From an uncultured Reyranella sp. (GTDB lineage: Bacteria > Pseudomonadota > Alphaproteobacteria > Reyranellales > Reyranellaceae): 38,212 nucleotides of DNA. A model generated the notes under the pieces. It was not told where the DNA came from, made no database searches, and saw nothing but the letters and a program-made list of their open reading frames with translations. The stretch lies in the NCBI GenBank assembly GCA_937919085.1, contig CALFRN010000101.1, positions 1 to 38,212 of the forward strand, written 5' to 3'. A program made the position numbers and the translations under genes. Below are positions 1 through 38,212 of the stretch, piece after piece. Every line of letters starts with the position of its first letter. Position 1 is the first letter of the stretch.

Positions 1-2
1 CC

Positions 3-506
3 CGCCTGGAGATCCTCAACCCGGGCGCGGCGCTCTATGAGGTCGTCCAGGGAGATATCGACCCGGCACTGTTGTTTGACGCCGGCCCATTCGATCCGAC
101 TGGCAAGACCGAGCGCGTGAGGGAGTGGCTGAATGCCGAAGCCCATGATCGTCACCATCATCACAACCACACGCATCTGGATCGTTCGCGTCACGATGCA
201 CATATCGGTTCCTTCTGCCTGACCTTCGAGGAACCGCTGGAATGGGAACGCTTCAACCGCTGGCTGATGGCTGTGCGCGCGACGTGGGGTGACAGATTGC
301 TACGCGTAAAGGGTGTCCTGGATATCGTGGGCGAAAACCAGCCGCTGGTGATTCATGGCGTTCACCACACCTTTCATCCACCAACCCTGTTGGCACGCTG
401 GCCCGACGCCACCCGCCAGTCGAAGCTGGTGTTCATCACCCGCGACCTCGATCGCGCCACTGTCGAGGCGAGTTGGACCGAGGTCGAGCAGGCGCCCTCG
501 GGATAG
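3..506 (+). CDS. CobW/G3E-family GTPase, C-terminal part (5' end outside window)
   Basis: The frame is open from the window edge (first full codon at 3) and ends at TAG 504-506, giving 167 residues. The track start at 72 is only an internal Met. The second half matches the CobW C-terminal domain, including IHGVHHTFHPP, a signature of this family (YjiA/YeiR/ZNG1 type). These G3E GTPases insert or deliver metals (Zn, Co, Ni); the N-terminal GTPase domain with its Walker motifs lies upstream of the window. A His-rich linker, HDRHHHHNHTH, sits between the two domains and probably binds metal. It is convergent with the GST gene. Family is clear; the metal served cannot be read from this fragment. 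Confidence 0.9.
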   Translation, partial: RLEILNPGAALYEVVQGDIDPALLFDAGPFDPTGKTERVREWLNAEAHDRHHHHNHTHLDRSRHDAHIGSFCLTFEEPLEWERFNRWLMAVRATWGDRLLRVKGVLDIVGENQPLVIHGVHHTFHPPTLLARWPDATRQSKLVFITRDLDRATVEASWTEVEQAPSG

Positions 507-516
507 GCATGACGGA

Positions 517-548
517 GCGGCCGGCACCCCGACGAAGGCACCGGCCGC
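517..548. terminator. Possible bidirectional terminator hairpin between cobW-like and GST genes
   Basis: GCGGCCGG (517-524) and CCGGCCGC (541-548) form a perfect 8-bp GC stem around a 16-nt loop. It lies in the 59-nt gap between two convergent genes. No T-tract follows on either strand, so its efficiency as an intrinsic terminator is uncertain. Confidence 0.4.
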
Positions 549-565
549 GTGGCATGTCCCTGTAG

Positions 566-1192
566 CTACGCTGCGTCCTGTTGCGGCAGCAGGTCGGCAT
601 ACTTCTTGAAGCCGGGCAGCTTCTCGACCCGCCCCATCCAGGCCTTGACGTTCGCGTAGGGGGCCAGATCGATGGCGCCTTCCTCGGCATAGGCAACATC
701 GCCATAGACGGCGACATCGGCGATCGTCGCCTCATTGCCGACCAGGAAATGCGAACTGGCGAGCGAAGCGTCCAGCACCTTCAACGCATCGTTTGCCAGC
801 CCGGTGTAAAGCTGCAGGACATTGTCGTCGGCCTTCACGAAGCCGCGCTTGATGGCGCGCGGGCGATAGACGTTCGGCGCCAGGCGGTCGAACTCCCAGA
901 ACAGCCATTCGCGTACCCGCGCCTTCTCTTCAGTAGTCTTGCCTCCCATCTTGCCAAACTTGTCGGCGAGATAGAGCAGGATCGACCCGGACTGACAGAG
1001 CTTGAGATCACCATCCACCAGCGCCGGCACCTGGCCATAGCGGTTGACCGCGAGAAACTCGGGCTGCTTGTGGGCGCCGGCCCGCAGATCGACATGCTTG
1101 TAGGCGAAAGCCTGCCCCATCAAGGACATCGCGAGGCCGGCCTTGTAGGTCGGACCGCTCAGCCAAATGCCGTAAAGTGTCATCTTCGACAT
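566..1192 (-). CDS. Glutathione S-transferase family protein
   Basis: A 208-residue protein starting MSKMTLYG, the usual beta-strand opening of the thioredoxin-fold GST N-terminal domain. It is followed by the conserved cis-Pro segment (GQVPALVDGD) and the QSGSILLYLADKF helix (normally ESxAI..YL). The C-terminal half is the all-helical GST domain. The track ORF begins 22 codons earlier, but GGAG lies about 7 nt before the ATG at 1192, so I chose that start. GSTs conjugate glutathione to electrophiles or act as glutathione-dependent peroxidases or lyases; the substrate here is unknown. It is divergent from the VOC gene with a 101-nt shared upstream region. Confidence 0.9.
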   Translation of the reverse strand: MSKMTLYGIWLSGPTYKAGLAMSLMGQAFAYKHVDLRAGAHKQPEFLAVNRYGQVPALVDGDLKLCQSGSILLYLADKFGKMGGKTTEEKARVREWLFWEFDRLAPNVYRPRAIKRGFVKADDNVLQLYTGLANDALKVLDASLASSHFLVGNEATIADVAVYGDVAYAEEGAIDLAPYANVKAWMGRVEKLPGFKKYADLLPQQDAA

Positions 1193-1293
1193 ATTCTTGC
1201 TCCAACGTGACGGTGAACAGCGCGGACCTAGCATGCCCCCTGCGCGACCGCATCGCACTTGAGCGTGAGACCGCTAAGCCTGTATGACCGGGT

Positions 1294-2046
1294 ATGAAAA
1301 TTTCGGCGCGCGATATCGATCATCTCTCGGTGACCCATACCGATCCTGACGCCGCGGCCGCCAGGCTGCTGCAACTGGGCTTCAATCTCACGCCCGAAGG
1401 CGTGGAGCCACGCTGCATCTGTTTCCAGCCCGACCGCGACGACGTCCCCAACTATATCGAACTGCTCGGCGGCGACGCCACGCACTTCGCACTGGCGATG
1501 AATGTGGAGGAACTCGAAGGCGAGGAGCGCACGCACGCTTGGGAAACCGAGGATGGCTTCGAGGTCGATGCCGGCGTTGTCGTCGGTGAGAGCGGTGGTC
1601 CGCTGCGGTGGTTTCCGGTAAAGCACGAAACTCCCGATGCCTTCATGGAGCCGGAATGGATCGTCCATCCCAATGGCGCGCTCGGCCTGATGGCGATCCA
1701 TGCGGTTGCAGATAATCCCAGAGAGGCTGCGAAGGCACTGAAGACCGCCTGGGGCGGCCAGACCGAGGAGATCTTCGAAGGTTGCATGATGGTCAAGGCG
1801 GGCTCGGTCGAACTGCTGATCTGGTCGTCGCTCGCCTATCAGCTCGAATACAAGGCGCTGGAGGTCATGGCGCCGACCGAGCTGCCGGTCATTGTGGGCG
1901 CCGCCATCGCGATCGAACGTTCCCGCCCGCTGCAGGCACTGCTGCGTGCCAACAACGTGTCTTTCGCGCTGACCGAAGGCGATCGCGTGCTGATCGCTCC
2001 CGAACAGACCGGCGGCCTGATGATCGAATTCATGCCGCAAACATAG
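1294..2046 (+). CDS. VOC-superfamily glyoxalase-like protein
   Basis: A 250-residue cytoplasmic protein opening ARDIDHLSVTHTDPDAAA, the typical first strand and helix of a vicinal-oxygen-chelate domain in which His is a metal ligand. It has a second, weaker repeat in the C-terminal half, ending GGLMIEFMPQT, where the E near a final strand is also typical. The length fits the two-module glyoxalase-like family rather than lactoylglutathione lyase (about 130-180 residues). Reaction unknown; VOC members include glyoxalases, ring-cleavage dioxygenases and resistance proteins. It is divergent from the GST gene, so both may act on reactive electrophiles (inference). Confidence 0.8.
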   Translation: MKISARDIDHLSVTHTDPDAAAARLLQLGFNLTPEGVEPRCICFQPDRDDVPNYIELLGGDATHFALAMNVEELEGEERTHAWETEDGFEVDAGVVVGESGGPLRWFPVKHETPDAFMEPEWIVHPNGALGLMAIHAVADNPREAAKALKTAWGGQTEEIFEGCMMVKAGSVELLIWSSLAYQLEYKALEVMAPTELPVIVGAAIAIERSRPLQALLRANNVSFALTEGDRVLIAPEQTGGLMIEFMPQT

Positions 2047-2056
2047 AAGCCCGCGC

Positions 2057-2824
2057 CTAAAAGGCAGGAACCGGCGCCTGGGGAACATCCTTCCAGAATT
2101 CGGGATCGTGGCCGAAGAACAGCTTCGCACCACCCTTCTCCAGCGCGGCCAGGCGATCGAGTGAAGTCAGCATCTGCTCCCGGTCGTAGACAAAGCGCGG
2201 CAGCCGGCGTTCGCGCAGGCTGCGGCAGAAGTAGCAGGCGTCGCCGGTCAGCACGATCTCTCCACGCTCGGTCCGGACCTTCAGAGATTGATGGCCCGGC
2301 GTGTGGCCATAGGTCGGCAGACACACCACGCTGCCGTCGCCGAACAGATCGTACTCACCCTCGATCTGCCTCACCGGATGGCCGTGGTCGAAATCGGCCT
2401 TGAAAAGGCCAACCTTGGCCGCGGTCTCGGGATCCTGCGCCGCCTGCCATTCGCGCCGCTGCACGACTATCGTGGCGTTGGGCACCAGCTCATTGCCGCC
2501 AGCATGATCGAAGTGAAGGTGTGAATTCACGACATAGTCGACCTTGCCCGGGTCACGGTCAAAGGCCTCGAGGCGTGATTTCACGTCATCCGCCTCTCCA
2601 TACTGTTCGAAGCCGAAGATGCGCGCCACGCGTTCGCCCATCCGGCCGGCGGCGTCGGTGCGGCACTGCGGGTGCATGCCGGTATCGAACAAGGCGCGGC
2701 CTTTCGGATGTTCGATCAGGTAAGAAGGGATCGGCAGCGCCACCTGTCCATCTTCGCCTTCGATCATATCCTTCAGTCGGCCGACGAGGCGGCCACAGGT
2801 CATGGCATACACTTTTGCCGTCAT
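2057..2824 (-). CDS. N-acyl-homoserine-lactonase-like metallo-beta-lactamase-fold hydrolase
   Basis: A 255-residue protein with the dinuclear zinc motif SHLHFDHAGG (H102, H104, D106, H107), a third His in GHTPGHQSL (H178), D195 in GDACYF and a C-terminal GHDPEFW. The D-A-x-Y arrangement (D195, Y198) matches the Asp and Tyr of the AiiA-type lactonases that open the homoserine-lactone ring of quorum signals. The start at 2824 is supported by GGAGG about 5 nt upstream; the track ORF starts 11 codons earlier. No signal peptide, so it is cytoplasmic. It is divergent from the secreted protein at 2860 with only 35 nt between the starts. Other lactones are possible substrates. Confidence 0.82.
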   Translation of the reverse strand: MTAKVYAMTCGRLVGRLKDMIEGEDGQVALPIPSYLIEHPKGRALFDTGMHPQCRTDAAGRMGERVARIFGFEQYGEADDVKSRLEAFDRDPGKVDYVVNSHLHFDHAGGNELVPNATIVVQRREWQAAQDPETAAKVGLFKADFDHGHPVRQIEGEYDLFGDGSVVCLPTYGHTPGHQSLKVRTERGEIVLTGDACYFCRSLRERRLPRFVYDREQMLTSLDRLAALEKGGAKLFFGHDPEFWKDVPQAPVPAF

Positions 2825-2859
2825 CGTTCCTCCGCTTTCATCTGACCACGCTAACACAT

Positions 2860-4038
2860 ATGATTCGCGTCATGCGTCTTCCGATCAGCCTCATCCTCGT
2901 CCTGCTCTGCAGCCCAGCCTTGGCCCAGCCGCAGCCACGCACCGCCCTCGACATCGCGCTGCCGCCGCCTCCGGAGCATCAGCTCTCGGGCTTCGGCCCG
3001 CCGGGCCGGCTGGCGATCGGTGCCGACGGCACTCACTACATCGTCCTGTCGAGTTTTCAGCCTTCAGCCGACGGCATTCTCCCGGCACGTAGCGCCCGGA
3101 TCGAGCTGCTGGCCTACAATCGCGATGGCACTCAGAAGTTTCGCACCCTGCTGCCGGTGCAGGCCGGCATCGGGCCGCGTGGCTTCAACGCCTCTTCGCT
3201 CGGCGTCGCCGCGATGCCCTCGGGCGAGACTGCGATTTTCCTCAGCAGCTCCAACCAGGCGATGGCATTGCCGCAGGGCGAGCGATCGGTGACGTCGATC
3301 TACCGCCTCACGGCCGGCGGCGCCGTGCGGCGTTCGACTCCGGTGCCGCCGGCGGTCCCCGGCAATCCGGCCTCCTACTACCAAACCAAGTTCTACCTCC
3401 CGACATCGGACAGCGGACTGCTGGTCGGCGGCGGCTTCGGGCCCGGCCCGTTCAACTGGTGGATCGGCAAGTTCGATTCCGAGGGCCGGCGTTTGTGGCA
3501 GGCAGGGCCTGGCCCCGGCTACCCGGAGGACGTCTACGGGCTCGCGCTGAAGGCCGAAGGCAGCATCTCTGCTGCGGTGCAGGAGATCGAGCGCGTCCAG
3601 GCACTCAGCCAGTGGTACATCGCGCGCTTCGCGGCCGACGGCACCCTGCGGGACCGCACGCCTTTCAATACCCAGGGCACGTCGTTCGCCCTTCTGCCCG
3701 GAGGCTGGGTATCGGCGCTGTCGCGTTTTGACACCGCGCGACCGCCCGAGATCGTGCGCCTCGACGAACTGGGCAACGTGACCGGCCGCGCACCATGGCA
3801 CTACGGCCAGACGCGTCGCATGATCGCCGACGGCAACGGGTTCGCGGCGGTCGTCTGCGACACGATCGATGGCCCGCCCTGTTACGTCGTGCGCGCGGCG
3901 GTCGACGGCAAGGTACGCTGGCAGAGTGCGCCGGCAACAATCAGCGACATCGCGCGGACCCCCGACGGCCAGATCGCGGCCGTCCTCTGGTCGGATGACG
4001 GGTTGTCGGCGCGGCTCGTCCGCTACGCCGATCCCTGA
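2860..4038 (+). CDS. Secreted protein with beta-propeller-like repeats, function unknown
   Basis: A 392-residue protein. The track ORF runs back to 2521, but that part is antisense to the lactonase gene. The start at 2860 (or Met5 at 2872) gives a clean signal peptide ending SPALAQ, so export to the periplasm or beyond is likely. The mature part holds at least six spaced motifs of the form strand + DG/GG + strand: AYNRDGTQKF, RLTAGGAVRR, KFDSEGRRLW, RFAADGTLRD, RLDELGNVTG and RAAVDGKVRW. Such spacing is typical of WD40/PQQ/NHL-like propeller blades. I recognise no catalytic motif. It is convergent with gatB, with a 3-nt gap. Confidence 0.75.
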   Translation: MIRVMRLPISLILVLLCSPALAQPQPRTALDIALPPPPEHQLSGFGPPGRLAIGADGTHYIVLSSFQPSADGILPARSARIELLAYNRDGTQKFRTLLPVQAGIGPRGFNASSLGVAAMPSGETAIFLSSSNQAMALPQGERSVTSIYRLTAGGAVRRSTPVPPAVPGNPASYYQTKFYLPTSDSGLLVGGGFGPGPFNWWIGKFDSEGRRLWQAGPGPGYPEDVYGLALKAEGSISAAVQEIERVQALSQWYIARFAADGTLRDRTPFNTQGTSFALLPGGWVSALSRFDTARPPEIVRLDELGNVTGRAPWHYGQTRRMIADGNGFAAVVCDTIDGPPCYVVRAAVDGKVRWQSAPATISDIARTPDGQIAAVLWSDDGLSARLVRYADP

Positions 4039-4041
4039 TCC

Positions 4042-5490
4042 TCAGGCGTCGAGCGCCTTCTTGAGCAGTTCGTTGACGATCTTGGGGTTGGCCTTGCCGC
4101 CGGTCGACTTCATGACCTGACCAACGAACCAGCCCATCAGTGCGGGCTTGGCCTTGTAGGCCGTGACCTGGCCGGGATTGGCGTCGATCACCGCCTTGAT
4201 CGCAGCCTCGATGGCGCCGGTATCGGTGACCTGCTTGAGGCCGCGTTCCTCGACCAGCACGGCCGGATCCTTGCCTGTCTCTTCCATGGCAACGAACAGA
4301 TCCTTGGCGATACGGCCGGAGATCGTACCATCTGCCTGCAGGTCCAGAAGCTTTCCCAGATTGGCAGCGCTGATCGGCGATGTCTCGAAAGTCGCGCCGC
4401 GTCGATTCAGCATGGCGAAGAAATCGCCTGTCACCAGGTTGGCAGCCTGCTTGGCATCGCGCCCCTTGGCGACGGCCTCGAAGAACTCCGCAGTCTCCTT
4501 TTCCGCGATCAGCACGCCGGCATCGTAAGGAGAGAGGCCATATTCCTTGATATAGCGGTTCTTCCGCGCGTCCGGCAGTTCCGGCAACGTGGCGCGGATC
4601 CTGTCGACATAGTCTTGAGTGAATATCAGCGGCAGCAGATCCGGATCGGGAAAGTAGCGGTAGTCGTGGGCGTCCTCCTTGGAGCGCATCGAGCGGGTCT
4701 CGCCACGGCCGGGATCGAACAGCCGGGTTTCCTGCACGATCCTGCCGCCGCCCTCGATGATCTCGACCTGGCGGCGCGCCTCATACTCGATGGCCTGCTT
4801 CACGAAGCGGATCGAATTCACGTTCTTGATCTCGCAACGCGTGCCCAGCTCGTCGCCCGGCCTGCGCACAGAAACATTGACGTCGCAGCGCATCGAGCCT
4901 TCGTCCATGTTGCCGTCGCAAGTGCCGAGATAGCGCACGATCGAACGCAGCTTGGTCAGATACGCCGCGGCTTCGTCGGCGTTGCGCATGTCGGGCCGGC
5001 TGACGATCTCCATCAGCGCCACGCCCGACCTGTTCAGGTCGACATAGGTCTGGCTCGGGTGCTGATCGTGCAGGCTCTTGCCGGCATCCTGCTCAAGATG
5101 CAGGCGCTCAATCCCGATCGTCCTGGTCGCTCCGCCTGCCAGGTCGATCTCGACGGCACCCTCGCCCACGATCGGGTCCTTGTACTGCGAGATCTGGTAG
5201 CCCGCCGGCAGGTCGGCATAGAAGTAATTCTTGCGGTCGAACACCGAGCGCAGGTTGATCCGGGCGTTGAGGCCGAGGCCGGTACGCACCGCCTGCTCGA
5301 CGCAGCGCTCATTGATCACCGGCAGCATGCCCGGCATGGCGGCGTCGACCAGCGACACCTGGGTGTTGGGTTCGGCGCCGAACACCGTCGGAGCGCCGGA
5401 AAAGAGCTTGGCATCGGAAACGACCTGGGCATGGACTTCCAGCCCCAGGACAATCTCCCAATCGCCGGTTTCGCCTTTGATCAGTGACAT
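4042..5490 (-). CDS. gatB: Asp-tRNA(Asn)/Glu-tRNA(Gln) amidotransferase subunit B
   Basis: A 482-residue protein starting [23 protein letters not shown]. It carries the GatB hallmarks: [24 protein letters not shown], and the [17 protein letters not shown] segment, followed by the tRNA-binding helical and YqeY-like tail. In the GatCAB complex GatB activates the mischarged Glu-tRNA(Gln) or Asp-tRNA(Asn) with ATP and transfers ammonia produced by GatA. The open frame extends 28 codons upstream, but that part does not look like GatB and has no clear ribosome-binding site. The gene is separated from gatC-gatA (9165-10958) by two unrelated genes and an intergenic stretch. Confidence 0.97.
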
Positions 5491-5604
5491 GCCGGGTAGA
5501 TACGGAATTTGGCCGCCCTTGGCAAAAAGAACGTTCTGGACGCCGCCACCGGGACTCCGGAGACCTTTCATCAAGCTGCAGTGCCTGAGTTCAGGACCAT
5601 CCCG

Positions 5605-5739
5605 TCATGCCTTGCGCGCAACATCGGGCAGCGGAACATCGGGCTTTCCAAAGTTCAAACTGCTGAAGTAAGAACCTGCGCATCCGGCGAGCTCGTCGGG
5701 TCCGCCGCCAATAAGGCATGAGTTCAGGAAGGTTTTCAT
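5605..5739 (-). CDS. Possible small ORF (44 aa) antisense to the Bug-gene leader
   Basis: Reading from an ATG at 5739 (overlapping the Bug start on the other strand) gives MKTFLNSCLIGG...ending DVARKA. The composition looks protein-like, with few rare codons, and a Cys near residue 8. No ribosome-binding site is clear, and the stretch is also the leader of the divergent Bug gene, so it could be chance coding. Included only as a candidate. Confidence 0.2.
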   Translation of the reverse strand: MKTFLNSCLIGGGPDELAGCAGSYFSSLNFGKPDVPLPDVARKA

Positions 5740-6718
5740 GGTGACTTTCAAACGCCGATCGTTGCTCGCGGGCGCCGCCGCCGCGCTGAGCGCCCCCACC
5801 GTCGTCCGCGCTCAAACTGCGGGCGACTGGCCCAAGGGTCCAATCAAGATCGTTGTCCCCTTCCCGCCGGGCGGCTCGACCGATCCGGTGGCGCGCATCA
5901 TCCAGACCAAGTTGATCGAAAATACCGGCTGGCAAGTCGTGGTCGACAATAAGCCAGGTGGCGCCAGTGTCGTTGGCGCCAATGTTGCTGCCAAGTCGGC
6001 ACCCGACGGCCAGACCTGGATGGTCACGTTCGACAGCCACATCCTCAATCCGGCCTTCACGCCAAATCTGCCGTACAAGGACTCCGATCTCGCAAACGTC
6101 ATGCTGATCGGCCGCACGCCACAGACGATCGCGGCGCATCCCGACCGGCCCTACAAGACCTTCGCCGACGTGGTGGCGGATGCCAAGGCCCGGCCCGGCA
6201 AGGTGAGCTTTGGCGTGCTGGGCGGCAGTCAGGCGCTGGTGCTGGCCAACCTCATAAAGAAAGAGAACGGCATCGACCTCAATCTGATTCCCTACAAGGG
6301 CGGCGGGCCGCTGGTACAGGATCTGCTGAGCGGCGTCACCGACATCGGCATTTCGAGCCTGACCTCTTTCAGCCCGCACATTCGCGCCAACAAGATCCGT
6401 GCGATCGCCGTAACCGGCGACAAGCGCACGCCGGCGTTGCCCGACACGCCAACGCTTGCGGAACTGGGCGTCAAGAGCTTCCCTTCCTACTCGTGGTGGG
6501 GTGTGTATGCACCAGCCGGCGTGCCGCGCCCGCTCATCGACCGTATGAATGCCGAGATCAAGAAGGCCGTGCAGTCGCCCGACGTAACGCAGAAGTTCAT
6601 CGAACAGTTCAACATGGAGATCCTGACCACCTCGCCCGAGGACTTCGCCGCTTACCAGAAAAGCGAGCAGGACCGCTGGTTCAAGGTCATCAGTGACAAC
6701 AACATCAAGGGTGATTGA
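5738..6718 (+). CDS. Bug/TctC-family periplasmic solute-binding receptor
   Basis: A 326-residue protein with a twin-arginine-like signal (KRRSLLAGAAAALS, cleavage near VRA-Q). It has the family segments WPKGPIKIVVPFPPGGSTD near the mature N terminus, NKPGGASVVGANVAAKS, and LNLIPYKGGGPLVQDLLSG. These receptors bind carboxylates or similar small organics for the tripartite tricarboxylate transporter (TctAB). No TctA/TctB gene is visible here, which is common for orphan Bug receptors. AGGAAGG about 6-7 nt upstream supports the start. It lies next to, and convergent with, an N-acyl-D-amino-acid deacylase-like gene, so an amino-acid derivative is a possible ligand (inference). Confidence 0.93.
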   Translation: MVTFKRRSLLAGAAAALSAPTVVRAQTAGDWPKGPIKIVVPFPPGGSTDPVARIIQTKLIENTGWQVVVDNKPGGASVVGANVAAKSAPDGQTWMVTFDSHILNPAFTPNLPYKDSDLANVMLIGRTPQTIAAHPDRPYKTFADVVADAKARPGKVSFGVLGGSQALVLANLIKKENGIDLNLIPYKGGGPLVQDLLSGVTDIGISSLTSFSPHIRANKIRAIAVTGDKRTPALPDTPTLAELGVKSFPSYSWWGVYAPAGVPRPLIDRMNAEIKKAVQSPDVTQKFIEQFNMEILTTSPEDFAAYQKSEQDRWFKVISDNNIKGD

Positions 6719-6740
6719 CGGCAAATCCGGCCGCCCTGTG

Positions 6741-6762
6741 GCGAAGTCGAAGCCGGCTTCGC
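6741..6762. terminator. Possible terminator hairpin between Bug receptor and deacylase genes
   Basis: GCGAAG (6741-6746) pairs with CTTCGC (6757-6762). An alternative pairing is the 14-bp perfect palindrome CGAAGCCGGCTTCG nested inside the same stretch. It lies in the 71-nt gap between convergent genes. No T-run follows. Confidence 0.35.
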
Positions 6763-6789
6763 GTCGCGCAGGCTGACAGACCTCGTCGA

Positions 6790-8508
6790 TCAGCCAGCCT
6801 GAGGGCCCCTGACCAGCCGCCCCGGCAGTGCGCCCGTCGCCTCGCCGTCGCGATAGGTGACGGCACCGGAGACGATGGTGGCACGATAGCCTCGCGCTTT
6901 TTGCAGCAGGCGTTTGCCGCCGGCCGGCAGGTCCCATTTCATCACCGGCGCTTCGACGCGCAGCCGGTCGAAGTCGATGACGTTCAGGTCGGCCTTCTGA
7001 CCCTGCGCAATCCTGCCACGGTCATCCAGACCGACGGCACGGGCGTTGTCGAGGGTATGGCGCTTGACCAGCCACGACACATCCAGCGTGCCGCTCGCAC
7101 GATCACGGCCCCAATGGGCCAAAAGAGAGGTCGGGAACGAACCGTCGGAGATCAGCCCGACGTGGGCGCCACCGTCGCCCAGCCCGATCAAAGTGTGCGG
7201 GCTCTGCATCATCTCCTTGCAGCAATCGAGATTGTAGGCGGCATAGTTGGCAAAGGGCGCAAAGACGAAATTCTTGCCCTCGCCCTCGATCAGGTAGTCG
7301 TACACCACCTCGCGCGGGTCGCGATTCTCGCGACGCGCACGGGCGCCAAAGGAATTCTCTTTGGCCGGCTCGTAGTCCGGCGGATCGCCCAGCGGGAACA
7401 TACGGTCGAAGTCGGTAAGGCGGGCTGCCATCTCCGAGCGCAGCGGCTGGTGGGCCTCCGCGAGGATCCGGGCGCGGAATGCCGGGTCACGTAGCATGGC
7501 GAGGCGCTCGGCCACGGTCTTGTGCTGGATCGCCTTGTAGGACGGGCACATCGAGAACGGAATGCGACTCGCCTGCAGACCCTGCAACACACCGATCGGT
7601 CGCGGCGCCACCTGGGCCTTGGCGCTATGGCCATTGGCGACCAACCCTTCGACCATGCCGAGCAGGCGGCGCCAGCCGTCGGGACGGCCGTGGTTCTGGG
7701 CCAGCGAAACCGAGAACGGCCGGCCCGACGCGGCAAGCAGCCGGTCGATCATGGCGAATTCGCTTTTGGCATCGGGGGTGTTGAAGTCGGAGATGAACTC
7801 GATCACCCCCGAGCCCGCGTCCTTCATGCCCATGGCAATCCCCATCAACTCCGCCTCGGAGGCGCGCAGCGACGGGGTCGGGTCGCCCTTCACCGTTCTA
7901 TGGTTGAGGGTCCGCGAGGTCGAGAAGCCGAGCGCGCCGTCACGCATCGCCTCCGCGGTGAGCGTCCTCATCCGCGCCACTTCCTCCGGCGTCGCCTCTT
8001 CCAGGCGGGCGGCGCGCTCACCCATGACGAACACGCGCAACGCGCCGTGCGGCAGTTGTGCGCCGAGATCCATGTCGCGCGGCCTGGCCGCCAGCGCATC
8101 GAGATACTGGCCGAACGATTCCCATGACCAGCTCAGCCCTTCGTCGAGGGCGGCGCCGGGAATGTCCTCGACGCCTTCCATCAGTTCGATCAGGCGCTGG
8201 CGGTCCTCGATCTTCACCGGCGCGAAGCCGACGCCGCAATTGCCCATCACCGCCGTGGTGACACCGTGCCAGCTCGAGGGCTGCAGGTGCGAATCCCAGG
8301 TCGCCTGGCCGTCGTAGTGAGTGTGGATGTCGACGAAGCCCGGTGTGACCAGCAGCCCCCGGGCGTCGATCTCCTCCGCGCCGCTTCCGGCGACCTTGCC
8401 GATGGCGGCGATCCTGCCATCAGCTACCGCGACGTCGGCTTGCCTGATCGCGGAACCGGTGCCATCCGCCACGTTGCCGCCCCGCACCACCAAATCGAAT
8501 TCCGGCAT
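6790..8508 (-). CDS. N-acyl-D-amino-acid deacylase-like amidohydrolase
   Basis: A 572-residue enzyme. MPEFDLVVRGGNVADGTG is the usual small beta-sandwich opening, followed by GFVDIHTHYDGQ (HxH metal ligands), GNCGVGFAP (the Cys ligand typical of D-aminoacylases) and LGDGGAHVGLISDGSF (the catalytic Asp region). The C terminus closes the sandwich (GQKADLNVIDFDRL). These enzymes split N-acyl groups from D-amino acids or related amides in the cytoplasm. The track ORF begins 55 codons upstream; GGAGG about 7-8 nt before the ATG at 8508 fixes the start. Members called dihydropyrimidinase or D-aminoacylase are hard to separate by sequence, so substrate is open. Confidence 0.88.
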   Translation of the reverse strand: MPEFDLVVRGGNVADGTGSAIRQADVAVADGRIAAIGKVAGSGAEEIDARGLLVTPGFVDIHTHYDGQATWDSHLQPSSWHGVTTAVMGNCGVGFAPVKIEDRQRLIELMEGVEDIPGAALDEGLSWSWESFGQYLDALAARPRDMDLGAQLPHGALRVFVMGERAARLEEATPEEVARMRTLTAEAMRDGALGFSTSRTLNHRTVKGDPTPSLRASEAELMGIAMGMKDAGSGVIEFISDFNTPDAKSEFAMIDRLLAASGRPFSVSLAQNHGRPDGWRRLLGMVEGLVANGHSAKAQVAPRPIGVLQGLQASRIPFSMCPSYKAIQHKTVAERLAMLRDPAFRARILAEAHQPLRSEMAARLTDFDRMFPLGDPPDYEPAKENSFGARARRENRDPREVVYDYLIEGEGKNFVFAPFANYAAYNLDCCKEMMQSPHTLIGLGDGGAHVGLISDGSFPTSLLAHWGRDRASGTLDVSWLVKRHTLDNARAVGLDDRGRIAQGQKADLNVIDFDRLRVEAPVMKWDLPAGGKRLLQKARGYRATIVSGAVTYRDGEATGALPGRLVRGPQAG

Positions 8509-8645
8509 GACCGTTCCTCCCGATTTGCCCGCAATGTAACCCAGGCTCGATCGGCGAACGTCACCCGACCACAGGGAATTGCCGCATCGCGGCTGCCCCG
8601 TCAGCGCCTTGCCGGCACCTCGCCCGTCCGCCGGACTCGGCCCCC

Positions 8646-8681
8646 GGCATGCCCCGCCCGGCGTCCCGGGCAAGGCATGCC
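8646..8681. repeat. Long GC-rich imperfect inverted repeat (hairpin)
   Basis: GGCATGCC-cc-GCCCGG-cgtc-CCGGGC-aa-GGCATGCC: an 8-bp outer stem and a 6-bp inner stem separated by a 2x2 mismatch, with a 4-nt loop. The outer arm is itself a palindrome. It could be an RNA terminator/processing stem or a REP-like element. No T-tract follows. Confidence 0.6.
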
Positions 8682-8749
8682 GAGGCGCCGTCCCGAAGCG
8701 GCCGCCTGCCTGAAGTCGGATTCACGATGCAAAGAGCAAATAACAAAGA

Positions 8750-8764
8750 GAACATATCATGAAC
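8750..8764. promoter_or_regulatory. LexA (SOS) box of the alphaproteobacterial type, no obvious target gene
   Basis: GAACATATCATGAAC is an exact GAAC-N7-GAAC direct repeat (GTTC-N7-GTTC on the minus strand), the established LexA operator of Alphaproteobacteria. It sits in an A+T-rich island, as promoters do here. The nearest start is the deacylase at 8508, 240 nt away on the minus strand; on the plus strand no gene follows. A chance match of eight fixed bases over a 38-kb window is not negligible, so binding is unproven. Confidence 0.45.
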
Positions 8765-8992
8765 TATCTGTGGATAACAAGTCCGCAGAGAGCCTGACCA
8801 GGGGTCGGTTTGGTGATGGTGTTCTAGTTTGAACAGGAGCAACCCGCGCCCGAAGCCGGGCGCACTATTGCAGGTGCAACGGGCCCGGATGCCTCGGCGC
8901 CGTGCCATGCCAATCGATGCCGTACGCGAGTTTGTCCGCAGCCAGAATCTCGAGTTGTCTCGCAGGCTGCCTGAGAAGACATCCGACCCGGA

Positions 8993-9157
8993 TCAGCAAC
9001 GGACGCTACTTCGATTGCAGCCGGAGAAAGAGGTGAGATGGCCGCCTCGCCTCAAAGCGGAGGCAGACGACGCCTGGCTTTCCGTCGCCTCCCGCTCCTC
9101 AATCATCGTCACCAGGTCGTCCACGCCCGTTGGCGTCTGCGAGACGTGCACCGCCAT
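8993..9157 (-). CDS. Possible small ORF (54 aa) just downstream of gatA
   Basis: An ATG at 9157, 7 nt after the gatA stop, opens MAVHVSQTPTGVDDLVTMIE and ends at TGA 8993. The first half looks protein-like (acidic/amphipathic), the second half is Ser/Arg/Gly-rich and unconvincing. No ribosome-binding site is visible. It may be a decayed remnant or chance. Confidence 0.15.
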   Translation of the reverse strand: MAVHVSQTPTGVDDLVTMIEEREATESQASSASALRRGGHLTSFSGCNRSSVRC

Positions 9158-9164
9158 TGCAAGG

Positions 9165-10637
9165 CTAGTAGCCCGAGGCGCGCGCGGAAAATCCGACGGA
9201 CTTCTCGAGCGCGGCAGCCGCGCGCAGCATCGTCTCCTCGTCGAAGGGGCGACCGATGAACTGCAGTCCGAGCGGCAGGCCGTCCCTGTCGAGGCCTGCC
9301 GGCACCGAGATGGCGGGCAGACCCGCCATCGAGGCCGGGATGGTGAACATGTCGTTGAGATACATGGTCACCGGGTCGTCCATCTTCTCGCCGGCCGCGA
9401 AGGCCGCGGTGGGTGCCGTCGGCGTCAGCAGGACGTCACACTTCTCGAAGGCCTGCGCGAAGTCGCGGGCAATCAGGGCGCGGATCTGCTGCGCCTTCTT
9501 GTAGTAAGCATCGTAATAGCCGGCCGACAGCACGTAGGTGCCGATCAGGATACGCCGGCGCACCTCCTTGCCGAAGCCGGCGCCGCGCGTGTTCTGATAC
9601 ATCTCGGCCAGGTCCTTGCCCGGCACCCGCAATCCGAAGCGCACGCCATCATAGCGCGCCAGGTTCGACGAACATTCCGCCGGTGCCACGATGTAATAGG
9701 CAGGCAGCGCGTACTTGGTATGCGGCAGCGAAACCTCGACCGGCACGGCGCCCGCGGACTTCATCATGTCGATGCCCTGCGACCACAGCGCCACGATCTC
9801 CGGCGCGGTGCCGTCAATCCGGTACTCGGTCGGGATGCCGATCCTGAGGCCCTTGATGTCGGGGTTGCGCGCCGCCGCCACGAAGTCGGGTACGGCAAGT
9901 GGTGCCGAAGTCGAATCCTTCGGGTCGTGTCCGGCCATCGCCTGCAGGAGAAGTGCCGTATCCTCGACAGTGCGGGCAAACGGTCCTGGCTGGTCAAGGG
10001 AACTGGCGAAGGCCACGACGCCCCAGCGCGAGCAGCGGCCGTAGGTCGGCTTCAGCCCGACGATACCGCAGAACGACGCCGGCTGGCGGATCGAGCCGCC
10101 GGTGTCGGTGCCGGTGCTGCCCGGCACCATGTAGGAGGCAACGGCCGCCGCCGAGCCACCCGACGAACCGCCGGGCACCAGCTTGCGGTTGTCGCCCCTG
10201 CGCTTCCACGGGTTCTCGACGCCACCGAAATGGCTCGTCATGTTCGACGAGCCCATGGCGAATTCGTCGAGATTGGTCTTGCCGACCATCACCGCGCCGG
10301 CCTTCCAGAGATTGGCGGTGACCGTGCTCTCGTACTGCGGCACGAAGCCTTCGAGGATATGCGACGCCGCCGTGGTCTGGACGCCTTCGGTGCAGAACAG
10401 ATCCTTTATGGCGAGCGGAATGCCGTCGAGCAGGCCTGCCTCGCCTCTGCCGCGGCGCGCGTCCGAGGCGCCGGCCATCGCGCGCGCCTTCTCGGGCGTC
10501 TCCGTGATGAAGGCGTTGAGCGCACGGTGCTCCTCGATCTTCCCGAGGTGCGCATCCACCACCTCTGCGGCGCTGGCTTCTTTGCTTGCCAGTGCGGCGC
10601 CGAGCTGGGCGATCGTAAGATCGGTGAGAACGGCCAT
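9165..10637 (-). CDS. gatA: Asp-tRNA(Asn)/Glu-tRNA(Gln) amidotransferase subunit A
   Basis: A 490-residue amidase-signature enzyme. The Ser-cisSer-Lys triad is visible: K78 in LAIKDLFC, S158 in [13 protein letters not shown] and S182 in [16 protein letters not shown]. The GatA-specific segments [14 protein letters not shown] and [11 protein letters not shown] are present. It hydrolyses glutamine and channels ammonia to GatB in the GatCAB complex, which makes Gln-tRNA(Gln) and/or Asn-tRNA(Asn). The start [12 protein letters not shown] lies 3 nt after the gatC stop, so the two are translated as one operon. Length is normal for the family. Confidence 0.98.
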
Positions 10638-10640
10638 CGT

Positions 10641-10958
10641 CTACTCCACCACTTTCGGCACGGTGAAGAAGCCGCCGGCGTTCTTGTCGGACGGGTCGAC
10701 AAAGACGGCGCCGCCCGGCGCGTTGGCCAGAACCTTGGCCGCAATACCTCCATCGGTCACCTTGTCGGCGCGCAACGGCAGGGTCACCGCCGAGACGCTC
10801 GACAGCGGCTCGATGCTGGCCGTGTCGACCTCGTTCAGCTGCTCGATCCAGGCGAAGATTCCCGACAGCTCGCCGGCCAGCGGTGCAAGCTCGTCCTCCG
10901 GAACATTCAGACGGGCCAGCCGCGCGATGCGTGCGACCGTCTCCTTGTCGAGTGCCAT
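10641..10958 (-). CDS. gatC: Asp-tRNA(Asn)/Glu-tRNA(Gln) amidotransferase subunit C
   Basis: A 105-residue protein. MALDKETVARIARLARLNVPEDEL, ANAPGGAVFVDPSD and the FFTVPKVVE ending are standard GatC: a short helical and extended chain that wraps GatA and GatB and stabilises the amidotransferase. GGAGAG about 6 nt upstream of the ATG supports the start. It is first in the gatC-gatA operon; the ~80-nt gap upstream separates it from the end of the antiporter gene, also on the minus strand. Confidence 0.97.
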   Translation of the reverse strand: MALDKETVARIARLARLNVPEDELAPLAGELSGIFAWIEQLNEVDTASIEPLSSVSAVTLPLRADKVTDGGIAAKVLANAPGGAVFVDPSDKNAGGFFTVPKVVE

Positions 10959-11037
10959 TCCGATCTCTCCAAAACCCTTATTCGGCGCGGTTGGTAGCCG
11001 TTTTGCACTATTCTAGCAACCGAGCCCGAGGCGCGAC

Positions 11038-13563
11038 CTAGGAGGCAGCCTTGCTCTCGCCCTGCGTCTCGGCGGACCGCCTTGCGGCCACCGCCTCGAT
11101 TTCGCTGCGAACCTCGGGGCGATGTTCCAGCAAAGCGCGGAAGTCCTTCCGCCAAAGCACAAGCAGATGGCAATAACCGTTGGCCACGACATCGGCATTG
11201 CGTGGGTTTGAGCTCAGCAGTCCAATCTCTCCGAAAAAATCCCCCTCCTTCAGCAGGATTGGATTCCCTGATACCCCAACCGTGACGCTGCCCGCGGCGA
11301 TGAAGTACATGGCGTCGGGAGGTCCACCGACCTTGATGATCTTTTCCCCCGGGAGAGCCACGAGCGCGCGCAGACGCCTGCCGACCGCCGTCACGGCCGC
11401 ACGGTCGAGCGACGCGAAGATCGGCACGCGGGCAATCATTTCCGCCAGCTTCAGTCCGAGATCCAGCGGCGGCCGTCGCGCGAGCTCGTTGCGGCGCGAG
11501 CTGAGTCCGTGGCGCAGATCGTCGTATACTTCGCGATTGATAATGCCCTCGCGCAGCCGCCGCGAATATTCCATCGCCTCGAAGCGGACGCCGGCGCGTT
11601 CAAGTTGGCGTGCGTGAACAGACTCGGCATAGCCGGGATACTGCAGCGACAGGGCCTTCAAGGCGCTATCGACCGCCGTCTGGCGGTTTCCGATCACGGC
11701 CGCGAGGCGGGTCTCGGCATCGGCGCCGAGAAGATCGGCGATCGAGCTGATGTTGAACGCCGCCAGTTCCCCCAGCACGCTCTGCGACACCAGCAGGATT
11801 TCGAACCTGTCAGCCAATCGGTCCGTGAGCAGCCGGCCGATGTCGAGGCGTCGATGCAGCCACAATGCCAGGCGAAAACCGAGATTCGGTCGCGATATGT
11901 CCTCTTCCCATTTCTCGTAGCCCGCCACGCCGTGATCGCGAACGGCGTCGATGAGACGGTCGGCTCGTGCCGCCAGTACCGCCACCATGCGGCGCGACAG
12001 GATCTGCTGCTCGAACTGATCGAGGTAGAGCTCCTTTTCCCGCGTCGACAGCGTCACCAGGCCAATGGTGAGGCGTTCATTGAGGTCGAGGGCCAGTTCA
12101 TTGGCCGCCGCCACATACTCGCCCTCCCCGGCTGAGGCCGGATCGGCGCTGATGCCCTCGACCCGCTCATTGTGCAATCGCATGATCTGCTGGAGGTGAC
12201 GCGCGACGTTGACGCGCGACAGCGCCAGTACCCGGTCCCGCAGGGCGACCTCCAGCCGACTGAGCTTGTCGAGTCCGAGCAGGCGCATCACCAGCCCGAG
12301 CGTTGTTGCGTTGACGAACAGGGTGAGCAATACGAACAGCACGGCCGAAATCGCAATGAAGTCGCGCACGGACTCCGGCAGCCGCTGGTCGCCCGCCGCC
12401 ACCATGGCCAGAACGATTGTCACCGCGCCACGCAGCCCGCCCCACACGAGAATGGCTTTGTAGCGAACGTTGACGGGCTGCACCAAACGGGTCGCTTCGA
12501 GCATCGGAAGCATGCCGAACACGACCAAAGCGCGGGCACCGAACGCGCCGAGGGCGACGGCAAGGATGCCCCAGAGGTAGAGCCAGCTCACGCGCAGCAA
12601 CACCTGGGCCGCCAGCATCGACGCCAGCACGAAGATCAGGCAGCTGGCCCAGAATTCGAGCTGAGCCCAGATCTGGCGCAAGGCCGTCCATTGCCGGGGG
12701 TGAAGATGGGTCGGGCCATAGGCCGCCACGGTGAGTGCCGCCATCACTACCGATACCACTCCGGAAACATGAAGATAGTGATCCGCGATCAGGAAGCTGA
12801 AGTAGGTCAGACTGACCGTTACCGAAGCGATCGCCGCGTCCGATCCACCCAGACGCGGCAGGATCAGCATCGTCGCCCGCGCCAGAGCGAAACCCAGCAG
12901 CAGGCCACCAAAGAACTCCCGAAGAAACACCGCGACCGCGCCCATCGGGTCCGCGGAAACGGTCCCACTTATCGGATTGGGCATCGCCTGCGAAACCAGT
13001 ATGCCCATGAACAGGCCAAAGGCGGCAATGGCGACCGCATCGTTCAATAGCGATTCGCCTTCCGCCAGGATCGAAAGGCGCTTGGGCGCTCCGACGTCGC
13101 GGAATATGCCAATCACCGCCGCCGGATCGGTCGTCGATACGACCGCTCCGAGTAGCAGGCAGACAATGATGTCCATACCGGTCGCAAGGTGCACGACACC
13201 CGCAACGGCTCCAATGCATACCAGCACCGCCACGATCGCCAGCAGCAGCACCGCCGAAATTTCGTCCATCAATCGGCGCACGTCGATCGTCAGGCCGGCC
13301 GTGAACAGCAGAGGCGGCAGGAACAGCGGCAGGAACACGTCCGTGCCGACTTCGAGCTTGGCGAGGCCTATGAAGGCATCGCCAAACAGCCCGAACTTGA
13401 GACCGTCCGCGACGATCCAGGAACCGAGAAACCCCAGGCCCATGCCGGCAATAGCCAGCAGCACCGTGTGCGGCAGGCGAAACCTCTCAGCCAACGGCAC
13501 CAGCACGCTGACGACCATCAACACCATCGCGATCGCCAACAGGGAATAGGTAGTGTCGCTCAC
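11038..13563 (-). CDS. CPA1-family Na+/H+ exchanger with C-terminal cyclic-nucleotide-binding domain
   Basis: An 841-residue protein with a GTG start (AGGAG about 13 nt upstream). About 12 hydrophobic helices fill residues 1-415, with the CPA1 exchanger motifs TDPAAV (D146) and EGESLLNDAV (N174, D175) in the ion-binding core. A long soluble helical stretch follows (about 420-690). Residues ~695-815 form a CAP-family cyclic-nucleotide-binding domain: ARVPIFASLD, AGSVTVGV, and a phosphate-binding cassette GEIGLLSSNPRNADV with its Arg. It should exchange cytoplasmic H+ for Na+/K+ with possible gating by cAMP/cGMP/c-di-nucleotide. The architecture parallels sperm SLC9C, but no voltage-sensor helices are seen. 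Confidence 0.92.
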   Translation of the reverse strand: MSDTTYSLLAIAMVLMVVSVLVPLAERFRLPHTVLLAIAGMGLGFLGSWIVADGLKFGLFGDAFIGLAKLEVGTDVFLPLFLPPLLFTAGLTIDVRRLMDEISAVLLLAIVAVLVCIGAVAGVVHLATGMDIIVCLLLGAVVSTTDPAAVIGIFRDVGAPKRLSILAEGESLLNDAVAIAAFGLFMGILVSQAMPNPISGTVSADPMGAVAVFLREFFGGLLLGFALARATMLILPRLGGSDAAIASVTVSLTYFSFLIADHYLHVSGVVSVVMAALTVAAYGPTHLHPRQWTALRQIWAQLEFWASCLIFVLASMLAAQVLLRVSWLYLWGILAVALGAFGARALVVFGMLPMLEATRLVQPVNVRYKAILVWGGLRGAVTIVLAMVAAGDQRLPESVRDFIAISAVLFVLLTLFVNATTLGLVMRLLGLDKLSRLEVALRDRVLALSRVNVARHLQQIMRLHNERVEGISADPASAGEGEYVAAANELALDLNERLTIGLVTLSTREKELYLDQFEQQILSRRMVAVLAARADRLIDAVRDHGVAGYEKWEEDISRPNLGFRLALWLHRRLDIGRLLTDRLADRFEILLVSQSVLGELAAFNISSIADLLGADAETRLAAVIGNRQTAVDSALKALSLQYPGYAESVHARQLERAGVRFEAMEYSRRLREGIINREVYDDLRHGLSSRRNELARRPPLDLGLKLAEMIARVPIFASLDRAAVTAVGRRLRALVALPGEKIIKVGGPPDAMYFIAAGSVTVGVSGNPILLKEGDFFGEIGLLSSNPRNADVVANGYCHLLVLWRKDFRALLEHRPEVRSEIEAVAARRSAETQGESKAAS

Positions 13564-13628
13564 TTGACGAACTTACTCCTGGCACGGCCCGGTCGACCCG
13601 GACCGGCATCCATCTTATAACCTCGACG

Positions 13629-14408
13629 ATGGCCGGGTTGGCAGTCTTCATTCACGGTATGTGGGGTACGCCGGACGTGTGGCGGAATTGGCGCGCGTTC
13701 GCCGAGGGCCGCGGCTGGCAAACAATGGCGCCCGCGCTGCGCCACCACGATGCACCTCCCCTTGAGCCGCCTCCGGAGCTGGGAACGACAAGCCTCGGAG
13801 ACTATGTTGCCGATCTCGATGCCCAACTGCGCGCGCTGCCCGAAAAGCCCGTCGTCGTAGGCCACTCAATGGGCGGGCTGATCGCGCTCCTGCTCTGTGC
13901 TCGCGGTCTGGCGAGCGCCGGCGTACTGCTTACGCCGGCCCCGCCAGCCAGCGTGATCGCACTACGCCCCTCCAACCTGCTGGCCTTCGCACGCATCCAG
14001 ACCACCTGGGGATGGTGGCGAAAGCCCCATCGCGCGACCCTCACCGAGGCTCTGGCACACACCTTCAACACTGCCAGCCCCCGCGAAGGCGCCGAACTGC
14101 ACGCTTCGTTCGTGCACGAATCCGGCCGCGCGCTGTTCGAAATCGCATTGCCCTGGCTCGATCGCGCCAGGACGGCGGCCGTCGACCCCAGTTGCCTGGC
14201 CGTGCCGCTGCTCTTCGTTGCGGCGGAGAAGGACAAGCTCACCCCACCTGGCGTTGTCCGCCGCGCCGCACGTCAGTTCGCGCATGTCTCGGACTACCGC
14301 GAATATCCCGGCCAGGGTCATTGGGTGCCGGGACAACCCGGCTGGGAGCAGATCGCAAGCGATGCCTTTGCCTGGCTCGACACGCGGCGGGCGAAGGAGC
14401 CCGGCTAG
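13629..14408 (+). CDS. Alpha/beta-hydrolase fold protein (monoacylglycerol-lipase/esterase-like)
   Basis: A 259-residue protein with the oxyanion strand FIHGMWGTPDVW, the nucleophile elbow GHSMGG (S80), an Asp in VAAEKDKLTPP and the catalytic His in GQGHWVPGQPGW. This is a complete hydrolase triad. There is no signal peptide, so it is cytoplasmic. Substrate is unknown; the family covers esterases, lipases and lactonases. Its TAG shares a base with the GTG start of ruvX, so the two are translationally coupled. Confidence 0.88.
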   Translation: MAGLAVFIHGMWGTPDVWRNWRAFAEGRGWQTMAPALRHHDAPPLEPPPELGTTSLGDYVADLDAQLRALPEKPVVVGHSMGGLIALLLCARGLASAGVLLTPAPPASVIALRPSNLLAFARIQTTWGWWRKPHRATLTEALAHTFNTASPREGAELHASFVHESGRALFEIALPWLDRARTAAVDPSCLAVPLLFVAAEKDKLTPPGVVRRAARQFAHVSDYREYPGQGHWVPGQPGWEQIASDAFAWLDTRRAKEPG

Positions 14409-14899
14409 TGCCGATCGTGGAATTTCCCGGATTGAAGACCCTGCTGGCCGGCGACGGAATGCGCCACGGCAGCCGCATGATGGCGCTCGATGTCGGCAGC
14501 AAGACCATCGGCATTGCGACGTCCGATGCCTTGCGGATGCTCGCCACTCCGATCACGACCCTCAAGCGCACCAAACTGGCGGCCGATCTCGCAGCCATTG
14601 CCGGTTTGGTGAAGAAGTACGAGGTCAAGGCGCTGGCCGTCGGGCTGCCACTCAACATGGACGGCACTGAAGGTCCGCGCTGCCAGTCGATTCGCCAGTT
14701 CGCGGCCAATATCGCCGCGCACGCGCCGCCGGAGCTCGCGACCCTTCCCATCGTTTTCCAGGACGAGCGGCTCAGCACGGCAGCCGTGACGCGTGGCATG
14801 ATCGACGACTATGACATGAGCCGCGCCAAGCGCGCCGAACGGGTCGATGCCGCCGCGGCGGCGTGGATCCTGGAAAGTGCGCTGGCGCGCCTGCGCTAG
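14408..14899 (+). CDS. ruvX: Holliday-junction resolvase-like / pre-16S rRNA nuclease YqgF
   Basis: A 163-residue protein with a GTG start at 14408 that overlaps the preceding stop by one base. AAGGAG lies 8 nt upstream and decides the start; the track ORF begins 132 codons too early. MALDVGSKTIGIATSD is the RNase-H-fold strand with the catalytic Asp, followed by GLPLNMDGTEGP, FQDERLSTAAV and a C-terminal RVDAAAAAWILE with another acidic site. The family trims the 5' end of 16S rRNA; a recombination role is less well supported. The last 4 nt overlap the convergent peroxidase gene. Confidence 0.93.
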   Translation: MPIVEFPGLKTLLAGDGMRHGSRMMALDVGSKTIGIATSDALRMLATPITTLKRTKLAADLAAIAGLVKKYEVKALAVGLPLNMDGTEGPRCQSIRQFAANIAAHAPPELATLPIVFQDERLSTAAVTRGMIDDYDMSRAKRAERVDAAAAAWILESALARLR

Positions 14900-16068
14900 C
14901 GACAAAGCGGCGACAGTGGAGACCGCGGCGGCGGCTCGACACTGAGCGAGCGCAGGAAGGCCACGAGATCCGCTCCCTGCTGCGGCGAGAGCCCAAGCGG
15001 CCGTACCAGTGGTGTACCGTCGCTGTGCAGACGATCGGGATTCACTTCGGAATAGTGGCGCACGACCGCGTCCAGGGTAGCAAGACTGCCGTCATGCATG
15101 TAGGCGCCGGAGCGCGCGACCTGCCGGAGGCCGGGGACCCGGAACTCACCGAAGTTGCTATGCTGGGGCCGGACGTGGCGCGTGCGTTGCGCACTCGCGC
15201 CCGACGCGTCGTCGTTGTAGCTCCCGAGAAGGTTGAACGGGCTGTCGAGAAGCCTGACCAGTCCGCCGAACCGTCCGGAATCGACCTCGCCGGGCCGCAC
15301 GAAGAAGGCAATGCCGACATCGCCGAACTCACCGTTGGTGAAGCGCGGGCCGTAATGGCAGCTCTCGCAGTTCGCGCTGCCGGAAAAAACCTTCAGGCCG
15401 CGTTGCTCGGCGAGTGGATAGCGCGACGCGGCCACACGATCGCCGGCCACCAGCGCGTCGCGGAATTCATCGAACGGGGTTCGTGGGCTGACCAGGGTCG
15501 CCTGGAAGGCAGCCAACGCCTTCGCCGCGTCGACCAGAAGCTGCTGATCGTCGGTACCCGGCTTGGCGCCGAAGGCTCTCTCGTAACCGCAGGCCAATTC
15601 CTTGTCGCCGCGCAACAGGCGGCCGACAAGCTCGGCGCCGCCGGCCATCTCCTGCGGGTCGAGGATCGGTCGAATGCTCTGGGCCCAGAGCGAGTCGCCC
15701 GCCCCGTCCCATCCAAACCAGTGCGCGTAACCGACGTTCCATAGCGATGGAGTCCGGCGGTCGAGTTGGACTGCGCCCATCCCCCTCGCCCGGCCATCAC
15801 TCCAGTCGCGGCCCGCCTGGTGGCAGGTTGCACAACTCATACTCCCACTCGACGACAACCGCCCATCGTTAAAGAGGTGCTCACCAAGCGCGATTCCCGC
15901 AGGGTCGCCGGAAATCCGGTTCGACGGGTCGCGTGCTGGCGACGGCGGCCATGGACCATGCCGGCCGATGGCTCGGACTTCGTCATCCGACCAGTCGAGC
16001 AGGCGCTGGGCCACAACAGGCGACACGAATGCCACCAGCAATGCCGCCAGCAGCAGAACGGCTTTCAC
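14896..16068 (-). CDS. Periplasmic diheme cytochrome c peroxidase / MauG-family protein
   Basis: A 390-residue protein with a signal peptide (cleavage near VVA-Q) and two heme-c motifs, CATCH (C79-H83) and CESCH (C234-H238). The family segments RTPSLWNVGYAHWFGWDG, DSLWAQSIRPILDP and YMHDGSLATLDAVV are present; M324 of the last is a candidate heme ligand. Family members reduce H2O2 using electrons from cytochromes, or oxidise partner proteins and cofactors as MauG and MbnH do. The gene overlaps the YtkA-like gene upstream (ATGA-type, 4 nt) and is last in a four-gene minus-strand operon. Whether it is a peroxidase or a protein-modifying oxidase is open. Confidence 0.9.
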   Translation of the reverse strand: MKAVLLLAALLVAFVSPVVAQRLLDWSDDEVRAIGRHGPWPPSPARDPSNRISGDPAGIALGEHLFNDGRLSSSGSMSCATCHQAGRDWSDGRARGMGAVQLDRRTPSLWNVGYAHWFGWDGAGDSLWAQSIRPILDPQEMAGGAELVGRLLRGDKELACGYERAFGAKPGTDDQQLLVDAAKALAAFQATLVSPRTPFDEFRDALVAGDRVAASRYPLAEQRGLKVFSGSANCESCHYGPRFTNGEFGDVGIAFFVRPGEVDSGRFGGLVRLLDSPFNLLGSYNDDASGASAQRTRHVRPQHSNFGEFRVPGLRQVARSGAYMHDGSLATLDAVVRHYSEVNPDRLHSDGTPLVRPLGLSPQQGADLVAFLRSLSVEPPPRSPLSPLCR

Positions 16069-16466
16069 TTGAGAATGATGTCGTGCGACAGGCGTTCGGT
16101 TTCCTCGCCAGCACGCACGTCGATGGAGAGTTCCCAGCGCCCGGGCATGTGAAAGACCAGGCCCTCAGCGCGATACCGCCCGTCGGTTCCGGCCACGATG
16201 CTGGGCCGGTAGTTCATGCCATGCCTGTGGTCCGGCATCTGGGCATCGACCGCCACCAGCTCTGCCGGACTGTTCGACTTGGTACAGACGTTGAGCAGCA
16301 GGGAAAACGGTTGGCCGACCTCGATCCGCATAGGCTCGGGGCGAAAGGCGACCAGATAGTGACTCGAATAGATCACCCAGCCGGTTCCGTGACCCAGGTC
16401 GAGCGGACAGTTCGCCCTAGCGGTGGTCGCGAGAAGGATTGGAAACAACGCCGCCAGGATTTTCAT
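16065..16466 (-). CDS. YtkA/FixH-like periplasmic protein with Met/His metal-binding motif
   Basis: A 133-residue exported protein (signal MKILAALFPILLATTARA). The mature part is a small beta-sandwich of the YtkA-like type. The segment DAQMPDHRHGMNYRP (M77, H80, H82, M84) plus FHMPG (H106, M107) gives a Met/His cluster like those in copper-binding periplasmic proteins. C20 and C61 might form a disulfide. It overlaps both neighbours by 4 nt, so it is made together with the diheme peroxidase and the secreted amidohydrolase. A metallochaperone or partner-protein role is inference. Confidence 0.78.
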   Translation of the reverse strand: MKILAALFPILLATTARANCPLDLGHGTGWVIYSSHYLVAFRPEPMRIEVGQPFSLLLNVCTKSNSPAELVAVDAQMPDHRHGMNYRPSIVAGTDGRYRAEGLVFHMPGRWELSIDVRAGEETERLSHDIILK

Positions 16467-17275
16467 TGCGCCCCGCCAAACAGCCGCTCCCCGTTCTCAT
16501 AGGCAATCTTGCGCGCCACATCGGGCGGCAGGTCGGCGAGCCACTGTCGCGACCAGCGCGCATGCTCGACTACATAGTGCCAGCGCTCCGGCGTAAATGT
16601 GTCGGTGCCGACCACAAAGCGGTCAGGAAACTCCAGAAATGCCTCCCGCCAGGCCGGCGCCACCTTGCCATTGGACGCGTGGGCCGTAAGAAACGCCAGA
16701 TCGCAATAGAGCGCCGGATACTTGCGCAGCATCTCGCGCACTTTTTCCGGCCGTTCGAAGCCGGAATGGGCCCACAGCACCCTGGCGTTCGGATCCTGCT
16801 GGAAATGACGCATGACTGCGTCGGCGTCCGAATGCGAATGCAGGAACAGGCCATACTTCTTCGCAAGTTGAACGACGCCCCGCATGTTGGGGAGGTCCGC
16901 GTCGGCCCCATAGATGTGGAATTCGCCGATGGCGACGTATTTGCGCTTGGCCAGCAAATCCTCGAGGAACGGCAGGACCGTCGGATCCTTCGCCCAGGTC
17001 GACAGCTCGCCACGCGACCGGTACGGCCGCAACTCGGGCACGATCACCCCGGGCGCGGCGTCCTGCAGCATCTTGGTGCCCTCGTTGTTCGAGCTTGACA
17101 CCATTGCGCGTTTCACACCTGCCTTCTTCAGTATCTCCACGACATCCTTGGGCGGCACCACCGTCCAGGCGTCGTGGCTGTAGTGCATATGGGCGTCAAA
17201 GATCGGCAGTTCCTGGTCGGCGCGCGCGATACCCGTCGCCGCGACAAGTGACAGGCAGACGAACAGAATGCGCAT
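16463..17275 (-). CDS. Secreted amidohydrolase-superfamily (TIM-barrel) protein
   Basis: A 270-residue protein with a signal peptide (cleavage near ARA-D). IFDAHMHYSHD gives an HxH metal-ligand pair, with later ligands plausible in LFLHSHSDAD, VLWAHSGF and VGTDTFTP (Asp). This resembles the amidohydrolase_2 (ACMSD/uronate-isomerase-like) branch, which hydrolyses or decarboxylates carboxylates, but periplasmic members are poorly known. It starts 10 nt after the 2OG-oxygenase stop and overlaps the YtkA-like gene by 4 nt. Reaction unknown. Confidence 0.8.
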   Translation of the reverse strand: MRILFVCLSLVAATGIARADQELPIFDAHMHYSHDAWTVVPPKDVVEILKKAGVKRAMVSSSNNEGTKMLQDAAPGVIVPELRPYRSRGELSTWAKDPTVLPFLEDLLAKRKYVAIGEFHIYGADADLPNMRGVVQLAKKYGLFLHSHSDADAVMRHFQQDPNARVLWAHSGFERPEKVREMLRKYPALYCDLAFLTAHASNGKVAPAWREAFLEFPDRFVVGTDTFTPERWHYVVEHARWSRQWLADLPPDVARKIAYENGERLFGGAQ

Positions 17276-17285
17276 GCGACTCTCC

Positions 17286-17936
17286 TCAGCGACGGTGTTT
17301 TTCGGTCAAGGCATAGTTGAAGCTAATCGAGATGCGTTCGCCGGAAAAGCGCGCGGGCGGCACTTCGTGCCTCAGCCAGCTCTCGAACAGCAACAGGTCG
17401 CACGCCCTGGCCGGCACACTGACGAAGGATCTGAACCTCTGAGGCGCGTCGGATCGCCTCGGCGGCGCCGCCATGTGGTGTGGCAGCCGGGGATCCTCGA
17501 ACTTGAGTGCGCCAGCGCCCCGCGGCACGGCGACATAATAGGTGCCGCTGACGAACGATGTCGGATGGAGGTGCATCGAATGCACCACGCCGGCCGGCAT
17601 GACGTTGGCCCAGCAGTCGGTCATGGACAGCGCCCGTCCGCCAAGATCGTAGTGCAGATCGCGGGCGAACGCCTTCACACGCGGATCGATGCGACGGCGC
17701 AGACGATCGAACAGCGACGACACGAGGTGCAGGCGGTCGAGCGAGCCGTATGACGTATAGCCTCCGAGGTAATTCCGCGCCGACCAGCGACGGCCTGCGG
17801 CGTCGGAGGCCACAAGCGAGCGGCATTCGTCGGCGAGGCTCTGGTTGAAGTCGCGCCATCCCGCAGAGACCAGGGACTCCTGGGAAATTAGTGTCGGAAA
17901 AAGGGCACGGATCACCATGGCGTGAGTATCCGCCAT
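17286..17936 (-). CDS. Putative 2-oxoglutarate/Fe(II) oxygenase (TIGR02466-type)
   Basis: A 216-residue protein with SMHLHPTSFVSGTYYV, GALKFEDPRLPHHM, LLLFESWLRHEVPP and ERISISFNYAL, which match the jelly-roll family often called conserved hypothetical TIGR02466. The His and Asp candidates for iron and the Arg for 2-oxoglutarate are in these segments. No signal peptide. An alternative Met at 17918 (MVIRALFPTL) fits the usual family start better, and neither has a strong ribosome-binding site. First gene of the minus-strand operon; its start lies 26 nt from the divergent PhyH gene. Substrate unknown. Confidence 0.8.
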   Translation of the reverse strand: MADTHAMVIRALFPTLISQESLVSAGWRDFNQSLADECRSLVASDAAGRRWSARNYLGGYTSYGSLDRLHLVSSLFDRLRRRIDPRVKAFARDLHYDLGGRALSMTDCWANVMPAGVVHSMHLHPTSFVSGTYYVAVPRGAGALKFEDPRLPHHMAAPPRRSDAPQRFRSFVSVPARACDLLLFESWLRHEVPPARFSGERISISFNYALTEKHRR

Positions 17937-17962
17937 CCGGGCCGATCGTGCTATTGTTTCAC

Positions 17963-18853
17963 ATGCTTACCGACACCCAGGTCGAATCCTACCGCCGCGA
18001 CGGCTATCTGGTGATCCCGCGCCTGATCGACGGTGACCGGCTGGCCGAGCTGCGCTCGCTGACCGACCATATCGTCGCGGAGGCCCGGGGCGTGGCCACC
18101 AACGACGAGCTCTATGACCTCGAGCCGAGTCACAGCGCCGCATTGCCTCGGGTGCGGCGGTTGAAGCCGGCGATATTCAAGCGATACCCGTTCTTCCACG
18201 ACCTCGTACGTGAGCCCAGGATCACGTCCATACTCACTCGATTGATCGGGCCTGCGATCCGCCACTACGGCGGCAAGCTCAACATGAAGTCGGCGGGCTT
18301 CGGCTCGCCGGTGGAATGGCACCAGGATTGGGCTTTCTATCCTCATACCAACGACGACGTTCTCGCCACCGGCATCTATCTCGACGATTGCGATCTCGGG
18401 AACGGCCCCTTATTGGTGCTGCCCGGCACGCATCTTGGGCCCACCTACAGTCATCACGCCGACGGCCGCTTCTGCGGCGCCATGGATCCCCAGGCCTGCG
18501 ACCTCGACTTCGAAAAGGCCGTACCCCTGACCGGTCCGGCGGGCTCGATGACCATCCACCATGCCCGTCTGGTACATGGCTCGGCGCTAAACACCTCGAA
18601 CCGCCCGCGTCGCCTTCTGCTGCATGAATACACCGCGGCAGACGCCTGGCCGCTGATGGGAGTGGCCGACTTCGAAGAATTCAACAGCCGCATGGTGCTG
18701 GGCGAACCCAACGTCGAGCCCCGCGTCCGGACCGCACCGGTTCGCATGCCCCTGCCCGCGGCCGACCATCAGGGCTCGATCTACGAGAACCAGCGTGGCT
18801 CGGGTCGGCGCTTCTTCGAAACCCATGAACAGCGTGTCACCCATGCTCACTGA
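17963..18853 (+). CDS. Phytanoyl-CoA dioxygenase (PhyH)-family protein
   Basis: A 296-residue Fe(II)/2-oxoglutarate dioxygenase. H120 and D122 in VEWHQDWAFYPH and H205 in ARLVHGSALN make the 2-His-1-carboxylate iron site; Arg in SNRPRRLLLHEY should bind 2-oxoglutarate. The family hydroxylates varied small molecules (phytanoyl-CoA, ectoine, lipids, halogenated compounds). The start at 17963 (MLTDTQVESYRRDGYLVIP) is the typical family opening; the track ORF starts 24 codons earlier over the divergent gene. Its last bases overlap the start of the first YceI gene. Cytoplasmic. Substrate unknown. Confidence 0.9.
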   Translation: MLTDTQVESYRRDGYLVIPRLIDGDRLAELRSLTDHIVAEARGVATNDELYDLEPSHSAALPRVRRLKPAIFKRYPFFHDLVREPRITSILTRLIGPAIRHYGGKLNMKSAGFGSPVEWHQDWAFYPHTNDDVLATGIYLDDCDLGNGPLLVLPGTHLGPTYSHHADGRFCGAMDPQACDLDFEKAVPLTGPAGSMTIHHARLVHGSALNTSNRPRRLLLHEYTAADAWPLMGVADFEEFNSRMVLGEPNVEPRVRTAPVRMPLPAADHQGSIYENQRGSGRRFFETHEQRVTHAH

Positions 18854-19427
18854 GATCGCACGCAGAGCGCTGCTTTCAATCGTGGCGGCGGGGGCCCTGT
18901 CCTGCGGCGCGGCACACGCTGCCGAGCGCCTCAAGATCAACGGCAGCCGAGGGACGATCGACTTTGCGATCGGCGATTCCAGGATCTTCCGCACCACCGG
19001 AGGGTTCGGCGAATGGCAAGGCACTGTACATGTCGTTGACGAGGACATCTCTAAGAGCAAGGTCGAGGTGATCATCAACACGGACAGCGTTCAAATGCTG
19101 GACAACCAGCAGACTGCAATGCTGAAGGAGTCTGACTTCTTCCATGTCGAGAAGTTTCCCGAGATGGCTTTCCGCTCGACCCGGGTTGAACGCACTGGCG
19201 AGACGACACTTCGGGTGGACGGCGACATTACACTGCGCGGCATCACCCGGCCGATGACGCTCGAGGTCTCGGTAACCGACCGGCGGCCCAATGCAGCGGC
19301 CGGATCGCGATACGCCGGCTTCCACGCCAAGGGCACGATCAAGCGCTCCGAGTTCGGCATGACCAAGTTCGTCGACATCGTGGGCGACAACGTGGAGATC
19401 ACCATCGACGCCGACGCCTGGCGCTGA
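18843..19427 (+). CDS. YceI-family periplasmic lipid-binding protein (copy 1)
   Basis: A 194-residue protein with a signal peptide (cleavage near AHA-A). The YceI beta-barrel fold is shown by SRGTIDFAIGDSRIF, GGFGEWQGTVHV, ESDFFHVEKFPEM and GDITLRGITRPMTL. YceI proteins bind polyisoprenoids or fatty amides in a lipocalin-like barrel and often neighbour cytochrome b561. The start at 18843 overlaps PhyH by 11 nt; 18825 is an alternative Met. Second gene in the plus arm of the redox cluster, before b561. Confidence 0.9.
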   Translation: MLTEIARRALLSIVAAGALSCGAAHAAERLKINGSRGTIDFAIGDSRIFRTTGGFGEWQGTVHVVDEDISKSKVEVIINTDSVQMLDNQQTAMLKESDFFHVEKFPEMAFRSTRVERTGETTLRVDGDITLRGITRPMTLEVSVTDRRPNAAAGSRYAGFHAKGTIKRSEFGMTKFVDIVGDNVEITIDADAWR

Positions 19428-19436
19428 GGCCGAGGC

Positions 19437-19976
19437 GTGCCGGTACCGACCTACCATGCCGTCGCCAAGTCGCTGCATTGGCTCACGGCCCTGGCGGTCT
19501 TCGGCTTGCTGGGGGTCGGCCTGTGGATGACGGGCCTGCCCATCGGCCTGCTGAAGCTCCAAATCTATGCTTGGCACAAGTGGATCGGCCTTGTCGTCCT
19601 GGTGCTGACCGTCCTGCGCCTGCTATGGCGATGGCGTCGCCCGCCACCGCCGCTGCCCGGTACGATCGCCCGATGGGAACGCGCATTGGCTCCGGTCGCA
19701 CACTGGGCGCTGCTGGTCCTGATCGTGGCCATGCCGGCAAGCGGCTGGATGATGAGCTCGGCCGCTGGCGTCAGCGTCTACTGGTTCGGCGTGCTGCCCC
19801 TGCCCGACCTGGTACCGCGCAACCCTGATCTGTTCGAAGCGCTGCGGACCCTGCATTACCTGCTGTCGCGACTGCTGATCGTCGTCGTGGCGCTGCACAT
19901 CGCCGCCGTCGTGCGCCACGATGTCCTGCACAGCGACGGCATTTTCCGCCGCATGTGGCCTTTCGGAGCAAGATGA
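19437..19976 (+). CDS. Cytochrome b561-family membrane protein
   Basis: A 179-residue, four-helix membrane protein with a GTG start and GAGGC just upstream. VPTYHAVAKSLHWLTAL is the typical b561 opening with a heme-ligand His; further His residues are in YAWHKWIG, APVAHWALL and VALHIAAVVRHD. These diheme proteins move electrons between quinol and periplasmic partners. Set between two YceI genes, which repeats the yceJ-yceI arrangement of E. coli. It starts 9 nt after YceI copy 1 and overlaps YceI copy 2 (ATGA), so all three are co-translated. Confidence 0.92.
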   Translation: MPVPTYHAVAKSLHWLTALAVFGLLGVGLWMTGLPIGLLKLQIYAWHKWIGLVVLVLTVLRLLWRWRRPPPPLPGTIARWERALAPVAHWALLVLIVAMPASGWMMSSAAGVSVYWFGVLPLPDLVPRNPDLFEALRTLHYLLSRLLIVVVALHIAAVVRHDVLHSDGIFRRMWPFGAR

Positions 19977-20572
19977 TGCGCCGCTTTCTCGCCTTTCTCG
20001 TCCTGTCGCTCGCCACATCGGCTCTCGTTCCACCGGCGCTGGCCGCGCCGCAGGATTCATGGACGATCGATCTTCGATCCAGTTCGCTTGCCTTCTCGGC
20101 AACCCAGGTCGGCGCGTTCGTGAACGGGCGCTTCGCGAACTGGAGTGGCGACATCGTGCTCGATCCCGCAGCACTCACCGCAGCACGAATTGATATCCGC
20201 ATTCAAACCCCGTCGGTGACGACCGACAGCCGGGACGTCGATTCCCTCCTGAAAGGCGGTAATTTCCTCGATGTCCGGAAATTCCCCGAGGCGCGCTTCG
20301 TTGCGACCACCATTTCCGCGCTCGGCGGAGAGCGCTACGAGGCGCGCGGCAAGCTGACGATCCGCGACGTCACGCGCGACACCGTCCTGCCTTTCGCCCT
20401 GGCAATTGCCCCCGACCCTGCACAACCCGGCGCGCTGCGTGGCGTAGCCCGCGGCCGGCTTACCCTAAAGCGCCTCGACTACGGCGTGGGCCAGAACGAG
20501 TGGGCCGGAACCGGCCAGGTAGCCGACGAAGTCACGATCGACGTCAACATCGTGGCCAGTCGCGCACCGTGA
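19973..20572 (+). CDS. YceI-family periplasmic lipid-binding protein (copy 2)
   Basis: A 199-residue protein, signal peptide cleaved near ALA-A. SSLAFSATQVGAFVNGRF, LLKGGNFLDVRKFPEARF, GKLTIRDVTRDTVLPF and RLDYGVGQNEWAGTGQV are classical YceI motifs; the last matches the canonical E. coli-like form more closely than copy 1. The two copies differ widely, so they are not a recent duplication and may bind different lipids. The ATG at 19973 overlaps the b561 stop as ATGA; 19976 is an equally possible start, with GGAG 7 nt upstream. Convergent with the citrate synthase gene. Confidence 0.92.
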   Translation: MMRRFLAFLVLSLATSALVPPALAAPQDSWTIDLRSSSLAFSATQVGAFVNGRFANWSGDIVLDPAALTAARIDIRIQTPSVTTDSRDVDSLLKGGNFLDVRKFPEARFVATTISALGGERYEARGKLTIRDVTRDTVLPFALAIAPDPAQPGALRGVARGRLTLKRLDYGVGQNEWAGTGQVADEVTIDVNIVASRAP

Positions 20573-20591
20573 TCTGTCGCCGGGCTGATCG

Positions 20592-21689
20592 CTACGCCTC
20601 GGGCCGAGTTCCAATGTAGTTTGATTGCGGCCGGATAATGCGGCCGCCCTTCTTCTGCTCGAAGACATGGGCACACCAGCCTGCCGCCCGGCCAACCGCC
20701 AACAAGGCGGTAAAGGCGCTGCGCGGCACCTCGAGGGCCTCCAGCAGAAGCGCTGTGTAATATTCCACGTTGGTGTCGAGCCGCCGCCCCGGCTTGTGCC
20801 GGCGCAGCGCGGCGATGGCTGTCTTCTCGACCTCGACAGCGAACGCCAGTCGCCCCGCTGTTTGCGGCAAAGTCGCGACGATGTTCTTGAGCACATCGGC
20901 ACGCGGGTCGCGCACCTTGTAGATGCGATGGCCGAAACCCATCAGGGTCGTGCCTTTGGAAAATGCATCGTCAAACCATGCTCCGGCGCAATTGAGCGAA
21001 CCGATCTCGTCGAACATGTCGAGGACGGGACCGGGCGCGCCACCATGGAGCGGACCTTTGAGGGCGCAAAGCCCCGCCAGGACCGACGAGATCAGGCCGG
21101 CGTGCGTCGATGCAACGACGCGCGCCGTGAAGGTCGATGCATTGAAACCATGATCGGCAATGGTCGCGAGATAGGTATCGAGCGCGTGTTCGAACACGTC
21201 GTCCGCGCGCCTGCCGCGAATCATGCGCAGCAGGTCCTGCGCTGTCGTCAACATGGGGTCCGGCGCCAGAGCCGACTTGCCTTCCGAAGCCCGCAGAAGC
21301 GCCGCGAGGAAAACCGGCAGCGCGCCGCAGACAAGATAGTGATGCGGCATTAGTTCGGTGTCGGCCAGCATACCAAGGCCAACACGCAACCCTTCGACCG
21401 GCGTCAGGCCCTTGGTGGCAGCGAACAATTTCGGCACTTCAGCAAAGGCCCGGACCCGCGCCGAGGCAAGCCCTTCGCGGACGGCACCCTCGTCGCCACC
21501 GCCCTGGCCGGGCGGGGCGAATTCCTCCCAGAGCAACGCTGCGACACCTTCAAAGCCGGTCGTGGCCGCCAGTTCCTCGATCGAGCGGCCGCGCACGATG
21601 AGCCGGCCGGCCTCGCCATCGACCTCGCTCATCACCGAGTCGGCGACGATCACGCCATCGAGCCCGCTGTTCACCCGCGTCTGCAGCAT
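20592..21689 (-). CDS. Citrate synthase family protein (citrate/2-methylcitrate synthase type)
   Basis: A 365-residue protein. ADHGFNASTFTARVVAST (H180), KGPLHGGAPG (H215) and MGFGHRIYKVRDPRAD (H254) are conserved citrate synthase segments. The position of the catalytic Asp (normally NVDF) reads TNVEYYTALLL, with Glu (E309). Glu there is also found, as I recall, in CitA-like minor synthases. It condenses acetyl-CoA, or perhaps propionyl-CoA, with oxaloacetate. The start is fixed by GGAGGGG upstream of 21689; the track start is 18 codons too early. Divergent from a HTH-citrate synthase fusion. Confidence 0.9.
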   Translation of the reverse strand: MLQTRVNSGLDGVIVADSVMSEVDGEAGRLIVRGRSIEELAATTGFEGVAALLWEEFAPPGQGGGDEGAVREGLASARVRAFAEVPKLFAATKGLTPVEGLRVGLGMLADTELMPHHYLVCGALPVFLAALLRASEGKSALAPDPMLTTAQDLLRMIRGRRADDVFEHALDTYLATIADHGFNASTFTARVVASTHAGLISSVLAGLCALKGPLHGGAPGPVLDMFDEIGSLNCAGAWFDDAFSKGTTLMGFGHRIYKVRDPRADVLKNIVATLPQTAGRLAFAVEVEKTAIAALRRHKPGRRLDTNVEYYTALLLEALEVPRSAFTALLAVGRAAGWCAHVFEQKKGGRIIRPQSNYIGTRPEA

Positions 21690-21714
21690 CACATCCCCTC
21701 CAACTTGAAGGGCA

Positions 21715-21743
21715 AAAATCGAGCCGCACAAACATATTGTCAA
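21715..21743 (-). promoter_or_regulatory. Candidate promoter of the citrate synthase gene
   Basis: On the minus strand a perfect -35 hexamer TTGACA (21743-21738) is followed after 17 nt by GATTTT (21720-21715), a weak -10. It lies 26-54 nt before the citrate synthase start and next to the palindrome at 21750-21767. The -35 is good, the -10 is poor. Confidence 0.35.
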
Positions 21744-21749
21744 TCTTGA

Positions 21750-21767
21750 TTATATTGATCAATATAA
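21750..21767. promoter_or_regulatory. 18-bp perfect palindrome, probable operator of the HTH-citrate synthase
   Basis: TTATATTGATCAATATAA is a perfect inverted repeat, ending 4 nt before the start codon of the HTH fusion and adjoining the citrate synthase promoter region. A related partial copy, ATATTGTCAAT, lies 15-20 nt upstream. Placement between divergent genes, one of which codes for a DNA-binding domain, suggests autoregulation (inference). Confidence 0.6.
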
Positions 21768-21771
21768 AGTC

Positions 21772-22977
21772 ATGGCGATTGATTGGATAAGTTCCGGGGA
21801 AGCGGCACGGCGGCTGGGCGTTTCGGCGGCCACGCTCTACGCCTATGTGAGCCGTGGCCTGGTGCGGTCGGAGGCCATCGACGGCCGCCGCGAACGCCGC
21901 TATCGCACCGACGACGTCACGCGCCTGAAACGCCGGCGCGACGTCGGCCGCAAGGCCGAGTCGATTGCCACCCATGCCCTCGACTTCGGCACGCCGGTGC
22001 TGGAGTCGGCCCTCACCCTGATCGAGGACAACAAGCTCTATTACCGTGGCTCTGATGCCGCCCGCCTTGCTCGCAGCGCTTCGCTGGAGGAAATCGCCCA
22101 GCTTCTTTGGAACTGCGACGCGACACCGTTCGCCGCCGACAACCTGACGCCCATGACCACGGCGCTCCGGCGGGCCTGGCTGGCAGCGGCGGCACTGTCG
22201 CCGGTCGACCGCTGCCTCATCCTGCTGCCGGCAGCAGCGGCGCTGGACCACTCGAGCTGGGTCGAGGATCGCGCGCCGATGCTTGAGACCGGTGTGCGGG
22301 TTTTGCGTCTGCTGACGGCCGCCGTCACGGCACAGCCACCTTCCGCGCGCCCCGTCCACGAGCAGCTTGCGACGGCCTGGAATGTTCCGCCGGACCGCGC
22401 CCATGTTCTGCGCGCCGCCCTTGTCCTCCTCGCCGATCACGAATTCAACGCCTCGGCCTTTGCCGCACGGGTCGTGGCATCGACCGGCGCCAATCTCTAC
22501 GGCGCCACCCTGGCCGGGCTTGCCGCGCTTAACGGTCCGCGCCACGGCGGGCTTACCCGGCGCGTCTCGGCGCTGTTTGAAGAACTCAAGGACACATCGG
22601 ATCTCGACGCCGACCTGGTGCGGCTGCTGCGCGCCCACATCTACATCCCGGGCTTCGGGCACCAGCTGTATCCCGATGGCGATGTCCGCGCCGCGACCTT
22701 GTTCGCGCTCCTGCGCGAGACGGTCCCGGACTCCTTTGAGCTTGCCTTCGCAATGCACCTCGCGACGACCGTCGAGCGCCTGATCGGCCGCAAGCCAAAT
22801 GTCGATTTCTCCACGGTGACGGTCGAGCGTGTGCTCGCCCTACCCAGGGACTCCGCTCTCGCCTTGTTCCTACTCGGTCGCACGGTCGGCTGGATTGCCC
22901 ACGCGCTCGAGCAGGCAGCGCATGGAGCCTTGATTCGCCCGCGAGCCCGTTACACCGGGCCGCGCCCGGGCGCGTAG
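21772..22977 (+). CDS. Citrate synthase-like protein fused to an N-terminal MerR/excisionase-type helix-turn-helix
   Basis: A 401-residue fusion. Residues 5-52 (SSGEAARRLGVSAATLYAYV ... RYRTDDVTRL) form a MerR-like winged HTH; residues ~65-400 form a citrate synthase fold. The three catalytic positions are intact: H258 in NGPRHGG, H297 in GFGHQLYP and D345 in KPNVDFST, and H223 matches the upstream ADHxxNAS motif. The domain is otherwise quite divergent from the neighbour. It could be a metabolite-sensing transcription factor for acyl-CoA/oxaloacetate, an active enzyme, or both. A palindrome stands directly before its start. HTH-citrate synthases exist in other proteobacteria but I know of no established function. 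Confidence 0.88.
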   Translation: MAIDWISSGEAARRLGVSAATLYAYVSRGLVRSEAIDGRRERRYRTDDVTRLKRRRDVGRKAESIATHALDFGTPVLESALTLIEDNKLYYRGSDAARLARSASLEEIAQLLWNCDATPFAADNLTPMTTALRRAWLAAAALSPVDRCLILLPAAAALDHSSWVEDRAPMLETGVRVLRLLTAAVTAQPPSARPVHEQLATAWNVPPDRAHVLRAALVLLADHEFNASAFAARVVASTGANLYGATLAGLAALNGPRHGGLTRRVSALFEELKDTSDLDADLVRLLRAHIYIPGFGHQLYPDGDVRAATLFALLRETVPDSFELAFAMHLATTVERLIGRKPNVDFSTVTVERVLALPRDSALALFLLGRTVGWIAHALEQAAHGALIRPRARYTGPRPGA

Positions 22978-23039
22978 CGGTTATCCACCAAAGCACCACC
23001 TTGCGGGGCCGGCACCTGCGTGCTTAACGTCGCGCTTTA

Positions 23040-24008
23040 GTGACAAAGAAACGCATGGGCCTGCCGAGGTTGCCCCACCTCCTCGGCATCGAAGGACTCA
23101 CTCCCGAGACCATTTCGGGATTGCTCGACCTATCCGAAAATTACATCGACCAGAACAGATCGATCGATAAGCGGCGTGACCTGCTCGGTGGCCGCACCGT
23201 CATCAACCTGTTCTTCGAGAACTCGACACGCACCCGGACCAGCTTCGAGGTCGCGGCCCGCCGGCTGGGCGCCGACGTCATCAACATGGATGTCGCCACC
23301 TCTTCCGTGCGCAAGGGCGAGACGCTGCTCGACACGGCAATGACGCTTAACGCCATGCGGCCCGATGCCATCGTCGTGCGCCATGGCGAGTCGGGTGCGG
23401 TGAACCTGCTCGCCCAGAAGGTCAACTGCGCCGTCATCAACGGCGGCGACGGACAACACGAGCATCCGACCCAAGCCCTGCTGGACGCTCTCACCATCCG
23501 ACGACGACGCGGCGGCCTGCAGGGTCTGCTGGTGGCGATCTGCGGCGACATCATGCACAGCCGGGTGGCGCGGTCGAACATCCATCTGCTGCAGATCATG
23601 GGCGCGCGCGTGCGTGTAATCGGTCCGCCGACCCTGATGCCGACCGACATCGAGAAGATGGGCGTGGAAGTCCACTACAGCATGAAAACCGGACTGAAGG
23701 ACGTCGACATCGTCATGATGCTGCGGCTGCAGACCGAACGCATGCAGGGCTCGTTCGTGCCCTCGATCAGCGAATATTTCCACTTCTTCGGGCTCGACCA
23801 CGCCAAGCTCAAGTTTGCCAAGCCCGACGCGTTGATCATGCACCCCGGGCCGATGAACCGCGGTGTCGAGATCGACTCGGAGGTCGCCGATGACCTCGAT
23901 CGCAGCGTCATCCACGAACAGGTCGAGATGGGCGTGGCGGTGCGCATGGCCTGCCTGGAGGCACTGATCGGCGGCCGGCGCAATGCCCTGGTCGGAGCCG
24001 TGGCGTGA
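23040..24008 (+). CDS. pyrB: Aspartate carbamoyltransferase catalytic subunit
   Basis: A 322-residue protein. [20 protein letters not shown] binds carbamoyl phosphate, with [15 protein letters not shown] and [11 protein letters not shown] completing the active site. It makes N-carbamoyl-L-aspartate, the first committed step of pyrimidine synthesis. The GTG at 23040 and the ATG at 23055 are both possible starts; neither has a strong ribosome-binding site. No pyrI regulatory subunit is present. It overlaps the pyrC-like gene by 4 nt (ATGA-type), the standard layout in which an inactive dihydroorotase accompanies the transcarbamoylase. Confidence 0.97.
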
Positions 24009-25354
24009 GCGGCAGGATCCACAAGGCGGCCCCGCCGCACACCGGATCGACGGCCTATATCAATGCCCGCATCGTCGACCCGACGGGCGACAGCGAATAT
24101 CCCGGCGCGGTGCTGATCAGCGACGGAAAGATCGCCGACTACGGTCCCAGCCTGTTCGCTTCGGGTGCCCCCTACGGCATCCAGTCGGTCGATTGCCGCG
24201 GCCTCTTTCTGGCGCCCGGCCTGGTCGACACCCGCGTTCATACCGGCGAGCCGGGCGAGGAACACAAGGAGACGCTGGAGAGCGCCGGATCGGCCGCGGC
24301 GGTTGGCGGCATCACCTCTCTGGTCCTGCTGCCGGACAACGAACCGCCATTTGACGATGCCTCGCTAATCGAGTTCGTGGCGCGCCGCGCCAGGCTGATC
24401 AAGCTGGTGAATATGTATGCCTATGGGGCGCTCACCGTGGGCCTCGAGGGCAAGGAGTTGGCCGAGATCGGCCTGCTGGCCGAGGCCGGTGCCGTCGCCT
24501 TCACCGACGCCGACCATTCCATCGGCAACGCCCAGGTCATGCGCCGCGCGTTGTATTACGCCAAGGCGTTCAACGCGCTGATCGTCCACTTGCCGCAGGA
24601 GCCGACCCTGTCGGGTGGCCACATGACGAGTGGCGAAATGGCGACGCGTCTCGGACTCTCCGGCAACCCGCCGCTCGCCGAGGTGATGATGGTCGAGCGC
24701 GACATTCGCCTCGCCGAGATGACCGGCGGGCGCCTACATCTGGCCAAGATATCGACCGCCGAGTCTGTGGTCGCCATCGCTGCGGCCAAGGCGCGGGGGC
24801 TCAAGATCACCTGCGACACTGCAGCACCCTATTTCGCGCTGAACGATCTCGCGGTCGGCGATTACCGGACCTTCGGCAAACTGGTGCCGCCGCTGCGCGC
24901 CGAAAAAGACCGGCTGGCGGTCGTCGAAGGACTGAAGGACGGCGTCATCGACGCCATCGTTTCCGACCACCGGCCGCAGGATCAGGACAGCAAACGCGTG
25001 CCGTTCGCCCAGGCGCTGCCCGGCGGCGTCGGCCTCGAGACATTGCTGCCGATTTCGCTCGAACTGGTACACAACGGCTACCTCACGCTGCCGCGCCTGT
25101 TTCAGCGCCTGTCGAGTACACCCGCCGCCCTGTTCGGCCTTCCAGGCGGGCGACTCGCCAAGGGAGCGCCAGCTGACCTTGTCGTATTCGATGCCGATTT
25201 TGCCTGGAAAATCGACCGCACAGATCTATGGAGCAAGACCAAGAACACGCCGTTCGATGAACGTCCCGTCCAAGGCCGCGTGATGGCGACCATCGTTGGC
25301 GGCCGAACGATTTACAGTGACGATGGTTTCATGGCGACCGCCGAGGCCGCCTAA
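24005..25354 (+). CDS. pyrX: Dihydroorotase-like protein, probably non-catalytic (PyrX/PyrC' type)
   Basis: A 449-residue dihydroorotase homologue starting with GTG at 24005, inside the last codons of pyrB. The fold is clear ([52 protein letters not shown]). Key metal ligands are changed: the DxHxH motif is D75-T-R77-V-H79, the His of LHxxHxS is K248, and the TPHH segment reads TAAPYF. H195 and D321 remain. This pattern matches the inactive dihydroorotase that forms a complex with PyrB in Pseudomonas and many Alphaproteobacteria. A separate active pyrC should be elsewhere in the genome. Databases usually call it dihydroorotase (pyrC). Confidence 0.9.
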
Positions 25355-25419
25355 TTACCGCCACCAAATCGCCACTTCGTCTGGTATTGTCGCGCAACAA
25401 TCACCGGTCAGGACAATCG

Positions 25420-26190
25420 ATGATGCTTCGACAGTCAGTAATTCTCGCCGTCGCTACGATTGCGCTTGCCGGCACCGGACACGCGCAGTCGCGTGGGGCG
25501 ACGCGCGATGATCTGCTCGACGCACTCACGCGCCACATCCAGATTTGTGCCGAAATATCCGACACCCAGGCGCGGCTGTCCTGCTACGACCGGCTGCAGA
25601 CCCAGGTCGGCGGCGTCCAGGCCGGTGCTCCGGCGCAGCCGGCAGCGGCGGCCGCTCCCACGCCGACGCCAATACAGGCCGGCGGCGCGCCGGCGCCGTC
25701 AAGCGGCCCGGCGATCAACACCGCGCCGCTCACGCCACAGCCGCTTGGCGTTCCGGGTGGTGGAGTCGCAACACTGGGAGGGCCGTCGGCGCAGCCGCAA
25801 GACCCCAACGCGGCATTCGATCCGCGCTCGGCCACCCAAGTTCGCCCCCCCGAGGTCGTGCAACCCAAGCCGCGGCCAGCAGTCCGTCACACCGGCCCGC
25901 GGCCCATTCCCTACTCCTCGACACCACAGCCACTGGTGGTGATCGGCGCATCGAACCTGACCTACGGCGAGTCACGCTACTGGCAGGTCTCGATCACGTT
26001 GACGTCGAACACGACGGCACCGGTCGAGACGCAGGCACAATGTACGTTCATGAACGCCGGCCGCCCGATCGAGGATGTCTATTTCGGGCCAGTCACGATC
26101 CAGCCGGGCGAGCAGATCAGCACAGAGCTAATCGGCCCTCCGACGACCGCCTACATCGACTCGACCAACTGCCGACTGCTGAAACCATAA
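25420..26190 (+). CDS. Exported protein of unknown function with Pro/Ala-rich linker
   Basis: A 256-residue protein with a signal peptide (cleavage near GHA-Q). An N-terminal segment ICAEISDTQARLSCYDRLQ resembles the CAxIxDxxARLxCYD motif found in many small proteobacterial envelope proteins (including VasI-type). A long Pro/Ala/Gly-rich linker (about 70-165) leads to a C-terminal beta-sandwich-like domain with two Cys (AQCTFMNAGRP and DSTNCRLLKP) that may form a disulfide. AGGA precedes ATGATG at 25420/25423. The track ORF starts 11 codons earlier. I do not recognise a function. It sits between pyrX and plsY. Confidence 0.8.
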   Translation: MMLRQSVILAVATIALAGTGHAQSRGATRDDLLDALTRHIQICAEISDTQARLSCYDRLQTQVGGVQAGAPAQPAAAAAPTPTPIQAGGAPAPSSGPAINTAPLTPQPLGVPGGGVATLGGPSAQPQDPNAAFDPRSATQVRPPEVVQPKPRPAVRHTGPRPIPYSSTPQPLVVIGASNLTYGESRYWQVSITLTSNTTAPVETQAQCTFMNAGRPIEDVYFGPVTIQPGEQISTELIGPPTTAYIDSTNCRLLKP

Positions 26191-26199
26191 GCCGGCCGG

Positions 26200-26826
26200 A
26201 TGCTCTCGACCCTGATCCTCGTCCTCGGACCGCTTCTGCTGGGGTACCTGCTGGGGTCGATCCCGTTTGGATTGCTGTTGACTCGAGCCGCCGGCCTCGG
26301 GGATATCCGCAATATCGGGTCGGGCAATATCGGTGCGACTAACGTGCTGCGCACCGGCCACAAGGGATTGGCTGCGGCGACCCTGCTGCTCGATGCCATG
26401 AAGGGTGTGGCGGCCGTGCTGGTCGCCGACCAGGTCGGCCAGCTCGCCGCAGTTGGGGCGGCAGCGGGCGCCGTGCTCGGCCACATGTTCCCGGTGTGGT
26501 TGTCCTTCAAGGGCGGCAAAGGCATGGCCACGACGCTCGGCGTGATGTGGGGGCTGTCGTGGCCAGTGGGTGCGATCGCCTGTGCCGCGTGGCTGCTGTG
26601 CGCCGCAATCTTCCGCTATTCCTCCCTGGCTTCGTTGCTCAGCGTGGTGATTGCAGCACCTGCCGCGTGGCTATTGACCGATCCACGAGCAGCCACTCTC
26701 CTCGCTCTTTTGGTACCGCTGGTATGGGTGCGCCACCATGAAAACATTGCCCGCCTGATAAAAGGCACCGAACCCAGAATCGGTCAGCGCACGGCAAACA
26801 AGGACGGCGAGAAGACAACGAGCTAG
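26200..26826 (+). CDS. plsY: Acyl-phosphate:glycerol-3-phosphate acyltransferase
   Basis: A 208-residue polytopic inner-membrane enzyme. The three PlsY motifs are visible: GSIPFG near the N terminus, IGSGNIGATNVLRTG, and KGGKGMATTLGV, with VRHHENIARLIKGTE at the end. It transfers the acyl group from acyl-phosphate (made by PlsX) to glycerol-3-phosphate, the first step of phospholipid synthesis. It begins 9 nt after the preceding gene and stands before MFS-dprA-topA, close to the usual alphaproteobacterial order pyrB-pyrC-plsY-dprA-topA. Confidence 0.97.
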   Translation: MLSTLILVLGPLLLGYLLGSIPFGLLLTRAAGLGDIRNIGSGNIGATNVLRTGHKGLAAATLLLDAMKGVAAVLVADQVGQLAAVGAAAGAVLGHMFPVWLSFKGGKGMATTLGVMWGLSWPVGAIACAAWLLCAAIFRYSSLASLLSVVIAAPAAWLLTDPRAATLLALLVPLVWVRHHENIARLIKGTEPRIGQRTANKDGEKTTS

Positions 26827-26977
26827 CGCGTTCCGCATCGTATGGTGCGGCAGCGCTTTGCGCTATGCCCTGCCATGCCTTGCGATAGTCTCCCGCCACG
26901 TTTGCAGGATTCCCCTAAGGCTTGCCGGTGCATATTCGTTTCGTTGATCAGAGTCCCGACACCGCCGGCTATCCGCG

Positions 26978-28150
26978 ATGGCGGTAGCTTCGCGCGCCAT
27001 GCCCTGGGCGCTGATCGGCGCCGCCTGCCTTGGTTCCTTCGCTGCCACGTCCAGCGGCACGACGCGCGCACCCTTCCTGCTGGAAATGTCGGGCGACCTC
27101 GATGTCAGCATGCCGCTGGTCGCCAACCTGGTGTCCCTGACGGCAACGGCCTGGGGTATCACCTCGGCGCTGGGCGGCTGGCTTTCCGACCGGATTGGCC
27201 GCCGGCCAGTCCTGGTCGCCGCCCCGTTCGCGCTGGCGCTCTCCCTGATCGTCCAGGCCTGGGCCGGATCGTTCTTCTGGGTTGCGGTCTGGGCAGCGAT
27301 TGGCGGCGGTTGCGCGGGCGCCTTCACCGGCGTGGTGTTTGCCGAGGTCTCCGGCCGTGTTGAGGACAACCAGCGCGGCCGCGCACTCGGTTGGGTGATG
27401 AGCGGCCAATCGCTCACGCTTGTGATCGGGGTCCCGCTCGCCGCCGGAGTGGGCTCGCTGATCGGTTGGCGTGGATGGCTGGTCTGTGTCGCCGGCTTGG
27501 CACTCGTCGCCTGCATCTGCCTGTTCGCGACAGTCGGACGCGGTTCGGCCGGCCACACACGACCGGCGGCACGGCCATCGATGCGGTCGGCGCTGTCGCC
27601 ACGTGTGCTCGGATTGCTTGTGACCGGAATCGCCGAGAGAATTTGCTATGGCCTGGCGGCTGTCTATTTCGCGACTTTCCTACAGGCAACCTATGGCATG
27701 TCGCTGGCCGAGATCGCGCTTCCGCTCGCGGTGTTTGCGCTGGGCAATGTCGCCGGCACAATTCTGGGCGGCCAGCTTGCCGACCGCCTGCGAGACCGGT
27801 TGGTGACATTTTCTGTCGCCATGGCGCTATCTGGCATTGCAGCCCTGTTCCTGTTCATGTGGCATCCTGGGCCGGCCGTCTCGGTGGCATTGGGATTCAT
27901 CTATGTCCTGTTGAACGCCCTTGGCCGGCCATCTTTCATGGCGGCGCTGGCCGCGGTGCCCGAGGCGGTGCGCGGCACAGTGCTCGGCCTGAACGGCACA
28001 TCGGCCAGCATTGGCTGGATCGGCGCGGCGGGCCTCGGCGCGGCGATGATCGGATCGGGTGGCTTCGAAGGCTTTGGGCCGCTCGGTGCCGCGCTGGCAC
28101 TGCTGGGCGCCGCAGGCGCGTTATGGTGCCGTCGCAACACTGCCGCGTGA
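26978..28150 (+). CDS. MFS transporter
   Basis: A 390-residue protein with 12 predicted membrane helices. The MFS motif A-like loop GGWLSDRIGRRPVL lies between helices 2 and 3, with a matching GGQLADRLRDRLVT in the second half. It should be an efflux permease or uptake carrier for small molecules; the substrate cannot be read. Start may be Met1 (26978) or Met8 (26999). It is inserted between plsY and dprA, which are usually adjacent in relatives (recalled synteny), so it may be a later insertion. Confidence 0.9.
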   Translation: MAVASRAMPWALIGAACLGSFAATSSGTTRAPFLLEMSGDLDVSMPLVANLVSLTATAWGITSALGGWLSDRIGRRPVLVAAPFALALSLIVQAWAGSFFWVAVWAAIGGGCAGAFTGVVFAEVSGRVEDNQRGRALGWVMSGQSLTLVIGVPLAAGVGSLIGWRGWLVCVAGLALVACICLFATVGRGSAGHTRPAARPSMRSALSPRVLGLLVTGIAERICYGLAAVYFATFLQATYGMSLAEIALPLAVFALGNVAGTILGGQLADRLRDRLVTFSVAMALSGIAALFLFMWHPGPAVSVALGFIYVLLNALGRPSFMAALAAVPEAVRGTVLGLNGTSASIGWIGAAGLGAAMIGSGGFEGFGPLGAALALLGAAGALWCRRNTAA

Positions 28151-28202
28151 TTTCTACCTAAGGTTGTTTTATCTTAAATATATTATCGTTTACAGTTATG
28201 CG
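28151..28202 (+). promoter_or_regulatory. A+T-rich leader before dprA
   Basis: The 52 nt between the MFS stop and the dprA start are strongly A+T-rich (TTGTTTTATC ... ATATATTATCG) in an otherwise GC-rich window. No -35/-10 pair with proper spacing is clear, and no ribosome-binding site precedes the ATG at 28203. It probably holds a promoter or an unstructured leader. Confidence 0.35.
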
Positions 28203-29258
28203 ATGTTCGATGGCTCACACACGCTGGAACTCGCTCCGGCAGAACGCCGGGCCCGGCTGCGACTGGCACGCAGCACCCGAATTGGACCGGTCGCCTTTCA
28301 CGAAGCAATCGCGCATTTTGGTTCGGCGCAGGCTGCCTGCACCCGACTCGCCACCTGCTCCGACGCCAACATCGATCATGAAGAAAAACGTCTTTCCGGC
28401 GTCGGCGGCCATTTTCTGGTGATCGGGGATATCGCCTATCCCGCCGCACTGGCCGCGCTGCCGGATGCGCCGCCGATTCTATCGGCAATCGGCGATATAA
28501 GCCTGCTCGCCCGGCCGACCCTGGCTCTTGTCGGCGCACGCGAAGCCTCTGTAGCGGGCCGGCGCTTTGCCACGCAGCTGGCGGCCGTTCTCGGGAATGC
28601 TGGCTTCGTCATCGTTTCCGGCCTGGCGCGCGGCATCGACACGGCTGCGCACGAAGCCGCGCTTGGTACCGGTACCGTGGCTGTGCTTGCAGGGGGTATC
28701 GACCAGATCTACCCTCCCCAGAATGCAGCGCTGCACCGCGGCATTGCCGCCCACGGTCTGTTGTTGAGCGAGGCGCCGGTCGGCGTGCCGCCGCTCGCCC
28801 GTGCCTTCCCGCGCCGGAACCGCATCGTGAGCGGGCTGTCGGCCGGGGTGATCGTGATCGAAGCCGCCGCCCGGTCGGGCTCGCAGATCACCGCCCAACG
28901 CGCCGCCGAGCAAGGGCGTGAAGTCTTCGTCGTTCCCGGCTCGCCCATGGACCCGCGATATGCCGGGTCGAATAACCTTATACGTGATGGGGCCATATTG
29001 GTGCGGGACGCCAACGATATTCTGAGTGTCTTGGATCGTCCGGCAATCCTGAGCCAATGCATTGAAACAAAAAAGAAAACTGCACCAGATCTAGAGACGG
29101 CCCGGGTCCTTGAAGCCTTGGGGGCGGTGCCCACCGCGGTTGACGAACTTGTGCGCCGGTGCCAAGTGTCCGCCGCCGCCGTGGCGGAGGTTCTACTGGC
29201 TCTTGAGCTGGATGGCCGCCTGGAGAGGCACCGGGGTAACCGCGTATCTCTGATGTAA
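28203..29258 (+). CDS. dprA: DNA-processing protein DprA
   Basis: A 351-residue protein. The Rossmann-like DprA core is visible in ALVGAREASVAGRRFA, SGLARGIDTAAHEAAL, LAGGIDQIYPPQN, FPRRNRIVSGLS and VFVVPGSPMDPRYAG. A SAM-like domain precedes it and a winged-helix domain (about 290-350) follows. DprA loads RecA onto incoming single-stranded DNA during transformation. The track ORF starts in the preceding MFS gene; the Met at 28203 gives the normal family N terminus. Upstream of topA as in many Alphaproteobacteria. Confidence 0.95.
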   Translation: MFDGSHTLELAPAERRARLRLARSTRIGPVAFHEAIAHFGSAQAACTRLATCSDANIDHEEKRLSGVGGHFLVIGDIAYPAALAALPDAPPILSAIGDISLLARPTLALVGAREASVAGRRFATQLAAVLGNAGFVIVSGLARGIDTAAHEAALGTGTVAVLAGGIDQIYPPQNAALHRGIAAHGLLLSEAPVGVPPLARAFPRRNRIVSGLSAGVIVIEAAARSGSQITAQRAAEQGREVFVVPGSPMDPRYAGSNNLIRDGAILVRDANDILSVLDRPAILSQCIETKKKTAPDLETARVLEALGAVPTAVDELVRRCQVSAAAVAEVLLALELDGRLERHRGNRVSLM

Positions 29259-29270
29259 ATCAGTGATTTA
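29256..29270. repeat. Short palindrome at the dprA stop
   Basis: TAAATCA-G-TGATTTA, a perfect 7+7 inverted repeat around one base, starts with the dprA stop codon and stands 37 nt before topA. It could be an operator for topA or chance. Confidence 0.3.
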
Positions 29271-29307
29271 GCTCCGGTCTTTCACGTTTACTGGAGCGGT
29301 GTCGTCG

Positions 29308-32031
29308 ATGGACGTGCTGGTCGTCGAGTCCCCGGCCAAGGCTAAGACCATTGGAAAATACCTCGGCCCCGGTTTCACCGTGCTGGCCTCCTACGGCCAT
29401 GTCCGCGATCTGCCGTCCAAGGACGGCTCGGTCCGACCGGACGAGGATTTCGCCATGGACTGGGAGATCGACCCCCAGTCACAGAAGCGAATCGATGCGA
29501 TCGCCAAGGCGATTACCAAGGGTGGCAAGCTCTATCTCGCCACCGATCCGGATCGCGAGGGCGAGGCGATCTCGTGGCATGTCCGCGACATCCTCGGACG
29601 CAAGAAGGCGCTCGACGGCGTTGACGTCAAAAGAGTCACCTTCAACTCCATCACCAAGCAATCGGTGCTGGACGCGGTTGCCAATCCCCGCGACCTCGAC
29701 CAACCACTGATCGACGCCTACCTCGCGCGCCGGGCACTCGACTATCTGGTTGGATTCACCCTCTCGCCGGTGCTGTGGCGGAAGCTGCCGGGCAGCCGCT
29801 CGGCCGGCCGCGTCCAGTCGGTGGCGCTGCGCCTGATCTGCGAACGCGAGGCCGAGATCGAGGTCTTCAAGACCCGTGAATACTGGACGGTCGATACCGT
29901 CTTCGGCACCGCCAAGAAGGCCGCACTCAAAGCCCGCCTCACCCATCTCGACGGCCGCAAGCTTGAGAAGTTCGACCTCGACACCGAGGAGCGTGCCGAG
30001 GCCGCCAAGCGCGAGATCGAGCGCCGGGCCTTCGCGGTGGCGTCGATCGACCGCCGCCAGGTCCGCCGCAACCCGCCGCCGCCCTTCATTACCTCGACCC
30101 TGCAGCAGGAAGCTTCCCGGAAGCTCGGTGTCGGCGCCGCAACGGCGATGCGCATTGCCCAGCGCCTCTATGAAGGTGTCGACATCGGCGGCGAGACGGT
30201 CGGCCTCATCACCTACATGCGAACTGACGGCGTGCAGCTTGCCCCCGAAGCGATCGGCCAGACGCGCCGGCTGATCGAGACCAAGTACGGTCAGAGCTAC
30301 GTGCCGGCGAGCCCGCGCATCTATACGTCGAAGGCCAAAAACGCCCAGGAAGCACACGAGGCAATCCGGCCGACCGACTTGTTCCGCACGCCACAGGACG
30401 TCGCCGCCTATCTCGACAAGGACCAGCTCGGCCTCTACGAGTTGATCTGGAAGCGCACCGTCGCGAGCCAGATGGAGAGCGCCGTGCTCGACCAGGTGAC
30501 GGTCGAAATCGCCAGCGGCGACAAGACCGCGCGGCTGCGCGCCACGGGCTCCGTCATCAAGTTCAATGGCTTTCTCACCCTTTACGACGAAGGCCAGGAC
30601 GAAAAGAGCGAGGACGAGGACGGCAATTCCATTCTGCCGGACGTCCTGGAGAACGAGGCCCTGGAACGCCGCGACGTCTTGCCGGAACAGCATTTCACCG
30701 AGCCGCCGCCGCGCTATTCCGAGGCCAGCCTGGTCAAGAAGCTGGAAGAACTCGGCATCGGCCGACCCTCGACCTACGCCAGCATCATCGAGGTCCTGCA
30801 ACGGCGCAACTACGTGCAGATCGACCGCAAGCGCTTCGTGCCCGAGGATCGCGGCCGGATCGTCACAGCTTTTCTGCAGACCTATTTCCCCCGCTACGTC
30901 GAGTACGACTTCACGGCCCACCTCGAGGAGGAGCTCGACGACATCTCGGGCGGCAAGATCGACTGGCGGCAGGTGCTGCGCGAATTCTGGAAGGCATTCT
31001 CCGCCGCTGTCGGCGAGACCAAGGAACTGCGCGTCCGCGAAGTGCTCGACAAGATCGACTCGGAGCTCGGCCCCCACTTCTTCCCCGAGGGCAAGGACGG
31101 CAAGAACCCGCGAGACTGCCCGTCCTGCGCCGGTGGCCGCCTCGGCCTGAAGCTCGGCAAGTTCGGCGCCTTCATCGGCTGCTCGAACTATCCCGAGTGC
31201 CGCTTCACGCGCAAGCTCGGCATCGTCGATGCCGAAGCGGATGCCATATCCGGTGTCAATCTCGACGGGCCGAAGATCCTGGGCATCGATCCGGTGACCG
31301 GCAAGCAGGTTACACTGCGCAAGGGCCCCTATGGACTCTACGTCCAGCTGGGCGAGCCGGAAGGCAAGGAAAAGCCCAAGCGGCAATCGCTGCTCAAGGA
31401 CATGGTTCCCGATGACGTGACGCTCGACAAGGCGCTGGCACTGCTGGCGCTGCCACGCGAACTCGGACCGCATCCCGAAGACAACGAGATCATTCTGGCT
31501 GGCGTCGGTCGTTTCGGCCCCTATGTGAAGCACGGGCCAAAATACAAATCGATCCCCGCCGACGAGAGCGTGCTCGATATCGGCATGAATCGCGCCGTGA
31601 CGCTGCTAGCCGAGGCCAGGACGCCCGGTCGCGGCCGCGCCGCCGTCAAGCCGCTGCGCATCGTGGGCAATCATCCTGCCGACGAGGCTCCTATCGAACT
31701 CTACGATGGCCGCTACGGTCATTATGTGAAGCACGGCGGCATCAACGCAACGGTGCCGAACGACATCAAGCCGGACGAACTCACGCTCGACCACGCGGTG
31801 TCACTGCTGGCCGAACGCGCCGCCAAGGGCGGTGGTAAGAAGCCCGCGCGCGCCAAGAAGGCCGCCGCGCCCAAGGCCAAGCCGAAGGCCAAAGCCAAGA
31901 CCAAGGCCAAAGCAGCAAACGGCGCAGGCGACGGCGCCGCTCCGACACCCAAGGCCGCTGCCAAGAAAAAGGCGGCGCCCAAGCGCAAGGCAAAGGTCGA
32001 GCCCCCGCCCCGTACCGGGACCGATGGCTAA
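29308..32031 (+). CDS. topA: DNA topoisomerase I (type IA)
   Basis: A 907-residue enzyme. Toprim domain at 1-140 (VVESPAKAKTIGKYLGPGF; DPDREGEAISWH), catalytic Tyr303 in GLITYMRTDG, then a single four-Cys zinc-ribbon (CPSCAGGRLGLKLGKFGAFIGCSNYPEC is split across it) and C-terminal Topo-C repeats ending with a Lys/Ala-rich tail of about 60 residues. It relaxes negative supercoils. The GTG at 29299 (track start) lies only 2 nt after GGAG; the ATG at 29308 has the better distance and the usual MDVLVVES opening. rnr starts within its last 8 nt. Confidence 0.97.
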   Translation: MDVLVVESPAKAKTIGKYLGPGFTVLASYGHVRDLPSKDGSVRPDEDFAMDWEIDPQSQKRIDAIAKAITKGGKLYLATDPDREGEAISWHVRDILGRKKALDGVDVKRVTFNSITKQSVLDAVANPRDLDQPLIDAYLARRALDYLVGFTLSPVLWRKLPGSRSAGRVQSVALRLICEREAEIEVFKTREYWTVDTVFGTAKKAALKARLTHLDGRKLEKFDLDTEERAEAAKREIERRAFAVASIDRRQVRRNPPPPFITSTLQQEASRKLGVGAATAMRIAQRLYEGVDIGGETVGLITYMRTDGVQLAPEAIGQTRRLIETKYGQSYVPASPRIYTSKAKNAQEAHEAIRPTDLFRTPQDVAAYLDKDQLGLYELIWKRTVASQMESAVLDQVTVEIASGDKTARLRATGSVIKFNGFLTLYDEGQDEKSEDEDGNSILPDVLENEALERRDVLPEQHFTEPPPRYSEASLVKKLEELGIGRPSTYASIIEVLQRRNYVQIDRKRFVPEDRGRIVTAFLQTYFPRYVEYDFTAHLEEELDDISGGKIDWRQVLREFWKAFSAAVGETKELRVREVLDKIDSELGPHFFPEGKDGKNPRDCPSCAGGRLGLKLGKFGAFIGCSNYPECRFTRKLGIVDAEADAISGVNLDGPKILGIDPVTGKQVTLRKGPYGLYVQLGEPEGKEKPKRQSLLKDMVPDDVTLDKALALLALPRELGPHPEDNEIILAGVGRFGPYVKHGPKYKSIPADESVLDIGMNRAVTLLAEARTPGRGRAAVKPLRIVGNHPADEAPIELYDGRYGHYVKHGGINATVPNDIKPDELTLDHAVSLLAERAAKGGGKKPARAKKAAAPKAKPKAKAKTKAKAANGAGDGAAPTPKAAAKKKAAPKRKAKVEPPPRTGTDG

Positions 32032-34291
32032 GGGCACAGTCCCCACCCGCGACGAACTGCTGGCCTTCATCCGCGACAGCGCCACGCCGGTCGGCAAGCG
32101 CGAGATCGCGCGCGCCTACGGCTTGAAGGGCGACCAGCGCATCGAACTGAAGGAACTGCTGCGCGACCTGCGCGACGCTGGCGAGATCACCCCCGACCGC
32201 GCCAAGACATTCCGCCACCCCGAGGCACTGACCGACATCACCGTTCTCGAGATCGTCCGGGTCGACAACGACGGCCACCTGATCGCGGTGCCGCGCCGTC
32301 ATGACACCGACAAGGACGGACCGGCGCCCCACATCGAGATCGATTCACATTCGGCGCCCCGCAGCGGCCCGGCCCCCGCCGTCGGCGACCGCGTGCTGGC
32401 GAGCCTCAAACGCCGCGGCAAGAACGCATACGATGCGCGCATAATTCGCCGGCTGGGCAGCGGCCCGAAGAAAATCCTCGGCCTTTATGAAGAAGCGGCC
32501 GGCCGCAACGGTCTCGGACTGGTGACGCCGACCGACCGCAAGATGCGGCAGAGCTTCGACGTGCGGCCTGACGACAAGAACGGCGCGCTGCCGGGCGACA
32601 TCGTCTGGATCGAGGAAACCGGCGGCAGCCTGGCGCGCCGGGCACGGGTGCTGGAGCGCATCGGGCCGATGAGCGATCCGCGCACCGTCAGCCTGATCTC
32701 GATCGCCACCAATGACATTCCCGTCGAGTTTCCTCCGGCCGCAATCGAGGAAGCGGAACGCGCCAAGGCGGCTCCCCTCGGCAACCGTCTCGATCTGCGA
32801 CGGACTCCGCTGGTCACCATCGATGGCGAGGATGCGCGCGATTTCGACGACGCGGTGTTCGCCGAGCCCGACCCGGATCATCCCGGCGGCTGGCATCTCG
32901 TGGTCGCCATCGCCGATGTCGCCTGGTACGTGCGCCATGACAAACCGCTCGATCGCGCCGCCTATCTCCGCGGCACCTCGGTCTACTTCCCCGACCGCGT
33001 TGTGCCGATGCTGCCCGAGGCGCTGTCCAACCATTGGTGCTCACTCGTACCGCGCGAAGACCGCCCGGTGCTGGCGGCCGAGATGTGGATCGACGACCAG
33101 GGACATCTCAAACGCCATCGCTTCCACCGCGCCATGATGCGCTCTGCCGCTCGCCTAACCTATACCCGTATCCAGCGAGCCATGGACGGCGCACCTGACG
33201 AAGAGATCGCCCCTCTGATGGACGACGTCGTGCGGCCGCTCTACGGCGCCTACCGGACCCTTCTGGCGGCGCGCGAGGCGCGCGGCGCGCTCGATCTCGA
33301 CCTTCCGGAACGCCAGGTCTCGTTGGGCGACGACGGCCGGATCGCCGAGATCGGCGTGCGCGAGCGGCTCGACAGTCACAAGCTGATCGAAGAGTTCATG
33401 GTCCTGGCCAATGTCGCCGCGGCCCAGGCGCTTGAGCAGCGTCATGCCGCCTGCCTCTACCGCGTCCACGACCAGCCCGACCTCGCCAAGCTCGAGGCGC
33501 TGCGCGAATTTCTCGGCACGCTCGGCATCAAGGTGCCGACCGGGCAGCGGCTGCGGCCAGCCGACCTCAACCGCGTTCTGCACGAGGTCGCCGGCAAGCC
33601 GGTTTCCCAATTGGTCAGCCAGACGGTGCTGCGCAGCCAGAGCCAGGCCGTCTACAGCCCCGACAATCTCGGCCACTTCGGGCTGGCGCTCGCGCGCTAT
33701 GCCCACTTCACCTCGCCGATTCGGCGCTACCCTGATCTGATCGTCCACCGCGCCCTGATTGCGGCCTACGGGCTGGGCGATGGCGGCCTCAGCGAGTCCG
33801 ACCGCGGTCGCTTCGTCGAGTTCGGCGAGCATCTGTCGATGTGCGAGCGCCGCGCGGTCGCCGCCGAGCGCGGCGCGATGGACCGCTATGTCGTGGCGTT
33901 CATGGCCGAACATGTCGGCGCAACCTTCACCGGCCGCATCACCAGCGTCACGCGCTTCGGTCTGTTCGCCGCGCTCGATGGTACGGGGGCCGACGGGCTG
34001 ATTCCCATCCGCTCACTGGGCCAGGAATTCTTTCGCCATGACGAGGGCCGCCAGCTCCTGATCGGCGAGCGCACGGGCGAAACCTTCGGGCTTGGCGACC
34101 GGGTCAAGCTGAAACTGGTCGAGGCCGACGCGGCCACCGCCGGATTGTTGTTCGAAATCGTCGACGTCGTCGAGCGCGTCGAACGCCACGCCATTCCGCG
34201 CGGCCGCGCGGATTCCGGGCGTGGCCCGCCGCGGCGTCCGGTCGCGCATCGCGGCGCCCCTCGGGACAAACGGTCACGCCGACGGAAGTGA
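32024..34291 (+). CDS. rnr: Ribonuclease R
   Basis: A 755-residue 3'-5' exoribonuclease. A winged-helix N-terminal domain is followed by cold-shock domains, the RNB catalytic domain (DGEDARDFDDAVFAEPDP with the metal-binding Asp residues) and a C-terminal S1 domain (GRITSVTRFGLFAALDGTGADG). A basic tail (RRPVAHRGAPRDKRSRRRK) ends it. It degrades structured RNA and takes part in rRNA quality control. The ATG at 32024 overlaps the topA stop by 8 nt; the track ORF extends 64 codons backwards over topA. Confidence 0.97.
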   Translation: MAKGTVPTRDELLAFIRDSATPVGKREIARAYGLKGDQRIELKELLRDLRDAGEITPDRAKTFRHPEALTDITVLEIVRVDNDGHLIAVPRRHDTDKDGPAPHIEIDSHSAPRSGPAPAVGDRVLASLKRRGKNAYDARIIRRLGSGPKKILGLYEEAAGRNGLGLVTPTDRKMRQSFDVRPDDKNGALPGDIVWIEETGGSLARRARVLERIGPMSDPRTVSLISIATNDIPVEFPPAAIEEAERAKAAPLGNRLDLRRTPLVTIDGEDARDFDDAVFAEPDPDHPGGWHLVVAIADVAWYVRHDKPLDRAAYLRGTSVYFPDRVVPMLPEALSNHWCSLVPREDRPVLAAEMWIDDQGHLKRHRFHRAMMRSAARLTYTRIQRAMDGAPDEEIAPLMDDVVRPLYGAYRTLLAAREARGALDLDLPERQVSLGDDGRIAEIGVRERLDSHKLIEEFMVLANVAAAQALEQRHAACLYRVHDQPDLAKLEALREFLGTLGIKVPTGQRLRPADLNRVLHEVAGKPVSQLVSQTVLRSQSQAVYSPDNLGHFGLALARYAHFTSPIRRYPDLIVHRALIAAYGLGDGGLSESDRGRFVEFGEHLSMCERRAVAAERGAMDRYVVAFMAEHVGATFTGRITSVTRFGLFAALDGTGADGLIPIRSLGQEFFRHDEGRQLLIGERTGETFGLGDRVKLKLVEADAATAGLLFEIVDVVERVERHAIPRGRADSGRGPPRRPVAHRGAPRDKRSRRRK

Positions 34292-34313
34292 GCCGAGCGC
34301 GCATTCTTCGCCT

Positions 34314-34718
34314 ATGAGTGACGAATACGCCCCGGTCGATTTCTGGACGGCTCTGCTGCGCGGCTGGCGCGGCCGGTGCCCGCGCTGTGGCGAAGGTGCG
34401 CTATTCCGCAGCTTCCTGAAGATGAACAGCCGCTGCCCCGTGTGTAGCCAGGCACTTGAGCCGTACCGCGCCGACGATGCACCGGCCTACTTCACCATCT
34501 TCGCGGTCGGTCACATCATCGTGCCGCTGGTGCTGGTGATGGAGCGTTACGGCGACCAACCACCGCTGTGGTTTCACGCCATTCTGTGGCTACCCTTGTC
34601 GGTTCTGCTGGCTCTGTATCTGCTTCCCCACATAAAGGGCGGGGTTATTGCATTGCTGTGGGCCCATCGGATTGCCGCACCCAGTTCCTCGGCCGGCGGG
34701 CCCGACCGCTCGGTTTGA
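34314..34718 (+). CDS. DUF983 family membrane protein
   Basis: A 134-residue protein with an N-terminal zinc-ribbon-like pair (CPRCGEG and CPVCSQ) and two membrane helices (about 60-75 and 85-105), the DUF983 layout. It follows rnr by 22 nt as in many Alphaproteobacteria. Family function is unestablished; an association with cytochrome oxidase assembly has been suggested for some members. The track ORF begins 31 codons early in the rnr tail. Confidence 0.9.
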   Translation: MSDEYAPVDFWTALLRGWRGRCPRCGEGALFRSFLKMNSRCPVCSQALEPYRADDAPAYFTIFAVGHIIVPLVLVMERYGDQPPLWFHAILWLPLSVLLALYLLPHIKGGVIALLWAHRIAAPSSSAGGPDRSV

Positions 34719-34767
34719 GCAATGGCCGCCAGACCACAGCCTGTGCTAGGTTCACAGATTGTTGGTT

Positions 34768-36357
34768 ATGAGTAGACAGCTGATCTCTTTTTTCCGACTT
34801 GCGCTGCCCCAAACGGCAGCCATTTTACTTGCCGGAGCGCTGGTTGCCTCCTGTGCAACCTCGACAGAGGCGCCGCAGGCACAATCCGGGCTCAGCCCGG
34901 CGGTCGCCGCTGATGTCAATATCGAGCGAATCGTCCTGCAGGCCTACCGCGCGATTGGCGACCGCCATTTGTACGAACCCAACTTCCGGGCGTTGTCGGC
35001 TGAGACCTATCGCGGCTTCGCCGGTGCGGACGCGGCGCTGTCCCTCGAAACCACGGACGTGGCCTTCTCGGTGAAGCGCGACGGCCGCGAAGTGATGACC
35101 AGGCCGACGCCAGCCGACAATTCCGATGGCCGTGCCTGGGGGGGAATGCTGGCCGAACTCTTTGCCGGCTCGATGGCATCGTCGCCGACCCTGCAGGACA
35201 GCGACCGTCAGGCACTCATTCGCCAGGCGATGGCGGCCACGACCAAGCAGCTCGACCGCAACAGCCGCTACGCCGACCCTGACGAAGCGCGCGACAACCG
35301 TTTCCAGCGCGACGGCGGCGGTGGAATCGGCATCACCGTGGAACGCACGGAAGAGAAGAGAACCATGATCCGTGCGGTCCAGGATGGTTCGCCGTCGGCC
35401 AAGGCCGGCCTCCAGCCGGGCGACCAGATCCTTGCCGTCAACGGCGAACCCATGATCGACCGGCCGCTGGCCGATGTCGTGCACCAGCTGCGCGGCACTG
35501 TCGGCACGCCGGTGACACTCAAGGTACTGCGGACCGCTCAGGGCCGAGAGCTGACGTTCGGCATGAAGCGCGGCCGCATCATCCCGACCACGGTCGTCTA
35601 CGAACGCCGCGGCGACGTTGCCCTGATCACCTTGTCGGGCTTCAACACCGCCACCACCGACAAGCTGCGGACCGCCATCGAAAAGGCGCGCGCCGAGATT
35701 GGACCCAGTATCGCCGGCCTCATCATCGACATGCGTGGCAATCGTGGCGGCCTGCTCGACCAGGCGCAGGCGGTGGCCGAAGTGTTCATTGGCGACGGCA
35801 CGATCTTTTCTACCCAAGGACGCCATCCAGACAGCCGGCGGACCTACAAGAGCTCGAACCCGCGCAAGATCGACGACCTGCCGGTGGTGGTGCTGATGAA
35901 CGGCGGCTCGGCATCAGCTGCCGAGATTGTGGCCGCGGCGCTTCAGGACCGCGGGCGCGCCGTCGTCGTTGGCTCAACGAGCTATGGCAAGGGCACCGTC
36001 CAGACCGTCGTGCGCCTGGCCAACGAAGGCGAACTCATTCTGACCTGGTCGCGCCTGCAGGCGCCGTCGGGCTACACCTGGAACGAACTGGGGGTTCTCC
36101 CCAGCATCTGCACCGCCAAGGTCGCCGACGTGGGCCAGTTCAGCACGACCCTAGTCGATGCCAACCAGACGTCGCTGATGCGCTGGCATGCCTTGCGCAA
36201 TCCGACCTCCCAGGAAGTCACCGACCTGCGCAAGATCTGCCCTCCGGGCGACAATTCGCCCGAGCGCGACATAGAGATTGCCAGCCGCCTGCTGCGCGAC
36301 AGCACGCTTTATGCCCATGCCCTGCAGGTGGGGACCTACCAGGCGGCCCGCCAATAG
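34768..36357 (+). CDS. S41-family C-terminal-processing peptidase, lipoprotein
   Basis: A 529-residue protein with a lipoprotein signal (lipobox VASC, C29). A PDZ domain (about 190-275; GGGIGITVERTEEK, SPSAKAGLQPGDQILAVNG) precedes the S41 protease core with the nucleophile S383 in MNGGSASAAEIVAAAL and K408 in TSYGKGTVQT, giving the Ser-Lys dyad. It should cleave the C termini of periplasmic proteins at the inner face of the outer membrane or on the inner membrane. The start at 34768 (ATG) is preferred over the TTG start of the track. No partner such as NlpI or LbcA is seen. Confidence 0.93.
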   Translation: MSRQLISFFRLALPQTAAILLAGALVASCATSTEAPQAQSGLSPAVAADVNIERIVLQAYRAIGDRHLYEPNFRALSAETYRGFAGADAALSLETTDVAFSVKRDGREVMTRPTPADNSDGRAWGGMLAELFAGSMASSPTLQDSDRQALIRQAMAATTKQLDRNSRYADPDEARDNRFQRDGGGGIGITVERTEEKRTMIRAVQDGSPSAKAGLQPGDQILAVNGEPMIDRPLADVVHQLRGTVGTPVTLKVLRTAQGRELTFGMKRGRIIPTTVVYERRGDVALITLSGFNTATTDKLRTAIEKARAEIGPSIAGLIIDMRGNRGGLLDQAQAVAEVFIGDGTIFSTQGRHPDSRRTYKSSNPRKIDDLPVVVLMNGGSASAAEIVAAALQDRGRAVVVGSTSYGKGTVQTVVRLANEGELILTWSRLQAPSGYTWNELGVLPSICTAKVADVGQFSTTLVDANQTSLMRWHALRNPTSQEVTDLRKICPPGDNSPERDIEIASRLLRDSTLYAHALQVGTYQAARQ

Positions 36358-36372
36358 GGTGCTTTCCAGTGC

Positions 36373-36400
36373 TTGACACCGCGCCGTTGCCGACTACTTT
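36373..36400 (+). promoter_or_regulatory. Probable rpmG promoter
   Basis: TTGACA (36373-36378), then a 16-nt spacer and TACTTT (36395-36400). It lies 61 nt before the rpmG start and 16 nt after the peptidase stop. The -35 is consensus, the -10 is moderate. Confidence 0.55.
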
Positions 36401-36460
36401 GCCGGCCTTCCGTGAATTCGCCCTCCCCTGGATCCCGGGACGGGGCATAAGGACAAGACC

Positions 36461-36628
36461 ATGGCCAAGCCGACCTCGATCCTGATCAAGATGGTGTCCA
36501 GCGCCGACACCGGCTTCTACTACGTCACCAAGAAGAACCCGCGCACCAAGACCGAGAAGCTCGAGCTGAAGAAGTACGACCCGGTGGTACGCAAGCACGT
36601 CGTTTTCAAGGAATCGAAGATCAAGTAA
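36461..36628 (+). CDS. rpmG: 50S ribosomal protein L33
   Basis: A 55-residue protein, [18 protein letters not shown] ... [19 protein letters not shown], unmistakably bL33. It contacts the E-site tRNA region of the 50S subunit. The cysteines of the zinc-binding form are absent, so this is the C-minus type. It is too short for the ORF track. AAGGA stands 6-7 nt before the ATG. A promoter precedes and an intrinsic terminator follows, so it is transcribed alone. Confidence 0.98.
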
Positions 36629-36656
36629 AGACGCCACCGACGGCGCCTATCGTCAG

Positions 36657-36680
36657 AGCCGCCCTTCCGGGCGGCTTTTT
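36657..36680 (+). terminator. Intrinsic terminator of rpmG
   Basis: AGCCGCCC-TTCC-GGGCGGCT followed by TTTT: a perfect 8-bp stem, 4-nt loop and T-run, 28 nt after the rpmG stop. Confidence 0.9.
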
Positions 36681-36737
36681 CGTGGGCCATTTTGCGGCTA
36701 GCCTCCCGCCAACCAACAAACAACCGGAGAAAACGAA

Positions 36738-38212
36738 ATGAGCGCCCAGCTTTCGCGCGACGACTGGAAGACCCGCGTCGGAGCCATCGCCTACCGCAAC
36801 CAGGCTTTCATCGGCGGCAAATTCGCGCCCTCCATCTCGGGCAAGACCTTCGACTGCGTCAATCCGGCGACCGGCCAGGTCCTGACGAAGGTCGCGGCCT
36901 GCGATACCGCCGACGTCGATGCTGCGGTCAAGGCCGCCCGCGTCGCCTTCGAGAAGGGCACCTGGGCCAACATGGCGCCGGCGCAGCGCAAGCGCATCAT
37001 GCTGAAGCTTGCCGAACTCATGATGAAGAATCGCGAAGAACTGGCCCTGCTCGAGACCCTCGACATGGGCAAGCCGATCGCCTTTTCCACCACGGTCGAC
37101 ATTCCGGGCTCGGCCAACACCGTGCAGTGGTTCGCCGAAGCCATCGACAAGATCTACGACGAGATCGCCCCCACCCCCGGCAACGTCGTCGCCATGATCA
37201 CCCGCGAGGCGTCGGGTGTCGTGGCCTGCGTCGTGCCCTGGAACTTCCCGCTGCTGATGGCCTGCTGGAAGATCTCGCCGGCGCTGGCGGCCGGCAATTC
37301 GGTGATTCTGAAGCCCGCCGAGCAGTCGCCGCTGACCGCCATCCGCCTCGCCGAGCTGGCGGCGGAAGCCGGCATTCCCGAGGGCGTGTTCAACGTGCTG
37401 CCGGGCTTCGGTGAGACCGCCGGCCAGGCGCTCGGCCGACACATGGACGTGGATGTGCTGGCCTTCACCGGCTCGACCGAGGTCGGCAAATACTTCCTGC
37501 GCTACTCCGGCGAATCCAACATGAAGCAGGTCTGGCTGGAGTGCGGCGGCAAGTCGCCCAACGTCGTTCTTGCCGATGCGCCCAACCTCGACGTCGCCGC
37601 GCGCCGCACCGCCTTCGGCATCTGGTTCAACCAGGGCGAGGTCTGCACCGCCGGCAGCCGCCTGATCGTCGAGGACTCGATCAAGGACGCTTTCCTCGCC
37701 AAGGTGATGGCGATCGGCCAGAAGATGATGCCGGGCGACCCGCTCGACCCCAAGACGCAGATGGGCGCCATGGTCGACGAGACCCAGACCAAGCGCGTCA
37801 TGGGCTACATCGATGCCGGCCAGAAGGAAGGCGCCAAGCTCGCCATGGGCGGCAAGCAGGTCCATATCGATAACGCGGGCTCGTTCATCGAGCCCACCGT
37901 GTTCGACAATGTCGACAACAAGATGAAGATCGCCCAGGAGGAGATCTTCGGGCCGGTGCTGTCGGTGATCCCGGTCAAGGATGCCGAACAGGCGCTGGCC
38001 GTCGCCAATGACACGATCTATGGCCTCGCCTCGGCGATCTTCACCTCGGACATCAACAAGGCCTTCAAGTTCGCCAAGGGCCTGCGCGCCGGCTCGGTGT
38101 GGGTCAACACCTACGACGGCGGCGACATCACCACGCCGTTCGGCGGCTACAAGCAGTCGGGCAACGGCCGGGACAAGTCGCTGCACGCCTTCGACAAGTT
38201 CACCCAGATCAA
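36738..38212 (+). CDS. Aldehyde dehydrogenase (PuuC-like), 3' end cut by window edge
   Basis: The frame is open from ATG 36738 (GGAG about 9 nt upstream) to the window end, 491 codons without a stop; the track shows only its shadows. NAD(P)-binding segment VVPWNFPLLMACWKISPALA, the catalytic Glu in WLECGGKSPN and the catalytic Cys in NQGEVCTAGSR are all present, with the family tail GGYKQSGNGRDKSLHAFDKF at the end, so only a few residues are missing. It oxidises aldehydes to acids with NAD(P)+. PuuC (gamma-glutamyl-gamma-aminobutyraldehyde) type is the closest in my judgement, but substrate is not certain. Confidence 0.95.
   Translation, partial: MSAQLSRDDWKTRVGAIAYRNQAFIGGKFAPSISGKTFDCVNPATGQVLTKVAACDTADVDAAVKAARVAFEKGTWANMAPAQRKRIMLKLAELMMKNREELALLETLDMGKPIAFSTTVDIPGSANTVQWFAEAIDKIYDEIAPTPGNVVAMITREASGVVACVVPWNFPLLMACWKISPALAAGNSVILKPAEQSPLTAIRLAELAAEAGIPEGVFNVLPGFGETAGQALGRHMDVDVLAFTGSTEVGKYFLRYSGESNMKQVWLECGGKSPNVVLADAPNLDVAARRTAFGIWFNQGEVCTAGSRLIVEDSIKDAFLAKVMAIGQKMMPGDPLDPKTQMGAMVDETQTKRVMGYIDAGQKEGAKLAMGGKQVHIDNAGSFIEPTVFDNVDNKMKIAQEEIFGPVLSVIPVKDAEQALAVANDTIYGLASAIFTSDINKAFKFAKGLRAGSVWVNTYDGGDITTPFGGYKQSGNGRDKSLHAFDKFTQI

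Follow-up and report, generated by a model that had tools for sequence, protein, structure and literature searches.

The gene at 21772..22977 of the window, a stretch of 38,212 nt from an uncultured Reyranella sp., encodes a helix-turn-helix (HTH) domain joined to a citrate synthase domain (HTH-CS). We put at roughly 65% the probability that this protein works as a one-component transcription factor that is autoregulated and acts locally, with the citrate synthase fold as its sensor of a di- or tricarboxylate. Comparison of its homologues suggests that it probably also represents a new transcription factor family found in several phyla, with the fold as a non-catalytic di-/tricarboxylate sensor, one near-invariant operator and one local target per genome, and a controlled gene that has been exchanged repeatedly.

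According to the proposed mechanism, the HTH would bind a single site (21740-21763) between its own gene and a divergent citA-like gene, most likely repressing both promoters through occupancy. The citrate synthase domain would be a former enzyme, dimeric as citrate synthases are, which has lost its main CoA-phosphate anchor and has been retained as a ligand sensor. Its pocket may hold a di- or tricarboxylate such as oxaloacetate, citrate or 2-methylcitrate, and opening or closing of the fold on this ligand would alter DNA binding.

A transcription factor with the enzyme as its sensor domain had been proposed in a sequence-only reading of this DNA. The recognition helix, a site that tracks the HTH-CS gene and the carboxylate arginines now lend strong comparative support to this idea. 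That reading had overlooked that 20592-21689 encodes a second citrate synthase (CS2) and that the gap at 21690-21771 carries a conserved operator-like site. The features of the locus are as follows.

20592..21689, minus strand: divergent CitA-type citrate synthase (CS2), 365 aa from the likely ATG (NF009005)
21690-21771: gap between the HTH-CS and CS2 genes, with a putative TCAATCTTGAT site
21740..21763, plus strand: proposed operator TCAATCTTGATTATATTGATCAAT, ATCAAT end facing the HTH-CS gene (conserved position and orientation)
21749..21778, minus strand: promoter-like TCGCCA-18-TATAAT facing CS2 (consensus match only)
21750..21767, no strand: perfect 18-nt palindrome TTATATTGATCAATATAA, overlapping the proposed operator (sequence)
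21772..22977, plus strand: HTH-CS fusion protein, the proposed regulator, 401 aa, ATG start (open reading frame, Pfam, model)
21784..21939, plus strand: N-terminal HTH, residues 5-56 (MerR_1 and HTH_17 above Pfam cutoff)
within 21784..21939, plus strand: recognition helix TLYAYVSRGL, residues 21-30 (conserved in homologues)
21988..22944, plus strand: citrate synthase domain, residues 73-391 (PF00285, structure model, Foldseek)

Architecture and occurrence of the fusion

Pfam and structure prediction both bear out the earlier description of a MerR/excisionase-type HTH joined to a full citrate synthase. MerR_1 (PF13411) matches residues 7-54 with 34.8 bits (cutoff 21.6) and HTH_17 residues 5-56 with 27.8 bits (cutoff 27), while PF00376 stays slightly below its cutoff (27.1 against 28.2 bits). 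Citrate_synt (PF00285) covers residues 73-391 with 212.5 bits, against a cutoff of 27. The AlphaFold2 model, built for the monomer from an 86-row alignment (pLDDT 93.0, pTM 0.81), displays a folded N-terminal HTH, a low-confidence flexible linker at residues 64-73 and a complete citrate synthase fold. Foldseek indicates that the predicted structure resembles citrate and methylcitrate synthases, with target-normalised TM scores of up to 0.80. Sequence matches in the PDB cover the citrate synthase part or, weakly, the HTH, and none spans the fusion.

Of 24 congeneric genomes, 23 carry the fusion, and a sample of 399 genomes from the phylum has it in 54 when the threshold is set at 1e-60, a level that ordinary synthases did not reach in a comparison search. 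This recurrence indicates that the fusion is neither a product of chance nor an assembly artefact. The search that supplied the named homologues gave 521 confirmed stretches, a number not used here as a family size because some of them may be ordinary synthases. By its named close relatives, the genome belongs in or near Reyranella.

The genome harbors three citrate synthase genes, namely the divergent pair and a housekeeping-like third gene on contig C115. CS2 scores 390 bits against NF009005 (cutoff 332), and its likely ATG has GGAGG ahead of it. The solved structures nearest to it are the CitA proteins of B. subtilis (2c6x) and M. tuberculosis, and CS2 belongs with these enzymes in carrying Glu at the position of the catalytic Asp, as do 96 of the 97 divergent synthases compared. 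Since this Glu is common to the CitA enzymes, it is a trait of that subfamily rather than a fit to HTH-CS. The CitA-type synthases have no HTH and keep the CoA-phosphate Lys/Arg, and the HTH-CS family branches apart from them: in a tree of citrate synthase domains, all 63 HTH-CS rows lie on one side of a fully supported branch, opposite CS2, GltA and PrpC.

The HTH-CS and CS2 genes diverge across an 82-bp gap. This pairing is seen again elsewhere in the genus and across many other families of alphaproteobacteria, mostly with a gap of 81-90 bp. On the 3' side, the HTH-CS gene is followed by pyrB and a dihydroorotase-like amidohydrolase, which have no evident link to it.

Active-site residues and the Caulobacter proteins

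The residues compared between HTH-CS and E. coli citrate synthase are listed below with their conservation.

22543..22545, plus strand: H258 (GPRHGG), E. coli H264; His in 159 of 165 homologues
22660..22662, plus strand: H297 (GFGHQLYP), E. coli H305; His in 157 of 165
22672..22674, plus strand: P301, at the E. coli K309 position (CoA-phosphate site); Pro in 156 of 165
22687..22689, plus strand: R306 (carboxylate-binding), E. coli R314; Arg in all 165
22804..22806, plus strand: D345 (PNVDF), E. coli D362; Asp in 158 of 165
22879..22881, plus strand: R370 (carboxylate-binding), E. coli R387; Arg in all 165
22936..22938, plus strand: R389 (carboxylate-binding), E. coli R407; Arg in all but one (164 of 165)

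Alignment to the E. coli enzyme agrees with the initial assignment of H258, H297 and D345 as the catalytic His, His and Asp. The equivalent of E. coli H229 is kept in 163 of the 165 homologues, and 155 of them retain the full set of seven active-site residues that was compared. As this may exceed the needs of a pure sensor, some catalysis by HTH-CS is conceivable. The position of E. coli K309 corresponds to pig R324, which contacts the CoA phosphate; a basic residue is absent here from HTH-CS, whereas all readable CS2 sequences have Lys or Arg.

Constraint is stronger on the recognition helix than on the catalytic triad. No degenerate HTH was found among the homologues: Y23, Y25 and R28 of the recognition helix and Y44 of the wing are present in 165 of 165, including members that lack catalytic residues, and T21, L22, A24, V26 and S27 each occur in at least 160, in a named set that was fetched with a pattern including LYAYVSR and genome-search sets that were fetched without it. 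Six homologues keep the intergenic site and have lost a catalytic residue. Two relatives from the Caulobacteraceae (L086 and L087) retain the HTH but have neither a CS2 partner nor the operator, and their catalytic residues are gone; their HTH-CS gene lies beside a cation-diffusion-facilitator-like gene, and decay or a changed role is possible.

In the genomes of one genus (g299), the same divergent HTH-CS/CS2 pair is located beside gltA. The HTH-CS protein of g299 is 32, 33 and 34% identical to B. subtilis CitA, Caulobacter GltA and E. coli GltA, respectively, and the values given for Caulobacter crescentus CitC (CCNA_03758) in passages of an eLife 2020 paper are 32, 32 and 33 (PMC7083601). 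For the divergent synthase the corresponding identities are 36, 31 and 30, and those given for CitB (CCNA_03757) are 37, 30 and 30 (PMC7083601). The g299 GltA, 65% identical to E. coli GltA, matches the CitA described in these passages. The identity figures in these congeneric genomes lead us to equate g299 with Caulobacter and to regard CitC as an HTH-CS protein with CitB as its CitA-type partner. Given the divergent arrangement and the matching identities, CitC/CitB and HTH-CS/CS2 are most likely the same pair. The passages of PMC7083601 report that CitB complements E. coli ΔgltA and that CitC does not; they treat CitC as a putative citrate synthase inactive in E. coli and give no HTH, DNA site or regulatory role for it. 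The failure of CitC to complement could also stem from poor expression or folding. CitA-type synthases carry Glu for the catalytic Asp, yet CitB, which we place among them, is functional as a citrate synthase.

These observations bear on the strongest competing explanation, a trigger enzyme: HTH-CS would bind DNA while remaining an active citrate or methylcitrate synthase, with turnover or acyl-CoA occupancy setting the regulatory state. The intact active-site residues of most homologues and the full predicted fold fit such an enzyme. The Pro at the K309 position, the scarcity of Arg at the R306 position (E. coli numbering), the CitC result (PMC7083601) and the loss of a catalytic His or Asp from some site-bearing homologues all point the other way, and we consider the trigger enzyme unlikely. 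For the same reasons, the suggestion that HTH-CS might still turn over oxaloacetate and an acyl-CoA is not supported, and enzymatic turnover looks unlikely. In favor of a sensor role are the conserved carboxylate arginines, the loss of the CoA-phosphate anchor and the behavior of CitC.

The intergenic site

The HTH-CS start codon lies 8 nt beyond the end of the proposed operator, and the -10 of the minus-strand TCGCCA-18-TATAAT falls within it. As the site covers or abuts both putative promoters, repression by occlusion is favored. A conserved putative cognate site at its own or target promoters is a trait of one-component regulators, and it is present here.

Pattern searches of whole genomes indicate how closely this site is tied to HTH-CS. 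An exact match to TCAATCTTGATTATATTGATCAAT occurs once in the 4.9 Mb of the window's own genome, at 21740, and exact matches in the congeneric genomes occupy the same place beside HTH-CS. Another 20 genomes, drawn from families of alpha-, beta- and gammaproteobacteria, again have essentially one copy each, adjoining the HTH-CS gene. A wider regulon was rejected for the genus and these 20 other genomes, in which the exact site occurs essentially once per genome.

The pattern TCAATMTTGAT-N6-8-ATCAA lies 5' of 113 of the 165 HTH-CS homologues and never appeared when the set was dinucleotide-shuffled 50 times. A looser form of the operator precedes 155 of the 165, from several phyla; the homologues are related to one another, and these counts do not stand for independent events. 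Position weights resolve the operator into two blocks, TCAATMTTGATT and AATCAAT, with a fixed orientation relative to the HTH-CS gene. A recognisable site directly 5' is missing in ten of the 165 members, six of which have an intact active site; one of these six (L257) has its sites at the head of its operon instead.

The same gap can be read in terms of a MerR-type activator, for which the site would sit between a -35 and a -10 element at an unfavorable spacing, and the ligand-bound protein would untwist the promoter. The HTH does score best against MerR_1 and, among solved structures, against SoxR, albeit weakly, and HTH-CS has the N-terminal HTH with wing in common with MerR/excisionase-type regulators. 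MerR operators lie within promoters that have a 19-20 bp spacer, and a possible plus-strand TTGTCA-N20-TATAAA spans the site. MerR regulators, however, carry a coiled coil and an effector domain where HTH-CS has its citrate synthase domain, and in the model the HTH is followed by short helices (46-59 and 62-72) with no long dimerisation coiled coil. The only promoter match found is on the opposite strand, with its -10 inside the site; a plus-strand -10 at 17-bp spacing (CAATAT) is also present, and in most lineages outside the genus the TTGTCA is not conserved. We consider an activator of this kind improbable as well. On current evidence, HTH-CS is neither a canonical MerR protein, as the missing coiled coil indicates, nor a working citrate synthase.

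Partner genes and relation to known regulators

The genes found divergent to HTH-CS differ between lineages. Tblastn identified a CitA-type citrate synthase as the divergent partner in 99 of the 165 loci, a class III CoA-transferase in 33, prpB (mostly with prpC) in nine loci of Pseudoxanthomonas and relatives, and citMHS citrate:proton symporter and HMGL-like synthase genes in two each; the sets were chosen by similarity to the window, and these counts are not prevalences. The operator persists across all of these partner types. On the tree of citrate synthase domains, the partner labels need about 21 changes among the 63 HTH-CS rows, as would be anticipated if a regulator had been recruited to new local targets.

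Genome G701 displays a more distant arrangement. Here a second HTH-CS gene lies 3 kb downstream, last in an SDR-MFS-VOC run, and the sites are found at the head of the run. In this locus (L257; contig C3, 3976-9140) two operator copies face each other, at 4996-5019 on the plus strand and 5165-5188 on the minus strand, between the head of the run and a divergent D-2-hydroxyacid dehydrogenase. The presence of the site at a distant operon head is the best evidence that it belongs to HTH-CS and not to one partner gene. The arrangement also suggests a different acid as the ligand of this second HTH-CS.

The changing partners weigh against a hetero-oligomeric regulator, in which HTH-CS would pair with CS2 through the citrate synthase dimer interface and sense the amount or state of CS2 rather than a free metabolite. 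The conserved divergent pairing of two paralogues in many alphaproteobacteria could be explained this way, as could the opposite changes in the two proteins, with CS2 keeping Lys/Arg and having Glu for Asp and HTH-CS showing the reverse. More than 40 loci, however, have a partner that is not of the CitA type while the site persists, the Glu is shared with the B. subtilis and M. tuberculosis enzymes, and CitB is active in E. coli without CitC (PMC7083601). We regard this explanation as very unlikely. These loci without CS2 weaken a heterodimer with CS2 as a general rule. The least probable explanation is that the HTH merely tethers a metabolic or inert protein, with the AT-rich site serving another regulator or promoters: DNA binding by HTH-CS is predicted, yet the exact site occurs essentially once per genome beside HTH-CS genes, and follows them through partner swaps and to an operon head, and the recognition helix is more constrained than the catalytic triad.

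The preferred reading, a local regulator with a citrate synthase fold as its sensor, has parallels among known systems. BirA, PutA, NadR and MocR/GabR are enzyme-derived one-component regulators or trigger enzymes; as proposed here for HTH-CS, the transcription factor contains or consists of an enzyme fold and responds to the substrate class of that fold. To our knowledge, none of them uses a citrate synthase fold as sensor. The B. subtilis citA gene also has a divergent regulator, but one of LysR type (CitR). In the open-licence literature, searched for descriptions of the fusion, of excisionase-type proteins and of trigger enzymes, we found no paper assigning a role to an HTH-citrate synthase fusion.

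If the preferred reading is true, very many genomes would hold a gene switch annotated merely as citrate synthase, and metabolic models that count HTH-CS as an enzyme would be misled. It would account for the inactivity of CitC from Caulobacter, a model bacterium, and mean that metabolites are sensed directly inside the cell where the TCA and methylcitrate cycles begin. It would also offer a biosensor whose operator is already defined. With operator, partner and residues named, the family is readily testable.

In eight loci of Pseudoxanthomonas and relatives (L197, L206, L208, L209, L210, L214, L215 and L259), the operator and HTH-CS are directly divergent to prpB-prpC. The HTH-CS family may thus control propionate degradation in these bacteria, unlike PrpR in Xanthomonas citri. 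The latter was considered as the same protein and rejected, since it is compared with Salmonella PrpR in the paper describing it and has the site GTTGCAA-N2-TTGCAAC (PMC12153269). The class III CoA-transferase partners, of about 450-520 aa (L157 and 32 other loci), are found in many betaproteobacteria and some alphaproteobacteria.
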